Positions 1-64,000 of a stretch of 64,000 nt of DNA are shown here, piece after piece. The DNA is from Nitrospirales bacterium (GTDB taxonomy: Bacteria > Nitrospirota > Nitrospiria > Nitrospirales > UBA8639). How positions within the stretch are numbered: the first letter of the stretch is position 1; each line of letters begins with the position of its first letter. The DNA lies in contig JAJDBM010000038.1 of assembly GCA_029261355.1 (NCBI GenBank), forward strand, positions 1 to 64,000. The letters run 5' to 3'. The notes under the pieces were generated by a model. It was not told the origin of the DNA, did no database searches, and was given only the letters and a program-made list of their open reading frames with translations. The translations under genes were made by a program, and so were the position numbers.

Positions 1-72
1 GACTTTGAGCCCCGCCTCAGCTTGTTTCAAGATCGTAATAATTTGCGTTTCACTGAATCGACTCGTTTTCAT
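1..72 (-). CDS. IS3-family transposase OrfA, N-terminal fragment (cut by window edge)
   Basis: The reverse strand reads MKTSRFSETQIITILKQAEA and then GLKV to the edge. This is the typical start of the small helix-turn-helix OrfA protein of IS3-family transposases, which binds the element ends. A good ribosome site (AGGAGGTTCTT) precedes the ATG at 70-72. The rest of the element lies outside the window, so it cannot be said whether the transposase is intact. Confidence 0.8.
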   Translation of the reverse strand, partial: MKTSRFSETQIITILKQAEAGLKV

Positions 73-150
73 AAGAACCTCCTGGGGCATTCTGCCAGAA
101 AGCTCTACTTTTGGTCTGTCCAGATTTTGGGGAAGCTTACAGGGGCAAGT
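1..150 (-). mobile_element. End of an IS3-family insertion sequence
   Basis: Upstream of the orfA start lies a short leader. Read on the minus strand it runs from about TTGCCCCTGTAAGCTTCCCC through CTGGACAG to the ribosome site, and it resembles IS3-type terminal inverted repeats. The outer boundary near 147-150 is estimated. The partner end and target duplication are outside the window. Confidence 0.6.
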
Positions 151-164
151 CTAGTTTTATTGGA

Positions 165-370
165 TATTTATCGACATTCTCCTCGATCATGAATAGCCCC
201 TACGCGAACCCAGTTAAGACCTACCCTGAGGAAAATCAGCTTTATCCATGATTCTGAATTGTTCCGAACGACTTGAGTAATAAGCCAACATATAGCATCA
301 TCAAATTTCAACTCTATTGGGCTTTTTTCTCACCAAGACCACACTCAAGTGCCAACGCATTCTCAATGAC
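165..370. repeat. Diverged direct repeat, copy A
   Basis: This non-coding stretch aligns collinearly with 1555-1778. Shared blocks include GATCATG, CGCGAACCCAGT, CATTCCGAA-like and GACTTGAGT-like words, GCATCATCA and CACCAAG, with mismatches and small gaps between them. No open frame is conserved in both copies. It is followed by a tandem 10-bp duplication ATGACAAAAC (366-385). It may be the relic of a segmental duplication around the membrane-protein gene. No function is assigned. Confidence 0.6.
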
Positions 371-536
371 AAAACATGACAAAACTAGTCCCCCCCACGA
401 CTGAACTCTCGGATGTGTTCGGACTCACCCCCTGGAACGACTTCTTCTCCCGATAGAAAGGCTGCTCAGGGCTTCCCATCTTTCATCTCACATCCGTGGT
501 AATCCGAAAAATAGGGAGTAAACCAGATTCTTATTA

Positions 537-1130
537 CTATTTCCTTGAATGAGCCTCCCTTTCTTCCTTCGCTTCTATATTGACGGACTCTTTCTTTTGG
601 GGGGTTGGCTTGTTGGCGGAAACTTTTCCATACCTCCCAGTTATGCCATCATAAATTTCCATTAATCTATGTTGAATCGTTGAAGGCGAGGACGTTGCAG
701 GCATCTTCCCTTCATGGGTAGAAATAGAAGGCGCGCGTTCAGCTGCAAATGCTGATGCCACAAATGACAGGTCAAGTGTGAGGTTTTCACTATGAAGAGC
801 GGGGTTATGATTTTGAGTAACATCAGGTGCATGGCTGGGCATTTGGCCAGCGACCAAAAGACTTAACAGTGCTGGAGCCGCAATGCCAAGTTCAAATATT
901 TTCACAGGACTGTGCTCGTCGGTATGAAGCCATACCACAAGTGCTCCGAGATAAAATAACGCACTGATTCGCACAATGATGCCTATGAGATTCAATGCGG
1001 TTGCATTCTCAAGAATCTGGCTTTCCACATTGACCAAAGACAATATGGGGGCTGTTAATGCACCGAGTCCACCTATCAAAATCTTTTTCTTCGTCGATAT
1101 TTTTTCAGAGAAAGGCTTATCATTCGTCAT
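537..1130 (-). CDS. Hypothetical inner-membrane protein
   Basis: This 197-residue protein has about three hydrophobic segments (roughly residues 18-36, 45-66 and 77-95). A polar tail rich in Pro, Ser, Lys and Glu follows and ends in a charged stretch. The start is well supported by AGGAGGTC seven bases or so before the ATG at 1128-1130. I do not recognise a family. It lies between the two copies of a diverged direct repeat and close to an IS3 end, so it may belong to an accessory segment. The hydrophilic C-terminal half looks disordered and could be cytoplasmic or periplasmic. Confidence 0.55.
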   Translation of the reverse strand: MTNDKPFSEKISTKKKILIGGLGALTAPILSLVNVESQILENATALNLIGIIVRISALFYLGALVVWLHTDEHSPVKIFELGIAAPALLSLLVAGQMPSHAPDVTQNHNPALHSENLTLDLSFVASAFAAERAPSISTHEGKMPATSSPSTIQHRLMEIYDGITGRYGKVSANKPTPQKKESVNIEAKEEREAHSRK

Positions 1131-1161
1131 AACCTGACCTCCTGTCTCGGGATAGTGCTTC

Positions 1162-1416
1162 TCATTCGTTCCCGAAGCTTCGAGTGTAATTATTGATCAT
1201 CGTCATTGAGGACTGACCTGGGTACTCTGTGTTTGATTCGTTGACATATATATCCATCATGATATTTGAGGAACGCAAATAGTAGACCAATCTCGATGAG
1301 GAGAAAGCATGAGCCCCAGAACCGAACAAAACGTGATCCAAGAAATGGATAGTCCCTGCACAGAGAACGGATCGGTGAATTGGTTCAAGTGAACGATTCA
1401 TCGATTCGGATACCAC
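1162..1416 (-). CDS. Small hypothetical ORF, doubtful
   Basis: An 84-codon frame with a GTG start (or ATG at 1401) lies 31 bases upstream of the membrane-protein gene on the same strand. Its composition is not clearly protein-like: it has no hydrophobic core pattern and no recognisable domain. No convincing ribosome site precedes either start. It may simply be the promoter region of the downstream gene. It is listed because nothing else explains the segment. Confidence 0.2.
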   Translation of the reverse strand: MVSESMNRSLEPIHRSVLCAGTIHFLDHVLFGSGAHAFSSSRLVYYLRSSNIMMDIYVNESNTEYPGQSSMTMINNYTRSFGNE

Positions 1417-1554
1417 GATGTATCTGAATCGATACGTAGACGAATACCCATGAACTCGTCACCCTGAGTTACTTAAACATTTTGGCTGATATATGAATTG
1501 CTGCTGAACTGTTGTCAAAGGTAGTGCCTGATTGAGGGGTCGAATCTACTATTA

Positions 1555-1778
1555 TCAAGTATTCATCGACCTACTTGCCGATCATGGCTAGCATGTCCGC
1601 GAACCCAGTCGAGACCCACCTTGAGGAGAATCTGCGGTAGACCTGAGTCTAACTACTGGCTCATTCCGAATGACTTGAGTCCTAAGCAAACATCTTGCAT
1701 CATCAGATTTCATTTCAATTCAATTTGGCTTTGTTCACACCAAGGCACAACTTCATTACTGACACATTTCCAATGACC
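1555..1778. repeat. Diverged direct repeat, copy B
   Basis: This is the second copy of the repeat at 165-370, in the same orientation, lying directly upstream of the metallo-beta-lactamase gene. After it come A/T-rich runs (1801-1830) that could include that gene's promoter. Copy B sits in the 440-bp stretch 1417-1858, which otherwise holds no gene. Confidence 0.6.
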
Positions 1779-1853
1779 ATGCCTTGTAGATTTCTAAAAC
1801 TTCATTTTTCCTTTTTTTGTTTTTTTCGATCGGACAGTCGGGACAAAGATAGA

Positions 1854-1865
1854 AGGAGGTGATCA
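1854..1865 (+). promoter_or_regulatory. Near-perfect Shine-Dalgarno sequence
   Basis: AAGGAGGTGATC is complementary to the whole anti-Shine-Dalgarno region of 16S rRNA, with a normal gap to the ATG at 1868. It decides the start of the metallo-beta-lactamase gene and predicts strong translation initiation. Confidence 0.75.
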
Positions 1866-1867
1866 GG

Positions 1868-3184
1868 ATGCTTGAATTATTTGCCGCTAAACCGGAGACT
1901 CCCATTTACAGCGTACCGAAGCGTGATGGCCGTAAGAAGATTAATACGGTCCTCATGGGTACGTGGTTAGGTGTCGAAAAGACACAAGGTTCCTTTCTCC
2001 ATGTGCGAACAGCTGGGCCAGACGGGTGGGTGCATAAGAACGACACCCGTCCCGATAGAGTCCTAAAGGTATTTTTTATTGATGTTGGCCAAGGTGATGG
2101 CGCACTCATCGAAACCCCTGAAAACAAACGGGTACTGATCGATGGGGGGCCAGGCCGTCATACGTACAACTATCTCACCAAATGGCAGTATCAATATTTA
2201 CTCAATCAAGCCAACTCGACTGTGCACATTGATGCGATCATTATCTCTCACTATGATGCAGATCATTACGGCGGCCTCATTCCAATCCTTGAGGATAGAC
2301 GGTTTACGTTTGGAACCATCTATCACAATGGTATTGCCCGGTTTCGAACGAATACCAAGAAAAAGAAACGACCCACTCGTTACGACCAGGACCTTGGCAC
2401 GACCACAGGAAGAGGAAAGAACAGAGTCTTGAAAACACAATTCAGTAGTCTGACGGAATTGCTGGCCTTGGAACAAACAGGGGAAGACGCCTTTCAGGGG
2501 ATCTTTCGTCGATTTGCTCATGCCTGTCGTGATGCCAAAAAAGAAGGACGACTTGGGAAGTTAAAATTATTGAAGCAGGGTGGTGCGGTTCCAGAACTGA
2601 CCGATTCGACACATGCTCTGAGTGCAGAGGTCCTCGGGCCAGTTCTAAACGTGAACTCCGGCAAACCAGTCTTTAAGTGGTTTTCAAATTCGTCGCACAC
2701 CCGAAACGGCCACAGCATAGTCCTTCGCCTCTCTCATCACTCCCAAAGCATGTTATTAGGTGGAGATCTCAACAGCGCTTCAGAACGACATTTACTTGAT
2801 CATCATGGTGGGGCTCAACCCTTTCATGTTGATATTGCCAAAAGTTGTCACCATGGATCTTCGGATTTCTCTATTGCCTTCATTCAAGCCATTGATGCGG
2901 CAGCGACAATCATTTCCTCCGGTGACAACGAGGGGCATTCGCATCCTCGGGCAGATGCCGTCGGAGCCGTTGCGAAATACTCCAATGCTGTGTTGCCTTT
3001 GATTTTTTCTACAGAATTGGCAAGGTCCGTCAATTCTGAGGGTGACATCCTCTTCGGCATGATCAATCTTCGAAGTGATGAACAGGACGTAGTCTTAGCG
3101 CAAATGAAAGAGGCTGGTGCAAACAGGGATCTTTGGGACAGTTATATGGTTCCTTTTCAACCGACAAAGCATCACAAAGCGTAA
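1868..3184 (+). CDS. ComEC/Rec2-like metallo-beta-lactamase-fold protein
   Basis: This 438-residue protein has a short N-terminal SH3-like part (about 1-65). A metallo-beta-lactamase hydrolase domain follows, of the type found at the C-terminus of the competence protein ComEC. It shows the family hallmarks DVGQGDG, LIDGG, SHYDADHYGG (metal ligands around residues 128-133), a GD motif in LLGGDLN and CHHGSSDFS. It lacks the ComEC membrane channel, so it is a stand-alone soluble hydrolase, perhaps acting on nucleic acid or a phosphodiester. The ATG at 1868 is preferred over the in-frame GTG at 1859: AAGGAGGTGATC, a near-complete match to the 16S rRNA 3' end, sits just before it and overlaps that GTG. 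Substrate unknown. Confidence 0.75.
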   Translation: MLELFAAKPETPIYSVPKRDGRKKINTVLMGTWLGVEKTQGSFLHVRTAGPDGWVHKNDTRPDRVLKVFFIDVGQGDGALIETPENKRVLIDGGPGRHTYNYLTKWQYQYLLNQANSTVHIDAIIISHYDADHYGGLIPILEDRRFTFGTIYHNGIARFRTNTKKKKRPTRYDQDLGTTTGRGKNRVLKTQFSSLTELLALEQTGEDAFQGIFRRFAHACRDAKKEGRLGKLKLLKQGGAVPELTDSTHALSAEVLGPVLNVNSGKPVFKWFSNSSHTRNGHSIVLRLSHHSQSMLLGGDLNSASERHLLDHHGGAQPFHVDIAKSCHHGSSDFSIAFIQAIDAAATIISSGDNEGHSHPRADAVGAVAKYSNAVLPLIFSTELARSVNSEGDILFGMINLRSDEQDVVLAQMKEAGANRDLWDSYMVPFQPTKHHKA

Positions 3185-3379
3185 AACGACGGGTCTAGAG
3201 ATTGGCACACATTTAGGTTGGCAGATGGGGCATCAGAATCATGGGATAACGCTTGATGGCTCATGGTTGGAATGGTCAAACATAGATCGCTCATCGGTAT
3301 AAGATATCTTGGACTAAGCCAATACTTTCAGTACAATGCAATCGTGGATTCATCAATCAAAGAGGAGGTCATTCATTCT

Positions 3380-3871
3380 ATGGCTGACGACGTGCAACCT
3401 GATCGTGCCTGTGCCAATCTGATAGAGGCGATGCGCAGTCTACAACTCTCCACAATAGGAGAGGATGGCATTCCTCACTGTGGGTACACGCCCTACCTCC
3501 ATCAAGCCCCCAATAGTTTTTACATCTTTGTCAGTCAGCTAGCCGCGCATACACGTCACCTGCTCGCCAACAAGATGGTTGCGATCATGATCATCACCGA
3601 TGAACAGGCGACATCACAGATTTTTGCCAGGGCGAGGGTGAATTACTTGTGTGAGGCCAAACAGATCGGACCTGATCATTCCGATTACACGTTGATCTTA
3701 GACCACTACCAGGAACGGCATGGCAAGATGGCTGGATTATTACGGCAACTCCCAGATTTTCTCTTGTTTCAGCTACAGCCACAGAAGGGACAGTTTGTCA
3801 TGGGATTTGGTCAAGCTTATACATTGACTGGAGACGACCTCTCGGTCTTCGAACATGCCCGCACGGGATAG
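3380..3871 (+). CDS. Pyridoxamine 5'-phosphate oxidase-like (HugZ-type) protein
   Basis: This 163-residue protein has the split-barrel pattern of the PNPOx-like superfamily: LSTIGEDGIPHCGYTPYLH, then FYIFVSQLAAHTRHLLANKMVAIMII, and a later FARARVNY strand. Family members bind flavin or heme; the HugZ subgroup takes part in heme breakdown. The frame is open upstream to 3263, but the ATG at 3380 is chosen because AGAGGAGGTC precedes it. It follows the metallo-beta-lactamase gene by about 195 bases with no clear functional link. Ligand and substrate cannot be read from the sequence. Confidence 0.7.
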   Translation: MADDVQPDRACANLIEAMRSLQLSTIGEDGIPHCGYTPYLHQAPNSFYIFVSQLAAHTRHLLANKMVAIMIITDEQATSQIFARARVNYLCEAKQIGPDHSDYTLILDHYQERHGKMAGLLRQLPDFLLFQLQPQKGQFVMGFGQAYTLTGDDLSVFEHARTG

Positions 3872-4181
3872 TCTCAACGGCATAGAGATGGCGTACGTCA
3901 CTTTACACATGTGAACAGCATTTGACGTGCACTTCGTTTCCTATTATATATTAGATACAGAATTACAAATCTTGACACTTCGTTTCAAAGTGTTAGATTC
4001 GTAATATTGCCCCTCTGCAATACCCCTCTTTTACAATTTATTTGGTTGATCACATCCGAGTCGTAGCCCCTCGTTCGCTACGTCATGGATATAGATCACT
4101 GTCGTGTTTGGCAGATTCATGAATGCCTCATCATCACACTAACATCGTTTCAAGATTTGAAAGCGTTGAAGGAGAACCACA
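3872..4181. promoter_or_regulatory. Upstream region of the porin gene, with small inverted repeat
   Basis: This 310-base gap contains TTGACA at 3972-3977 overlapping an inverted repeat ACACTT (3975-3980) / AAGTGT (3988-3993). A -35 element overlapped by a dyad would suit a repressible promoter, but the -10 match is poor. A GAAGGAGAA ribosome site precedes the next gene. No gene is seen. Confidence 0.3.
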
Positions 4182-5471
4182 ATGGAACAACGTATAATCG
4201 TATGGCTAGAAATATGTCTTTGGTGCAGTCTTAGTTTTGGATTAGGAGGACTGAATGCCTCGGCTCAAGAATTGAACCGTGAGGCAGACAGAGTTCCCCA
4301 AACAGCAGAGCCCTCACTTCCAGAGCACACCACAGTAGCCAGTTCATGGCTACAACCCAATCAAGATGGGGTCGTCCATATTGCCCCACAAGATGCATTT
4401 CTACAAATTCGAGGCTGGCTTGAAGGTGGCTACACGTTTAATACGGATACCCCTTCCTCTGATTTCAATGGCCCCTATAATGCCATTGATCGCGATATTC
4501 CCATCCTGAATCAGTTCTACCTCATCCTCGATCGACCACTGCTAAGCCTCAGTCATGGATGGAGCCTTGGTGGCCGAGTCGATCTGTTGTATGGATATGA
4601 TTATTATCTCACGCAAAGTACGGGGCTTGAACGAGATCAAGATGGATCAACGGGCTGGAATCAAGATCACCATGGGCTCGCCCTTCCACAAATGTATGCT
4701 GAGATCGGGAAACAGGATTTCTCCCTCAAGCTTGGACATTTCTATACCATCATCGGCTATGAAGGCGTTCCGGTGCTGAGTAACTTTTTCTACTCGAAAT
4801 CCTATTCCTATCAGTTTGCTGGGCCCTTTACTCATTGGGGTGGATTGCTCAAATGGCAACCGAGCAGTCACTGGCGTATCCAGGCAGGCATTCACAATGG
4901 TTGGGATACCTTGAAGCGCAAATCAAAGAATCGACCAGGAGTGTTACTTGGCCTTGACTATGACAACCCACAGAACATTTGGAGCGCAGGCGTGGCCCTC
5001 ATCACAGGGGATGAACCCAGTGCCAATGCTAACAAGGTGGATAACCGTACTCGCTATAGTGTGATTCTCAAACTTCGACCAATGGATCGACTTGAATATG
5101 TCTTCCATCACCACTTTGCTTTCCAACAAAATGGAACAGCATCAGGACGCACAGCTCAATGGTATGGCATTGACCAATATCTGTTTTATCAGATCATCGA
5201 TCATTGGAAAGCTGGATTACGATTTGAGTGGATGCGAGATGATGATGGCACACGGATATCAGGTGCCGCTAACCGCGGAAATCCTAACCGTGGCCCCTTC
5301 GAAGGCAACTTTTATTCACTTGCCGTTGGCTTAAACGTTTCCCCTCACCCCAATGTGTTACTTCGCCCAGAAATTCGCAGTGATTGGTTTACAGGGAATC
5401 CTCATCCTTTTGATGACGGAAAGGAAGGGAACCAAGTCCTCCTGGCCATTAACGCACTCGTTCAATTTTAA
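4182..5471 (+). CDS. Outer-membrane beta-barrel porin-like protein (BBP2/DUF1597 type)
   Basis: This 429-residue protein has a signal peptide (about 1-28, ending ASAQ) and a barrel built of alternating hydrophobic and aromatic strands. Examples are IRGWLEGGYTFN, FYLILDRPL, GGRVDLLYGYDYY, MYAEIGKQDFSLKLGHFYT and WGGLLKW. It ends in a strand closing with Phe (LVQF), the usual signal for BAM-assisted insertion in the outer membrane. The pattern matches the putative beta-barrel porin-2 family, common in Nitrospirota and Planctomycetes. A likely role is solute diffusion; the substrate is unknown. It appears monocistronic, with a ribosome site GAAGGAGAA before the ATG. Confidence 0.8.
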   Translation: MEQRIIVWLEICLWCSLSFGLGGLNASAQELNREADRVPQTAEPSLPEHTTVASSWLQPNQDGVVHIAPQDAFLQIRGWLEGGYTFNTDTPSSDFNGPYNAIDRDIPILNQFYLILDRPLLSLSHGWSLGGRVDLLYGYDYYLTQSTGLERDQDGSTGWNQDHHGLALPQMYAEIGKQDFSLKLGHFYTIIGYEGVPVLSNFFYSKSYSYQFAGPFTHWGGLLKWQPSSHWRIQAGIHNGWDTLKRKSKNRPGVLLGLDYDNPQNIWSAGVALITGDEPSANANKVDNRTRYSVILKLRPMDRLEYVFHHHFAFQQNGTASGRTAQWYGIDQYLFYQIIDHWKAGLRFEWMRDDDGTRISGAANRGNPNRGPFEGNFYSLAVGLNVSPHPNVLLRPEIRSDWFTGNPHPFDDGKEGNQVLLAINALVQF

Positions 5472-5608
5472 AGACCGTGCCCTGCCCAATGAGCTGACAG
5501 ATCAAATGTCAGTCATAGGTGAAGCAGTCGACCTCACAACCAATGGTGTACAGTCACGAACAAAATACTATAGATCCAGACGTTCAATCGACAGAGCTAA
5601 GACACAAT

Positions 5609-5617
5609 CCCCCCCCC
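5609..5617 (+). repeat. Homopolymer run of nine C
   Basis: A C9 tract lies in the gap between the convergent porin and DUF1579 genes. It is non-coding. Such runs are prone to length errors in sequencing and replication. Confidence 0.8.
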
Positions 5618-5651
5618 AAGTGGGATACCCTCCCTCTTCTTAGCAACATCA

Positions 5652-6245
5652 TCATGGTTTTCGTGTATAGGTAATCAGCATCATTTTCATTTCTGGGCTA
5701 CCCGGGTGAGTCGCATACATTTCAAAGGTCTGGTTATTGCTATCCACGATCTTCCATATTGCGCGATGTTTCATGCTTCCCCCAGTTGGAGCTTGGTGTT
5801 CACCCTTCAGGGTAATGGTCTTGCCATCGGCACTCGCAGTTCCTTCCATCACAAAGATTCCAGTAGCCATGGAATCCATCCAGATCGAAACATATTTCTT
5901 GCCAATATTGTCGTAGCCGTTGATCGCTATCCCAGAGAAGGGTTGCCCCATCATTGTCCCACTACATTCCTCGTGAAGAAAGCGCCCATTCAGCAGCATC
6001 TTCATTTCACAGGATCCCTTTGAGTCCATAGGAGGCTTGCTGGGATCCATCCATTCTTTGGTTTTGGTGGCCCAACTCCCCTCTAGACTCGCGAGTTGTT
6101 TATGAGGATCTCCGGGAATGGAAAGTTTTTGATAGGCTTCCATCATAGCCTGCATGTCCATTCCTTTCTCATGATGAGTTTCATCCCCAAAAGATACAGA
6201 AATCATCAAACAGAAACATGTCAATGTCATAAGTGCGATACGCAT
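5652..6245 (-). CDS. Exported DUF1579-family protein
   Basis: This 197-residue protein has a signal peptide (MRIALMTLTCFCLMISVSFG) and a DUF1579 domain. The domain is recognisable by LEGSWATKTKEWMDPSKPP, CEMKMLLNGRFLHEE, GMMGQPFSGIAINGYDN-like and KKYVSIWMDSMATGIF. Members are small lipocalin-like barrels of unknown function. The frame is open to 6344, but the ATG at 6243-6245 is preceded by AAGGAGG and begins a proper signal peptide, so this start is chosen. It is convergent with the porin gene and no partner is evident. Confidence 0.8.
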   Translation of the reverse strand: MRIALMTLTCFCLMISVSFGDETHHEKGMDMQAMMEAYQKLSIPGDPHKQLASLEGSWATKTKEWMDPSKPPMDSKGSCEMKMLLNGRFLHEECSGTMMGQPFSGIAINGYDNIGKKYVSIWMDSMATGIFVMEGTASADGKTITLKGEHQAPTGGSMKHRAIWKIVDSNNQTFEMYATHPGSPEMKMMLITYTRKP

Positions 6246-6458
6246 GGCGACCTCCTTGCAATTTGATAGGTATTTCGAGAAAGCATCAGCCGAAGTGATC
6301 AAAACCACATGGCTAAGCCTTCCATACAATAACCCGTTCGTCACTAAATCTCTAGAGCGGTTCTTGACATTTTATATAGATCTGCAAAAATCCTTTGATG
6401 CAAGTCATGATGAACGCAATAGAAAATTTCTGAAGCAAGCTTTTAGAAGGAGAAGGAA

Positions 6459-7574
6459 ATGAGCACGATACGAGTACTGGTTGGAACGCGCAAAGGCGCG
6501 TTTATTTTGACATCAGACGCAAAGCGTGAACAATGGAGTACCAGTGGCCCTTATTTTGGAGGATGGGAAATTTATCATCTCAAGGGATCTTCCGTTGATC
6601 CAAATCGATTGTATGCCTCGCAATCTAACGATTGGTTTGGACAGCAGATCCAACGCTCCAATGATGGAGGCAAGACTTGGGAACCGGTCGGGAACGCTTT
6701 CGTCTACGACGGTAGCCCTGGCACGCACCAGTGGTATGACGGCACGCCACATCCCTGGGAGTTCGCACGAGTCTGGCACCTCGAACCGTCGCTGAAGGAT
6801 CCCGACACCGTCTATGCTGGAGTAGAAGACGCGGCCTTGTTTCGATCGACCGATGGGGGAATGACATGGCAAGACCTTCCCGGACTGCGTGAGGTGAAGG
6901 GAAACCTGTGGCAGCCGGGTGCCGGCGGAATGTGTCTACATACCATCCTGCTCGACCAGAATAATCCAGAGCGTATCTTCACAGCCATCTCAGCTGCAGG
7001 CGTGTTCCGAACCGATGATTCCGGCAAGACGTGGCGACCGATGAATCAGGGCTTAAAGTCTTCCATGGAACTACCTGACCCTAATGCAGAAGTCGGCCAT
7101 TGCGTTCATCACATTGCCATGCATCCATCTCGCCCAAACGTGCTCTTCATGCAGAAGCACTGGGATGTCATGCGTAGTGACGACGCTGGGGAATCATGGC
7201 ATGAAGTGAGTGGCAATCTACCATCAGACTTTGGGTTTCCCATTGAAGTGCATACACATGAACCAGACACCATCTATGTAGTTCCCATTACAAGTGACTC
7301 GGAACATTATCCCCCTGACGGAAAATTACGGGTATACCGCAGCCGAACAGGCGGTGATGAATGGGAAGCGTTGACGAATGGTTTGCCGCAACAAAACTGC
7401 TACGTCAATGTATTGCGTGACGCCATGGCCGTTGATTCACTTGATCCATGTGGCCTCTATGTGGGAACGACCGGCGGACAAGTGTACGCATCGGCCAATG
7501 CCGGAGATAGTTGGACGCCCATTGTTCGAGATCTTCCTGCGGTTCTTTCTATAGAGGTCCAAACCTTACCATGA
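6459..7574 (+). CDS. Asp-box (BNR) repeat beta-propeller protein
   Basis: This 371-residue protein without signal peptide carries at least six Asp-box turns of the S-x-D-x-G-x-T-W type: [39 protein letters not shown] and NAGDSW. The repeats predict a six- or seven-bladed propeller like sialidases and sortilin-type VPS10 domains. The catalytic residues of true sialidases are not visible, so an enzymatic name is not justified. Its stop codon overlaps the start of a MoaD/ThiS-like gene (ATGA at 7571-7574). The two are therefore translated as a coupled pair and probably work together. An AGGAGAAGG ribosome site precedes the ATG. Confidence 0.75.
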
Positions 7575-7867
7575 TTCGAGTCGTGCTCCCGGCACATTTG
7601 CGAAGATTGGCGAAGATTGAAGGCGAGGTACAACTCGAGGTCGTTGGAAAGGTGACCCAAGGTCGTGTCTTAGACGCACTTGAAGCTCGACATCCAATGC
7701 TACAGGGAACCATCCGTGACCATGCCACACACAAACGCCGACCATTTATTAGGTTCTTCGCCTGCGAGCGAGATCTCTCGCATGAGCCATTGGATGCACC
7801 ACTTCCTGACGCGGTCACAAACGGGAGCGAGCCTTTCCTCATCGTTGGAGCCATGGCTGGAGGCTAG
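7571..7867 (+). CDS. MoaD/ThiS-family ubiquitin-like protein
   Basis: This 98-residue protein has a beta-grasp pattern and ends in AMAGG. The C-terminal Gly-Gly is the hallmark of MoaD, ThiS and related sulfur carriers, which are adenylated and thiocarboxylated there by an E1-like enzyme. The ATG at 7571 overlaps the stop of the propeller gene. An earlier in-frame start at 7511 would lie inside that gene and is rejected. No moa, thi or E1-like gene is nearby, so the activating enzyme must be elsewhere. Whether it carries sulfur, or modifies or binds the propeller partner, is open. Confidence 0.75.
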
Positions 7868-8002
7868 AGGCCATACGCAAAAACAGTGCGAATCCGAAGG
7901 TTCTATCCATGCTTTGAGCGCCGATCCAATTCACGAATCAAAGCCTATACTTCTGCTAATTTTTAAATATGTCACATATTTACTTTCAGCATGTGCTATC
8001 AA

Positions 8003-8045
8003 GCCTGGTCCCCACATTCACAAGTTGACTCTTCGAGGACCAGGC
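8003..8045. terminator. Stem-loop between convergent genes
   Basis: GCCTGGTCC (8003-8011) pairs perfectly with GGACCAGGC (8037-8045) across a 25-base loop. It lies between the MoaD-like gene and the converging CLCA-like gene, so it could end transcription from either side. There is no clear U-tract, so a classic intrinsic terminator is uncertain. The rest of 7868-8058 shows nothing. Confidence 0.4.
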
Positions 8046-8058
8046 CCACTGCTGATCA

Positions 8059-10827
8059 CTATCGTAGACTAGGGAAACGCCCTATGTGAGGATGCGCGTG
8101 ATCCGAAATTGCCCCACCAAGTTTGAGTGGGCGTTTTGGGACAATGGCCTTCTTACCATTATAGTTATTGATGACCATCGCATTTTCTTGGTCTAGACGT
8201 GTCTTGCCAAATTGGAAACTCAGCGCACGTTTCCCAGGCTGTGCGTTAGGGGCAACCTTATACTTCACTATGATGCTCACACCTGCGCCTTGTACATCTG
8301 ACAGAATAGATGTCGCTTTCGCTGTGACTCCTTGACCGAGGGACACACGAAGTTGATTAAGGAGCGGGCGAGCATGTTGGACTTTCACCTTTATCACTCC
8401 TTTGCCACCTGGTTTCACCACAAGGGTTTTCCCGCCATAGACCACATCCATTGATGGCCTAGGCGACTTGCCTGGATGAACATGTGTAGTAGCCGTCGCA
8501 TAAGCTGTGAACGGCTTGCGCCCGAATCTTTTTTCATATTCTTTCAGCAAATCATCATAGTTCGTACCTGTCTCATAATGTGCGCTCGGCGCAGGTACTG
8601 TCTGATTGGTACTTACATACTCCACGTCAATCCTGATTTTTCGTGGCCGTTTCGTTTGCTTGAAATCAGAGAGGTTGAGAGATTTCATGTCGAGCACACC
8701 AGAATATATTCCATCTTGGACTTCGGTATCTCTTCCCTTTTCCCCGTTATCGAACATGGGGAGTGTTTGGATAAGCTTCGCTCCATCATAAACACGTGCG
8801 TTCACAAGCAGATTCGTCAACGGATAGCGAAAGTCCAGTCGCGCCTTAATGACCCGACGGTCTGGATAGTCTTCATGATCTTTGTCGAACCACATCTGAG
8901 CATTCATTTCACGGTTCGCCACATACGCCACAACCTCAATGTTGTCAGAAGTAGGCATCCGATATTTGAGACGTCGCCCCGCAAAAATTTTGAATGTCCA
9001 TTTTCCCGGGTGCGCAGCTTTCACCCGAATTCCGTTAAACCGACCATTTCGTGCAAGGTTATTTGCGGGCACCTGGATATGGTTCCCAGATTCATCCGTC
9101 AGTTGAATGTTCAAATCCGCTGCATTATTTTTCTCTAAAAATACATAAAACAACATGTCTTTTGTCCGCGGAGGGACATAGAATTGAGAGGAAAAGTACT
9201 CGCGTTGCTGCTCTTCACTCGTTTTCTTCACCTTCCCCTTGTACGTATAAACGGCACTATTACCGCGGAGTGTGGTCATTTTCCGAGTCATGTTGAGTTT
9301 GAGTTCTGCCCCACTGTCGAGTTCTGACATAGGTGTGGGACTACCGCCAGTATCTGTCGCAATCTCCTCCATCGTCGTCGCATCAGCATTGCCAAATGTC
9401 ATGGTGTTGATCTTGATGCCCAAATCGTTGGCTCGATTGACTTGATCCCATAGACTATCACCAGTCGTCTGTTTGCCATCTGACATCAGAATGATCTGTC
9501 CAGAATTGACGCCCTCTTCACCATGCTCTGCGATCATGGCATCGATGGCCTCTTCAAGAGCCAGCGCGATATTTGTTGCCCCCGTCGCATTACGAAAACT
9601 TGCGTTTGGAAGCAAATTGGTTGAGTCGTAAACATCGTAATCGAACAATTGTTCCACCGCATGGTTATATAAGAAGGTGCCAACATAATCATCATCCTCA
9701 GAACTGTGATACAGATAGAGGCCAGCCTCCTGCACATAAGAACTGGCCGGCCGACCATTGGTTTGGACACCCATGCTACCCGAACGATCAAGTAGCAACA
9801 CAGTGCCTGGAAAAGGCTCATCATCACCAAGAAAACGCACATCCACGTCAGGCATGCCTAGCAACGTAGGAGCATTGAAATCTCCCTCCGTATGCACCCC
9901 CGCCAGATCTCCATGAGCCGACGGCAAAACGCTCCATTCATCCTGCGCAAAAGGAGTCGTGAATCCGTGGTGAGTTCGATCTGGTCCATCATTATTCGGA
10001 TCGGCATCGGTTAACAGTGCCGGAGTTAAGACTTCACCCGTTGTCGAAGCTGGACCAGGCTGATCATAGCTCAGAACGAGACGGGCATTAGTGGTATCAA
10101 CAAACAGATGAGGAAAATTCCCAGCCATCACAGAATTCGGATCCCCTTCGTCCACCGCCACGTCAAAAGTCGTAGCCCCACCGTCTAAAGATCCACTGTA
10201 GTACCCACCTGAACTGGCGTATCTGTCCGGGAGTTCATAGAGATAATGTCCGAGCTCATGATGTAGAACATCGTGGATACACCGTCGCGTGGACGAATTG
10301 AGGTTAAGTGGTAAATCAACATTTTTCCATCCAGCTGGCCAAGCACTCGAACCACCACTTCCAATATTCCATTTAATATCTGCAGTTGTCCAAGCACGTC
10401 CCTGATCAGCAACATAGGCACGACGCAGATAATGGGTGCCATGGGTAGATGTGTAAATGTATTCCGCAAGCTGATCAATATCACCTAACAACTTATCTCG
10501 ACCACTACACGTGTCACCTCCAGAACAAGATCCAGGGCTGTCGGGAGCTCCTTGTGCAGCTCGTGCATTATTCGTGGCAGAACAGGTGCCAGGGGAAACA
10601 CCATCGTCCTGAGTCACGTTTTCATCCACACTGGCCCCAAGGGCATCTAAGTTATCGTAGGATACCCACAAGGTAATCCCACCATCGGCTCCAATAATAG
10701 ATGCATGCACAGGAGCAACTACCAGTAAGATGGCTGCGAGCAGCAAGCTTAGCTGCATATAACTGTTCGTTAATTTGCCTATATTATTTCGCCAATATTC
10801 CGGAAACTGCTCTATCAATACTTTCAT
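8059..10827 (-). CDS. Secreted CLCA-like metalloprotease with von Willebrand factor A domain
   Basis: This 922-residue protein has an N-terminal membrane/signal segment (about 22-43). It is followed by a zinc protease-like region with HELGHYLYELPDRY (HExxH at 190-194, third-ligand candidate Asp201) and then a VWA domain (about 340-530). The VWA domain has an intact MIDAS motif DRSGSMG, plus ATNIALALEEA and ILMSDGKQT. The C-terminal ~350 residues look like beta-sandwich domains. This order matches CLCA proteins, known as self-cleaving metalloproteases in animals and present in scattered bacteria. It is probably extracellular or surface-exposed and metal dependent. An AAAGGGGGA ribosome site precedes the ATG. 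It is monocistronic. Confidence 0.8.
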   Translation of the reverse strand: MKVLIEQFPEYWRNNIGKLTNSYMQLSLLLAAILLVVAPVHASIIGADGGITLWVSYDNLDALGASVDENVTQDDGVSPGTCSATNNARAAQGAPDSPGSCSGGDTCSGRDKLLGDIDQLAEYIYTSTHGTHYLRRAYVADQGRAWTTADIKWNIGSGGSSAWPAGWKNVDLPLNLNSSTRRCIHDVLHHELGHYLYELPDRYASSGGYYSGSLDGGATTFDVAVDEGDPNSVMAGNFPHLFVDTTNARLVLSYDQPGPASTTGEVLTPALLTDADPNNDGPDRTHHGFTTPFAQDEWSVLPSAHGDLAGVHTEGDFNAPTLLGMPDVDVRFLGDDEPFPGTVLLLDRSGSMGVQTNGRPASSYVQEAGLYLYHSSEDDDYVGTFLYNHAVEQLFDYDVYDSTNLLPNASFRNATGATNIALALEEAIDAMIAEHGEEGVNSGQIILMSDGKQTTGDSLWDQVNRANDLGIKINTMTFGNADATTMEEIATDTGGSPTPMSELDSGAELKLNMTRKMTTLRGNSAVYTYKGKVKKTSEEQQREYFSSQFYVPPRTKDMLFYVFLEKNNAADLNIQLTDESGNHIQVPANNLARNGRFNGIRVKAAHPGKWTFKIFAGRRLKYRMPTSDNIEVVAYVANREMNAQMWFDKDHEDYPDRRVIKARLDFRYPLTNLLVNARVYDGAKLIQTLPMFDNGEKGRDTEVQDGIYSGVLDMKSLNLSDFKQTKRPRKIRIDVEYVSTNQTVPAPSAHYETGTNYDDLLKEYEKRFGRKPFTAYATATTHVHPGKSPRPSMDVVYGGKTLVVKPGGKGVIKVKVQHARPLLNQLRVSLGQGVTAKATSILSDVQGAGVSIIVKYKVAPNAQPGKRALSFQFGKTRLDQENAMVINNYNGKKAIVPKRPLKLGGAISDHAHPHIGRFPSLR

Positions 10828-11185
10828 AACAACTCCCCCTTTAATCGATCATCCATGATTGAAAACTCTTTCTTTTCCATTTATTGCAAAGGAGTTGCCA
10901 GATCGTGTTTCGCTCAATACGCGACCTCTCAGATGTCATCCAAGTCTCATTTATTCCGCTTGTATCGCTTTACTCGTCCGTCAATAGGTAATGGTCAAGT
11001 GTCGACTTTCTAGTCGCATATAAACGGGGCCGTTCTCATCACGTGAGTATCGCATCAGATACAAAGTGTATCTCCTTTAATATGTTTCGATTACCTAGCT
11101 ACACGTATGAGTAGCATTGGAAATAAGGTGAAAAATGAAAATGTTTAAATTTCCAGAAATACATTTCTGCTAATTTCCTCTTCAG
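10828..11185. other. Gene-free stretch with a small hairpin
   Basis: This is the upstream region of the CLCA-like gene. A perfect dyad AGATAC (11057-11062) / GTATCT (11068-11073) with a five-base loop is the only structure seen. No coding frame or recognisable promoter pair can be defended. Confidence 0.3.
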
Positions 11186-11440
11186 TCAGACAGTTTTTGT
11201 TGGACGAAGAAGCAACCACTTACTAAGTCTATTGCCATCCCACTCGGCAATAATCTCTGCTCCTTCGTGCTTTTTATATTCCAATGGCCGTCTGGTCGTC
11301 CCAAACACTTCCCATGGCCAGTCGGTGACATGATTAGCACTTACTAAAATGATTGTTGTCGTGTAGAATAATGGGATGAGGTCCAACAAAAAACTGCTCG
11401 CGATCTTCCTGATTGCTCTCTTCCTTTCGTTGAGTTTCAA
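11186..11440 (-). pseudogene. Possible degraded or spurious small ORF
   Basis: An 84-codon frame overlaps the opposite-strand start of the following exported-protein gene. Its C-terminal half (DWPWEVFGTTRRPLEYKK and what follows to WLLLRPTKTV) looks protein-like, but the N-terminal part does not. No start in the good half is available. It could be a remnant of a lost gene. Low confidence. Confidence 0.2.
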
Positions 11441-11735
11441 TGCCTATGCCTGCCTCGTTCCGATTTATGGAGGCATGAAAGTGAGTCAAGGAAGCGACTG
11501 CACGAAACCTGGGGAAGAACCAGCCTCGCAATTTTGTGACGGGTTTAAATCCCTTGCGGTCCAATCTAGCTCCGACATGCCTTCAGGAGGACTTTCCCAT
11601 TCCTTCCCGGCAGGGAGTGCTCCCTCCGTCCATCCCATCCCTCTGGCAAGCCATCAATTCCTTTCTCTACATGCAAAAACGTACCTTCCCGCCCCAGAGG
11701 ATACCCTTGTCCTCATTTCAGTATTTAGAATTTGA
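11376..11735 (+). CDS. Small exported cysteine-containing protein upstream of cusCBA
   Basis: This 119-residue protein has a clear signal peptide (MRSNKKLLAIFLIALFLSLS, cleaved near NAYA-CL). The mature part has a few cysteines and is rich in Ser, Pro and His. It is not a recognised family. It is co-oriented with, and lies just ahead of, the copper/silver efflux genes, so a role in periplasmic metal sensing or binding is a reasonable guess, nothing more. The ribosome site is weak. Confidence 0.55.
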   Translation: MRSNKKLLAIFLIALFLSLSFNAYACLVPIYGGMKVSQGSDCTKPGEEPASQFCDGFKSLAVQSSSDMPSGGLSHSFPAGSAPSVHPIPLASHQFLSLHAKTYLPAPEDTLVLISVFRI

Positions 11736-11791
11736 TACCTCCCCACATTTCCTTTTCCCACGTACTTTTCTGATTTAGAACATCGCATACT

Positions 11792-11818
11792 CATCTTTCT
11801 GTCTTTCGAAGAAAGATG
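11792..11818 (+). promoter_or_regulatory. Hairpin in the cusC leader
   Basis: CATCTTTCT (11792-11800) pairs with AGAAAGATG (11810-11818) around a nine-base loop, 73 bases before the cusC ATG. It could be an operator, an attenuating hairpin or the end of the preceding transcript. There is no U-tract. Confidence 0.35.
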
Positions 11819-11890
11819 TTCGAACCTGACTTTCCGTATCTCCTAATTTTTGGAAACGGACAAGGACGTTGGTTCGCTTTGGAGAACAAT

Positions 11891-13165
11891 ATGAACGCCG
11901 TACAAATATTTTGTGGGCAAGGGCTGCTACTCGGCCTTCTTTTGCTTGGACTACCCTGGCCAATCTGGGCAGCAGACTCGAATGTCACACACGTCAACAT
12001 ACAACTTGCTCCGCTCATTCAAGAAGCGCTTCAACACAATCCTGAGGTGGTGGCTGCACAAGCCCAAGTAGTGGCCATGCGTGAGCGAGTCCCTCAAAGT
12101 CGTTCGTTAGATGACCCCGAAATGACTATTCGCATGTGGAATACACCGAATTCTCTGGATGTGACTCGATCAGACAGAACCATCTTTGGGCTCGCTCAAC
12201 AATTCCCCTTTCCCGGCACATTGTCAAAGCAAGAGCAGGTGGCTGAGATGGTCCTTGAACAAGCGGAGCAACGCTACAATGGAAAGCAACGCGAAATAAT
12301 CGCGACAGTGAAGGTGGCATATTATGAATGGTTTTATGTCCACCAAGCTCTTGAGATTCATCATCAGGAAGCCACGAGGCTGAAACAATTCTTTGAAGCC
12401 GCAACAGCTAAGTTTCGTGTCGGTAAAGGAACGCACGTCGATGTATTAAAAGCACAGGTGGAACAATCCAAGTGGTTTCAACACCTGCCTATCCTGGATC
12501 AACAAAAAGAGACGGCCCAGGCTCACCTCAATACATTACTCAATCGTGAACCGATGACTCCGCTAGGTATTCCCCTCAACCTCATCGAAAAGCCCAAGAC
12601 ATTCTCATTGAAACTTCTCCAAAAACTCGCTCTTCAGCAACGACCTGAAATTCGCGAAGCAGCGTTACTTGTGGAACAACTGAACTCAACGATCAAGCTG
12701 GCAGAACTCCAAACGTATCCGCATTTGCGTGTCGAAGTACAACGTTGGCAGAACCGAAACGCTGATGATGGTTTTGGGGGAGTGGTATCCATCAACCTTC
12801 CCTTTGCCTTTTGGACCAAACCCAAGTACGAGGCTGGAGTACGAGAAGCCCTCGCCAACCGAGAAGTCGCACAGTTCAAGAAAAGAAACCTGGAAAATCA
12901 CACTCGATTCCAGGTTCAAGACTTTCTTGCTCAAATTGAGACCAAAAAGAAAATTACGACCCTCTACAAAACCACTGTTCTCCCCCAAGCCAAACTCACG
13001 GTGAAAGCAGCAATGGCTGGTTATCGCACCAATCGCACAGACTTTTTAGATCTGATCTCAGCTGATCGTGCCTTGCTGGCGTATCAGTTGGAATATGTTC
13101 GTGCGTTAGTCGACTGGAAGCAATTGCTTGCCAAACTTGAACGAGTCATTGGGACAGAATTGTGA
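11891..13165 (+). CDS. cusC: CusC/CzcC-like TolC-family outer-membrane channel
   Basis: This 424-residue protein has a signal peptide (MNAVQIFCGQGLLLGLLLLG up to WAADS) and the two-fold coiled-coil pattern of TolC family efflux ducts (LIQEALQHNPEVVAAQAQV, then long Gln/Ala-rich helices). It forms the outer-membrane exit of the tripartite pump encoded with the next two genes. The frame is open upstream to 11816, but the ATG at 11891 has GGAGAAC before it and begins the signal peptide. The spacing to the adaptor gene is 16 bases. The symbol follows the inferred Cu/Ag specificity of the pump. Confidence 0.85.
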   Translation: MNAVQIFCGQGLLLGLLLLGLPWPIWAADSNVTHVNIQLAPLIQEALQHNPEVVAAQAQVVAMRERVPQSRSLDDPEMTIRMWNTPNSLDVTRSDRTIFGLAQQFPFPGTLSKQEQVAEMVLEQAEQRYNGKQREIIATVKVAYYEWFYVHQALEIHHQEATRLKQFFEAATAKFRVGKGTHVDVLKAQVEQSKWFQHLPILDQQKETAQAHLNTLLNREPMTPLGIPLNLIEKPKTFSLKLLQKLALQQRPEIREAALLVEQLNSTIKLAELQTYPHLRVEVQRWQNRNADDGFGGVVSINLPFAFWTKPKYEAGVREALANREVAQFKKRNLENHTRFQVQDFLAQIETKKKITTLYKTTVLPQAKLTVKAAMAGYRTNRTDFLDLISADRALLAYQLEYVRALVDWKQLLAKLERVIGTEL

Positions 13166-13181
13166 ACGGGAAGGGTTCATC

Positions 13182-14525
13182 ATGAACATACAGCCACGCG
13201 CTCTAAGTCCGATTCAATGGGTTGCCAACGTCATTGGAATGCTGCTCATAGTCGGAGGCAGTTGGTGGATGAATAAGGAGCTTACTCCTCAACACCAAAC
13301 AACTCTATCGAATGTCACTCATCCTGATAATCAACACATGCAACAGATGCCCGAGATGGGAATGAAGGCCATCGCGAAGTCATCGGATATGGAGTCTGCT
13401 CGTGCATCCCCCATGGTGTCCCCTCTCAGACAACAAATGATTGGGCTGCAAACAGCGCTGGTCGAGAAACGCCACCTGTCAACAACAGTTCGAGCGGTGA
13501 GCCGGGTCGCGTATAACGAGCAGCGTATTGCTCATGTGAATCTTCGAATTTCAGGTTGGATCAAAGACCTCTACGTGGATTTCGCCGGACAACCTGTCCG
13601 AAAGGGACAACCTCTTTTTACGCTCTACAGCCCGGAGCTCGTGGCAACACAGGAGGAATACCTTCTAGCCTTGCAGGCATTTACAGACATTCACCAAAGC
13701 CCGCTGCCTCAGGTTCATCAACAAGCCCAACAAGTGGTGGATGCCGCCCGTGATCGATTACGACTATGGACTTTTACCGATGCTCAAATAGAGGAATTGG
13801 AGTCGCGGGGAACACCAACCACCTCTGTGACCATTTATTCTCCGAGCCAGGGTTATGTGATCGACAAAACTGCGTTTCAAGGTATGTTCGTCACACCTGA
13901 CCTCACGATGTATACGATTGCAGATCTGTCCACGATTTGGGTACAGGCTGACGTCTATGAATATGAATTGCCATTTATTCAGGTAGGACAATCAGCGAAG
14001 CTCACCTTGGATGCCATCCCGAGTGAAACATTTTCTGGTCATGTGACCTATATCTACCCCTATCTCAATAAAGAATCTCGCACCGTGCAGGTGCGATTGG
14101 AATTCCCCAACCCTGGCATTCGGTTAAAACCTGACATGTATGGCACAACGATCATTGCGGTAGAGCGAGGTCTCCGGTTAGCCGTCCCGGATCAGGCCGT
14201 GCTTGACTCTGGACTCAGACACGTTGTGTACGTTGCACAAGAAAAGGGAACGTTCGAACCACGAGAGGTGACGCTCGGAGCCACCGTTGATTCCTTCATC
14301 GAAGTGACCCAAGGGTTACAAGAAGGTGAGCGAATCGTCACATCCGGCACCTTTTTATTAGATTCGGAAAGTCGCCTCATGGGTACGAGTCATCTAATGG
14401 GAGCCTTGGGGATGGGTGGCGTCCCAATGGAAAAGGCACAGATGGGTGAGATGGATATGAAACATATGGACATGAGCGGAATGAAGATGGAGATGAAAAA
14501 AGCAGAACGGGAAGAAGTCCAATGA
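13182..14525 (+). CDS. cusB: CusB-like periplasmic adaptor with Met/His-rich tail
   Basis: This 447-residue membrane-fusion protein has an N-terminal anchor (about 12-30), a Met-rich segment (MQQMPEMGMKAIAKS) and lipoyl/barrel-sandwich halves (VSRVAYNEQRIAHVNLRISG and SPSQGYVIDKTAFQGMFV). It carries a beta-barrel domain and an unusual C-terminal tail containing repeated M-D-M, H-M-D-M and M-K-M-E-M. It links the CusC channel to the RND pump. The Met/His clusters at both ends suit soft-metal (Cu+ or Ag+) binding and could stand in for a separate CusF chaperone, which is absent here. The ATG at 13182 follows the cusC stop closely; the gene ends in an ATGA overlap with cusA. Confidence 0.85.
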   Translation: MNIQPRALSPIQWVANVIGMLLIVGGSWWMNKELTPQHQTTLSNVTHPDNQHMQQMPEMGMKAIAKSSDMESARASPMVSPLRQQMIGLQTALVEKRHLSTTVRAVSRVAYNEQRIAHVNLRISGWIKDLYVDFAGQPVRKGQPLFTLYSPELVATQEEYLLALQAFTDIHQSPLPQVHQQAQQVVDAARDRLRLWTFTDAQIEELESRGTPTTSVTIYSPSQGYVIDKTAFQGMFVTPDLTMYTIADLSTIWVQADVYEYELPFIQVGQSAKLTLDAIPSETFSGHVTYIYPYLNKESRTVQVRLEFPNPGIRLKPDMYGTTIIAVERGLRLAVPDQAVLDSGLRHVVYVAQEKGTFEPREVTLGATVDSFIEVTQGLQEGERIVTSGTFLLDSESRLMGTSHLMGALGMGGVPMEKAQMGEMDMKHMDMSGMKMEMKKAEREEVQ

Positions 14526-17500
14526 TTGAACGAGTTATTGGGTGGAGTGCCCGCAACGGTTTTCTGGTGGGGTTATTGACTCTGTTTCTCATGGGCTGGG
14601 GAGTCTGGGTGATTGAGCGCACTCCGCTCGATGCCTTGCCTGACCTCTCGGATGTCCAAGTGATTGTGCTCACCGAATGGCCCGGACGCAGTCCGGACCT
14701 TATTGAGGATCAAATCACCTATCCCCTTGTGACCTCCATGTTAGGAGCCCCGAATATCAAATATGTGAGAGGGCAATCCTTTCTCGGACTCTCTTTTGTG
14801 TACATCGTGTTCCAAGACGGAACCGATATGTACTGGGCACGAAGCCGTGTCGTGGAATATCTACAAGGCGTGGAGAGTAAATTACCTGAAGGCGTCTCGC
14901 CAACGCTCGGGCCCGATGCCACAGGAGTCGGTTGGGTCTTTCAGTATGCGTTGGTGGATGACACTGGCCAACAGAGTTTAGCCGATCTTCGTTCTTTTCA
15001 AGACTGGTCTCTGCGCTATTGGCTGCAAAGCGTACCAGGCGTTGCTGAGGTAGCTTCAATTGGGGGGTACGTGAAGCAATATCAAGTTCAAGTCGATCCA
15101 GTAAAACTTGAAGGATACGGCATTGGTCTCTCTAAGATCATCCAAGCGATTCGTCGAAGCAACAATGAAGTCGGAGGACGGGTGATTGAGGCTAGCGAAC
15201 GTGAATACATGGTTCGAGGGCGGGGGTATATCACTTCCCTCGATGATATCCGAGTGGTCCCCGTTGGGATGGATCAACAGGGAACGCCGATTACCATACG
15301 GGATGTCGCGCATGTCACCATCGGTCCAGATATGCGGAGAGGCATCGCAGAGCTGGATGGCACAGGGGAAGTGGTTGGCGGCATCGTCGTCATGCGGTAC
15401 GGCGAAAATGCCTTGGAGGTCATTGATCGAGTCAAACAGAAATTGAAAGAGATTGGACCATCTATTCCCAATGGCATTCGAGTAGTCCCCGTGTATGATC
15501 GATCAGACTTGATCCTACGAGCGATCGCGACGTTAAAGGAAAAACTCGTGGAAATCAGTATCGTCGTCAGTCTGATTAGTTTGCTTTTCCTCTTTCACTT
15601 TCGATCCGCCTTCGTCCCGGTCCTTCTGATCCCAGTGGCCATCCTACTCTCCTTCATTGCCATGTATTATCTGGGAATTAGCTCGAATGTCATGTCACTT
15701 TCTGGCATCGCGATTGCGATTGGGGCCATGGTCGATGCCGTCATTGTCATGGTGGAAAATGCTCACCGACGATTAGAAGAATGGGAACAGCATGGCCGCA
15801 TTGGATCTCGAGAAGACATTATTATTCGAGCGGCTCAAGAAGTAGGCAAGCCGCTCTTTTTTTCTTTGCTCATTATTACCGTCTCCTTTTTGCCCATTTT
15901 CACTTTGGAAGCGCAAGAAGGCCGTCTATTTAAACCGCTCGTCTATACAAAGACGTTTGCCATGTTCTTTGCCGCTCTTACCTCCATCACCTTAGCTCCC
16001 TTATTGATGCGTTGGTTCATTCGAGGTCAGATCACACCAGAACGTCGAAATCCTCTGAACCGCTTGCTTATTTGGCTCTATACGCCTTTGGTCAAGACGG
16101 TATTGCGATTCAGATGGCTTGCCGTAGGATGTGCGATTGTTGGAATGATTATGGCTTGGCCCCTCTACGAAAGGCTTGGGTCGGAATTCATGCCTCCGCT
16201 GAACGAAGGGACCATCTTGTATATGCCCACGACCCTTCCAGGCTTGTCTATTCAACAAGCCAATAAAATTCTTCAGACTCAAGATCGATTGTTAAAAGAA
16301 ATTCCTGAGGTAGATCGAGTATTTGGGAAAATGGGTCGAGCACGCAGCGCTACCGATCCGGCTCCACTCAATATGGCCGAGACCATTGTGACACTCAAGC
16401 CTCAAGAAACATGGCGTTCAGGCATGACGTGGGACACACTCATCGCAGAAATGGATCAGCGGGTTAGCATGCCCGGCATGCCGAACATCTGGTGGATGCC
16501 TATTCAAACTCGAACCGAAATGCTTGCGACGGGTATCCGTAGCAGCCTAGGCATTAAAATCTTAGGGCCCCAGTTACAGGAACTGGAACGGCTCGGACTA
16601 CAAATAGAAGGCCTCCTGCAATCCCTTAACGGAACCCGAAGTGCCTATGCTGAACGACTCACCGGGGGATACTATTTGAATATCGACGTGAATCGGATTG
16701 CGGCCTCCCGATACGGGTTGACCGTTGCAGATGTTCAAGATGTCATCGAATCCGCCATTGGTGGAAAAAATGTTTCCTGGACCGTGGAGGGTCGAGAACG
16801 CTACCCAATTAACGTTCGCTATCCTCGTGAGCTTCGTCAAGATGTGAAGTCCCTCAAACGCGTACTAGTGACCACACCGCGAGGAGAACATATTCCCCTT
16901 GCGCAGCTCTCCCACATCACCAAGACAACCGGTCCACCTTTCATTCGAGATGAGAACGGCTCACTTGCCAGTATTGTGTTTGTCGATGTAGCTGGCCAAG
17001 ATTTAGGGACCTATGTTGAAACAGCCAAGGCACTGGTTCAAGAGCATGTCACCCTCCCTGCCGGATATTCGTTGCAATGGGCAGGGCAATATCAATATCT
17101 CGAACGGGCAGAACAACAACTTCTGATCGTCATTCCCGTCACATTGTTTCTCATTTTTGTCTTGCTGTACCTGAATTTCCAGTCCGTGCCTCGATGCCTG
17201 CTGGTCCTTCTCTCTGTTCCGTTTTCTTTAGTCGGCGCGATCTGGTATCTGAACTTTCTGGGCTATCACTTGAGCGTCGCTGTGTGGGTTGGACTGATCG
17301 CCCTAGCAGGTGTGGCAGTTGAAACCGGAGTCATTATGATCATGTTTTTGGATGAAGCCTGTGCCCGTTGGCAAAAGGAAAATCGTCTTCAATCATTTAC
17401 TGATCTTCGTAATGCCATAATTGAAGGTGCCCTGCTTCGAGTACGACCAAAAATCATGACAGCATCAGCGATCTTTCTGGGCTTACTCCCCATCATGTGG

Positions 17501-17650
17501 AGTCATGGAACGGGTGCAGATGTGATGAAACGGATTGCCGCTCCGATGATTGGAGGCATGGTGACCGCGACGATTCTCACGCTCCTCGTTATTCCAGCTC
17601 TGTTCTTGATTTGGAAAAAATGGGAATTAGGACTCTCGAACAAGACTTAA
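14522..17650 (+). CDS. cusA: CusA-type heavy-metal efflux RND pump
   Basis: This 1042-residue inner-membrane proton-driven transporter has the usual RND build: TM1, a large periplasmic loop, a TM2-6 bundle, a second loop and a second bundle. Three methionines in motifs LYMPTTLPG (Met568), APLNMAET (Met618) and TEMLATGIRS (Met667) sit at the positions and spacing of the Met triad that binds Cu(I)/Ag(I) in E. coli CusA. Copper/silver rather than Zn/Co/Ni is therefore the likely substrate. It is translationally coupled to the adaptor gene by ATGA. Confidence 0.9.
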   Translation: MIERVIGWSARNGFLVGLLTLFLMGWGVWVIERTPLDALPDLSDVQVIVLTEWPGRSPDLIEDQITYPLVTSMLGAPNIKYVRGQSFLGLSFVYIVFQDGTDMYWARSRVVEYLQGVESKLPEGVSPTLGPDATGVGWVFQYALVDDTGQQSLADLRSFQDWSLRYWLQSVPGVAEVASIGGYVKQYQVQVDPVKLEGYGIGLSKIIQAIRRSNNEVGGRVIEASEREYMVRGRGYITSLDDIRVVPVGMDQQGTPITIRDVAHVTIGPDMRRGIAELDGTGEVVGGIVVMRYGENALEVIDRVKQKLKEIGPSIPNGIRVVPVYDRSDLILRAIATLKEKLVEISIVVSLISLLFLFHFRSAFVPVLLIPVAILLSFIAMYYLGISSNVMSLSGIAIAIGAMVDAVIVMVENAHRRLEEWEQHGRIGSREDIIIRAAQEVGKPLFFSLLIITVSFLPIFTLEAQEGRLFKPLVYTKTFAMFFAALTSITLAPLLMRWFIRGQITPERRNPLNRLLIWLYTPLVKTVLRFRWLAVGCAIVGMIMAWPLYERLGSEFMPPLNEGTILYMPTTLPGLSIQQANKILQTQDRLLKEIPEVDRVFGKMGRARSATDPAPLNMAETIVTLKPQETWRSGMTWDTLIAEMDQRVSMPGMPNIWWMPIQTRTEMLATGIRSSLGIKILGPQLQELERLGLQIEGLLQSLNGTRSAYAERLTGGYYLNIDVNRIAASRYGLTVADVQDVIESAIGGKNVSWTVEGRERYPINVRYPRELRQDVKSLKRVLVTTPRGEHIPLAQLSHITKTTGPPFIRDENGSLASIVFVDVAGQDLGTYVETAKALVQEHVTLPAGYSLQWAGQYQYLERAEQQLLIVIPVTLFLIFVLLYLNFQSVPRCLLVLLSVPFSLVGAIWYLNFLGYHLSVAVWVGLIALAGVAVETGVIMIMFLDEACARWQKENRLQSFTDLRNAIIEGALLRVRPKIMTASAIFLGLLPIMWSHGTGADVMKRIAAPMIGGMVTATILTLLVIPALFLIWKKWELGLSNKT

Positions 17651-17814
17651 TAGTTCACTAGAGAAGATTATATTGATCCTGATGAAAAGCAGAGGGTTTG
17701 ATACCAGGGACAATCTTCAATTAATATTAATGGGTTAGACCGATGATGGTATAAGCCATTTTTTCTGCAGATATGCTATAAACGAATCCTTACTCACTAC
17801 CAAGAATTATCCAA

Positions 17815-18693
17815 ATGTCTAAGCCTAGTAAACGAAAAAATCCAGACGGGTCCAGACGAGCTCACCTCACCCCCTCCGCTCACGAGTCAAACCCGATGTC
17901 CCCGCTCGACATTGCATTACTTGTGCTTGTGGCAGCCGGAATCCTCTTAACTTCGTATCTGACCTACGTTGCGTGGTTTGAGGACCACCCCGCTTTTTGT
18001 GCTGAAGGATCAGGATGCGACCTCGTTCAGGCGAGTCGATGGTCGACGCTACTCGGAGTACCGATGGCCTTCTACGGCTGGCTCACCTACATCGTACTGG
18101 CAAATATGATCTGGAATGGTCGATCGAAATCTAGCAGTGGAAAACCGTTACTAATTGTCGCAGTTAGTGGCTTTGCTATCAGTGCCTACTTGACTATTGT
18201 CTCTGTCGTAGAGATTGAGGCAACCTGCCCGTACTGCCTTGCATCGTTTGCCATCATCACGACAATTATGGTCCTCTCGATTTTGCGGCGACCGTCTGAT
18301 TGGATCACCTCGGTCAAAGAGGCAACAGTCATCGCGCTGCTCATTGTTGGAGTGCTCCACGTACATTATAGCGGTCTATTCGATGCCGCTGCAGGTCCAG
18401 AAGACCCACAACTTCAGGCATTGGCCATTCATTTAGCCGACACAGGCGCAAAGTTTTATGGCGCCTACTGGTGCCCTCGCTGCCAGGAACAGAAAGCGGT
18501 GTTTGAGGCCTCAGCCATACGACTCCCCTACGTTGAATGCAGCTCTGGCGGACGCGGCAGTGCCCTGACCAAAGCCTGCGCCGCTGAAAAAATTAAAAGC
18601 TACCCCACATGGACGATTAAAGGCCAACGTTACACCGGCCTTCAAAATCCTCGCTCGCTCGCAGCATCTTCAGGATTTACCTGGAAGGATTAG
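17815..18693 (+). CDS. VKOR-thioredoxin fusion, disulfide-forming membrane protein
   Basis: This 292-residue protein has a vitamin K epoxide reductase-like membrane domain: loop cysteines Cys62 and Cys68, a conserved Ser near 74, and active-site CPYC at 138-141. It is fused to a periplasmic thioredoxin-like domain with YWCPRC (220-223). Bacterial VKOR homologues oxidise a DsbA-like partner and pass electrons to quinone; here the partner is built in. The arrangement is as in cyanobacterial VKOR. It lies after the Cu/Ag pump and before NnrS, consistent with envelope redox upkeep. There is an internal Met28, but the start at 17815 gives a plausible basic cytoplasmic tail. Confidence 0.85.
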   Translation: MSKPSKRKNPDGSRRAHLTPSAHESNPMSPLDIALLVLVAAGILLTSYLTYVAWFEDHPAFCAEGSGCDLVQASRWSTLLGVPMAFYGWLTYIVLANMIWNGRSKSSSGKPLLIVAVSGFAISAYLTIVSVVEIEATCPYCLASFAIITTIMVLSILRRPSDWITSVKEATVIALLIVGVLHVHYSGLFDAAAGPEDPQLQALAIHLADTGAKFYGAYWCPRCQEQKAVFEASAIRLPYVECSSGGRGSALTKACAAEKIKSYPTWTIKGQRYTGLQNPRSLAASSGFTWKD

Positions 18694-18780
18694 CTTGATC
18701 TTTCAGCCGTCTTATATTTCCTCCCAGACACATCCTCGCTTCGACAGCAACCATTCCCTGCGCATACGAGGCCTACGGCC

Positions 18781-19956
18781 ATGAGTGAGAAAATTGAATA
18801 CCAAGGGGCTGCGTTTTTTTCGTATGGATTTCGCCCATTCTTTTTCAGCGCAGCAATGTTTGCCGGCCTGGCCATTCCCACCTGGGTTCTTATTCTGAGT
18901 GGTGCCGCTGAAATACCATTTCTCTATGCACCACGCGAATGGCATATGCATGAAATGGTCTTCGGATTCCTGCCCTGCGTGATCACAGGATTCCTGCTCA
19001 CCGCTATTCCAAACTGGACCGACCGCCCTCCGCTGAGAGGCATGCCGCTTCTTTGCCTTTGGTCGATATGGCTGCTCGGTCGACTGGCCATGGCCATTCC
19101 GACCATTCCTCCTCTTTTGGCGGCTCTCGTAGACGGAGCCTTTTTGGTCCTGATAGCAGGAATGGTCTGGAGAGAGATTATTCTCGGCTCTGCCTGGAAT
19201 CGACTCCCGATTGGAATCGTCATCAGTCTCTATGCAGGGGGGAATATTTTCTTTCATACCTTGCTCTTAAACGATCTCGCCATAGACGTCCCAGCTCGAA
19301 TGGGGCTTGCTCTCATTATGCTCTTACTCGCACTCATAGGCGGGAAGGTCACTCCCAGTTTTACCGAAGACTTTCTAGACGAAAACGGTATAGGCAAACA
19401 ACCAGCGACTTTTTCTCAATTCGATGGTCTCTCAATCGCCCTTGTCGGAATGGCTGCCGTGGCTTGGACTCTTCAACCTCAGGCGGTAGGAACTGGCTAC
19501 GCATTGGTAGCAGCTGGATTAATCAACCTTGCCCGCTTAGGACGATGGTATGGCTGGACCACTTGGCGAGAACCCTTAGTGCTGATTCTGCATATCGGTT
19601 ATGGATGGCTAGCTCTGGCCCTCCTGATTCTTGGATCATCCATTCTTGGTGTGGGCTTCCCTCTTGAAGATGCGGTGCACGCACTCACCACAGGAGCCGT
19701 GGGCGTCATGACATTAGCGGTGATGTCCCGAGCCAGTCTGGGCCATACCGGAAGAATGAAGCATGCGGGTCCTTTGACAGTCTTGATCTACATTCTCGTG
19801 AACTTAGGATCCATATTACGGGTCGTTGGTCCAAGCCTTCCTCTTTCAGGTAATCTGATGCTCGACTTATCGGCATTCTGTTGGAGCGGGGCATATATAC
19901 TCTTTGTCGTTAGCTACGGGCCCATACTTTTTAGGCCAAGTCTAGACGAGGCCTAG
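18781..19956 (+). CDS. nnrS: NnrS family membrane protein
   Basis: This 391-residue protein has about twelve transmembrane helices. The NnrS signature is clear: FFSYGFRPFFF near the start, then REWHMHEMVFGF and GFLLTAIPNW, and later histidines in HIGYGWLALAL, HALTTGAVGVMTLAVMSRASLGHTG. NnrS is a heme- and copper-containing protein linked to protection against nitric oxide stress, usually regulated with denitrification genes. No nitrite or NO reductase genes are nearby here; the neighbours are redox and metal genes. No clear ribosome site. Confidence 0.85.
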   Translation: MSEKIEYQGAAFFSYGFRPFFFSAAMFAGLAIPTWVLILSGAAEIPFLYAPREWHMHEMVFGFLPCVITGFLLTAIPNWTDRPPLRGMPLLCLWSIWLLGRLAMAIPTIPPLLAALVDGAFLVLIAGMVWREIILGSAWNRLPIGIVISLYAGGNIFFHTLLLNDLAIDVPARMGLALIMLLLALIGGKVTPSFTEDFLDENGIGKQPATFSQFDGLSIALVGMAAVAWTLQPQAVGTGYALVAAGLINLARLGRWYGWTTWREPLVLILHIGYGWLALALLILGSSILGVGFPLEDAVHALTTGAVGVMTLAVMSRASLGHTGRMKHAGPLTVLIYILVNLGSILRVVGPSLPLSGNLMLDLSAFCWSGAYILFVVSYGPILFRPSLDEA

Positions 19957-20061
19957 CCACATGCCCGATAATAGACAAATCACGTGAACGGACAATAATC
20001 TAGGATGACGCATCTTCAGTAGAAATGTCTTCCCAAAAACTGGATTACTAGCACATTGCCT

Positions 20062-21093
20062 ATGCTGAAACCTCCTCACTCTGTCTTATTGAGAATATTA
20101 GGATACTTCCTCCTCTTTGGAATCTCGACTTCCTTTTTTGGAGGAAACTGTTTTGCTTTGACAATCCTTGAACCGGCTCATGCCAGCACCTTTCACCCGG
20201 GCCAACACCTTACCGTTCGCTTAGACCCGCATGACCTTGATGACCTCACGCAGACAAAATTCTTTTGGTATGGCGAACAAGAAGACATGCTCGAGGAATC
20301 ATCGATGGAAAACCTTGCGGGTGTGTTCACCAAGAACGAGACACCTCCGTTTGGTGGGAAGATCTTCATTCCCAAGACAACCATTGGGCAACTACGCCTC
20401 CTGGCTATCGGGAAAAAGGAGGGAGCACAATTTGGTAAAGATGATTGGGCAATTTTCGATGAAGTGTTGCTCAAGATTGAACCGAAAGCAGAACTCGTCC
20501 GAATTGATTTTCAAACTCAGAAGCCCTTGGCTTTTGGACGAGCAACCATAGCCGTTTACGACAAGGTTGATTTTCTTGGGACCATCTTCAAACTCCCGGT
20601 TGTTGGCATTTTTGCTGATGGCGTCACACGGTCAATTCGACTTCACACGTCCGGCACCACCTACCACTCGTCAAATGAAACGGTAGCAATCATCAATCCT
20701 GATGGCCTCTTACGATTGCTCGGAAATGGGACCACAATGATCACCGCGAAAAATCGTGAAAAAAAAGGGACCATTGAAGTCATCGTCGAAGTCAAAGATG
20801 ACCCAAATGAATCACCGGTAGCCGATCCAGGCACCACTCAAACAGCTCGTGCTGGCTCTCGAGTCCTACTGAATGGATTAAGAAGTTATGATCCCGAAGG
20901 AGGCTCTCTTCAATTTTACTGGTCGCAAGTTGGCGGAAGTAAAATTCCCCTTCTTGATCCCTACTCAGGGAAAGCCACCTTCCTCGCCCCTCGGGTTGAA
21001 AAGACCCGCACCTTTCAATTCAAACTTCATGTTACTGACATACAAGGGGCCGATAGTTTTCCAGCTTTTGTGGATATCATCATCGAGCCTTGA
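20062..21093 (+). CDS. Exported protein with Ig-like/PKD-like domains
   Basis: This protein of about 343 residues has a signal peptide (through GGNCFALT) and a middle beta-rich part. A bacterial Ig-like stretch follows (TSGTTYHSSNETVAIINPDG, GTTMITAKN), and then a PKD/REJ-like C-terminal domain (PVADPGTTQTARAGSRVLLNG, SYDPEGGSLQFYWSQ). These are extracellular binding or spacer folds; no catalytic motif is visible. A TTG six bases upstream is an alternative start. It follows nnrS by about 100 bases and could be co-transcribed. Function unknown. Confidence 0.6.
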   Translation: MLKPPHSVLLRILGYFLLFGISTSFFGGNCFALTILEPAHASTFHPGQHLTVRLDPHDLDDLTQTKFFWYGEQEDMLEESSMENLAGVFTKNETPPFGGKIFIPKTTIGQLRLLAIGKKEGAQFGKDDWAIFDEVLLKIEPKAELVRIDFQTQKPLAFGRATIAVYDKVDFLGTIFKLPVVGIFADGVTRSIRLHTSGTTYHSSNETVAIINPDGLLRLLGNGTTMITAKNREKKGTIEVIVEVKDDPNESPVADPGTTQTARAGSRVLLNGLRSYDPEGGSLQFYWSQVGGSKIPLLDPYSGKATFLAPRVEKTRTFQFKLHVTDIQGADSFPAFVDIIIEP

Positions 21094-21329
21094 GCTCAGA
21101 TCTCGTCGCCCATGCCTGAGCGCTGTAGCGCTTTCACCCTTCGTAGCCACTTCGGCGAAGTAGAGCCGGCGAACATGCGTGAAGCACATCTCGTGGGAAA
21201 AACCCAGAACGTTCTTTTCACAACATACGTGATATGTGAGCTTCTTCTACGAGCGACAAGCAACCAACCATGAGAAATGGTCACAAAGTCACAGTACCTA
21301 TCACTGTCTGAATAAAATGAAGATAAAGA

Positions 21330-21368
21330 CATCGACACCCCCTGCCATCCAAGCAAGGGATGTCGATG
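21330..21368 (-). terminator. Stem-loop downstream of the FKBP gene
   Basis: CATCGACA (21330-21337) pairs with TGTCGATG (21361-21368), and the stem can be extended inward by CCCT/AGGG past a mismatch. It lies 15 bases beyond the stop of the minus-strand isomerase gene, with a T-rich stretch following on that strand. A reasonable terminator. The rest of 21094-21382 holds no gene. Confidence 0.5.
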
Positions 21369-21382
21369 AGTATTGGAACGGA

Positions 21383-21928
21383 TTAAGGAGTTGTGCTCGC
21401 GGCTTCGACATCTAAAATTGTAACATCGAAGGTGAGGGTCTTCCCGGCCAAAGGATGGTTGAAATCTAAGACGACAACTTGCTCTTTCACCTCGGTCACT
21501 TTCGGATGTACCACACGGCCCTGAGCATCTTGCCCCTGAAGGGTCGCGCCAACTTTTCTGGCTTCAGCAGGGATTTTGTCTATCGGAACTTCTTGAATGG
21601 CTTTTGGATTTAGCGCACCATACGCTTGATCGGGACCAACCGTGACCTGTTTTGTCTCACCTTTTTTCATGCCCTCAAGAGCGGCTTCCAACCCGGGAAT
21701 GATTTGGTGCTGGCCTTGAGTAAATTTCAAAGGCTCCTTGCCCACATTGGTGTCAACGACATTTTTGTCTTCCAACGTTAGAGTATATTCCATTGAGATA
21801 GTTTTCCCTTCAGACACCATCATGGATCCGTCACCTTCTGCGACTTCAGCTTGCACTAAAGTCGCAAGGGGAACAGCGAGAAAAAATAAACAACATACAG
21901 CCTTAATGGCCAGGGCTTGCAATGCCAT
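21383..21928 (-). CDS. Exported FKBP-type peptidyl-prolyl isomerase (SlyD-like)
   Basis: This 181-residue protein has a signal peptide (to TLVQAEV) and an FKBP domain with a SlyD-like insert. Key parts are ISMEYTLTLEDKNVVDTN, GQHQIIPGLEAALEGMKKGE, VGPDQAYGALNPKAIQEVP and DFNHPLAGKTLTFDV. It catalyses cis-trans proline isomerisation, probably in the periplasm, where it would aid folding. The signal sequence is unusual compared with cytoplasmic SlyD, and the His-rich metal-binding tail of E. coli SlyD is missing. A GGAGG-like ribosome site precedes the ATG. Confidence 0.88.
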   Translation of the reverse strand: MALQALAIKAVCCLFFLAVPLATLVQAEVAEGDGSMMVSEGKTISMEYTLTLEDKNVVDTNVGKEPLKFTQGQHQIIPGLEAALEGMKKGETKQVTVGPDQAYGALNPKAIQEVPIDKIPAEARKVGATLQGQDAQGRVVHPKVTEVKEQVVVLDFNHPLAGKTLTFDVTILDVEAASTTP

Positions 21929-22137
21929 GAGATACGTCCTCCGTCTAAAAAAAATAAAAATCGCGTAGACTGGAAAAGATCGTGATGCGAGGAGTGAGAA
22001 AAAGCGAACGAATCCAGACTAAGAACGATGTAACTACAATTAATTTATCAGATTATTCTGTGTATGGCTATGTAGGATAATGAGGGCAGGTCAGAAGGCC
22101 GTCACATAAGCTGACTCACGGAATCAACCAGATAAAC

Positions 22138-22554
22138 ATGAAGATCCGACTGCCTTTGCCTCATTGTAAAGGGCACTATAACACCATGGATAACAAAGGT
22201 ATTTCCGTCTACTCGTACGCTATTCCTTCTCTTATTCCTCAAGAAATCTTGGCTATTGCCGCGATCTTTATATATAGTTCTGGTCTTGAGTTCATTGCTG
22301 TTTTATGTTTTGTTTTGCTATTTCCCTCATTATTTACCCCAGGGCAGCATGTAATACAATCGAGCTTGATTCAGCAGGGTCCTTCGCATTTGCGAACAAC
22401 AGTATTTAGCTTGGTGCAGATATTTGGCCTGATTGGTTACGCTTCATATTTGGCTGCTTTAACGATAAAGCAGGTCGGAGTCAACTCACCTGAAAATATC
22501 TTTTTTCACCTAGCAGTACTAAGTATTTTGGAATTTTTCTCACTCTACTTTTAA
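22138..22554 (+). pseudogene. C-terminal remnant of an MFS-like transporter
   Basis: A 138-codon frame with about three hydrophobic helices contains the segment FTPGQHVIQSSLIQQGPSHLRTTVFSLVQIFGLIGYA. This resembles the last third of 12-helix major facilitator transporters; the rest of such a protein is absent. No ribosome site is seen. The DNA is visibly richer in A+T than its surroundings, as is the following acetyltransferase gene, suggesting a transferred segment that has since been truncated. Confidence 0.45.
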
Positions 22555-22605
22555 TAAAGAAAAACTCCTTATTCACGAACTCTATTGTTGGAGAGTAAGA
22601 TCGCA

Positions 22606-23148
22606 ATGGTCTCTGAGGTATTTCTTTCTACAGAAAGACTTTTTATAAGGAAAGTAACACGAGATGACACCCTTATTCTTCGGGATTATTATCTTCGCAA
22701 CAGAGAGCATTTTCGACGATGGGAGCCATTAAGAGACGACACCTTTTACTCGATTGAGGGAACTACTTCACGCATAGATGGCATTCAAGAGCAAATGCTG
22801 CAAGGAAGCTCTCTTTATCTCGTAATATTTCTTAATGAGGCATTGGTTGGTAACTGTAATCTAACCAATATCGTAAGAAGCCCGTTTGAGGCATGCAATT
22901 TGGGTTTCTCCGTTGATACTACTAAACAGGGTAATGGAATCATGTATGAAGGGCTCAGATGTATTCTGAAGTATACATTTGAATCTATGCGTCTACATCG
23001 AGTTATGGCAAATTACAAGCCTGATAATTTACGTAGTGCTGCACTATTACAAAGGCTAGGGTTTGAGAAAGAAGGATTTGCAAGGGAGTATTTAAAAATC
23101 AACGGCAAATGGGCTGATCATGTCTTAACTTCTCTGATTGCTAAGTAG
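22606..23148 (+). CDS. GNAT N-acetyltransferase, RimJ/RimL type
   Basis: This protein of about 180 residues has the GNAT order: LSTERLFIRKVTRDD start, LVGNCNLTNI strand, GFSVDTTKQGNGIMYEGLRCIL (acetyl-CoA loop region), MRLHRVMANYKPDNLRSAALLQRLGFEKEGFAREY. It would acetylate an N-terminal or small-molecule amine; RimJ/RimL modify ribosomal proteins, but many homologues act elsewhere. The ATG at 22606 with GGAGAG upstream is preferred over a TTG at 22585. It shares the A+T-rich composition of the MFS remnant just upstream. Confidence 0.8.
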   Translation: MVSEVFLSTERLFIRKVTRDDTLILRDYYLRNREHFRRWEPLRDDTFYSIEGTTSRIDGIQEQMLQGSSLYLVIFLNEALVGNCNLTNIVRSPFEACNLGFSVDTTKQGNGIMYEGLRCILKYTFESMRLHRVMANYKPDNLRSAALLQRLGFEKEGFAREYLKINGKWADHVLTSLIAK

Positions 23149-23476
23149 ATTAAATGACCATACTTGCCTGCACGTGCAAGGCTTTGTCAATTTAACGTAC
23201 GGCAACCCCAATGGAACGGGATGCCACACTCGGTTTAAGCACACACCGAGGCCATTCAAGTCTGAAACGACTGTGCACTCTAATGCCGATAGTGCACCGC
23301 CTGAAGGAGCTGAGAGGTGACATCAGGAATCTGAATAAGGGCATAAGTCGAGACGCTCTTCCAATAGGCGCACCTCAAACATAATAGGTACCACCATCTA
23401 CTATAATGACCTAGCGTTTCGGATATCGCCAGATAAAATTACTAAAAAACTCTATACCTTACGAAAAGAGGCTACT
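23149..23476. other. Gene-free stretch with inverted repeat
   Basis: No coding frame is convincing here. A perfect dyad GTGCACT (23273-23279) / AGTGCAC (23291-23297) with an 11-base spacer is the only clear structure. It lies at the edge of the A+T-rich patch and could be a terminator, an operator or part of a transfer boundary. Confidence 0.3.
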
Positions 23477-24502
23477 GTGGATTCGGTCACTCAACTCGCA
23501 CTCGGAGCGGCTGTAGGCGAAGCCACTCTGGGACGAAAATGCGGCAACAAAGCTATTTGGTGGGGCGGGGTCTGCGGCACGATTCCAGACCTCGATGTCT
23601 TTATCCCCTTTAGTGATCCAGTGACAGCGTTCATATCCCATCGATCATTTTCTCACTCTTTATTCACGTTCACTCTACTCACTCCGTGTCTGGTGTGGAT
23701 AATCTGTCGTCTCCATCCACAAGTCGCTGAATACAAAAGAAGATGGATGGTTGGAGTCTACCTCGCATTAGCCACCCATGCCCTCCTAGATAGTTTCACA
23801 GCATATGGCACACAACTCTTCTGGCCCATCTCCTCTCATCCAATCATGTGGTCCACCATTTTCATCATTGACCCTCTCTACACCGTACCCCTCTTAGTGG
23901 GTGTGGTTGTCGCACTTGTCATGAGTCGAGGGAAGGGACTTGGACATACGGCAAATAACGTTGGATTGATCGTGAGTACGTTGTATTTATCGTGGACTTT
24001 CATAGCTAAGTTTCATGTCGAACATTTCGCTCAAGAACAGCTAGCAACTCAACAGGTCTCCTATGCACACATGCTCGTCCAGCCAACTCCTCTCAACACA
24101 CTTCTCTGGCGGATTTTGATTATGAAAGAGAGGGGCTACGCAGAAGGCTATTATTCGATCGTGAATCAACAGACTGACATTCACCTCACACATTACTCAA
24201 GTGACGTCCAATTCCTAGACACACTCATGGATCATGAACCGGTCCAAGGCCTTCGTTATTTCACGCAAGGATTCTGGGGAATCAACCAAGACAACAACCT
24301 CATCGTCATTTCCGATCTTCGAATGGGCATGGAACCAAACTATGCATTTAGCTTTACTGTTGGAAAAAGCCAGAAACCAGTCATTTCCCCAGTTGCAAGC
24401 GAACAACGAGCCTCGACAACAAACTGGGGACAAGTGCTTCCCTGGGTTTGGCAGCGAATATGGGATTCATCCGTCAAACGCCCCATCGACATTCACAAGT
24501 AA
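23477..24502 (+). CDS. YdjM/DUF457-family membrane-bound metal-dependent hydrolase
   Basis: This 341-residue integral membrane protein has an N-terminal MDSVTQLALGAAVGEATLG and the metal-ligand motifs of the family: IPDLDVF, SHRSFSHS and ATHALLDSFTAYGTQLF. The family is predicted to be a membrane-embedded metallo-hydrolase related to phospholipase C; in E. coli ydjM is SOS-induced. The C-terminal 140 residues form a soluble domain. The start is GTG at 23477 with AAGAGG upstream. Substrate unknown. Confidence 0.8.
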   Translation: MDSVTQLALGAAVGEATLGRKCGNKAIWWGGVCGTIPDLDVFIPFSDPVTAFISHRSFSHSLFTFTLLTPCLVWIICRLHPQVAEYKRRWMVGVYLALATHALLDSFTAYGTQLFWPISSHPIMWSTIFIIDPLYTVPLLVGVVVALVMSRGKGLGHTANNVGLIVSTLYLSWTFIAKFHVEHFAQEQLATQQVSYAHMLVQPTPLNTLLWRILIMKERGYAEGYYSIVNQQTDIHLTHYSSDVQFLDTLMDHEPVQGLRYFTQGFWGINQDNNLIVISDLRMGMEPNYAFSFTVGKSQKPVISPVASEQRASTTNWGQVLPWVWQRIWDSSVKRPIDIHK

Positions 24503-24729
24503 TAAGGCTGTAAAATATGAGAATGGGTAAGCAAGGAGAATACCTACTCGATACACCTCTATAAAGACGAAATACTTATTTATACAGCATAGTCATTGTG
24601 TGTCATTCGTGGCCCAAACAAACAACTTACAATGAAAACAGTCAGATCTCAGCCTTCATATAGTTGACAGTAGCATGTGATCCTGACAATTTAGACCGTT
24701 GAGTATTCACACACATAAGGAGTGCAACG

Positions 24730-25482
24730 ATGGGAAATAAACTTGCGGGAAAAGTCGCAGTTATTACTGGAGGAAACAGTGGCATAGGATTAGCCACCGC
24801 CAAACTCTTTCAAACTGAAGGTGCCACGGTGGTCATTACTGGTCGAAGACAAGAAGCCGTTAATAGTGCAGTGAAAGAAATTGAAGGGAGTAGTATTGGA
24901 TTCGTCTCTGATGCGGGAAATATGACTGACATTCAAGCGTTGTATGAAAACATACACACAAAAATTGGGAAGATTGATGTGCTCTTCCTCAATGCCGGGG
25001 TCGCCACATTTGGACCATTCACTTCGATGGATGAAGCGACATTTGACCAAATGGTCAATGTGAACTTCAAAGGTCTATTCTTTAATGTGCAAAAAGCCCT
25101 GCCGTATCTGAACGAAGGCGCTTCTGTTGTTTTCAATTCATCAATCGCTGATCAAAAAGGATTCCCAGCAACCAATGTCTATGCTGCGACCAAAGCCGCC
25201 GTCCGCAGCCTTGCAAGAACCTTGGCGGGAGAATTGTTTGAACACAAGATCCGAGTCAACTCAATTGCGCCTGGCCCAATCGATACCCCAATCTTTGATA
25301 AGCTCGGATTCCCTGAAGGTGCATCGGGAGAAATAAAAGAAGGATTTGCAAAAGAGAATCCCATGAAACGCATGGGGACATCGGAAGAGATCGCAAAAGC
25401 CGCTCTGTTTCTTGCCTCAGATGACTCCTCATACATCATGGGAATTGACCTCACGGTCGATGGCGGAATGACGCAACTATAA
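24730..25482 (+). CDS. Short-chain dehydrogenase/reductase
   Basis: This 250-residue classical SDR is complete. It has the dinucleotide-binding TGGNSGIG (13-20), NAG (88-90), catalytic Ser138 and Tyr151-x3-Lys155, and PGPIDTP after the active site. GRR after the second strand favours NADP(H). It reduces or oxidises a carbonyl/hydroxyl substrate that cannot be named from sequence. A good ribosome site (AAGGAG) precedes the ATG. The dienelactone-hydrolase gene follows 90 bases downstream on the same strand and may share a transcript. Confidence 0.88.
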   Translation: MGNKLAGKVAVITGGNSGIGLATAKLFQTEGATVVITGRRQEAVNSAVKEIEGSSIGFVSDAGNMTDIQALYENIHTKIGKIDVLFLNAGVATFGPFTSMDEATFDQMVNVNFKGLFFNVQKALPYLNEGASVVFNSSIADQKGFPATNVYAATKAAVRSLARTLAGELFEHKIRVNSIAPGPIDTPIFDKLGFPEGASGEIKEGFAKENPMKRMGTSEEIAKAALFLASDDSSYIMGIDLTVDGGMTQL

Positions 25483-25572
25483 AAGAATGATAAAAATGGG
25501 AGATCGCTGACCAGGCCATCTAGGAACAACAACACATTTGCCGACTTTTGTCTTCAGGGAAGGGGACTATTT

Positions 25573-26325
25573 ATGATACTGGCAGATACCGAGACCGTTG
25601 ATCTTTCTACAGCAACGGGCCCGATGCGCAGCTACATGTTTCGACCAGTTGCTGAAGGCCGGTATCCCGGTATTGTGCTGTATTCGGAAATTTATCAAGT
25701 CACAGGACCCATACGACGGATTGCAGCCTTCCTAGCTGGTCATGGATTCATGGTGTTGGTTCCTGAGGTGTATCATGAACTGGAACCCTTGGGTACCGTC
25801 CTCAACTACGATAAACCTGACACCGACCGTGGCAATCAACACAAAATTACTAAGCCGCTCTCAAGCTACGATAGTGATTCGCGTGCGGCGTTAGACTTCC
25901 TCCACACCTTTGCACATTGCACAGGAAAACTTGGAGTCATGGGGATTTGCCTTGGAGGTCATTTAGCCTTCCGCGCGGCCATGAACCAGGATGTGCTCGC
26001 TGGAGTATGTTTTTACGCTACGGATATCCATACAAGAAGCTTAGGAAAAGCCCCCCCCGACAATACTCTAGACCGAGTTGGGGAAATTAAAGGGGAGTTA
26101 CTCATGGGGTGGGGACGCCAAGACCCACATATTCCCCAAGAAGGACGTGCGAAAATCTACAAAGCCCTCACAGACAATGAGGTACTTTTTCAGTGGCATG
26201 AGTTTAATAACGCGCATGCGTTTATGCGCGATGAAGGCCATCGCTATGACCCAGCCAGCACTCAGATTAGCCAAAGCATGATTCTGGAATTGTTTAAACG
26301 GAAGTTAGGTGGAGGTGACCTTTAA
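25573..26325 (+). CDS. Dienelactone hydrolase family protein
   Basis: This 250-residue alpha/beta-hydrolase has a cysteine nucleophile in GICLGGH (Cys126), Glu39 in YSEIYQ as in carboxymethylenebutenolidase, a candidate acid in GRQDPH and a His in NNAHAF. The Cys-Asp-His triad is that of dienelactone hydrolases, which open lactone rings in aromatic degradation. No other aromatic degradation genes are nearby, so the real substrate is open. It is co-oriented with the upstream SDR gene. Confidence 0.85.
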   Translation: MILADTETVDLSTATGPMRSYMFRPVAEGRYPGIVLYSEIYQVTGPIRRIAAFLAGHGFMVLVPEVYHELEPLGTVLNYDKPDTDRGNQHKITKPLSSYDSDSRAALDFLHTFAHCTGKLGVMGICLGGHLAFRAAMNQDVLAGVCFYATDIHTRSLGKAPPDNTLDRVGEIKGELLMGWGRQDPHIPQEGRAKIYKALTDNEVLFQWHEFNNAHAFMRDEGHRYDPASTQISQSMILELFKRKLGGGDL

Positions 26326-26361
26326 TTTGCTGTAAACACAGAAGGGGAAAAGTAATATCTC

Positions 26362-26378
26362 CTCAATGGAACATTGAG
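26362..26378. terminator. Compact hairpin between convergent genes
   Basis: CTCAATG and CATTGAG form a perfect seven-pair stem with a three-base loop, abutting the stop codon of the minus-strand nuclease-like gene. It could terminate both converging transcripts, though neither side has a strong U-run. Confidence 0.45.
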
Positions 26379-27134
26379 TTAACGAATGAGGCTATTCTCG
26401 ATCCGATATTCAATATCTATGTTTGTAACAAACTGATCAAGATATGCGTCAATCTCCCGCATAGTCTCTTTTGTGGAGCAACCAGAGTTGAGGTGAATTG
26501 AAAGATAAAGTATTCGTCTTAGATATTCTTCCTTCCGATACTCCGTGAGCTGCGTTTCTGCCTTGCGGACGGTACTATCTATCTTGCATGTCAGAGAATC
26601 AGATAAAAAATGCTCCACATCAGTCATCGATATCTTCTCATCCAGGAAATCCTCCACCTCACCATCAGGAAAATGTGAAGGAACAAGTGTTTCTGCTAAT
26701 TCAGACTTTTCATAATCAGATACTCTGACACACTTTGCTTCAAGTAAAGCCTCCCCTAAAATTCCTACTCCGTATAAGTCTGGAGTCTTATGGCCCGGTT
26801 CTTCGGGAATAAAGTGGACCTTAGTGTATCCTTGTTGTTTCAAAAATACATGACCTCTTGCCTCGTGAAACACTTCGAATAGTTGAGAGTACCAACCCCA
26901 CTCGTCTCTACTTGCCACATATGGAATTGCTTTTCTCTTGATCGCAGTCCAATCAATCATATCCATTAGGCTAAAGCAATTCTCTAATTCTAAAAAATAG
27001 AGTTCAGGCTGCTGCCTAATAAGTATAGCCAAGGTCTCTTTACGTTGAAAGTAGTTGTTCCGATTTGAACGATCACTACTAACGTAAAGTTCCCATATTC
27101 GGGGAAATGTCTGAGACCAAGAGAGAGTTTCCAT
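26379..27134 (-). CDS. Orphan PD-(D/E)XK nuclease-like protein
   Basis: This 251-residue protein has no recognised family name. It contains a helix with Glu91 (FEVFHEARGHVFLKQQGY), a PD pair at 118-119 (KTPDLYGVG) and E-A-K at 132-134 (LLEAKCVR). That is the PD-x12-E-x-K spacing of the PD-(D/E)XK phosphodiesterase fold. The rest is helical and charged. No methyltransferase, helicase or toxin-antitoxin partner lies beside it; fumarase is upstream and a convergent hydrolase gene downstream. It may be a nuclease of a defence or repair type, or a degenerate binding version. The start lacks a clear ribosome site. Confidence 0.55.
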   Translation of the reverse strand: METLSWSQTFPRIWELYVSSDRSNRNNYFQRKETLAILIRQQPELYFLELENCFSLMDMIDWTAIKRKAIPYVASRDEWGWYSQLFEVFHEARGHVFLKQQGYTKVHFIPEEPGHKTPDLYGVGILGEALLEAKCVRVSDYEKSELAETLVPSHFPDGEVEDFLDEKISMTDVEHFLSDSLTCKIDSTVRKAETQLTEYRKEEYLRRILYLSIHLNSGCSTKETMREIDAYLDQFVTNIDIEYRIENSLIR

Positions 27135-27177
27135 AGACAGAAAAGCTTCTAACTAATTCCTCATTAACCTTATTTCT

Positions 27178-28827
27178 TTACTTATTCCGAACTTGAACAA
27201 GCGCTGGCCGTTGATCGGCAAGGTCAGCATAAAAATCCTTACCCTCGTGATTGACGACGATGAAGGCGGGAAAATCTTCGATTTCGATTTTCCACACAGC
27301 TTCCATGCCGAGATCTTCGTATTCCAGAACTTCCACTTTTTTGATACTGTGTTCCGCTAAACGTGCGGCCGGACCGCCAATTGAACCCAAATAAAATCCG
27401 CCATACTTCCCACAAGCTTCGCGCACCTGTTTTGAGCGATTGCCTTTCGCCAACATGATCATACTCCCGCCTACAGCCTGAAACTGATCCACATAAGAAT
27501 CCATACGTCCAGCCGTCGTAGGGCCAAAGGATCCTGAAGGCAAGCCATCAGGTTTTTTTGCAGGCCCAGCATAATAGACCGCATGATCTTTCATATATTG
27601 GGGGAGACCGTCACCCGCATCGAGTCGCTCTTTGAGTTTGGCATGGGCAATATCTCGCGCAACCACGAGCGAACCGGAAAGCGACAGCCTCGTTGCGACG
27701 GGATGTTTGCGAAGTTCGGCTAAGACCTCTGGCATAGGCCGATTCAAATTAATTTTCACCACTTCCCCGTCCAAATCCTCTTCGGTCACTTCAGGAAGGT
27801 ATTGCGCGGGATTTGTTTCGAGCTGTTCAAGAAAGACCCCGTCTTTACAAATTTTCCCCAAAACTTGTCTATCCGCAGAACAAGACACACCCAGACCAAC
27901 TGGACATGAAGCCCCATGACGCGGAAGCCGAATGACTCGCACATCATGCGCAAAATACTTCCCTCCAAATTGTGCGCCAATGCCTGTTTCCGCACAGAGT
28001 TGTAATATTTCTTTTTCTAATTCAATGTCCCGAAATGCACGGCCTAAGTTGTTCCCAGTGGTCGGTAGATCATCCAGATAATGACAGCTAGCAAGCTTGA
28101 CGGTTTTCAACGTAAATTCAGCAGACGTGCCACCAATCACCAATGCCAAGTGATAGGGGGGACAGGCTGAGGTTCCTAGGGTTCGAATCTTTTCGGAGAC
28201 AAAGGTAAGCAACGACTTCGGATTCAGTAGCGCTTTAGTCTCTTGATACAAAAAAGTCTTATTCGCTGATCCTCCACCCTTGGCAATAAATAAGAAACGA
28301 TAATCTGAACCAGGCTCTGCATAAATATCGATCTGGGCCGGCAAATTATTACCCGTGTTTTTCTCCGTGTACATGTCAAGTGGAGCCATCTGTGAATACC
28401 GCAAGTTCCGCTGATCGTAGGCTTTAAAAATACCGCGAGAGACGGCTTCGGCATCATCTCCCGTCGTAAAGACTTGTTGTCCTTTATACCCAAGTGCGAT
28501 CGCGGTTCCGGTATCCTGACAACCTGGCAAGACACGTCCTGCAGCAATATTGGCATTCTTCAATAACTCCAGCGCAACAAACCGATCATTCTCTGAAGCT
28601 TCTGGGTCTTCTAGGATTTTGGCTAATTGTTGGAGATGACTAGACCGCAATAAATGTGTGACATCATCCATCGCCTCACGCGCTAACACCACCATTGCCT
28701 CAGCCTGCACCTTCAAAATTTCCTTCCCCTCGAATGTCGAGGTGGAAACAAAGTCTGAGGTCAGCTTCCGATACCTGGTCTTATCGCCGGCATGTTCAAA
28801 AATTTCTTGATACTGAAAGTCACCCAT
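27178..28827 (-). CDS. fumA: Class I fumarate hydratase (iron-sulfur)
   Basis: This 549-residue enzyme carries both halves of class I fumarases in one chain, as in E. coli FumA/FumB. The three cluster cysteines are visible in [26 protein letters not shown] and the [13 protein letters not shown] segment. The C-terminal part contains [15 protein letters not shown] and [12 protein letters not shown]. It interconverts fumarate and malate in the TCA cycle with an oxygen-sensitive [4Fe-4S] cluster. AAAGGGG precedes the ATG. It is single, with no other TCA genes nearby. The letter of the symbol is by similarity only. Confidence 0.92.
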
Positions 28828-28978
28828 GGTTACCCCTTTATCATCACTGTTGTAAGCACATTCATTTGAAAGGTACCTCTGAATTCATTATCCAAGAGTA
28901 ATCGTACAGAAATACTCTGTACGGGAAAATTATCTTATCCAGCACGTTTCATTGAGATGAGAGCCGCAATGGATCACC

Positions 28979-29422
28979 TTAACCTCGATGTGTAAATCCC
29001 TGGGCCACAACAATGGTGCATTCCCGTTTATAAGTCAAAATGGACCATTGATGAACATCCACCTTGACATCGTACAATCCATCAAGGTTAGGATGCTTTT
29101 CCCTGATGGCAAGGAGGGCTTTTTTATAGCTTCCATCCCCCGTCGCTCCCGAAACACTCGTTCGATCCGTCGCAGAAAATATAATGGGAATGGAAAGCCC
29201 ATGCTGACAACTATTGCCCTTAACTTCCCCGATTGAAACCACATCACCTGGCTTCTCATTGGCGGTTAAGGTCTGGTAGGACAGTGGTGCCTCAGAGTCA
29301 TAATACAAGACAAATCCTCCGACAAAAATCAGCCCAGGGCGAGCCTCATATGCCCATCGTTGCGGCTGAGAACAACCAGCCCCGACGACACACACACCGA
29401 TCAATATCAGCACGACTTTCAT
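28979..29422 (-). CDS. TRL-like family lipoprotein, second of a pair
   Basis: This protein of about 147 residues starts at the ATG 29420-29422, which overlaps the stop of the upstream TRL-like gene (ATGA); this decides the start over one 11 codons earlier. It has a lipoprotein-type signal (VVLILIGVCVVGAGC) and the TRL-like pattern: GDVVSIGEVKGNSCQH, GDGSYKKALLAIREKHPNLDGLYDVKVDVHQWSILTYKRECTIVVAQG. The family is named for a gene in a tRNA-associated locus; its function is unknown. It is probably anchored in the outer membrane. Confidence 0.75.
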   Translation of the reverse strand: MKVVLILIGVCVVGAGCSQPQRWAYEARPGLIFVGGFVLYYDSEAPLSYQTLTANEKPGDVVSIGEVKGNSCQHGLSIPIIFSATDRTSVSGATGDGSYKKALLAIREKHPNLDGLYDVKVDVHQWSILTYKRECTIVVAQGFTHRG

Positions 29423-29778
29423 ACTGATCCCACTTTTCCTGTCACGACCGTACATGTCCTGGTATACAGGCCAAAAAGATAGGCCGTGGCTTTTACATCA
29501 ACATGAACATCATAGAGAATCGAACTCGTTGGTTCGTTCATCAAGGCATGGCCAATGGCGCCAACATATCCACCATTACCCCATGCCACTAAGAACAGAA
29601 CGGATTGATTGCAACTCTCCCCAACCACAACTTTATCCGTGACCTGAGCTTTCACATCGATCGGACTTGCTGACCGATAGGCTCTTGGAACCTGAATGTC
29701 AGTGTACAGACACCCACTCAGAAACATCGATGCGACTACCAACATCATCCACATTTTCGTCAAGTGTCGTTTCAGCAT
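29419..29778 (-). CDS. TRL-like family lipoprotein, first of a pair
   Basis: This 119-residue protein has a lipobox-type signal (VASMFLSGC) and conserved TRL-like segments: KVVVGESCNQSVLFLVAWGNGGYVGAIGHAL and ILYDVHVDVKATAYLFGLYTRTCTVVTG. It is a paralogue of the next gene, with which it is translationally coupled. The second Cys pair (ESC, RTC) is shared by both and could form a disulfide. Function unknown. Its promoter would lie in the 360-base gap shared with the divergent cysteine-repeat gene. Confidence 0.75.
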   Translation of the reverse strand: MLKRHLTKMWMMLVVASMFLSGCLYTDIQVPRAYRSASPIDVKAQVTDKVVVGESCNQSVLFLVAWGNGGYVGAIGHALMNEPTSSILYDVHVDVKATAYLFGLYTRTCTVVTGKVGSV

Positions 29779-30138
29779 GGTGCATGGTCTCCAAAAGGAA
29801 CGAACGTATCTTGATCCAGTACTTTACTGCTCATCATAAAATTGTCTCCCCACCCTCTTCGTCACCAGTCAACAGAATTATTCTAGCTTAATTGAGATAT
29901 AGGATTGAAGAAAGACCCATCCTGAATTCTGTATTATTCACCGTAAAAATTGGTGAAAGATGAACAGAGAGCCTATAGCTGTCTCTTCACGAGACTTGAC
30001 TCCACACACTTCTCATGTCAAATTTGACATTTTTAGCGATGCTAAGGCAACAGGGCACTGTACAGAATTCGGTCTTCTGAAAACTCACCATCATTTTCCA
30101 GCCCTCACCACACACAGGCTCATGGCTCTCTGAAACCT
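29779..30138. other. Divergent intergenic region with several dyads
   Basis: This 360-base gap separates the TRL-like pair (minus) from the cysteine-repeat gene (plus). It holds an inverted repeat TTCACC (29937-29942) / GGTGAA (29952-29957), a perfect 16-bp palindrome (listed separately), and TTAGC-GAT-GCTAA just after it. Promoters for both directions are expected here but none can be fixed by eye. Confidence 0.4.
30015..30030. promoter_or_regulatory. Perfect 16-bp palindrome, candidate operator
   Basis: ATGTCAAATTTGACAT is fully self-complementary with no spacer, the form expected for a dimeric helix-turn-helix regulator. It lies 109 bases before the cysteine-repeat gene and 237 bases before the TRL-like pair. 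The regulator is not adjacent. Confidence 0.5.
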
Positions 30139-31467
30139 ATGACTATGAATAAATTCCCAAACGCCAAAATTCGTAGGGAGTATCGATTGAACAATGATCG
30201 AATTCGAAGGCTGACACTGGGCCTCGGAATAATCATGACCATAGGGGTCATGTTACCCAATACAGCAATAAGTCAGCCGACTGCCAAGAGAGAACAACCT
30301 GATTCTTCAGCGCAGCCTCAACACCTTCATATCCCCTCGCAGTCGTTATCTGCCTCAAAACGGTCTCATTCTGAAACCTGCCTGGGCAATATTCCTTGCT
30401 ACAAAAAGACCTTAAAAACCGTCGTCAAAACACAGGGGACAGAAGAGGCTCTTCAACTGATCGAACAGATAGTCGAAAAGGACCACGTCGCCCTACGTGA
30501 AGCCCACAATCTCACTCATTACGTTGGACGTATGTCCTATCGATACCTCAAGGACGTCACAGCGGTGATGTCCCAATATACGCCCGCTCATCAATCTGGA
30601 TGTTATCATGGTGCGTTGGAAGCCTATCTCACCAGTAAACCACATATTGAAGCAGATGATGTCGTGGCTATCTGCAGTTCCAAACTTGAGAAAGAAAAGG
30701 GACGATTCGCATTTTTCAATTGCTTCCATGGGCTAGGCCACGGTCTGACTATGCATTTCAATCATGACATCAAGCAGGCGTTAACCCTGTGCGACAAATT
30801 GAGTATGACATGGGATCAACAGTCCTGTTATGGCGGAGTCTTCATGGAAGGCGTGGTCACCGGCGTCAAAGGTTCGCAACATCACAACGAACATCATGGG
30901 AAAAATGACCATCACCACCATGCTAAACTTGTTGACCCGAACAACCCGTTGTATCCATGCTCAGAACTTGATCCAAAATATTTGCGAGAATGCTATATGA
31001 TGCAAACTTCTATTATTTTGCACCTCACTCATTATGATTTCGCCAAATCCTTTGCAGTATGCGACACCGCGCCGAAAGGCATGAGACCCACGTGCTACCA
31101 AAGTATGGGAAGAGATATTTCTGGCCACACTCTCAGAAATATTGAACAATCCATTCGTCTCTGCCAATTAGGAACGGCTATACACCGCAATCGTTGCTTC
31201 ATTGGTGTCGTGAAGAATTTCCTCAATGTTTCTGGTCGAGCTTCGGACAATGCCTTTGAGTTTTGCCGGCAAACTCCTGAAGCACATAAAAAGGATTGCT
31301 ATCACGCAATCGGTGAAGAACTGCTCGTCCTGTATGCAAAAACACAACAGCGTGCACCTAAATGTACTCACGCAGAAACGCCGTACATTCAGGATTGTCG
31401 CCGTGGAGCCCGTCTGACGCTTGCTCAATCTTCAACATCCATCACTCATATGCCCCCTCTATTTTGA
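30139..31467 (+). CDS. Secreted cysteine-repeat protein with His-rich insert
   Basis: This 442-residue protein has an N-terminal membrane/signal segment (about 24-46). The body is built of helical units marked by C-[YF]: GCYHG, NCFHG, SCYGG, ECYMM, TCYQS, RCFIG and DCYHA. From the third unit on, the spacing is near constant: C-x10-C-[YF] and then 22 residues to the next Cys, a 34-residue period. One unit carries a His-rich insert (SQHHNEHHGKNDHHHH). The pattern suggests a disulfide-stapled helical solenoid, comparable in idea to Helicobacter Sel1-like Cys-rich proteins but with different spacing. I do not recognise the family. Its stop overlaps the next start (TTGA). Confidence 0.65.
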   Translation: MTMNKFPNAKIRREYRLNNDRIRRLTLGLGIIMTIGVMLPNTAISQPTAKREQPDSSAQPQHLHIPSQSLSASKRSHSETCLGNIPCYKKTLKTVVKTQGTEEALQLIEQIVEKDHVALREAHNLTHYVGRMSYRYLKDVTAVMSQYTPAHQSGCYHGALEAYLTSKPHIEADDVVAICSSKLEKEKGRFAFFNCFHGLGHGLTMHFNHDIKQALTLCDKLSMTWDQQSCYGGVFMEGVVTGVKGSQHHNEHHGKNDHHHHAKLVDPNNPLYPCSELDPKYLRECYMMQTSIILHLTHYDFAKSFAVCDTAPKGMRPTCYQSMGRDISGHTLRNIEQSIRLCQLGTAIHRNRCFIGVVKNFLNVSGRASDNAFEFCRQTPEAHKKDCYHAIGEELLVLYAKTQQRAPKCTHAETPYIQDCRRGARLTLAQSSTSITHMPPLF

Positions 31468-32126
31468 ACGTACTCTTTTACCCTTTCCATCTTTGTCACG
31501 AACGCACCCTTCAGCAGTTACTCGCCGATTTCGAACAGGTCCATTTTCGCGATTACATGGCGTTACAACTCTCGCCCATGATGGGAACCGTCGCATACCC
31601 TGACAGAATGGGTGATGACTATCCGGATCTATTGAACACGGGGCGAATTGTGCAGGGACATTCAGTGAGCGGAACCATGAGTGCGGACGTCGTGACTGCC
31701 GTCAATCAAGATTTAGGTGATCAACGCTGGCGATCATCTTTTCATGAAGCGTTATTGCATAACCTACAATTTCAACGCGGCCTCGTGACATTTGCCCAAG
31801 ACAGTCAAAGAAGAAGTACGAAACCAGTAGATTCCATTGGTCTCTTGAAGTTACAACAGCCAGAGTGGGAGTTCACGCCATTTCAAGTAGAAATGATCAA
31901 GGCCCTGAGCGGAAAACGTCTATCAGGTGAAGAACATGATCGCTATGAATACGGATTTGCTCTAATCAAAACGGCAGCCTCACTGAGTTATACGATACAT
32001 CTGTGTCAAGACATGAATCTGGATTCGGCAACCGATTCGGCTTCACATCATGACTTACTGATGAAAACATGCGAACGAAACCACGTCACCCTCATCAATC
32101 ATCTCATACAGCGGGAAGGCTACTAG
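31464..32126 (+). CDS. Conserved-looking hypothetical protein coupled to the Cys-repeat gene
   Basis: This 220-residue protein is read from TTG at 31464, which overlaps the preceding stop (TTGA). The resulting start, NVLFYPFHLCHERTLQQLLA after the initiator, is more protein-like than the out-of-register extension to 31362. It contains HFRDYMALQLSPMMGT, GRIVQGHSVSGTMSADVV and a helical C-terminal half with several His and Cys. It has no signal peptide or membrane segment, so it is probably cytoplasmic. No known domain is recognised. The coupling implies a stoichiometric or functional link with the secreted partner. Confidence 0.65.
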   Translation: MNVLFYPFHLCHERTLQQLLADFEQVHFRDYMALQLSPMMGTVAYPDRMGDDYPDLLNTGRIVQGHSVSGTMSADVVTAVNQDLGDQRWRSSFHEALLHNLQFQRGLVTFAQDSQRRSTKPVDSIGLLKLQQPEWEFTPFQVEMIKALSGKRLSGEEHDRYEYGFALIKTAASLSYTIHLCQDMNLDSATDSASHHDLLMKTCERNHVTLINHLIQREGY

Positions 32127-32156
32127 CTCCGGCCCAACCCAACCCCCTGTTTATTC

Positions 32157-33035
32157 CTATTCAGATTCTTCATTGCGAATTCTCAAAAACACTGGAAAGC
32201 GGGGAACCCCATACTTGGTGAGTCCTTGGTACCGAAAAGTAATCCGACTGTGTAAGGGAGGCGGGTTGCGACGTTGCTCATTCGATAATCCAGAGCCAAC
32301 ATAAAAGATCACTCCCTGATCACTTCGAACCTTCAGAGAACCAACTTGACCAGAAAACTTCCCCTTGCCTGGGCGATAGCCAATGACGGTGGCTTCAGCA
32401 TCGGTAAACGGCTTAAGTTTGAGCAAATCATGGGTTCGCCCTCTGGCATACTGGGCGGTCTTACGATGCAACATCAATCCTTCCCCCTTACGATTGAGTA
32501 CAGCTTGGAATCTCTCACGTAACTCCTCCTCACTGTTCACCATCTGTTGGGCAATAATCGAAAGATAGGGAGCATCGGCTTGCTCTATCAATTGCCTCAT
32601 CGCGAATACTCGCTGATGAAACGCTCCTCCATGTTCGGGAAGATCAAAGACCATCAATCGAATGGCCCGCCAACCTTCATGAGGTTCTTTTTTTCTGACA
32701 ATAGAAGACGTATCTTCATATCGTCCCCGTGCAATCCACAACTCTCCATCAAGTGGGATGGATGGAAAGCCAGCAATAAACCAGGCAGGCGGTGAAAAGA
32801 CCATGCCACCCCGTGAGATCAGTTGCTGGCCATCCCAGCGGGCTCGCACGCCATCAAGTTTTTCACTGATCCAATATTGACTGACATCAATCCCCTGTTT
32901 ATAGATCTCAGCCAGCATAACATCTGGCTTGTCTTGAGCCTGCACCTCACCCAAAGACAGAAAGCCGATCACGATACCGATTAGGACAAGCCGGAACTTG
33001 GCCCTCGTACTATCATGCCTTGGAGTCAGAATCAT
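32157..33035 (-). CDS. ATP-dependent DNA ligase, LigE-like, with export signal
   Basis: This protein of about 292 residues has an N-terminal hydrophobic signal (LVLIGIVIGFLSLGEVQAQ). The ligase motifs are complete: motif I EKLDGVRARWDG (nucleotidyl-accepting Lys59 in this numbering), DGELW (III), GEGLMLHR (IV) and LLKLKPF (V), followed by an OB-fold with KFSGQVGSLKV. LigE-type enzymes seal nicks and are often sent to the periplasm, where they may act on DNA taken up from outside. The ATG at 33035 is chosen; a TTG at 33068 would overlap the aldo/keto reductase gene. Confidence 0.82.
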   Translation of the reverse strand: MILTPRHDSTRAKFRLVLIGIVIGFLSLGEVQAQDKPDVMLAEIYKQGIDVSQYWISEKLDGVRARWDGQQLISRGGMVFSPPAWFIAGFPSIPLDGELWIARGRYEDTSSIVRKKEPHEGWRAIRLMVFDLPEHGGAFHQRVFAMRQLIEQADAPYLSIIAQQMVNSEEELRERFQAVLNRKGEGLMLHRKTAQYARGRTHDLLKLKPFTDAEATVIGYRPGKGKFSGQVGSLKVRSDQGVIFYVGSGLSNEQRRNPPPLHSRITFRYQGLTKYGVPRFPVFLRIRNEESE

Positions 33036-33057
33036 GAAATACAGGATTACACCGTCT

Positions 33058-33900
33058 TCATACCGCAATCATTTCGATGGCTTTTACTTCTTCGGGAGAA
33101 AGTTGAATAGGCTCAATCGCCAGATCTTCTTTCATGTGCTCTTGATTGGTCGTGCCCGTTAAGGGAAGCATGCCAATTTGTTGGGCAAATCGAAAAATGA
33201 CTTGTGCTGGGCCTAACTGTACTCGCTCTGCAATGGCTCTAATTTCAGGGTCAGCCCACAACTGCTGGTTCGCCGTCAATAGTGAAAACCCTTGATAGAT
33301 GATCTTATTGGCATTGCAGATCTCTCGAACTTCCTTATCCCATCCAAGCACCGCATAACACCGATTCTGTACCACCATGGGTTTAACCGTAGCTTTTTCG
33401 CAGAGAAGACGTAGCTGCCCGGCCGTCACATTGCTTATCCCAATCACCTTGGCTTTTCCTGATTGATAGATACGTTCAATGGCTGCCCAGACTTCCCAAT
33501 CGTCATCTCCCAGTCCAGCTCGCGAATAGGGACCATGCAACACATAGGAGTCAACATAATCCGTATGAAGATGTTGCAACGAACTCTCAAAAGATTGCGT
33601 GACCTGCGTGGTAATATCTGCAGATGCATCATAGGGTGTCCGGTGATCTTGCCCACTCACGGAGGTAAACTTGGTTTGTAAAAACAGAGAGTCTCTGGAC
33701 ACACCTTGCCCAGCCAATGCCAAAAGAGCTTCACCCACTAATGCTTCCTGGTAATGAATTAATTGATTGGCGGTATCGATAGCTGTAAAACCTGACGTCA
33801 CAGCCAATTGAACCAGCTGATTCGTCGCATCTTTCTTCCAGGCCGTTCCATACATGAACGATGGAATCGACACATTGTTACACGCAATGTATGAGCTCAT
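33058..33900 (-). CDS. Aldo/keto reductase
   Basis: This 280-residue (beta/alpha)8-barrel NADPH-dependent oxidoreductase has the catalytic tetrad in place: Asp42 (AIDTAN), Tyr50, Lys77 (LQTKF) and His122 (YVLHGP). It also has the barrel motifs GKAKVIGISNVT and VVQNRCY. Substrate unknown. The ATG at 33900 follows GGAGGAAAT; the frame is open eight codons further up. The DNA ligase gene begins 22 bases after its stop on the same strand, so the two are likely co-transcribed, an odd pairing. Confidence 0.85.
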   Translation of the reverse strand: MSSYIACNNVSIPSFMYGTAWKKDATNQLVQLAVTSGFTAIDTANQLIHYQEALVGEALLALAGQGVSRDSLFLQTKFTSVSGQDHRTPYDASADITTQVTQSFESSLQHLHTDYVDSYVLHGPYSRAGLGDDDWEVWAAIERIYQSGKAKVIGISNVTAGQLRLLCEKATVKPMVVQNRCYAVLGWDKEVREICNANKIIYQGFSLLTANQQLWADPEIRAIAERVQLGPAQVIFRFAQQIGMLPLTGTTNQEHMKEDLAIEPIQLSPEEVKAIEMIAV

Positions 33901-34135
33901 ATTTCCTCCATTCATTTTCCACAAATATGCGGGCCTCTTGCTTGTTCAGACACATTTCTCAGTGATGTGGTCTGTCATAGTAGACGAGTATCTGATTTCG
34001 CTGAAGGAGACGTCAAGCCAACCACCACAGACTTCATCCAGTAGGCTTTGAAATTTTGTCTGTTCATGGCACAATGCGACCGAATTCATCCATGAGTAAG
34101 ATTTATCTCACTCATACAACCAAAGGAGAACCTCT

Positions 34136-34474
34136 ATGGCTATGAAGCATCCGAAGTTTGAAGTATTCAAAGGGAAAAACGGAAAAGCGTACTTTCGGCT
34201 CAAAGCCCGTAGCGGAGAAGTTATTCTGGCAAGTCAGGGGTATCAATCACCTTCAGGGTGCCGTCGAGCAATTGCTTCGGTCCAAGCGAATGCACAGGTG
34301 GCTGAACAATTCCAGGAGAACGTTGCCAAGAATGGTAAACATTATTTCGTCCTGATTGCTAAAAACAAGCAACCTATCGGGAAAAGTGAAATGTTTTCGG
34401 CAAAGCCATCAATGAAGAAAAGTATAAAAGCCGTAATGTCCAACGCCCCCGTCGCTATCGTTGAATCTGTGTAA
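34136..34474 (+). CDS. DUF1508 (YegP-like) protein with two repeats
   Basis: This 112-residue protein consists of two tandem DUF1508 units: KFEVFKGKNGKAYFRLKARSGEVILASQGY with SPSGCRRAIASVQANA, and NGKHYFVLIAKNKQPIGKSEMF with SMKKSIKAVMSNA. This is the YegP arrangement, a small alpha/beta protein of unknown function. Strong ribosome site AAAGGAGAA. It is followed by a good terminator. Confidence 0.85.
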   Translation: MAMKHPKFEVFKGKNGKAYFRLKARSGEVILASQGYQSPSGCRRAIASVQANAQVAEQFQENVAKNGKHYFVLIAKNKQPIGKSEMFSAKPSMKKSIKAVMSNAPVAIVESV

Positions 34475-34498
34475 TCAAACCATCTGCTAGCCAGGCAC

Positions 34499-34531
34499 TA
34501 TCCCCTTTCATCCCATCAATGAAAGGGGATA
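34499..34531. terminator. Strong stem-loop between convergent genes
   Basis: TATCCCCTTTCAT (34499-34511) and ATGAAAGGGGATA (34519-34531) form a perfect 13-pair stem around a seven-base loop. It lies between the DUF1508 gene and the converging DUF4177-like gene, so it probably serves both. Confidence 0.7.
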
Positions 34532-34544
34532 AGAGGCTCAAAAG

Positions 34545-34766
34545 TTAGAGTGTTCGCGAAAAGGTAATCACCGCAGCTTCTCGCTCCCAAAATAACAAGA
34601 GGCGTTTTTTTTCGATCACCATAAAGGTCACATCCCATCCCGGACGTCCCAGTTCATTCATTCGTGCTTCCATTTTCTCGATGGGCAGTTTGCTTGATCC
34701 AAAGAACAGGCTACCCAGCACACCTTCAGTAACAACCTCCACTTTATATTCTCGTGCCGTTGCCAT
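34545..34766 (-). CDS. DUF4177-like small protein
   Basis: This 73-residue protein has the pattern EYKVEVV near the start and MEARMNELGRPGWDV in the middle, followed by a strand-rich tail. It matches the DUF4177 type of short alpha/beta proteins of unknown function. No signal peptide and no clear ribosome site. It lies 38 bases upstream of nothing co-directional except the exporter gene ends far away, so it is probably transcribed alone. Confidence 0.6.
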   Translation of the reverse strand: MATAREYKVEVVTEGVLGSLFFGSSKLPIEKMEARMNELGRPGWDVTFMVIEKKRLLLFWEREAAVITFSRTL

Positions 34767-34804
34767 TCAGATATGAGGCCTTCTATCGAACAAGAGCGGG
34801 TCTA

Positions 34805-37315
34805 TCATGAAGTTACAGTGCTTGCAACGCTTTGTTGAGCAGGCCCAAGAGGCTTGAACAAAATCAGTAATGCTGGCAATAACGTCAAATTGCTAACAAG
34901 CGCTGCCAGCATGGCAAATCCCGTCAGTAACCCAAAATGGATCGTTGGAAGAAAGCTCGAGAACGCAAGGATCGAAAATCCAACCATTATGGTGAGTGCA
35001 GTGTAATAAATCGCTCTACCAATGCTGCCATGACAAGTCGTAACGGTTTCAAGATAACTCGAATGTCCGGAAAATTCCATTTGAAATCTATGGATATAAT
35101 GAATCGCATGATCGACAGCAATCCCGACCGTGATGGCCGCGATGGTGATCGTCATAATATCAAGTGGAACGCCCATCCATCCCATCATCCCAAGAACTGC
35201 ACATGCCGCGAGAATATTAGGGATAATCGCAACGATGGCCAAAGCGAGACTGCGGAATAATATGACAAACATGCCAAAGATGCTCACGAAGACAACGCCT
35301 AACGTCACAATTTGTGATTGATAGAGACTCTGAAGCAGATTGTTGTACAGTACCGCCATCCCGGATATATGGACATTCTCTTCAGCAAAATTTCTCTCTT
35401 CTATAAGGTAAGACTTGATCTGATTGATCAGGGCCTTTCGCTTGAGGTTTGGAGCCGATTCGATGAGACGCATGGTAATTCGAATTTGATTCCCATCAGA
35501 AGAGAGATAGGGATTGATTAACGCACTTTTGACATTTTCGGGAGCCCATTTTTTGAGAAGTGCCAATTCATAATCTTGCGGCAATTTCTGGTCATTCAAT
35601 TGTTTAAATACTTTCATCCCCGTGGCAATTGAGAGAACTTTTCCTACTTCCGGCAATCGCTCTAAGTCATCATGAATTTGTTCTATCTCCTGCAAACGAT
35701 CTCCATTAAACCAATAGCTCAATTCCTCTGTATCTCCTCCTTCACTAAAGGGGTCATCAAAGGGGTCGACCATTTCTTTGTCTTCTTTCAAGGCGGTAAA
35801 AAAGTCTTCATCTGCATCAATAATCACATCTAAAGGAATTGTCCCACCTAATTGAGAATCAATTAATTCCATCCCTTGGTAAATTTCTGTTGAGCTTTTG
35901 AAATGGTCTATGAATCGGTTCTCAACATCTAACTGAGCGATTCCAATAACCCCAAGAATCGCTAAAACAAGACAAGAACTCACGATCGCCTTAGCATACT
36001 TCTGTGTGAATGCAGCAATAGCCATGGTGAATGATCGAGTCGCATCTGGACGAGTCACTTCGGCTTCAGGTCGAAGCAAGGAAAGCACAGCCGGAAAATA
36101 GATAAAATTTAATACAAACGCTAAGAAAATCCCAATTGTCATCATCCAGCCAAAATCAATGACGGGCCGAATACCACTGACCACCAACGAACAAAATGCA
36201 ACAATAGTCGTAATGGCCGTATAAAAACATGGTTTCACCATGGTTTTCATCGTTTGAAACACCACGGTTTTCTGGTCGAGCTTAGGCTGTTCTTCAAGTA
36301 CAATTTGATAGCGAACGACAAGATGAATGGTTAACGACATCGTGATAATGAGGAGCAGAGAAATAAAGTTGGATGAAATAACGGTAATCCGCCAATCAAA
36401 CCATCCAAGCAATCCGACCATAGCCAATACCGTGATTAAACAGCATGACATGGGGAGGGCAACCCAACGAAGTTTTTTAAAAAAATAGCCTAAGGCCACA
36501 ATCAAGAAGCCGACGACGCCTAATCCAAATACGACAATATCGTGTTCAATGAAACTGATCATGTCTGCGGTTATCATCCGAACGCCGCCTAAGTACAGTT
36601 GGGCATTGTCGCGGTGTTGGTCAATAATATCTCGTATTTTTCGAATATCTTCGCGTGCAATTTCAGTGACGCGTGCATGATAGTTGTTAAATAGACTCGA
36701 TACTGCCTCTAATTGCTCGCTCTCAACCAATGTGAGCCCTACCGTCGCCTTCTTTTCTCGAAGTTGATTCCGTTCTTTTAACAGCCTCTGATACTCTTCA
36801 TCTCGTTTAAAGAGAACTTGGAGTACCGATGTACGACCATCAAGACTCACAAGATTATTTTGATAAATGGGACTTTCCTGAAATTCCTGACGCGCCAGGT
36901 CTTTATCAATTCCAATCGTTTCGAGGGTATTGGCAACCGCACCATCGGTTAATTCAGAAATCGTGATTTTCGGACTATTCAATAAGGGCACATCTAAAAT
37001 AGTCAGAACTGACTGGACTCGGGTGAGTTTTGACAATTGATCTCGCAAGGATTGAAGGGTCGTTAGAGAAGTTGGTGAGAAAATATCTTCCCTGGGGGTA
37101 TAGGTAATGATGAGGAAATCGTCGGAACCATATTTTTCGAGCATTCCACGGTAATATTTCAAATCCTCGTCATTTTCCAGGACTATTGATTCCGCCGATG
37201 CATCAAGCTTGAGACTTGTACTATAAAAGGAAAAAAATCCAACAAAGAGAAAAACAGCACACAGGGAGAGTAGTGGTTTTTCGATAACAACGGTTTTGTA
37301 GAATTCACTCAACAT
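34805..37315 (-). CDS. MMPL/RND-superfamily exporter
   Basis: This 836-residue membrane protein has a TM segment at about 15-33 and a large periplasmic loop (to about 250). Six TM helices follow, then a second TM-loop-TM set, the duplicated plan of MMPL-type exporters and hopanoid transporters. Acidic residues inside helices of each bundle (DWRITVI, GIAVDHAIHY) fit proton-relay positions. There is no adaptor or outer-membrane gene beside it, in line with MMPL proteins that move lipids. The cargo is unknown. The periplasmic loop has a marked acidic stretch (MVDPFDDPFSEGGDTEE). Confidence 0.8.
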   Translation of the reverse strand: MLSEFYKTVVIEKPLLSLCAVFLFVGFFSFYSTSLKLDASAESIVLENDEDLKYYRGMLEKYGSDDFLIITYTPREDIFSPTSLTTLQSLRDQLSKLTRVQSVLTILDVPLLNSPKITISELTDGAVANTLETIGIDKDLARQEFQESPIYQNNLVSLDGRTSVLQVLFKRDEEYQRLLKERNQLREKKATVGLTLVESEQLEAVSSLFNNYHARVTEIAREDIRKIRDIIDQHRDNAQLYLGGVRMITADMISFIEHDIVVFGLGVVGFLIVALGYFFKKLRWVALPMSCCLITVLAMVGLLGWFDWRITVISSNFISLLLIITMSLTIHLVVRYQIVLEEQPKLDQKTVVFQTMKTMVKPCFYTAITTIVAFCSLVVSGIRPVIDFGWMMTIGIFLAFVLNFIYFPAVLSLLRPEAEVTRPDATRSFTMAIAAFTQKYAKAIVSSCLVLAILGVIGIAQLDVENRFIDHFKSSTEIYQGMELIDSQLGGTIPLDVIIDADEDFFTALKEDKEMVDPFDDPFSEGGDTEELSYWFNGDRLQEIEQIHDDLERLPEVGKVLSIATGMKVFKQLNDQKLPQDYELALLKKWAPENVKSALINPYLSSDGNQIRITMRLIESAPNLKRKALINQIKSYLIEERNFAEENVHISGMAVLYNNLLQSLYQSQIVTLGVVFVSIFGMFVILFRSLALAIVAIIPNILAACAVLGMMGWMGVPLDIMTITIAAITVGIAVDHAIHYIHRFQMEFSGHSSYLETVTTCHGSIGRAIYYTALTIMVGFSILAFSSFLPTIHFGLLTGFAMLAALVSNLTLLPALLILFKPLGPAQQSVASTVTS

Positions 37316-37580
37316 AGCAGGGCTTAACCAAGTCCTCGCATAGCATAACGGTACAATGTATGGGAGTCATTCATCGCAAGCTAGCATTAAGAGAAAAAAT
37401 TAAATGGCCAGAGCCTGCCCCCAACACAAGCATGGGCATTGGCCAAAACATCCTGACGCATTGAAAAGAATAGAATATGGCCCATACGACAGAAATTATT
37501 GTAGCAGAATATTTGAAGAAATTGTGGCTCACTGATAGAAAGGAACAGAGGACGGAAACGTTTAAGCAATAGGCTCGATG

Positions 37581-37898
37581 CTAATAGACGCTAAGCGGCC
37601 CATGCGTAATGAAAACTTCCCGCCCTTCAATATACGCACGATCCGCTCCCCACCAATACTGAAATCGTTGCCATCCACCGTGAGTGGGCATAGGAATATC
37701 TACCCGAATATGCGCATTATCTGTCGCTGCTAGACTTGGCTTCAACAGGATCAATATCAAATTCTTGCTGTCGGAAATATACGCTCTAAATTGGCATTCA
37801 GGCGGATCAATTTGAACGGGTTTGTAATCAAACTCTTCGAGTGTCGCCCCACCAAACAGATAGGCAGCAAACAAGCATGGTATGAGTGTGGAAAACAT
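37581..37898 (-). CDS. Small exported hypothetical protein
   Basis: This 105-residue protein has a short N-terminal hydrophobic signal (MFSTLIPCLFAAYLFGG) and a mature part with alternating strands (CQFRAYISDSKNLILILLKP, HIRVDIPMPTHGGWQRFQYWWG, AYIEGREVFI). A purine-rich GGGAGGGA site precedes the ATG. No family is recognised. It stands alone between the MMPL exporter and a long non-coding stretch. Confidence 0.5.
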   Translation of the reverse strand: MFSTLIPCLFAAYLFGGATLEEFDYKPVQIDPPECQFRAYISDSKNLILILLKPSLAATDNAHIRVDIPMPTHGGWQRFQYWWGADRAYIEGREVFITHGPLSVY

Positions 37899-38586
37899 GG
37901 TCCATTCCCTCCCTCAGTTTTGAGTAGGACTCCATGCTCAAACAACTTCTCGCATGGCCTCGAGCATCACAAAGAGCGACAGGATACACATCTTCTACGT
38001 TCTGCATATTCTACACCAGATACCCATTTATCCATTCATCTTCGTTCATTACACCAAAAGACTCGCTCAGAATGTGGAAAAACTTCGTGCTGGCAATTCC
38101 TCTCACAACCTTATCGATCTTCAACCTTCGTTGTATCCGATCCGATACGACCTCGCGGAGAAATCGATACGCTGTGGAGGTCCATGACAGATGAGTCAAT
38201 ATTGTATCAACACCAAGCTACCACAATGACTTATTGGTGAGGCTCCTGAAAAATCGTGAAGGAGTCCAGAGGCCCAATGCTGAACCTACGTCCTAATAGG
38301 TTCTAACGTGTTGGGCATGCTCATCAATGATTAACTTAAAGAAATTTTTAAGAATTTCTTGTTCCACGCTCTTGATGTTGCCTGACGGCCCACCCCATTT
38401 CCACATTTACTCTCGCTTGTTTTTAGAATGTTCCACCTCTACGAGTCTTTTCATTTTCACCTCTAATATCTCACCGCACGAATTGGCATGTGGGTTGCTC
38501 ATTGATCAAGTCAGAGTCATTTAATAATTCATGAATCTTTTTCCTGAAAAAGATCGTCATCTTTGTTCAGGCATGGAAAGGAGTCG
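37899..38586. other. Gene-free stretch of ~690 bases
   Basis: Only short, overlapping frames without protein-like composition are found. One symmetric element, AAGAAATT (38339-38346) / AATTTCTT (38353-38360), is present. The final part should hold the promoter of the next gene. Confidence 0.4.
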
Positions 38587-39099
38587 ATGATGGCACGTTG
38601 TTCGATTTCCAAAAAACTCATGCAAATTGGTGGTGTATGCTTCGGAATATTTTCAATGGTCATCACACCAGAAACTCAGATTGCTCGTGCTGGGCAACCT
38701 GAATCGACAGATCGCAATAGTCAATGTGCAGGGGTCAGCTCAACTACCTCTCCAACTCAGACGATCAATCTCCCCATGCTTGCGCCTGAACCCAAAAATG
38801 ATCTCTTGATTGACGAAGATGTCAATATCGTCACAGGCCTCTATACGCGATCTTATTCACGACAACAAAATGGAGTAATCGATTACAAAGCGGCAAGGCA
38901 AATCGTCACATCAGAATATAATGAATATTGGAATACGGTCGTCCAGACCAAAGAGTTTCCATTGCTGTATTGGGAAGATGGTAATCAAGATGGTGAATTC
39001 GATATGTGGGTCGATCAACAAGGAGATGGATTTCCTTGTGACATGATTCCATATCACATACAGGATAACCAGCAACAGACACAAATGGCAGGATTTTAA
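38587..39099 (+). CDS. Exported protein with an EF-hand-like acidic loop
   Basis: This protein of about 170 residues starts at the ATG 38587 or the adjacent one at 38590, after AAAGGAG; a TTG at 38563 is rejected. It has a signal peptide (to about QIARAG), a Ser/Thr/Pro-rich linker, and a C-terminal part with YWEDGNQDGEFDMWVDQQGDG. That contains D-x-N-x-D-G-x-x-D, reminiscent of a calcium-binding EF-hand loop or dockerin-type turn. Only one such loop is complete. Function unknown. Confidence 0.6.
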   Translation: MMARCSISKKLMQIGGVCFGIFSMVITPETQIARAGQPESTDRNSQCAGVSSTTSPTQTINLPMLAPEPKNDLLIDEDVNIVTGLYTRSYSRQQNGVIDYKAARQIVTSEYNEYWNTVVQTKEFPLLYWEDGNQDGEFDMWVDQQGDGFPCDMIPYHIQDNQQQTQMAGF

Positions 39100-39107
39100 T
39101 TGGGAAT

Positions 39108-39140
39108 ATTGCAAAAATCTGCCAGCGACGCTCTCGTCGT
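39108..39140. repeat. REP-like short element
   Basis: TTGCAAAAATCTGCCAGCGA followed by CGCTCTCG resembles the stretch at 60856-60889 (TTGAAAAAATCCGCCAGCGG, then CGTTCTCT). It contains a small dyad CGACG-CTCT-CGTCG. It may be a member of a dispersed intergenic repeat family; only two diverged copies are seen in this window. Confidence 0.4.
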
Positions 39141-39243
39141 CTGAACGTCATAAGTTGTGCTAAGCTGGAAACTCCTCTGCGTGCGGACGGTGACTCAACA
39201 GCATGTATTGAGGTTGCACGAGAGTAATGCTTCATCGGCTCTC

Positions 39244-39513
39244 TCATAGCCGTGGTTTCCACCCTTTTTCCTGAAGGCACGTTTGTAATTCGTCTTGATA
39301 GGGCGTGATAAAAAATGTGAGTATACGATTAGGATCAATGAGACTTCCTCCAAAACCCAGCTCCCGTCGACATTCGGTTTCTTCAAGATGGAAATCATCC
39401 TCTGTAGCCCCCTGTCGGTACAGGCTATAATCTACACTTGCGCATCCACTGAAGAACAGCAGAAGACTCATATGTATTAGTATTTTCCAAACAGGCCAAT
39501 AAAATTGTTGCAT
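39244..39513 (-). CDS. Small lipoprotein
   Basis: This protein of about 89 residues has a lipoprotein signal ending in LLFFSGC, so it should be lipidated and membrane-anchored. The mature part is charged (YRQGATEDDFHLEETECRRE) and ends DELQTCLQEKGWKPRL; its two further cysteines could pair. The ATG at 39513 is taken; a GTG one codon earlier is also possible. Similar short Cys-containing lipoproteins are common but unnamed. Confidence 0.6.
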   Translation of the reverse strand: MQQFYWPVWKILIHMSLLLFFSGCASVDYSLYRQGATEDDFHLEETECRRELGFGGSLIDPNRILTFFITPYQDELQTCLQEKGWKPRL

Positions 39514-39900
39514 CACGATTGACTACTCCATACGAGTCGCGTTTCCCTCATCGTCACACTAACTTCCCCTTTTGTCCATAAGCTTTCGTACGACGAAATA
39601 TCGGCGTTTGTCCGTGCCTTCCATTCACACAATCCACTAAAACTGTGGACAACTCTGTGAGGAACGTGGATGATAGTCTCCCGACGCCAATAGCATTGAG
39701 GCTTTGAGCACTTTGCCTAAAAATTAGGCATTGTGGCATCGCAACAAATGACTACCAAATCTAGGTCAATATCATTTCTCAAAGGGAAATATAGAGATTG
39801 AGATAGCCAAATACATGAAATTTCAGGTATATTCCGAAAAGATATTTATAACTTGATTATTTAATATTTTTTCCATAACTAATTTGATTGAGCATATGAC
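39514..39900. other. Intergenic region before the receiver gene, with dyads
   Basis: This 387-base stretch holds a perfect hairpin TGCCTAA-AAA-TTAGGCA (39714-39730) and a TGAAATTTCA palindrome (39816-39825), followed by an A+T-rich tract up to the receiver gene. A 61-codon minus-strand frame at 39554-39739 has no protein-like features. A promoter is likely near 39830-39890 but its elements are not clear. Confidence 0.35.
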
Positions 39901-40290
39901 GTGGTGCGTCATACGGAAAATCGAAAAAAACGTATTCTAATTGTAGACGATGAGCCAGCAGTTCGAAGAACTGTTCGAGCAGCTCTTGAATCGTCTGGAT
40001 ATGAGTGCGCGGAATCGGAAAATGGCGCTGCAGGACTTGCCTGGATCGAAGAAAACCAAGCGGACCTCATCATCGTCGATTACCATATGCCAATCATGAG
40101 TGGACTACGCTTACTTGAGCGAGTACATGAAAAACACAATGGAAAACCCCTTCCAATTATTATGCTCAGCGGAGTCTTAAAAGAGAAGGATAAACAGAGG
40201 GCTCGAGAGCTGGGTGCCTATGCCGTTGTTGACAAACCTTGCAATTTTAGGGAATTAGTCCTCACGGTTGGGGAAGCCATCGAGGACTAA
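39901..40290 (+). CDS. Stand-alone CheY-like response regulator receiver
   Basis: This 129-residue protein is a single receiver domain with all key residues: acidic pair Asp16-Asp17 (IVDDEPA), phospho-acceptor Asp60 (LIIVDYHMP), Ser90 (IMLSG) and Lys112 (VVDKPC). There is no output domain, so it must act by protein-protein contact. It starts with GTG and lacks a visible ribosome site. No kinase is adjacent; one lies at the far right end of the window. Confidence 0.85.
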   Translation: MVRHTENRKKRILIVDDEPAVRRTVRAALESSGYECAESENGAAGLAWIEENQADLIIVDYHMPIMSGLRLLERVHEKHNGKPLPIIMLSGVLKEKDKQRARELGAYAVVDKPCNFRELVLTVGEAIED

Positions 40291-40521
40291 CAGACACCTC
40301 AATTCATCCTCAAATACTCAATCTCCTCCCTATTGATATTCGGCAACATCCCCTGGAAAATATTATTTGTGAAGCCTATGGGTAAGACTTCACCATTTTT
40401 TAGCGTCAGCAGATCAGTCCCACAGAGGACAGGCGCATGGATATCAATACTTTTCTCTTTCATAAATAATGGACAACAAGCCAATGTTTGACAACCCACT
40501 CACCATTCTCTTCATTCACTC

Positions 40522-41496
40522 ATGAACCGTCTGGCGATACAACCGTGCCGATTGAAATGTGCCACGGCCTTATTTGCAATGCTCATGCTATGGCCTTCCA
40601 TCTTCTACGCGGAGACCCCGGCTCCAGAAGTCCATTGGGGTTCGCTTGGGTATCCTGACCAATACCCAGTGCTCCAATTGGGGCTCTCATTAAATCGGTT
40701 TACTGAATTCAATGGAGAAGGTGAACGTTTCAATGAAATCCAAGAAACTATTGGACTGAATCAGATCACCTTCACGTGGACCGAACATCTCAAACGGTTT
40801 AAAGACTGGAGCACCAACCTCACGATCGGCGCTGGGCCCTCTCGAGACCAACCCACACGATATTTACAGAACGAAATTGTTCATGAAGGGCTCAAGGGAA
40901 TCCCGAAAGTCCCGGTACGTAAAAAACGTCGACAAACAGATTTCATGATCACTGGAACATTGAATCGATGGTTTTCAATTGCCTCACTTGAAAAAATTGG
41001 ATTCGCTGGGATAGGAGTGGCAAACGGCAGTTTGTACCATGAGGTATTTGGACGAGTTGGGGCACGTCGCTGGTCACCCGTCGAAACGATCTATGGCTGC
41101 TCCTGCGATGAGAACCCTTGGTGGGTTTCGGCATTCGGACCGCTGAAATTATCTGGAATGTATCGATATTCGAGAATATGGGAAGGTGCCGCATTACGCG
41201 CTCTTGCACCGGAATCACATATCGCACAGGGCTCAATCAGTTATGGATGGATGCGAGAGGATGGCTACCCATCTTTCGAAGTTGAACTCGGCGTGACCAT
41301 TGACTCAGGGATCTTTTTGGACGTGTTTGGCGATTCCTTAGAAGAACGCTTTTATTCATTGGCCATCCGTGCACATCCCTTTACCCTTGAAACCTGGAAC
41401 GATCAACTCAACAATAAGGACTTTGGCCCTACATATGGAGCCCGCTTAATGCTTGAGCTCTATACATTTCTTCCAGATAACTGGAAATGGCGTTAG
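40522..41496 (+). CDS. Hypothetical exported, possibly outer-membrane, protein
   Basis: This 324-residue protein has a signal peptide (to about IFYAETPAPE) and many alternating strands with aromatic ends (YPVLQLGLSLNRFTEF, NLTIGAGP, GSISYGWMREDGYPSFEVELGVT, YGARLMLELYTF), suggesting a beta-barrel. It ends in NWKWR rather than a terminal Phe, which is atypical. Two Cys in GCSCDE are notable. No family is recognised. Confidence 0.5.
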   Translation: MNRLAIQPCRLKCATALFAMLMLWPSIFYAETPAPEVHWGSLGYPDQYPVLQLGLSLNRFTEFNGEGERFNEIQETIGLNQITFTWTEHLKRFKDWSTNLTIGAGPSRDQPTRYLQNEIVHEGLKGIPKVPVRKKRRQTDFMITGTLNRWFSIASLEKIGFAGIGVANGSLYHEVFGRVGARRWSPVETIYGCSCDENPWWVSAFGPLKLSGMYRYSRIWEGAALRALAPESHIAQGSISYGWMREDGYPSFEVELGVTIDSGIFLDVFGDSLEERFYSLAIRAHPFTLETWNDQLNNKDFGPTYGARLMLELYTFLPDNWKWR

Positions 41497-41772
41497 CACG
41501 CTCACGACAACTCACCACCACACCCACAACCCCACTTCATCCCGCAGTACCTTCACCATGGCTTTGAGAAAAAAGAAATGGGAGTCCTTTTATGGGAACT
41601 TTCAGAGCCAATACCCAAACTCACTGGACCTTGGTAGAGTAAAGGAGACTGGGAAAACGACAAACGCACATGACCCCATTCAAAGCGTTCATTTCAGAAT
41701 GACAAAGTTTTCCGTCACAGACTCTCAACTTGGGGTTAATACAAGAAGTCGACACAAGACCGGACCTCTCTT

Positions 41773-42402
41773 ATGGCAATAATAAAAAATAAAGTACTCG
41801 TTATTGTTGGCATCGACCTAGCTAGTTCACCTCATAGTCCAACAGGGATATGCATTCTTCGCGGCATGAAGGGAAGTACTGAAGTGGCCTATGATGATAA
41901 GCAGATCCTCAAAGCCATCGAGCAGGCCAAGCCAGACCTTATACCCATTGATGCACCACTGAGCCTTCCGCCTGGACGCAAGACCATACAGGACGTGACT
42001 GACGAACATCTTCGTGAATGCGATCGTGAATTGCAGCGCCGTCGAATCAATTTTCCCCCTATCACTCTAGGGACGATGCGAATGTTAACGGAACGCGGGT
42101 TAGCCCTCAATGAACAGTTCGAAAAAATGGGGTATCGCGCCATAGAATGCTATCCCGGGGCGGCACAAGATATCTGGAGCATACCTCGTCAACACCGAGA
42201 CCTGAAGGGGCTACTCCAGGGACTCAAGAATCTCGGAATCCGAGGACTCTCACAGAAAATGACCAACAACGAGCTTGATGCCGCAACAGCGGCACTGGTA
42301 GGACGATTGTTCCTCAAGGGTAGTGGAGAATTACTCGGAGGTGAAAAAGGGATCCTTGTGCCGCAAATGAGATTATCGCAAGAGAGAAGACTCAGAACGT
42401 GA
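41773..42402 (+). CDS. DUF429 family protein
   Basis: This 209-residue protein has an RNase H-like fold pattern: IVGIDLASSPHSPTGICIL, DLIPIDAPLSLPPG, CDRELQRRRINFPPITLGTMRMLTERG, AIECYPGAAQDIW and ELDAATAALVGRLF. The acidic residues in GIDLA, IDAP and ELDA would be the metal-binding set. The family is a predicted nuclease of unknown role. Its stop overlaps the GTG start of the TfoX-like gene (GTGA), so the two are coupled. Confidence 0.8.
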   Translation: MAIIKNKVLVIVGIDLASSPHSPTGICILRGMKGSTEVAYDDKQILKAIEQAKPDLIPIDAPLSLPPGRKTIQDVTDEHLRECDRELQRRRINFPPITLGTMRMLTERGLALNEQFEKMGYRAIECYPGAAQDIWSIPRQHRDLKGLLQGLKNLGIRGLSQKMTNNELDAATAALVGRLFLKGSGELLGGEKGILVPQMRLSQERRLRT

Positions 42403-42761
42403 GCGAGTTTGTTGAATATCTGAAAGAGGTCTTCGTCCACTTTGGACCAATTCACGCTCGAAAGATGTTCGGTGGCTACGGCATGTATTATCGAAATGTC
42501 ATGATTGGACTTATTGCAGATGAAACCCTGTATTTAAAGGTCAATGCCAATTTAGTGAAGATATATGAAGCCAAAGGGTTAGGACCGTTTGAATATCAAA
42601 AAGGCGACAAAGTCGTGAAAATGTCTTATTATATGGCCCCCGCCGAAATTTTTGATGATCCAGAAGAAGCGGCCCTCTGGGCCACTCGCTCATATGAAGC
42701 GGGGCTTCAAGCCAAAGCTAAATCCAAGTCAACCGAAACACGTACACAAGCAGGGACCTGA
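42399..42761 (+). CDS. TfoX N-terminal domain protein
   Basis: This 120-residue protein matches the TfoX N-terminal domain: HFGPIHARKMFGGYGMYYRNVMIGLIADETLYLKVN, then FEYQKGDKVVKMSYYMAPAEIFDDPEEAALWATRSYEA. TfoX/Sxy is a regulator of natural competence in gamma-proteobacteria, but short single-domain versions are widespread and their role is uncertain. It starts with GTG overlapping the DUF429 stop. The basic, polar tail is probably disordered. Confidence 0.82.
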   Translation: MSEFVEYLKEVFVHFGPIHARKMFGGYGMYYRNVMIGLIADETLYLKVNANLVKIYEAKGLGPFEYQKGDKVVKMSYYMAPAEIFDDPEEAALWATRSYEAGLQAKAKSKSTETRTQAGT

Positions 42762-42928
42762 CTTTCGAGTAACCTGGTACGAACGCGATGAACGCTGAAA
42801 ACCTTTAAAGTTCATGAATCATTCTTACACATAACCGAAAGGCGTTGACCTTGTTTCTGTTTCTCGCCTTTCAAGCAATTCGATCGTTCACTGTGTAGAC
42901 TCGCTAGGCTTCCTCACACACTGCATTC

Positions 42929-43465
42929 TCACTTCGTCTCTGCCAAAAGCCGCTGAATTTCTTTTTCGGTTGTATCATATCCACCTTCGCCAATCTTTGT
43001 GTATTGGATGACTCCGGCTTTATCGATCAAGTACAACGTCGGCCAATATCGATTGCGAAACTTACGCCACGAAAGAAATTCATTGTCAATCGGCACGGCA
43101 TATGCCAACTGATTTTCGTCAATATATTCTTGAACTCGAGTCACATCATGTTCGTATTGAAACTCTGGAGAATGAATGGCAATCACGACTAATCCCTTAT
43201 CAGAATATTTCTTATGCCATGCTTTGACGTAAGGTTCGATGTTGCGACAGTTCCAGCAACCAAAAGTCCAAAACTCCACCATCACAACTTTGCCACGAAG
43301 GTCCGCCAATCGCAAAGGCTCGGAATTGAGCCACACAGGGTTGGTGATCTCTGGAGCTTCAGTACCAAGTCGAGCATGAGCAAATGACCCAAATCCCATC
43401 CATATCAAGCTAGACACGAGAATCAATAGTAATACGCCTCTCAACGGGACATTTCGATTTTCCAT
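42929..43465 (-). CDS. TlpA/redoxin-like thioredoxin, exported
   Basis: This 178-residue protein has an N-terminal membrane anchor or signal (about 8-30) and a thioredoxin fold with active site FGCWNCRN (Cys70, Cys73). It has the TlpA-type cis-Pro segment YWPTLYLIDKAG. The spacing between strands is that of AhpC/TSA-TlpA proteins, which act as periplasmic disulfide reductants or in cytochrome maturation. Strong AAAGGAGAA ribosome site. It stands alone. Both cysteines are intact. Confidence 0.87.
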   Translation of the reverse strand: MENRNVPLRGVLLLILVSSLIWMGFGSFAHARLGTEAPEITNPVWLNSEPLRLADLRGKVVMVEFWTFGCWNCRNIEPYVKAWHKKYSDKGLVVIAIHSPEFQYEHDVTRVQEYIDENQLAYAVPIDNEFLSWRKFRNRYWPTLYLIDKAGVIQYTKIGEGGYDTTEKEIQRLLAETK

Positions 43466-44147
43466 TATCTTCTCCTTTATTTTTTCGATAGCCCATTTTA
43501 AAAGAAAAACTTCTCTTATGCTTATTACGGAAAAACAGTATTCAGTTACTGATGTCTTCTAAAAAGGAAAGGTATTACAAAAATGTTGAGACCATGAATT
43601 GTCCTACATCTGATTTTTTATATGTTTGATTCACTCAGAAAAAATAATTCACGAAAATCTGCAAAAATTTAGTACAGATTATCATCATAATACGATTTTT
43701 TTATGGAACCCCTAACCCATTCCATCCCGATCTCCACAGCCTTTCTCCCGCATTCCCTATATCTACGATAGGTACTTTCACTGATTCCCAAACCATGCAA
43801 AACCCCTTTGACATGAAGGGAGGCACTCTGTGGGTATGGTGAGTCCTTCATGAAGTATATCCCAACATATCGTGGTATTGGGTCTTCTTTATATCAAAAT
43901 GAAGTGATTCCGCATGATTTCTTGTGTGGTATCTAAATTGCTATCTACATTCAACAGCTGGCTAGATACCCCCTTCTCGTTACAGTTTGATCACACATTC
44001 ACTCAACCTGAAAACGAGCATGTTAGAAACCTTCGCTGACAAGCGGTCATTCGAAACAATGATTTCGATAAATAATATTAGCCGAACGGGATGTACTGAT
44101 CTATTTTTTTCACAGAGTCCTATTCATATTCAGGGAGTATTTTTTTC
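43466..44147. other. A+T-rich gene-free stretch before the glycan cluster
   Basis: About 680 bases, visibly richer in A+T than the surrounding genes, lie between the TlpA-like gene and the divergent large cluster. A 60-codon minus-strand frame (43669-43851) contains GISESTYRRYR but is otherwise unremarkable and is not called. The region probably holds the cluster promoter and a long leader. No hairpin strong enough to name was found. Confidence 0.4.
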
Positions 44148-46739
44148 ATGCTTTTTCATGACCCTATTTTATCTCTTCATTCTGACCAGCATGAAGGTGT
44201 TACCACCACAACAAGAGAGCGAACACGAATTCATGGAAAATTCTTGTATCAAGGTGATACCAAACTTTGGATTCGGGGAGTCACATATGGCACCTTTCGG
44301 CCAAACATAGCAGGAGACCAATTTCCTTCTGCAGCCATTGTTGCCGAAGATTTCTCACGAATGAGTGCGCACGGATTCAATGCCGTCCGTACATATACGG
44401 TTCCTCCACTCTGGCTACTCGAACTTGCCCTCCAGCATGACCTCCTCGTTATGGTCGGACTACCATGGGAACAACACATTACGTTCCTCGACGATCACAC
44501 CCGAGCCTCATCGATTGAGGAGGGTATTCGACAGAACATTCGAAACTGTGCCGGACATCCTGCCATATTGGGATACGCTGTTGGCAATGAAATCCCTTCT
44601 CCTATTGTTCGCTGGCATGGACAACAACGTGTCGAACAGTTTCTCGAACGTCTCTATGGCATTGTCAAAGCTGAAGACCCTGAAGGACTTGTCACCTATG
44701 TCAATTACCCTACAACAGAATATCTTCAATTACCGTTTCTCGATTTCGTCTGCTTCAATGTCTACCTCGAATCAGAACAAACCTTAAACCCCTACCTTGC
44801 TCGACTACAAAATATTGCCAATGAGCGACCGTTAGTTCTCGCAGAGATCGGCCTCGACAGCATGAGACAAGGAGAAGAGACACAAGCCGAGGTACTTGAA
44901 TGGCAAATTCGAGCGGTGGGCGCGGCAGGAGGAGCCGGGGCCTTTATCTTTGCATGGACGGATGAGTGGTATCGCGGCGGTTTTGAAATCGAGGACTGGG
45001 ACTTTGGCCTCACAAACAGATCACGGGACGCCAAACCAGCCCTTGGAGCTGTCAAACAAGCTTTCCAGGAATTCCCAATTTCATCTAGCCCTGCATGGCC
45101 TCGCATTTCAGTCGTGGTCTGTAGTTACAACGGATCACGAACCATTCGTGATTGCTTGGAATCGCTCCAACAGCTTGACTATCCGGATTACGAAGTCATC
45201 ATCGTCAATGACGGATCAACAGACAATACCGAGTCGATCGCGCAAGAATATCCGTTCCGTATTATCAGTACTGCCAACCAAGGGTTGAGTAATGCACGAA
45301 ATACGGGCCTGGATGCAGCCACCGGCGAAATCATCGCCTACACCGATGATGATGCCTACGCAGACCCGCACTGGCTAACCTACTTAGCACATATGTTCCT
45401 CACAACGTCACATGCGGCTGTTGGAGGCCCAAACCTTCCACCGAAAGACGATGGATGGGTTGCAGAATGTGTCGCACATGCACCTGGTGGCCCAATTCAT
45501 GTCTTACTTAACGATCAATTAGCTGAACATATTCCAGGATGCAACATGGCCTTTCGCAAGCATTGCCTCGCGAGTATTGGCGGGTTTGACCCTCAGTACC
45601 GTGCCGCTGGAGATGATGTGGACATTTGTTGGCGGTTGCAAGACAAAGGATGGACCATTGGATTTCATGCGACAGCACAAGTCTGGCATCATCGACGTAA
45701 TTCCATTCTGACCTATTGGAAACAGCAACGAGGCTATGGACGAGCCGAAGCCATGCTTGAGCAAAAATGGCCACGTAAGTATAACGTCGCCGGTCATGTA
45801 TCCTGGGAAGGTCGACTATATGGCAAAGGCACCGCACATGCTGGGCTTGGCAAGACCAATCGAGTCTATCAAGGTGTTTGGGGAAATGCCCCCTTTCAAT
45901 TGATGTATCAAGCTAATCCATCCATGGCATTAACCATTCTCAGTATGCCTGAATGGAATGTCGCCATCGTCGCATTGGCTTGCCTCTCACTCGGTGGGTT
46001 CATGTGGTCACCACTCCTCCTTGCCGTCCCTCTCTTTCTTGCCGCGATCGGTACGACGATCTTTCTCGCACTCCGTCGTGCGCGCCAGAGTTCATTTGAA
46101 ACTCCTCAGACCTCCTATCATCGGCTACGATCACAGTTGGTCACCGCAGGCCTTCATATACTTCAGCCGATTGCACGCCTCACTGGACGTTTTTGTTCTG
46201 GACTCACACCGTGGAGAACAAAAGGTACGACGAGATGGATTCTCCCATGCACCCAAATCTTTACTGCCTGGAGTGAAACTTGGGAAAGCCTTCCGACTCG
46301 ACTTGAACGGCTTGAAGGGACCATGCTTGAGCAACGATTAGCCGTGTACCGCGGGGGAGACTATGACCAATGGGATTTACAGGTCAAGTCCGGCGTGTGG
46401 GGGGGAAGTCGGCTTCAAATGGTCATTGAGGAGCATGGAGCACAAAAGCAACTCATTCGATGTCGGACCTGGCCAACATTCTCAAAGGTTGGATTAGCTT
46501 TCGCCGCAACGCTAGGCCTACTTGGGTTCTTTGCCCTTGCCGATCAAGCATGGGTAGTTGGAACAATCTTGACAACCAGCTCACTTCTACTAGGATGGCA
46601 AGCACAACAAGAATATTCTTCATCCGTATTAGCCGTGCAAAATGGGCTAAAAGCCACAGTCGAACTTGACATGATCAAAGAGACGGTCTCGCAACAACAG
46701 GAAACTCTATTTACTGAACCAGCTGCCGTACTAGACTAG
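44148..46739 (+). CDS. Glycoside hydrolase-glycosyltransferase family 2 fusion, membrane-anchored
   Basis: This 863-residue two-enzyme protein begins with residues ~25-310, a clan GH-A-like TIM barrel with acid/base Glu148 (GNEIPS) and nucleophile Glu233 (LAEIGLDS). Residues ~319-560 are a GT-A glycosyltransferase of family 2: RISVVVCSYNGSRTI, NDGSTDN (Asp355), DDD at 400-402 and GDDVD at 488-492. The C-terminal third has two hydrophobic pairs (near 600-645 and 790-835) flanking a soluble part. It may cut or transfer and also extend a glycan at the membrane. It heads a co-oriented cluster with an ABC exporter, acyltransferases, a second glycosyltransferase and a methyltransferase. The extreme N-terminus is uncertain. 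Confidence 0.78.
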   Translation: MLFHDPILSLHSDQHEGVTTTTRERTRIHGKFLYQGDTKLWIRGVTYGTFRPNIAGDQFPSAAIVAEDFSRMSAHGFNAVRTYTVPPLWLLELALQHDLLVMVGLPWEQHITFLDDHTRASSIEEGIRQNIRNCAGHPAILGYAVGNEIPSPIVRWHGQQRVEQFLERLYGIVKAEDPEGLVTYVNYPTTEYLQLPFLDFVCFNVYLESEQTLNPYLARLQNIANERPLVLAEIGLDSMRQGEETQAEVLEWQIRAVGAAGGAGAFIFAWTDEWYRGGFEIEDWDFGLTNRSRDAKPALGAVKQAFQEFPISSSPAWPRISVVVCSYNGSRTIRDCLESLQQLDYPDYEVIIVNDGSTDNTESIAQEYPFRIISTANQGLSNARNTGLDAATGEIIAYTDDDAYADPHWLTYLAHMFLTTSHAAVGGPNLPPKDDGWVAECVAHAPGGPIHVLLNDQLAEHIPGCNMAFRKHCLASIGGFDPQYRAAGDDVDICWRLQDKGWTIGFHATAQVWHHRRNSILTYWKQQRGYGRAEAMLEQKWPRKYNVAGHVSWEGRLYGKGTAHAGLGKTNRVYQGVWGNAPFQLMYQANPSMALTILSMPEWNVAIVALACLSLGGFMWSPLLLAVPLFLAAIGTTIFLALRRARQSSFETPQTSYHRLRSQLVTAGLHILQPIARLTGRFCSGLTPWRTKGTTRWILPCTQIFTAWSETWESLPTRLERLEGTMLEQRLAVYRGGDYDQWDLQVKSGVWGGSRLQMVIEEHGAQKQLIRCRTWPTFSKVGLAFAATLGLLGFFALADQAWVVGTILTTSSLLLGWQAQQEYSSSVLAVQNGLKATVELDMIKETVSQQQETLFTEPAAVLD

Positions 46740-46780
46740 TTAATGAATGCTCATGCATTTTCAGTCAGACATGTCCCTTT

Positions 46781-48661
46781 ATGATACCTTCACTCTTCAA
46801 GCGATTCACAACAGGCGATGGGCAACACACCCTGGGAACCTGGAAGCTTTCGGTGTGGTTTCTTCGTCTGTGCGGAACCGGAGAAAGCACAAAAATTACC
46901 GTGGGCCTACTGGTGCTATTACTGGCATCAGGAGTCGCACTGCTCCAACCTTGGCCGTTAAAATTAGTCGTTGATAGCGTACTGGGAACCCATCCACCAA
47001 CAACGCTTCTCAATAATCTCACAACGGTCGACTCTCCTCTCACCACGTTTTTCACCAATCCCAAGATTGCACTGCTCTTCCTGCTCTGCGTCGGTATTCT
47101 GCTCATTCAAGTACTCATGGGAGGCATGACAGTCATGAGCACGTACATTCTTGTGGCCGTTGGCCTTCGAATGGTATTTCGACTTCGCTGCCGACTCTTC
47201 AATCATCTGCAACGACTCTCGCTCGCGTTTCATGACACGACCACTGTTGGAGATTCGCTCTATCGTGTCACATGGGACACCTATTGCGTGCAATCGTGGT
47301 TTAACAGTGGCATTATTCCAGCCCTCACAGCCTCATTCACCCTTGTGGGAATTGGGGTCATCATGTTGTCCCTGGATTGGGTGTTAACGTTGGTCGCCCT
47401 TGCTATAGGGATTCCTCTGATACTGTTAATTCGGACACTTGACCAGCCGATGACCACACGCTCAATGAAATTTCACGAACGAGAAAGTACCATCAGTTCG
47501 CGAGTACAAGAAACGTTAACAGGCATTCGTGCAGTCCAGGCATTCGGACGAGAACAGTTTGAAAGTCAGCGCTTTCAAAACCATGCACACGATAGCCTGA
47601 TGGCAAACTTACGGCTGACCATCTTACAATCTGGCTCACAAGCCGTCGTCGGACTCCTGCTAGCTCTTGGAACGACGTTAGTCGTCTGGATTGGAGCCTC
47701 CCGGGTACTGAGTGGACACTTGACCGTCGGTGACGTGGTGTTACTCGTCTCCTATGTGGCCATGCTCTATAAACCATTAGAAACCTTGGCCTACACAGCG
47801 ACGACGATACAAAGTGCTGCGGCAAGCGGACGACGAGTACTCGCCCTCCTTGAGGCCACTCCCGATGTGCGTGATGCTCCTGAAGCTGTGGGCATTCCAG
47901 CAAGTTCAGCTTATGCCATTTCATTTGAAAATATTTCGTTTCAGTACAACAATGAACGCCCCGTGCTCCGCAACCTATCCCTAGAAATACCTCCAGATCA
48001 CTGTATGGCGATTGTTGGGCCGTCTGGCGCAGGAAAGACAACCTTAGCCAATCTCTTATTGCGATTCTACGATCCAACCGAAGGCCGAATCTTGTTGAAT
48101 GGTCATGATATTCGTCACGTGACCGTCCAGTCATTGCGTGATCAAGTGGCCATCGTCCTTCAGGAGCCCGTCTTATTTTGCTCGACCATTCGAGAAAATA
48201 TTGCGTATGGACTGCCTTCTGCTAGCTTTGAAGACATTCAGTCCGCAGCCGAATCAGCAGGAGCTCATCGCTTTATTTCTGCACTCCCTGGAGGATATGA
48301 CACAGAAATTGGAGAACGAGGAGTCATGCTATCTGGTGGACAACGTCAACGGATTGCGATGGCACGAGCTTTCCTAAAAGACGCACCCATTCTCATCATG
48401 GATGAACCCACGAGCGCATTGGATACCGAGACTGAGCAACAATTGCTACAAGCATTAGATCGTCTGATGAAAGGCCGAACGACGATCATCATTGCCCACC
48501 GACTCTCAACAATTCGAAAAGCTCATCGCATTATGGTCTTGCAGGATGGGCAAATCACTGAACAGGGGACTCACCATGAATTACTCCAACAGGGACAAGG
48601 ATATGCCCGGTTATATCACACCCAATTTGACAATCATCCAATGCCAATAGGGCAGGGATAA
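46781..48661 (+). CDS. ABC exporter, fused permease and ATPase (MsbA-like)
   Basis: This 626-residue half-transporter has a six-helix membrane domain (about 40-335). It is followed by an ATPase with Walker A GPSGAGKTT (413-421), the signature LSGGQRQR, Walker B ILIMDEPTSALD and the switch His in IIAHRLST. It works as a homodimer to flip or export a lipid-linked or small hydrophobic product. It lies 41 bases after the fusion gene and 1 base before the first acyltransferase gene, so it is presumably the exporter of the cluster product. Confidence 0.88.
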   Translation: MIPSLFKRFTTGDGQHTLGTWKLSVWFLRLCGTGESTKITVGLLVLLLASGVALLQPWPLKLVVDSVLGTHPPTTLLNNLTTVDSPLTTFFTNPKIALLFLLCVGILLIQVLMGGMTVMSTYILVAVGLRMVFRLRCRLFNHLQRLSLAFHDTTTVGDSLYRVTWDTYCVQSWFNSGIIPALTASFTLVGIGVIMLSLDWVLTLVALAIGIPLILLIRTLDQPMTTRSMKFHERESTISSRVQETLTGIRAVQAFGREQFESQRFQNHAHDSLMANLRLTILQSGSQAVVGLLLALGTTLVVWIGASRVLSGHLTVGDVVLLVSYVAMLYKPLETLAYTATTIQSAAASGRRVLALLEATPDVRDAPEAVGIPASSAYAISFENISFQYNNERPVLRNLSLEIPPDHCMAIVGPSGAGKTTLANLLLRFYDPTEGRILLNGHDIRHVTVQSLRDQVAIVLQEPVLFCSTIRENIAYGLPSASFEDIQSAAESAGAHRFISALPGGYDTEIGERGVMLSGGQRQRIAMARAFLKDAPILIMDEPTSALDTETEQQLLQALDRLMKGRTTIIIAHRLSTIRKAHRIMVLQDGQITEQGTHHELLQQGQGYARLYHTQFDNHPMPIGQG

Positions 48662-48662
48662 G

Positions 48663-49238
48663 ATGTCTGACTCGACCGTCCCAATTGATGACTCATGGTC
48701 ACATGACCGTCTCCCGCCGAATGTTGACATTGGACTACAGACGATTATTGCCGGCCAGCACTCCTTTAAGCGATTCTACTGCCAACAAGAGAAGGGACTA
48801 ACCATTGGCGCTCATTGCTCCATGAATCACGTCCAATTCGCTATTGGCCAATCAGGTCGCGTGCAGATCGGCAACTACTGTTACTTCACGAATGCCGTAC
48901 TCCTCTGCGAACTCGAGCTACGCATAGGCAGTTATGTAATCATCGGCTGGAATACGACGATTACCGATTCAGATTTTCACCCCTTGCCCCCAGCACAACG
49001 AATTCTTGATGCTGTTGCCTGCTCACCCATCGGAAAAGGGCAAGCCCGCCCCCTCCTCCAACATGCGCCAGTGATCATCGAAGACGATGTCTGGATTGGA
49101 CCAAGCGTCACCATTCTGAAAGGCATTACCATTGGGGCTGGAGCCTTTATTGAACCTGGGTCTGTGGTCACCCATGATGTTCCGCCGCAATCGCGAGTCA
49201 TTGGAAATCCAGCCAGAATTATCGGGACAAACACGTGA
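48663..49238 (+). CDS. Left-handed beta-helix (hexapeptide) acyltransferase A
   Basis: This 191-residue protein has hexapeptide repeats (IGAHCSMNHVQFAIGQSG, RVQIGNYCYFTNAVL, LRIGSYVIIGWNTTITDSDFHPL, VIIEDDVWIGPSVTILKGITIGAGAFIEPGSVVTHDV, VIGNPARII). The layout is that of the maltose/galactoside O-acetyltransferase group. The catalytic-type His in DSDFH and the closing GNPARI are present. It probably acetylates a sugar made by the cluster. It starts one base after the ABC stop and overlaps the next gene by one base. Confidence 0.85.
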   Translation: MSDSTVPIDDSWSHDRLPPNVDIGLQTIIAGQHSFKRFYCQQEKGLTIGAHCSMNHVQFAIGQSGRVQIGNYCYFTNAVLLCELELRIGSYVIIGWNTTITDSDFHPLPPAQRILDAVACSPIGKGQARPLLQHAPVIIEDDVWIGPSVTILKGITIGAGAFIEPGSVVTHDVPPQSRVIGNPARIIGTNT

Positions 49239-49837
49239 TGGCCAAATCAGCTCGAACAGTGCCAGAGGATTGGTATCCTGGCACGATTCCTTCTAACGTC
49301 AAAATTGATGACACAGCCTACATCGAGACAGCCTATAGCTTTTCTCGTTGCCGTAGTCAGATTCTTCCTGAAGCCGTGACGATAGGGTACGGCACATCAG
49401 CATATCTCGGCACAATGTTTGATATCGCACCAACGGGACGAGTCAATGTTGGAAAATATGTCTTACTAAACGGTGTATGGATCATCTGTGACCATGAGGT
49501 CATCATCGGTGACTACACCTTATGTTCATGGAATGTGGTGATTATGGATACCTATCAAGCACCCGAATCATCGTCCCAACGGCGCATGATGCTTCAACAA
49601 ATTTCACAACGATCACCGCGCAATCTTGAGGCAATGAATCCAGGAAAACCCGTCCATATTGGGAACAATGTTTGGTTAGGATTTGAGGTCTGTATTTTAC
49701 CAGGCGTCCACATTGGCGAGGGAGCGATCGTGGGGGCCAGATCAGTCGTCCAAGACAATGTGGAACCTTATACAATCGTTGCTGGAAACCCTGCACGAAG
49801 GATCAAACGACTTGACCCCATTGAGCCAATCACATAA
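49238..49837 (+). CDS. Left-handed beta-helix (hexapeptide) acyltransferase B
   Basis: This 199-residue protein is a second hexapeptide transferase (VTIGYGTSAYLGTMFDIAPTG, RVNVGKYVLLNGVWIICDHEVIIGDYTLCSWNVVIMDTYQ, VHIGNNVWLGFEVCILPGVHIGEGAIVGARSVVQDNVEP, IVAGNPARRIK). It is related to the gene before it but clearly different, so the two may modify different positions or sugars. Its ATG shares a base with the preceding stop (TGATG). The usual His before the insert is replaced here by a Tyr-containing MDTYQ segment; the consequence is unknown. Confidence 0.83.
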   Translation: MAKSARTVPEDWYPGTIPSNVKIDDTAYIETAYSFSRCRSQILPEAVTIGYGTSAYLGTMFDIAPTGRVNVGKYVLLNGVWIICDHEVIIGDYTLCSWNVVIMDTYQAPESSSQRRMMLQQISQRSPRNLEAMNPGKPVHIGNNVWLGFEVCILPGVHIGEGAIVGARSVVQDNVEPYTIVAGNPARRIKRLDPIEPIT

Positions 49838-49903
49838 ATTTCATGCTGGCCTTATGATAGGAATACGTATCCGATTGTACTAGATATTTTGTCTACTCAT
49901 CAC

Positions 49904-51091
49904 ATGCCCACCTCCAAACCTCGAATCATCGTCACAGGGTTAGTTGGCTTATACCCACTTGGCGGGGTCGCCTATGATTATTTTCAATATTTTCTAGGGT
50001 TAGACCGCCTAGGATATGATGTGTATTACCACGAAGATTCCTGGAGTTGGCCCTATAATCCCGTAGAGCGACAAAGTTCTCCAGATGGAACCTACTCAGC
50101 AACATTCATCAGTGACTTTATTCAACGTTACGCACCGTGCCTGCGTGAAAAATGGCATTATCTTCATTTACACGAAACCAGTTTTGGCATGAGTCAAACG
50201 CGATTTGAGGAAGTCGCGCGTACCGCTGACATCTTTTTCAATATTAGTGGAGCCTGTCAAATTCCGGAATCCCTATCCCCCCATTGCATCAAGGTCTTTC
50301 TTGATACAGACCCTGGCTACAATCAAATAATGCTCAAAGAAAAATTCTTATGGTCAAACAATGTCGATCGTTGGTGTGACAGTGTTCATGCCCATGATCA
50401 ATTCTTTACATACGCAGAAAATATCCATGGATCTGACTGTCGTATCCCCAAGCTCAATATCCAATGGAAAACGACTCGGACATTCATCAATCGAGATTTA
50501 TGGCCACCCTCAACACCTGCGTCAACTCATTTGAATGCCCCATGGACAACCGTCATGACGTGGAATGGATTCAAAGGAAAACTTCTGTATGATGGAGTCG
50601 AATATAAGAGTAAAGATGGAGAGTTTGAAAAGATTATCACGCTACCGGAAGACTCTTCTGCCGCGTTTAAAATTGCAGTTGGGGGAGAGGCTCCAACAAA
50701 ACAGTTAACAGCCTATGGTTGGGAAATTGTCGATGCACCACAACAAACATTAACCACCCAGTGCTATCAAGAGTTCATTACGCAGTCAAAGGGAGAATTT
50801 TCAATTGCCAAGCATGTCTATGTGGCGCTTCGAAGCGGGTGGTTCAGTAGCCGTAGTGCCTGTTATCTGGCAACTGGTCGTCCGGTCGTTGTTCAAGATA
50901 CTGGATTCTCAACAATGCTTCCTATTGGCGAAGGACTGCTGACTTTTCAGACACGAGAAGAAGCCATTGACGCAATCAATACTGTCGAAAGAGATTACGA
51001 ACATCATTGTAAGGTGGCCCGCGCCATAGCAGAAGAGCTGTTCGATTCAGATATCGTGCTTCAACAATTTATCTCAGATGTCGGTGCATGA
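49904..51091 (+). CDS. Putative GT-B glycosyltransferase
   Basis: This protein of about 395 residues begins IIVTGLVGLYPLGGVAYDYFQYFLGLDRLGYDVYYHED, a nucleotide-binding-like strand and glycine loop. It ends with SKGEFSIAKHVYVALRSGWFSSRSACYLATGRPVVVQDTGF and TREEAIDAINTVERDY, which resembles the donor-binding C-terminal half of GT-B enzymes. It is divergent, with no sure family number. The ATG at 49904 is preferred over a TTG at 49889. It sits inside the glycan cluster, so it likely adds a sugar to the same product. Confidence 0.68.
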   Translation: MPTSKPRIIVTGLVGLYPLGGVAYDYFQYFLGLDRLGYDVYYHEDSWSWPYNPVERQSSPDGTYSATFISDFIQRYAPCLREKWHYLHLHETSFGMSQTRFEEVARTADIFFNISGACQIPESLSPHCIKVFLDTDPGYNQIMLKEKFLWSNNVDRWCDSVHAHDQFFTYAENIHGSDCRIPKLNIQWKTTRTFINRDLWPPSTPASTHLNAPWTTVMTWNGFKGKLLYDGVEYKSKDGEFEKIITLPEDSSAAFKIAVGGEAPTKQLTAYGWEIVDAPQQTLTTQCYQEFITQSKGEFSIAKHVYVALRSGWFSSRSACYLATGRPVVVQDTGFSTMLPIGEGLLTFQTREEAIDAINTVERDYEHHCKVARAIAEELFDSDIVLQQFISDVGA

Positions 51092-51115
51092 CGGCTTACA
51101 AGATAAAGGAAATTC

Positions 51116-51976
51116 ATGAAGACCCTTCTACCTGAACAAGTTAAAGAATTGTGGCAACGTCAAGAACAACAGAATTTGTGCGCAGATGACTGCTACGCTG
51201 AGCAAGAACGCTTAATCGATCGATATCGCAAAATATGGAAACAGTCACAATGTTTGGCCAACCATCAAGACCTTGAGACCAGCATTCTTTTCGAACTCGG
51301 GCAATATATGACCTGCAAAGACCAAACCGAAGTTCGAAACCGTTGCCAACAAGCCGTCTCCACCCTCAAGGCCGAATGGCAACAGAAAGTCCCTAACGTG
51401 AGCCGACAGTCTGTCGAACAATTTTATAACGAGAGTCACGATGCCATTTACGAATTGATGTGGTGGCATTCCCTGGCAGAAGATTCTTCGCCTCTCGCCT
51501 ATGTCACGGCGTTAGAGTTTGCCCAACATCATAACTGTCAAAACTATTTAGACTTTGGGGCAGGCGTGGGTTCTGGGGGAATATTATTCTCTCACGATGG
51601 CCGACAGTCCACGTTGGCAGATATCAGCTCACCATTACAGCAGTTTGCTCACTGGCGGTTTGAGAAGAGAAATCTTTCGGCCCATTTCATCGACCTCAAA
51701 TTCCATTCACTTCCATCTCAGGCCTATGACTTCATTACGGCCATGGACGTCTTTGAGCACTTGGTCGATCCAATAGAAGCCATCGACCAGCTTTCACATG
51801 CATTAAAACCAGGGGGGTTTTTCTTTGCCCGTTTGGCCTCTGAAGTTGACGAAGATCGTCCACAACATATCATTCAGGACTTCAGCCCAACATTCAAGCA
51901 CTTACAGAAACGGGGATTTGTTCAGGTCTGGCAAGATGATTGGCTGTGGGGCCATGTCGTATTCCAAAAATCGTAA
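51116..51976 (+). CDS. SAM-dependent methyltransferase
   Basis: This 286-residue protein has a helical N-terminal domain (about 1-125) and a class I methyltransferase domain: LDFGAGVGSGG (SAM-binding glycine loop), TLADIS, DFITAMDVFEHLVDP and LSHALKPGGFFFARL. The long N-terminal part could be a substrate-recognition cap. It follows the glycosyltransferase gene by 24 bases with AAAGGA upstream and is probably the last biosynthetic gene of the cluster. It may methylate a sugar hydroxyl or acid. Confidence 0.83.
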   Translation: MKTLLPEQVKELWQRQEQQNLCADDCYAEQERLIDRYRKIWKQSQCLANHQDLETSILFELGQYMTCKDQTEVRNRCQQAVSTLKAEWQQKVPNVSRQSVEQFYNESHDAIYELMWWHSLAEDSSPLAYVTALEFAQHHNCQNYLDFGAGVGSGGILFSHDGRQSTLADISSPLQQFAHWRFEKRNLSAHFIDLKFHSLPSQAYDFITAMDVFEHLVDPIEAIDQLSHALKPGGFFFARLASEVDEDRPQHIIQDFSPTFKHLQKRGFVQVWQDDWLWGHVVFQKS

Positions 51977-52048
51977 AACGTGAGGTATGCTCTAACTGAA
52001 AATTAATGTAGACTGCTAAACCAGTGCCTTGTTTCGCCCCATTCCATC

Positions 52049-53182
52049 ATGGAACATTTTCACGTACTGCGGATCTTGGCGGTTCTTATATGGATCGTCA
52101 GCTTCTCTCTTCAGCCCTCGGCTGGGTATGCATTCAAGCAAAACAAGCCATGCCCACCATTTGACTGGGAACACCTTCCTGCCAATCAATGGGTCCAGGT
52201 CACGACCTGCAACCAATCGGCCCCAAAAGTCTTTCACGGTGCTTCCGCGCTTGCATCAGAAAAGCGAACAGTCTTTTTCTTCGGAGCAGATACACACGAG
52301 AAAGAGTACGACAACAGCGTCTACCGTCTGAATCTCACAAACCTACGTTGGAGTAAAGATTATCATGCAGACTCTTTAGACAACTATCGAGTAACACCTC
52401 AAGGCTACCCAGTCACATCAACGAATCGCCCTTGGGCAATGCATACCTTTGATGGGTGGGATTATGATCCAATTCACAATCTGCTCGTCCTCGTTGGAAC
52501 TCCGAAGCATGCGGCACGCCCCATTCAACGACTCAAAAACAAAAAAACTTTCAAAGACCCCATACAACCGACCACCTGGCACTATGCCCCCGAAACACAA
52601 ACTTGGAAATTAATTTCGACACCGACTCCAAATCTTTTTGCCGGAGGCTTGGTATGGGACCAGAAGAGAAAGCAGTTCATTGGACACGATGGACAACATA
52701 CCTATCACTATGCCCCTCAAGACGAAACATGGAGGACATACCTGTCTTCATCTGTCGCGGGGTACCACCTCCGACTCGTCTACGACACTTTGACTCATAG
52801 TATCTTGTCATTGGGAAATAATAAGAATAGTCACGAACTATGGAGTTACACTGCCCCATCGAGTCAATGGAGAAAAATCAACGTCCCGCACCCACCGCTG
52901 CCTGCCAATGGAGCCGCCATAGCCTACAATAGCCGCCATCACGTCCTGGTATATATTGCCAATCACTCGCCCACACCCTACAGCAATCCATCAGGAAAAA
53001 GTGTGACCTTCATCTATAGCCACCAACATCATTGGGTTCGATTACCCATTAAAAGTCCTCCACTGTTCGGAATGAATTATCTGACGCAATATGATCCCGT
53101 TTCCGATGTGGTCTTACATTTTGAAAAAACTGGCACCTCTCATAAACATATGGCTCTCTGGGTGTTTCGATACCGACCGTAA
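52049..53182 (+). CDS. Exported kelch-like beta-propeller protein
   Basis: This 377-residue protein has a signal peptide (to about SAGYAFKQ). Repeating blocks follow with the kelch-like order of strand, aromatic Trp and next strand: FFFGADTHEKEYDNSVYRLNLTNLRWSK, NLLVLVGTPK with TTWHYAPETQTWKLI, KQFIGHDGQHTYHYAPQDETWRTY and LWSYTAPSSQWRKI. It is a likely secreted binding propeller. It lies 72 bases after the methyltransferase gene and may belong to the cluster, for example as a glycan-binding surface protein. That is inference. Confidence 0.65.
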   Translation: MEHFHVLRILAVLIWIVSFSLQPSAGYAFKQNKPCPPFDWEHLPANQWVQVTTCNQSAPKVFHGASALASEKRTVFFFGADTHEKEYDNSVYRLNLTNLRWSKDYHADSLDNYRVTPQGYPVTSTNRPWAMHTFDGWDYDPIHNLLVLVGTPKHAARPIQRLKNKKTFKDPIQPTTWHYAPETQTWKLISTPTPNLFAGGLVWDQKRKQFIGHDGQHTYHYAPQDETWRTYLSSSVAGYHLRLVYDTLTHSILSLGNNKNSHELWSYTAPSSQWRKINVPHPPLPANGAAIAYNSRHHVLVYIANHSPTPYSNPSGKSVTFIYSHQHHWVRLPIKSPPLFGMNYLTQYDPVSDVVLHFEKTGTSHKHMALWVFRYRP

Positions 53183-53787
53183 GTTTCTCACTCAAATAGC
53201 CATCTCTCGCCTTACATTTCAATCAAGGCGCACCAATCAACACCTCGCTGTGTATTGACACTTTCATTGTTTCTTCAGCGCTTTTCCCAATCAATTGCGA
53301 CCCTTGTTTTGACATATTGGGCAACCCCTCGCCCCTGTCTCAGTCTCTCAAGCAATCCTTCCTTAAGGGCACCTCAAAAACCAGTATTTTTTTATGAGTG
53401 CAAGGAAGCCACGCGCGCAAAACCGCAGTGTATGGGCCTTGGGTACGATCATGGGACGACCCTCAATAAACTGATGAACCCTCCATTGTGTGAGGGAAGC
53501 ACGCTCTTGGTATTTTGATCGCAGGTAGCCAAGACATGAGGGTTTAAGCACGAGGCTGACGCCGCAATCACAGAAAAGAACGTTTTGTAGAGATGCTCTT
53601 CAGTGACTGAATGGTTCCCTTTGTTTTCTCAACACACGAGCTTATACCCTATAAACCTCATTCTGAATTCACCCACTTGCTTTACCCGTCATAGTTATGA
53701 AAGGATTTCATAAAGCTGCATTCCCCTTTTGAGCTGTAGGGTCTTCAAGGCCTTCAGAGAGATATCTCTAGAAAGACAGCTGCAATC
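53183..53787. other. Gene-free stretch of ~600 bases
   Basis: Two short overlapping frames on opposite strands (53255-53518 plus, 53363-53551 minus) show no domain and no good ribosome site; neither is called. A perfect palindrome AGAGATATCTCT (53758-53769) lies 18 bases before the next ATG and could be an operator. Confidence 0.4.
53541..53582. repeat. 42-bp dispersed element, copy 1
   Basis: The element (AGCACGAGG, then TGA-GC-GCAATCA and GAA-AG-ACG words) aligns without gaps to 62605-62646, with roughly three quarters of positions the same by eye. Both copies are intergenic. It may be part of a dispersed family. Confidence 0.4.
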
Positions 53788-54342
53788 ATGTTCCACACCA
53801 TTCTCTCTATCACAATCATCACTGGCTTGGTATTTATCTCCTCAGTGGGTGCCAACTCCATGGACACCGAGATAAGTCATATTGAACATGTCACGACAAC
53901 GCAAGCTCCGGTGCTAGGGAAGGACCTCTCAATCGTCAACATATCAGCCTCTCGCTTGCAGACAGATCCACTCAAAGGGTTTACGCCCCAAGCTGTATCA
54001 ATGAACACATCGACAGGATTATTCCGCAACTTGCTATCGTCACTCACCTATGAAATACGATTTACATCCCTAGGTCGCGTGTACACCGCCATCCCACAAG
54101 CACTCACGAGCCACCACCCTACCCTTTTTTCTTCTCGATTGCTTCCTCACCCAGAAAAAATTCAATCCACAGCCGTACCCGAGAACCAACAATTACGTGA
54201 TCTTCCCAAAACTTCTCCAACCCCTCAAATACAGGATACACCCACGTTTGGACCAATATTTTGGGTCAGTCTGTGTCTGTTACTCTCTGGAACCTTAATG
54301 TATTTCCGAAGACGATCGATCAGAAATATTTTCTCCATTTAA
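53788..54342 (+). CDS. Exported hypothetical protein with C-terminal anchor
   Basis: This 184-residue protein has an N-terminal signal (MFHTILSITIITGLVFISSV up to ANS) and a Ser/Thr/Pro-rich middle. Its C-terminus is TFGPIFWVSLCLLLSGTLMYFRRRS: a Pro/Gly-containing motif, one hydrophobic helix and an Arg cluster. This three-part tail resembles protein-sorting anchors such as PEP-CTERM, though the exact motif is different. It could equally be a simple single-pass membrane protein. Function unknown. Confidence 0.55.
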   Translation: MFHTILSITIITGLVFISSVGANSMDTEISHIEHVTTTQAPVLGKDLSIVNISASRLQTDPLKGFTPQAVSMNTSTGLFRNLLSSLTYEIRFTSLGRVYTAIPQALTSHHPTLFSSRLLPHPEKIQSTAVPENQQLRDLPKTSPTPQIQDTPTFGPIFWVSLCLLLSGTLMYFRRRSIRNIFSI

Positions 54343-54721
54343 CAATCACCATGGCCAATGATAGCAAATCCAAATACGTTCCAGTCGCGCAAATCCTTGG
54401 ATACGGTCGCTTAGCAACACCCCTCACTGACAAACCATCTACATGTGTGATTTTTCATATGGTGGGATGAGATCTCTCTAAGGATTCACATGGTCACGCC
54501 GCCAGGATCATCAAGAACCATTCTTCCCATTTCTCCGCTGTTTCCACGAGCTGAAATTCCATTCGTAAGTCTCTGGCACAAAAATTGATTTACAATACCT
54601 CTAGAAACTTTTTGACGCATGCTAGAAAAAACCCTTATTATTTCAATCTATTTCTTCGTCTCACTCAATCTCCCTGCCAACGTTCTTGACAAACATTGAA
54701 AATCGATGCTACCTCCTTTGA
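54343..54721. other. Gene-free stretch upstream of ubiE
   Basis: This 379-base gap shows no convincing frame; short frames run on from the preceding gene's shadow. The ubiE start is preceded by no clear ribosome site, so a leaderless or weakly initiated transcript is possible. Promoter not identified. Confidence 0.35.
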
Positions 54722-55489
54722 ATGGTTCCAACCCTTGAAAAGCCAAGTAAGGCCGATACTCCAAAGTCTGTCTCAACATGGACCGGCGAAGCGCGTGAGC
54801 ATGCGGTTCAACGGATGTTTACCGCCATCGCAGGGTTCTACGATCTCAATAACTCACTCCTGAGCTTTGGTCTGCACCATCATTGGAAAAAACGAGCCAT
54901 GCAGTATGTGGCCAGCGTCCAAGGCGGACGAGCGTTAGACCTTGGAGCCGGGACTGGAGATTTAGCCATTCTACTCGATCAGCATGGTGGACAAACGGGG
55001 CAAGTCGTGGCAGCCGATCTCAATGAGGCGATGTTACGGGTCGGACTCGGCAAAATCCAAGAAAAAGGGTTAGGGGACCGAATTTCCTGCTTCCAAATGA
55101 ACGCAGAACATCTGACCTTTCAAGATAATACCTTCGATACTGTCACGGCAGGATTTTGTATTCGTAATGTTGGCAACCGGTCTCAAGCCTTCACCGAAAT
55201 CCGACGAGTACTTAAACCAGGTGGCCGATTTGTCTGTCTCGAGTTCTCACAACCGACCACGGCAGTCCTTCGCGCCCTCTATGACTTTTACTCATTTAAG
55301 CTTCTCCCCTGGGTAGGCACGGTAGTCGCTCGTGATGGAACCGGCGTGTATGAGTATCTTCCAGCATCTATACGTACATTCCCCGATCAAGAACGCCTCC
55401 GGGAACTATTACTGAAGGCTGGCTTTCAACAGGTTGACTACCACAATCTGAGCGGCGGCATTGTCGCCATTCATATCGCAGTCAAATAA
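54722..55489 (+). CDS. ubiE: UbiE/MenG-type quinone C-methyltransferase
   Basis: This 255-residue class I methyltransferase has the UbiE family signatures: VQRMFTAIAGFYDLNNSLLSFGLHHHWKK, LDLGAGTGDLAI, FDTVTAGFCIRNVGN, EIRRVLKPGGRFVCLEFSQP, YDFYSFKLLPWVG and YEYLPASIRTFPDQERL. It C-methylates the ring of demethylmenaquinone, or of another quinone such as a ubiquinone precursor. Which quinone cannot be told here. A radical-SAM gene follows after five bases, so the pair is an operon. Confidence 0.88.
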   Translation: MVPTLEKPSKADTPKSVSTWTGEAREHAVQRMFTAIAGFYDLNNSLLSFGLHHHWKKRAMQYVASVQGGRALDLGAGTGDLAILLDQHGGQTGQVVAADLNEAMLRVGLGKIQEKGLGDRISCFQMNAEHLTFQDNTFDTVTAGFCIRNVGNRSQAFTEIRRVLKPGGRFVCLEFSQPTTAVLRALYDFYSFKLLPWVGTVVARDGTGVYEYLPASIRTFPDQERLRELLLKAGFQQVDYHNLSGGIVAIHIAVK

Positions 55490-55494
55490 TACCC

Positions 55495-57126
55495 ATGGAT
55501 TCAGTTCTTTACGTCTTTCTCCCATGTAAGAAAGTCTACCCCACGGGCATCACGTACCTGGCAGACTTTATCCATCGCCGCCGCCCCGATGTGCGACAGC
55601 ACATACTTGATTTGTCCTTATACCCCTTGAAGTCACGGCAACAAGCCTTACAAGACGTGACCACCTCGTTTCAACCAGAACTCGTCTGTTTCTCCTGGCG
55701 TGATATTCAAATTTTTTCACCCCATGAAGGCGATGCCTCGCTGGAACATGCCTTTAATTTTTACTATTCCAGCAATCCATTCAAACGGGTTCTCGCCTCA
55801 TTTCAAGGCCTACAAAACCTTTATCGCTATTACATGGATATTCGAAGTAATTTGGCCTATCCATGGCTCATCCACAAGAAATTTCCCTCAGCCCGCATGA
55901 TGATCGGTGGTGGTGCGTTTACAGCGTTTGCTGATCAACTGATTGAAAAACTCCCCGAAGGCATCATTGGCATCCTCGGCGAAGGCGAAGATGCCATCTT
56001 AAAAGTCTTAAACGATGAGTCTTTGAGCGAAGAGCGGTTTATCTTTAAAAAAAATGGCGCAGTCAACAAAGGCACAAAAAATACACCGGCACTGCTTGAT
56101 TCGTTAACCGTCGATATTCCCTATCTCACATCAATTTTTCCGCAATACAAAGAATATATTGGTGAATCAATTGGCGTGCAGAGCAAACGCGGCTGTCCAT
56201 ACGATTGCGCCTTTTGCCTGTATCCCTACATCGAAGGCAAACGTGTCCGCTATCGACCAGCCGAAAATGTGGTGAAAGATATTGCCCAATACTACCACCA
56301 GTGGGGAGCTCGCCGATTTTGGTTCACCGATGCACAATTTATCACCGGAAAAGATGCCTACCCTCAATGTAAGGAAATTCTGGAACGGATTATTGAACAA
56401 AAGTTAGACATTGAATGGTCAGGCTATGTCCGTACCTCGCTCATCAATGCCGAGCTTGCCACACTCATGGTGAAATCAGGCGTTGGGGACTTAGAAGTAG
56501 CGATTACCGCAGGCTCTCAAAAAGTGCTCAACAGCTTACACATGGGCTTCAAGTTGGAACACCTCTATGACGGATGTCGGCACCTGAAAGAAGCTGGATT
56601 TAAAGGAAGGGTGATCCTCAACTATTCGTTGAACTCACCTGAGGAAACCGAGGAAACACTGCTCCAAAGTATTGAGTCGTACAAAACCGTCGCCGCGATC
56701 CTTGGCGAAGACCGTGTCTTTCCACTCATGTTTTTCTTAGGAGTGCAACCCAACACTGACCTGGAAGAACGGTTACTGTCCGATGGATACCTCTCCGCCG
56801 GCTACAACCCCTTAAGTCTCACACCATGGAACATTAAAAAGCTCCTCTACAACCCTGCACCATTAAATAAACTCATTGCCAAAGCCTGTCTTGCTGCGTG
56901 GAGTCGCAAACATGGCTCCCGCGACCCACGGGCCTGGTCAGGCAGCTTGAGCCAAAGTGCCACCCAAGAACAGGGTCATACCTATGCCGACTCAAGTCTA
57001 TCCAAAGGCTTTGAAACGAACTCTGGCCGCGATGCATTACTCACACTCGAAGAAATCCTACTCACTCGAAAGTCGAAAAACTCAGAACACAGTACGCCTG
57101 CCCCAACATCGAATCATTCGGCCTAA
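55495..57126 (+). CDS. Radical-SAM protein with B12-binding-like N-terminus
   Basis: This 543-residue protein has an N-terminal Rossmann-like part (PTGITYLADFIHRRRPD, ELVCFSWRDIQIF, GGGAFTAFADQLIE, GEGEDAIL), as in B12-binding radical-SAM enzymes. A radical-SAM core follows with the cluster motif GCPYDCAFC (Cys234, Cys238, Cys241). The C-terminal ~80 residues are polar and probably disordered. Such enzymes do methylations and C-C bond changes. It sits five bases after ubiE, so a step in making or altering a quinone under low oxygen is a plausible guess. The B12-binding DxHxxG motif is not evident. Confidence 0.75.
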   Translation: MDSVLYVFLPCKKVYPTGITYLADFIHRRRPDVRQHILDLSLYPLKSRQQALQDVTTSFQPELVCFSWRDIQIFSPHEGDASLEHAFNFYYSSNPFKRVLASFQGLQNLYRYYMDIRSNLAYPWLIHKKFPSARMMIGGGAFTAFADQLIEKLPEGIIGILGEGEDAILKVLNDESLSEERFIFKKNGAVNKGTKNTPALLDSLTVDIPYLTSIFPQYKEYIGESIGVQSKRGCPYDCAFCLYPYIEGKRVRYRPAENVVKDIAQYYHQWGARRFWFTDAQFITGKDAYPQCKEILERIIEQKLDIEWSGYVRTSLINAELATLMVKSGVGDLEVAITAGSQKVLNSLHMGFKLEHLYDGCRHLKEAGFKGRVILNYSLNSPEETEETLLQSIESYKTVAAILGEDRVFPLMFFLGVQPNTDLEERLLSDGYLSAGYNPLSLTPWNIKKLLYNPAPLNKLIAKACLAAWSRKHGSRDPRAWSGSLSQSATQEQGHTYADSSLSKGFETNSGRDALLTLEEILLTRKSKNSEHSTPAPTSNHSA

Positions 57127-57328
57127 TACTTTGCCACACTATTTATACGGAAACTATTTGTCCTGGCTCTTCTTGTTTGACTGGATATAATGCAGTAAAT
57201 TTGAAGAATACCCCGATATCAAAACTTGAGACTAAACATCATCACTGTTGCGTTCTCAACTTAAAATCCTTATCGTATCGCCTTTTTGTTTCCCCCCCAA
57301 ATTATAGACTCAGAATTTAACGCTTTCT

Positions 57329-58996
57329 ATGCCCCAACCACTAAGCCCCTGGACATCTCTGTTGCGACCCTGGCAAGAGGAAGCCTTCCAATCTATCTCT
57401 TCTCATTCCACCGAAAACTTTTTAGCCGTCGCCACTCCAGGGGCTGGAAAAACCCGATTAGCCTTGCGCGTGGCACATGACGGACTCACGAGTGGACGAG
57501 CGGATCGAATTGTAGTCGTCTGTCCCACCACACATTTGCGTGGACAATGGGCCAAGGCTGCACATCTTGAAGGACTCCATCTTGACCCAACATCATCCAG
57601 CCAACAAGATCGAGAGGCCAAAGACTTTCACGGATTGGCTACCACCTATCAACAAGTCTGTCTTGAACCTCAACGCTATCGCGCGCAATCCCTCAAAACC
57701 AAGACATTGGTGATTTTTGACGAAATCCATCATGCCGGAGAAGGCAAAGAATGGGGTGACGCCCTACAAGTCGCGTTTGGTTCGGCCATTCAACGGCTCC
57801 TCCTCTCTGGCACTCCGTTTCGCACTGACGATAGCCCAATCCCCTATGTCCGTTATGACCAAGATCGCCGTAGTATTGCCAACTTTCAATATGGCTATCC
57901 AGAAGCCCTTCGGGATCACGTCTGTCGACCAGTGATTTTCCCTTCTTATGAAGGTGAATTGGCCTGGATTTCAAAAGGGGAAACCGTCGAGGCGACGTTT
58001 AAGGATGGAATTAAAAAGCCCTGGCGTCGAGAACGCTTGCGGGCAGCCTTGCTCCAGGAAAGTTGGCTTGGCGAAGTTATTCATGATGCGAATGAGCGGC
58101 TGACTTCTGTCCGCACAGCGGGTCATGAAAAAGCCGGCGGGCTCATTGTGGCCATGACTCAAAGCCATGCTCGGAATATCGCGACGCTCGTCCAGCGCAT
58201 CACGGGAGAACGAGCCCAGGTGGCGGTCTCAGATGATCCAACTGCCAATCGAACGATTCAGCGATTTGCTCAAGGACGGCAACGATGGCTGGTCGCGGTC
58301 AATATGGTCAGTGAAGGGGTGGATATTCCTCGGTTAAGGGTTGGCGTGTACGCCACGAATGTCCTAACTGAAATGTACTTTCGCCAAGTCGTCGGTCGCT
58401 TCGTGCGAGTGAATGAAGACGGGGGACGGGATGGAAAATCTTATCTGTATATTTCTCAAGATCCAACGATTGTGAGTTTTGCCAAGCAGATCACCCAAGA
58501 ACGAAGCCATGCGCTCAAGGAGCAATCTGGGTTGTTCGATAGACCTCTTCCTCCAACCACCAGGCAAGCCAGTCAGGATGATGACTTTGCTCCCTTGGAA
58601 GGTATTGCCCATGAGGATGAATGGATTGGAGGAACATTTTTTCTGACTCATCCTGAAGTCTCTGAATCTCAGCAAGAATTTTTTCGGACAAGTTTGCCAA
58701 CCTCAGATGTTGTTCAACCTGAAAAAACCGATGTCCCCGAGCCACCCCCAGAACCGCCCCCAAAACCAGAACTCAGCCGATTCGAGCAAAAAGCTCAACT
58801 TCGCGATCAACATAAGCAACTCGTGTCACAGTTAACAAGGCAAGAACGGCTGGACCATTGGCAGGTCAATACGGCATTGAAGGACGCCACGGGAACAGCC
58901 ATTAATCAAGCGACCGTGGCGCAACTACAAAAACGGCTAAAACTATTGGAACGCTGGGTGGAGCATGGGTTTAAGAAAGGAAAGGCAAAACGCTAG
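57329..58996 (+). CDS. Superfamily 2 helicase, DEIH type
   Basis: This 555-residue protein has a DEAD/DEAH-like core: LRPWQEEAF (Q-motif-like), Walker A TPGAGKT (36-42), Walker B FDEIHH (131-135), LLLSGTPFRTD (motif III), EGVDIPRLRVGVYATNVL (motif V) and QVVGRFVRVN (motif VI). After the core comes a Pro-rich linker (PEPPPEPPPKPEL) and a helical charged C-terminus (about 475-555). It resembles the helicase part of type III restriction or defence systems, but no nuclease or methylase is beside it. Most likely a DNA or RNA translocase of unknown job. Confidence 0.8.
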   Translation: MPQPLSPWTSLLRPWQEEAFQSISSHSTENFLAVATPGAGKTRLALRVAHDGLTSGRADRIVVVCPTTHLRGQWAKAAHLEGLHLDPTSSSQQDREAKDFHGLATTYQQVCLEPQRYRAQSLKTKTLVIFDEIHHAGEGKEWGDALQVAFGSAIQRLLLSGTPFRTDDSPIPYVRYDQDRRSIANFQYGYPEALRDHVCRPVIFPSYEGELAWISKGETVEATFKDGIKKPWRRERLRAALLQESWLGEVIHDANERLTSVRTAGHEKAGGLIVAMTQSHARNIATLVQRITGERAQVAVSDDPTANRTIQRFAQGRQRWLVAVNMVSEGVDIPRLRVGVYATNVLTEMYFRQVVGRFVRVNEDGGRDGKSYLYISQDPTIVSFAKQITQERSHALKEQSGLFDRPLPPTTRQASQDDDFAPLEGIAHEDEWIGGTFFLTHPEVSESQQEFFRTSLPTSDVVQPEKTDVPEPPPEPPPKPELSRFEQKAQLRDQHKQLVSQLTRQERLDHWQVNTALKDATGTAINQATVAQLQKRLKLLERWVEHGFKKGKAKR

Positions 58997-59033
58997 ACCT
59001 GCGTGTTGTACTAAAGTACCTATTGTGACGATC

Positions 59034-59657
59034 CTATTCTGTAATCGTGAAAGTCATCGTCCCAATGATGTTAATGGCATGTAAGGCCTGACCTGGACTA
59101 CCGTAGTAAATATCCACCAAATAGTTTCCAGTCTTCCAGATATCTTCTGGAGGAGTAATAATGAAGTAGGCATATCGCTGATTCATCTCCAATTCCACCA
59201 CATCCTTACCTAGCATCTCACTCTCGACTTTCTTTCCATCCACGATAGGATGCCAGGCAGCAGCAAATTGGCCAGGGGCATCAAGCGGCTGTCCTTCAAA
59301 TACAATATAGATTTCAGGTGTATCAGTAGGAAACGTCGACACACCAGGATCGACGGGTTCGACCGTTGCATCATCAGTCAACCATCCCGCTCGTCCGTGC
59401 GAAGCCCAAGGTGTATCATAACCTCGAGCCATCGCAATCCAAGTAAATACTCCCTGAGGCTGCTTCCAATTCACCTGATCCAAGGCAATATCAGTCGGTT
59501 CCTCAATTAATACCTTCGGTGATTGTGCTGTTCCAAACGGATCTCCAGCAACGGCCACGTCAAGAAACGCGATGAGCACGAAGCTCACGGCCATCATGGC
59601 TTGGCTCACTGACAGGTTGAGAGGGTGAAGTATTCGATTTCGATTCAAGATATTCAT
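59034..59657 (-). CDS. Exported hypothetical protein, beta-rich
   Basis: This 207-residue protein starts at the ATG 59657 after AGGAAGGTG, in preference to an upstream start at 59702. It has a signal peptide (to about DVAVAGDPF). The mature part is a beta-sandwich-like domain: PEIYIVFEGQPLDAPGQFAAAWHP, NQRYAYFIITPPEDIWKTGNYLVDIYYG and NIIGTMTFTITE. No family is recognised. It is probably periplasmic or surface-located. The gap to the HAD gene upstream is about 260 bases. Confidence 0.6.
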   Translation of the reverse strand: MNILNRNRILHPLNLSVSQAMMAVSFVLIAFLDVAVAGDPFGTAQSPKVLIEEPTDIALDQVNWKQPQGVFTWIAMARGYDTPWASHGRAGWLTDDATVEPVDPGVSTFPTDTPEIYIVFEGQPLDAPGQFAAAWHPIVDGKKVESEMLGKDVVELEMNQRYAYFIITPPEDIWKTGNYLVDIYYGSPGQALHAINIIGTMTFTITE

Positions 59658-59917
59658 CACACACCTTCCTGTTGACCCGGCAGAAGGTAAAGGCGACCGC
59701 ACTTCTACTTCTATAGCCGATTCAATTAACTCTCATACCCTTGAAGCGTTTGATACCGCGTTGAATGTCCGTATTAAACTGGAATTTATTTGGATTTCCT
59801 ATAGTCTACTTCACCATGAAAATGCTGCGCAATGTACAACCATCGCCTCCGACCGATTATCTTCATTAGAATTCTTCCGTCTTCCATGTTCTACGGCAAG
59901 TTCCCATCTCATGGCCT

Positions 59918-60796
59918 TTACGGCGTGGGTGCCGCCACACGGGCTTTCTCGACTCCTTGACGTCGTTCTTCCAGCACCCCATTGGCGATGTCCTTTATAT
60001 GTTGTTCTAAAATGAGTCGTAAGTGACTCCCAACTCGGTAATCTGCCGGTGCCATAAAGTGGACGCGTTCCGCATGGTGGGCCAATTGGTAGCATTTTTC
60101 AAATGAACGACGGGAATGATCCTCGGCATTATACACCGCGATAGCAAACCCACCGTTTTTCTTCATGAGGGTAAAACAGGGAACATCTGTCGGTCCATCA
60201 CCAACATAAATCATATGGCGAAACGGGACACGCCGCATTTCCTCTGGCATATGGTCGTTCACGTCCTGATCCATATTGAGTAGGCCCTTATTGACTCGAA
60301 AAAGAAATTGTGTTTTTTGGGTGTGACTAATCGTTCGCTTCGGAAAACTGATGTGGCCATCATCTTCATCAAACTCACATCCAAAAATCCCTTTCACATG
60401 CTGGGCAATACGAGAGCCATCAAGGATAGCCTTCAAACCCGAACTCACGACATAATGCTCTAATCGTATTCCCTGCTCCTCATATTCTTGCGGACTAAAC
60501 AACGCATTCAATTCTTCAAAGCAGTCTGGTACTCCTGGGAAAAATGTCAGATCAGCCCCCATCTTCTCAAGATCCTTATTCGAAAGGGCTCGAATAGCAT
60601 CATGCTCGAGCAAACGTTTCATATAGGCCAACTCTTGATCATAGCCTTTCGCCTCGATCAACGCGGTACAACTTGGCCAGAATTCTTTGGGGTCGATGCC
60701 GGCATGCCGAAGGATGGTGTGATCCTGCATATAATGCGGGCTAAGCGTATGATCAAAATCGTAAACAATGGCAATGATATTATGCGGATGATTCAT
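59918..60796 (-). CDS. HAD-superfamily phosphatase
   Basis: This 292-residue soluble protein has the HAD motifs: I, VYDFDHTLSP (nucleophile Asp13, acid Asp15); II, VVSSG; III, a Lys near KRTISHTQKTQF; IV, IYVGDGPTDVPCF. It has an extended cap between motifs I and II. It is a predicted phosphohydrolase of the phosphoserine phosphatase-like type. Substrate unknown. It stands alone, followed downstream by the exported protein gene. Confidence 0.82.
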   Translation of the reverse strand: MNHPHNIIAIVYDFDHTLSPHYMQDHTILRHAGIDPKEFWPSCTALIEAKGYDQELAYMKRLLEHDAIRALSNKDLEKMGADLTFFPGVPDCFEELNALFSPQEYEEQGIRLEHYVVSSGLKAILDGSRIAQHVKGIFGCEFDEDDGHISFPKRTISHTQKTQFLFRVNKGLLNMDQDVNDHMPEEMRRVPFRHMIYVGDGPTDVPCFTLMKKNGGFAIAVYNAEDHSRRSFEKCYQLAHHAERVHFMAPADYRVGSHLRLILEQHIKDIANGVLEERRQGVEKARVAAPTP

Positions 60797-61457
60797 AGCA
60801 ACAAAACCAACATCCTTTCTAAGCCGTATCCTTAGACACGATTATTCCTCATGAGTCTGTTGAAAAAATCCGCCAGCGGCGTTCTCTGCTTTTTATCGTA
60901 GGGGTGCCATAATATTCTCTGCAAAAAGTTCGCGTTGGGTCAGCTACGTGATACGGTGCCACGTATCTCAGTTTCACAAAAATCCGAGAGTCACAAACCG
61001 TGCGTACGCTCCGCGCCTGCATATGGCTATAGCCTTGCACTCCACAATTGTGAGAGTTGAGCATGTTCGAACAACGTGAACCAGAATCTGCTAAATCTGG
61101 TGGCAACACTTTTTTGAACCGACCCGAGGCCGTTTCAGTTCAACGTGCTCCTGAGCTTGGTTACTATATGGAGACTATAATTATTTAACATTCCCCTAAT
61201 AGCTGAGAGCACCAGATGCGCTCCCGCGCCTCTGTCGCCGCGACCTCACCGACAGAGTAACGACATGTGTCCAAGCCGACAATGCATAATAGAACATATT
61301 CTATAGAAAATATGGACACAGGGGCATCACACTTTCTCCCCTTAAAGACAGAATAGGAGTGTAAGTGGGGCAAGAGATCGTGTCAACGAATCGGAACGCA
61401 GGGAACAAGCATACCGCTTGTGGGGAACATGGACCTGTGAGAAGGTGACAAGCGAGG
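60797..61457. other. Palindrome-rich gene desert of 660 bases
   Basis: No coding frame here is convincing. Present are a REP-like element (60856-60889), GGCTATAGCC (61025-61034) and CACAATTGTG (61043-61052). There is also a nested inverted repeat, TGTGTCCA (61266-61273) / TGGACACA (61313-61320), enclosing CATATT (61295-61300) / AATATG (61309-61314). This density of symmetry is higher than elsewhere in the window. It could encode structured RNA or be a graveyard of small mobile elements. Confidence 0.4.
60856..60889. repeat. REP-like short element, second copy
   Basis: TGTTGAAAAAATCCGCCAGC followed by GGCGTTCTC parallels the stretch at 39108-39140. The two copies are diverged. See that entry. 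Confidence 0.4.
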
Positions 61458-61799
61458 TCAGACTTCAGAATAACGTAAGCGGGTGCCCAGTTGAACAGAA
61501 AGGAGAATTTCCTGTGGACTCAAAGAATGGGGAAATAATGTTCCAGAAACTTGAGCGCGATTGATACTCGCTCCTCTAAGCTGACAGTCTGAGAGATCAA
61601 GCCCACGCAAGTCGGCTTGACGAAAATATGATCCGCTTAAATCGAGTCCTTGTGCCTCCAATCCACGAAGATCAACGTTTCTAAAATCACAATTTGTCAG
61701 ATCTACGGTCTCACCTAACAAACGTCGATCATTAAAGTCTTTGACCTTACCTTCGCGTAACAATTGATACATTGGATCATTTGATATCCTCGGTGTCAT
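61458..61799 (-). CDS. Pentapeptide-repeat protein
   Basis: This 113-residue protein has about eight A/x-(D/N)-L-x-x-type pentapeptide units between residues 33 and 87 (LTNCDFRNVDLRGLEAQGLD, LSGSYFRQADLRGLDLSDCQ, LRGASINRAQ), predicting a short right-handed quadrilateral beta-helix. Some such proteins mimic DNA and protect gyrase; others have unknown roles. The helix here is short. GAGGAGACAG precedes the ATG. Confidence 0.8.
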   Translation of the reverse strand: MTPRISNDPMYQLLREGKVKDFNDRRLLGETVDLTNCDFRNVDLRGLEAQGLDLSGSYFRQADLRGLDLSDCQLRGASINRAQVSGTLFPHSLSPQEILLSVQLGTRLRYSEV

Positions 61800-62146
61800 G
61801 GCTTCTGTCTCCTCTACTGGGTGAAGTGAGATGATAATAGTCTTCTTTATCGGTTAATCAGACGAAGAAATAAAGGGACGAATGTAGCCATGTTGAGCAA
61901 AAAGCATTAGCACAACCAAAAAGTGAATCCTACAGAAAACTCGAATGTTCGAAGAAGCGTGGACTACACTGACTTCACTTTTACGCATGACACCTGCAAA
62001 TCAGTCCAAACACAACACTTAAGGTCTCTATTTCAATGACCGATACGTGTATGATTCTATAGTACAATAGCGACCACAGCCTACCCATCACTGGTGGACA
62101 GAAGTAGCAGAGATCTGCCTCACCGAGTGCTCACTAGTGATGACAC
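61800..62146. other. Divergent intergenic region
   Basis: This 347-base gap between the pentapeptide gene (minus) and the STAS gene (plus) should hold both promoters. No element stands out. No gene is seen. Confidence 0.3.
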
Positions 62147-62485
62147 ATGCAATACTCCATTTACTCTGACATTTCTCGTACAATTTTAAAGTTCTGGGGC
62201 CGCTTTCATGTGAGGGAAAAAGAGCGTCAACAATTCTTTGAGGCCTTCCAACAAGCCCAATCAAAGAACAAGCAGGAAATTATTATTGACCTACGAGAAG
62301 TGACCTTTATCGACAGCTCTGCAATCGGCCTGTTGATGGTCGCGCATACCCGTTGTCAAACTACCGCTGTGGCTTTAAAACTGTGCATTTCTGAAGGTAA
62401 TGTGAAGCTCACCCTTGACTACCTAGATATTCCAACCCTTATTCCTGTTCTCACAGAGATAGGCTGCATGAGGTGGGTAAATTAG
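62147..62485 (+). CDS. STAS-domain anti-sigma factor antagonist
   Basis: This 112-residue protein has a SpoIIAA-like STAS domain: IIIDLREVTFIDSSAIGLLMVAH, with the phosphorylatable serine at 57 or 58. Such proteins bind an anti-sigma or kinase partner until phosphorylated. No serine kinase gene of the RsbW type is adjacent, but a histidine kinase and response regulator lie just downstream on the other strand. No ribosome site is visible. Confidence 0.85.
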   Translation: MQYSIYSDISRTILKFWGRFHVREKERQQFFEAFQQAQSKNKQEIIIDLREVTFIDSSAIGLLMVAHTRCQTTAVALKLCISEGNVKLTLDYLDIPTLIPVLTEIGCMRWVN

Positions 62486-62604
62486 AAGTAGAGAGAAGAG
62501 TATGACCGCCCTCAAACGCACTCCCCAAAAAATTAGGCATCTTTAAAAACCAAATTTTTTCAGTGAGGACACGCAACGCCACAATGTATAAGCGCATACA
62601 GAAG

Positions 62605-62646
62605 GATCTGAGCACGAGGGTGAAGCGGCAATCAAGGGAAAGGACG
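62605..62646. repeat. 42-bp dispersed element, copy 2
   Basis: Second copy of the element at 53541-53582, same orientation, here just downstream of the response regulator gene. See that entry. Confidence 0.4.
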
Positions 62647-62663
62647 GGTATGAGAGTATCCCT

Positions 62664-63419
62664 TTAGGAATCAGGAACGGTTTTCTTCAACAGATCCTGT
62701 AACTTCTGGCGCAGTCCCCCTAGTTCTTTGGATCGAAAACTCCCTTTGGTTTTCTGGAGAACTTGAATCGTTTCGAAAATAGCTTCCCGTAATTGAAGAT
62801 AATCTGAAACAATTGCCTGAGAATGAACCTCGGACTGAGATTGTAACGGGGTCTCTTCGGCCTTTACGTGTCCCACAACTTCCTGAAGCTGAGCTTGAAG
62901 AGCAGCTAGGTCTTGTGACCCGGTAACCGCCTCACTTGATTCTGTCGCACCTAAATTATCCAGGTTTTGAATCGCATGCTCAGCATTCTCTAATTGCTTC
63001 AATCGTTGCGGATTCAAGCTATTCATTGAACGAGCCATTTGCATTTGCTGCTTAAACTGAATACCTTTATGGACACATTCAAGTAGATGCGGATATTCCA
63101 CTGGTTTCACGATATATTCAAGGACGTTGAGACGGACTGAATCAACGGCAGAAGCAATAGAAGGATATCCGGTCACCACGATCACGGGAAGAAACTTTGA
63201 ACGCGACTTTATTTCTTGAACCATTTCCATCACACGGTTCCCCGGCATCTTCAGGTCGGTAATAAGAAGGTCATAATTATTCCCATTTAATGCCAAGGCA
63301 AGCTCTTGAGCGTCCCCTACTGTGTGGCACTCAAACCCTTCAGCCTGCAGAAGCGTCTGAGTCGCCTTCGCAAATGTTTCTTCATCGTCTGCTAAAAGAA
63401 CAGTGCCTTTGAGTTGCAT
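62664..63419 (-). CDS. Response regulator with helical output region
   Basis: This 251-residue protein has a receiver domain (1-125) with Asp11-Asp12, phospho-acceptor Asp55 (LLITDLKMPG), Thr83 and Lys105 (YIVKPVE). A Gln-rich, helical, probably coiled-coil C-terminal part follows, with no known DNA-binding or enzymatic fold. The ATG at 63419 follows AAAAGGAGA, so the longer frame to 63479 is rejected. The kinase gene ends 20 bases upstream, making a kinase-regulator operon. Confidence 0.85.
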   Translation of the reverse strand: MQLKGTVLLADDEETFAKATQTLLQAEGFECHTVGDAQELALALNGNNYDLLITDLKMPGNRVMEMVQEIKSRSKFLPVIVVTGYPSIASAVDSVRLNVLEYIVKPVEYPHLLECVHKGIQFKQQMQMARSMNSLNPQRLKQLENAEHAIQNLDNLGATESSEAVTGSQDLAALQAQLQEVVGHVKAEETPLQSQSEVHSQAIVSDYLQLREAIFETIQVLQKTKGSFRSKELGGLRQKLQDLLKKTVPDS

Positions 63420-63439
63420 AAATGTGTCTCCTTTTTTAC

Positions 63440-64000
63440 CTAGCGTACCGAGAGCCTCACCGTAAAGAGACTCCCACAAGACCCATTTGAAGTGAAATTT
63501 AACATACCACCCATCATCTCTATCAAGCTTCGAGAAACCGACAACCCCAAACCTAGACCATGTCCCTCTTCTGTGCCTTTGGTCGTAAAAAATGGGTCAA
63601 AGACGTATTTGGCTATATCAGGGGAAATTCCAGACCCCTGATCTGCGATAGAAATAGAGACGGCATCTTCCTGTGCCGTGATAGTGACCTCTACCTGCCG
63701 TCCTGGGGTAGATGCATCCAACGCATTTTGAATCAAGTTACAAAGAACCTGGACGAGTTCAGACGATAAACATTCGACCAATATTGGATGCGTGGGTAAT
63801 GAGGACTGTAAATGCACCTGAGATTTCTGTGCCCCTACCTGCATGATATCCACTGCCGATTCTACAATAGAAACAATATTTTGTTGTACCATTATTGACT
63901 GCTGAGGACGGTACAAGTCATACAGCTGTCGCACAATTCTCGCCATTCGGTTAACGCATTCATCTATTTTCCCCACATACTCAAAATGCGGGTGCGTGGG
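63440..64000 (-). CDS. Histidine kinase, C-terminal part (cut by window edge)
   Basis: The frame is open to the window edge. The visible ~186 residues hold the end of a dimerisation helix (VNRMARIVRQLYDLYRPQQ) and a complete HATPase domain: N box ELVQVLCNLIQNALDAS, G1 DQGSGIS, F box FDPFFTTKG and G2 GHGLGLGLSVSRSLIE. It phosphorylates the response regulator encoded next. The His-bearing helix and any sensor domain lie outside the window. Confidence 0.85.
   Translation of the reverse strand, partial: PTHPHFEYVGKIDECVNRMARIVRQLYDLYRPQQSIMVQQNIVSIVESAVDIMQVGAQKSQVHLQSSLPTHPILVECLSSELVQVLCNLIQNALDASTPGRQVEVTITAQEDAVSISIADQGSGISPDIAKYVFDPFFTTKGTEEGHGLGLGLSVSRSLIEMMGGMLNFTSNGSCGSLFTVRLSVR

Follow-up and report, generated by a model that had tools for sequence, protein, structure and literature searches.

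The closest described relatives in architecture of the protein reported here are the Helicobacter cysteine-rich proteins (Hcp; Sel1-like; PDB 1OUV and 1KLX), which are exported alpha-alpha hairpin solenoids with repeated Cys residues and one disulfide per hairpin, one Cys lying close to where the short helix ends and the other in the next helix. The Sel1-like unit of Hcp is 36 residues long and has a C-x7-C spacing. Hemerythrin and the type-3 copper proteins hold binuclear metal sites in which five or six His residues, including HxxxH pairs, are supplied by helices. COA7, a Sel1-like protein of mitochondria that binds heme and has disulfide reductase activity, is involved in cytochrome c oxidase assembly; its helical repeats are stapled by disulfides and lie in an oxidising compartment. 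Its disulfide bridges are reported to join Cys residues with nine or eleven residues between them (PMC6505684).

We analysed a stretch of 64,000 nucleotides (the window) from a Nitrospirales bacterium, a relative of nitrite oxidisers, and found that one of its genes, P0001, which is single-copy in this genome, codes for a protein that is architecturally similar to the Cys-stapled Sel1 proteins yet falls outside their family in sequence and fold searches (Table 1). The Cys residues in the C-terminal half of P0001 (positions 274, 285, 308, 319, 342, 353, 376, 387, 409 and 420) form five C-x10-C pairs separated by spans of 22, 22, 22 and 21 residues, and the second Cys of each pair is directly followed by Tyr or Phe, with the exception of C420. 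Thus the cysteine repeat reported in the initial annotation is real, but the C-x10-C spacing, which had been assigned to the last four pairs, extends to five. Only 1 of 20,000 same-composition shuffles of P0001 matched this five-pair array, the mean among shuffles being 0.6 such pairs. The Cys residues of the N-terminal half (81, 87, 155, 179, 195, 218 and 230) have other spacings that are not strict.

Table 1. Positions in the window of P0001, its sequence features and the neighboring gene P0002.
Feature	Position	Strand	Basis or detail
P0001, 442-aa exported-looking Cys/His helical-repeat protein	30139..31467	+	ORF, profile, structure model
Signal peptide or membrane anchor, N-terminal, residues ~22-46	30202..30276	+	sequence RRLTLGLGIIMTIGVMLPNTAISQ; model helix 10-35
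HxxxH motif, H123 and H127	30505..30519	+	H123 169/170, H127 170/170
Y147 codon, Cys in sister genomes; C155 thereby unpaired, in this copy only	30577..30579	+	sole discordant row of 170
CYHG motif, H157	30601..30612	+	H157 170/170
CFHGLGH motif, H197 and H201	30721..30741	+	H197 169/170, H201 170/170
CYGGVFME motif: C230, G233, M236, E237	30826..30849	+	C230, G233 170/170; E237 159/170
His-rich loop (HHNEHHGKNDHHHH), residues 248-261; His/Met-rich and <=100 residues in Gemmatimonadota	30880..30921	+	
Strict 34-residue array C274 to C420, five C-x10-C hairpins	30958..31398	+	
P0002, 220-aa cytoplasmic-looking alpha/beta protein; neighbor, not part of the system	31464..32126	+	

An AlphaFold2 model of P0001, made with an alignment of the family (A2; pLDDT 84.6, pTM 0.78, with pLDDT >90 across most of residues 80-430), predicts an all-helical hairpin solenoid in which short (~8 residues) and long (~18 residues) helices alternate, as had been proposed from the repeat alone. 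The alpha-alpha hairpin solenoid characteristic of the Sel1 family is therefore present in P0001 at the level of prediction, and the model places the Cys residues where the short helix ends and some two helical turns along the long one, which resembles their arrangement in Hcp. P0001 differs from Hcp in its 34-residue unit, in its C-x10-C spacing and in the addition of five invariant His residues.

By sequence, P0001 has no match in Pfam, NCBIfam or PDB, and a profile search of PDB produced no significant match to any protein (nothing below E = 0.2), which separates it from COA7 as well as from other Sel1-like proteins of known structure. Among the 64 members of alignment A2, none matched the Sel1 repeat profile at E <= 0.01, and a Pfam scan found only the cupredoxins in N-terminal extensions and sub-threshold noise; Herpes_UL16, Rtt106 and other Pfam families appeared sporadically below cut-off, and we rejected them as chance matches. 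A Foldseek search of PDB with the P0001 model yielded no match at E <= 0.001, the best (insignificant) ones being generic solenoids of the TPR, armadillo and HEAT types, with TM-scores of about 0.2. Searches of the literature turned up no account of the P0001 family. These sequence and fold searches uphold the suggestion that the repeat belongs to no described family, and we conclude that P0001 represents a new family built on a known architectural principle. The initial annotation had also set its Cys spacing apart from that of Sel1-like proteins. The separation from Sel1 stands, through the lack of a profile match, but spacing is a weak discriminator because COA7 is reported to have bridges between Cys residues with nine or eleven residues between them (PMC6505684).

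The family has a second conserved feature, which the initial annotation did not mention: five near-invariant His residues. When we aligned 170 non-redundant copies of the domain, all five (H123, H127, H157, H197 and H201) were present together in 168 of them. Residues C179, C195, C218, C230, C274, G200 and G233 occur in every copy, most other positions that are not Cys or Gly vary, and the identity of members to P0001 outside its genus is roughly 20-40%. In the P0001 model, the five His and E237 are located on four consecutive long helices, and from this predicted arrangement we infer that the five His would meet in space. Such a set is similar to those of hemerythrin and the type-3 copper proteins by analogy, the metal site of P0001 being putative; we found no homology to these proteins by Pfam matches in family members, or by sequence or fold searches of PDB. 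An HxxxH/H/HxxxH set is not known from COA7.

Cys residues in the family are lost pairwise, which supports the proposal of one disulfide per hairpin. Of the 170 copies, 68 have both C122 and C151, 102 have neither and none has only one of them, and C147 and C155 are concordant in 169. The 122/151 pair occurs alone in 45 copies, the 147/155 pair alone in 101, and both pairs together in 23, leaving the protein in the window as the sole exception. Its unpaired C155 would be explained by a genuine single-base substitution in codon 147 or by a sequencing error there. Using a tree built without the tested Cys columns, we found that positions 147 and 155 change together in 6 of 6 informative phylogenetically independent pairs (sign test, p = 0.031), position 155 being the same in a seventh pair; supported changes at 122/151 are too few on the tree for an independent-pair test. 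C308 and C319 were lost jointly in three rows, all of them from one array and perhaps representing one event, and C342 and C353 were lost jointly once. On this covariation, which is indirect evidence, one disulfide per helical hairpin, as in Sel1-like proteins, is well supported for the P0001 family.

A His-rich insert in P0001 had been proposed to bind metal. The insert is present, as a low-confidence loop in the model, but its length varies from ~15 to 100 residues over the 170 copies, 29 of which have no His there, and the invariant His are the five others, in helices. Long inserts contain 11% His and 4% Met, compared to backgrounds of 1.7% and 2.2%. At the site of the P0001 insert, Gemmatimonadota loops contain DHAGHDM- or HAGHDM-type runs, and in four Gemmatimonadota members (L211, L078, L214 and L205) these His/Met-rich loops reach as many as 100 residues. 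Loops of this His/Met type are characteristic of copper proteins.

Cupredoxin is the only recurrent domain fused to the repeat domain. It is N-terminal in 8 of the 64 members, in Patescibacteria, and C-terminal in L173, and a stand-alone cupredoxin adjoins the domain at two further loci (L086 and L170). The Pfam family PF13473 scores above cut-off in the L086 neighbor and in L099, L105 and L107, and a profile search recovers the cupredoxin fold, with a match to amicyanin at E = 1e-8. The partner domain is therefore a cupredoxin by sequence, like amicyanin and plastocyanin (Pfam Cupredoxin_1), to which the P0001 repeat domain itself is unrelated. The partners share an invariant WPAS-x2-H-P-x-H ... 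D ... H-x-H set but lack the full complement of type-1 copper ligands (His, Cys, His, Met): one His ligand is conserved, Cys is replaced by Asp, and Met is not conserved. Because Asp occupies the position of the copper-binding Cys of amicyanin, the partner cupredoxins are not type-1 blue sites, and judging from these substitutions they may not be ordinary electron carriers. Among Patescibacteria, a cupredoxin is present in 17 of the 22 genomes with the repeat domain and in 93 of the 358 without it (Fisher p = 2e-6, uncorrected for kinship among genomes), in a comparison that is not fully independent since the cupredoxin profile used (A5) was built from family-linked sequences. This profile matches the window's own genome only weakly and in a generic way, so the link to copper rests mainly on other lineages.

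Clustering of gene neighborhoods in Nitrospira and Gemmatimonadota revealed no conserved operon or partner gene. Elsewhere, a ZIP transporter adjoins the family gene at L095 and another is near the one at L098, and membrane-anchored cytochrome-b5-like genes lie immediately after family genes at three loci: L092 (6915-7367), L080 (2447-3325, below the Pfam cut-off) and L084 (1022-1468, identified by eye). In the Saccharibacteria locus L086 (3238-5366) a six-transmembrane region, ferric-reductase-like by eye, is fused to the repeat domain, and the stand-alone cupredoxin begins 3 bases downstream. A heliorhodopsin gene (464-1243; Pfam E = 2e-93) is located directly upstream of the family gene in another Saccharibacteria locus, L091, and a gene near-identical to it by eye is present in L097 (4428-5207).

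The near-invariant His residues, together with the frequent joining of the repeat to cupredoxin domains, suggest a copper-handling or redox protein of a type not recognised before. Our preferred reading, which we hold with about even confidence, is that P0001 is an extracytoplasmic, disulfide-stapled metalloprotein on a solenoid, probably linked to copper. The five His (HxxxH, H, HxxxH) and the Glu on the next helix would make up a single buried site for metal, probably with a mono- or binuclear centre and most likely with copper in it; the disulfides would brace the solenoid so that the site is held in the periplasm or outside the cell; and metal or electrons would reach the site through the His loop and the cupredoxin modules. 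Outside the cytoplasm, the protein would then probably bind or relay copper, or carry out redox chemistry based on it. We suggest only tentatively, and with more doubt than belief, that the family constitutes a new class of metalloprotein, in which HxxxH/H/HxxxH/E ligands on successive helices of a disulfide-stapled alpha-solenoid hold a binuclear copper or iron centre. Such a class would be paired with a non-blue cupredoxin, would occur across many phyla and would have expanded into gene arrays in ultra-small Patescibacteria.

The same five-His site could instead hold a non-copper centre (hemerythrin-like non-heme di-iron, zinc or heme) in a protein that handles oxygen, iron or heme. Five His with a carboxylate recall the ligation of hemerythrin, COA7 is a Cys-stapled solenoid that binds heme, and the ZIP transporters, the cytochrome b5 domains and the ferric-reductase-like membrane region at L086 all point in this direction; indeed, the ZIP and cytochrome b5 neighbors fit zinc, iron or heme equally well, which weakens the case for copper. 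We nevertheless consider a non-copper centre unlikely, because cupredoxin is the only domain recurrently fused to the repeat and because of the copper-protein character of the His/Met loops. It is more improbable that P0001 is a peptide- or protein-binding scaffold of the Sel1/TPR type with structural His residues: its solenoid architecture, and the TPR, armadillo and HEAT proteins among its best fold matches, would suit such a function, but those matches have TM-scores of only about 0.2, and the retention of exactly five His, with two HxxxH motifs among them, in 168 of 170 divergent copies would be unusual for packing residues.

The gene immediately downstream, P0002, had been proposed as a coupled partner of P0001, a proposal that our comparisons contradict. 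Its TTG start codon overlaps the TGA stop codon of P0001 (31464-31467), and this TTGA overlap persists in L047, whereas a gap of ~80 bases takes its place in L049. P0002 is conserved and single-copy, with a YPFHLCH motif and ~50-58% identity outside the genus, and it is present in 31 of the 49 genomes of the taxonomic family whereas P0001 is present in 7. In one genome (G026) P0002 is elsewhere, the two genes being on different contigs, and in another (G028) its DNA-ligase and aldo-keto-reductase neighbors (named by eye) are those found in the window but there is no P0001; in other genomes it adjoins a YchF-like GTPase (also named by eye). P0002 has no family match. Its predicted model has a mixed alpha/beta fold, for which a search of PDB gave weak Rossmann-like, cyclodipeptide-synthase and RNase P matches, none of them at E <= 0.001. 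The adjacency of P0001 and P0002 is a genus-level feature and not a lasting coupling. That they form a two-gene functional unit is very improbable: each of the five genomes of the genus has them side by side, some with the overlap, but P0002 mostly occurs without P0001, the two are apart in G026, P0001 is missing from G028, the overlap is absent from L049, and an exported protein is unlikely to partner directly with one that looks cytoplasmic. On the other side of P0001, two small adjacent lipoprotein-like ORFs (28979-29778, minus strand) lie upstream of it and divergent from it, and are conserved in sister genomes.

P0001 is an exported-looking protein whose undescribed family is spread widely, through many phyla of bacteria and some of archaea. 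The seven genomes of the taxonomic family in which a single-sequence search detects P0001 comprise all five sampled from its genus and two from another genus; the nearest named contigs are from the Nitrospirales MAGs NPIRA01, 02 and 04, and single-sequence scans of genome contigs and viral contigs found none. To reach more distant relatives a six-row profile was needed, which found members in the genus Nitrospira and, beyond Nitrospirota, in Gemmatimonadota, many Patescibacteria lineages, Woesearchaeota, Binatia, Deltaproteobacteria, Rokubacteria and other lineages, most of these records being MAGs in which single assignments may be binning errors. The profile also found the family in the cultured Methylocystis rosea. 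In even samples of genomes, the family is present in 27 of 296 from the window's phylum, 22 of 380 from the phylum of the Patescibacteria locus L100, 41 of 150 Gemmatimonadota (about a quarter), 3 of 194 from the phylum of the Woesearchaeota locus, and 1 of 198 from the phylum of L108. A plasmid search gave two remote matches only, in Gemmatirosa and Kitasatospora. Two Patescibacteria genomes of 0.6-0.7 Mb have 10 and 7 family matches, largely in one array. The arrays in these two genomes, which span the whole of locus L121 and positions 4400-12678 of L122, consist of divergent members, several of them with cupredoxin N-termini.

The reciprocal loss of Cys pairs in this family is a clean natural record of disulfide rewiring within one fold. 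Although Pfam, NCBIfam and PDB lack the family, it occurs in Nitrospira and in 41 of 150 Gemmatimonadota, and reaches at least seven copies in Patescibacteria with genomes of only 0.6-0.7 Mb. Should its members bind copper or iron, they would represent a metal-site scaffold not described before, and the conspicuous expansion of the gene in ultra-small bacteria would gain a role that can be tested.
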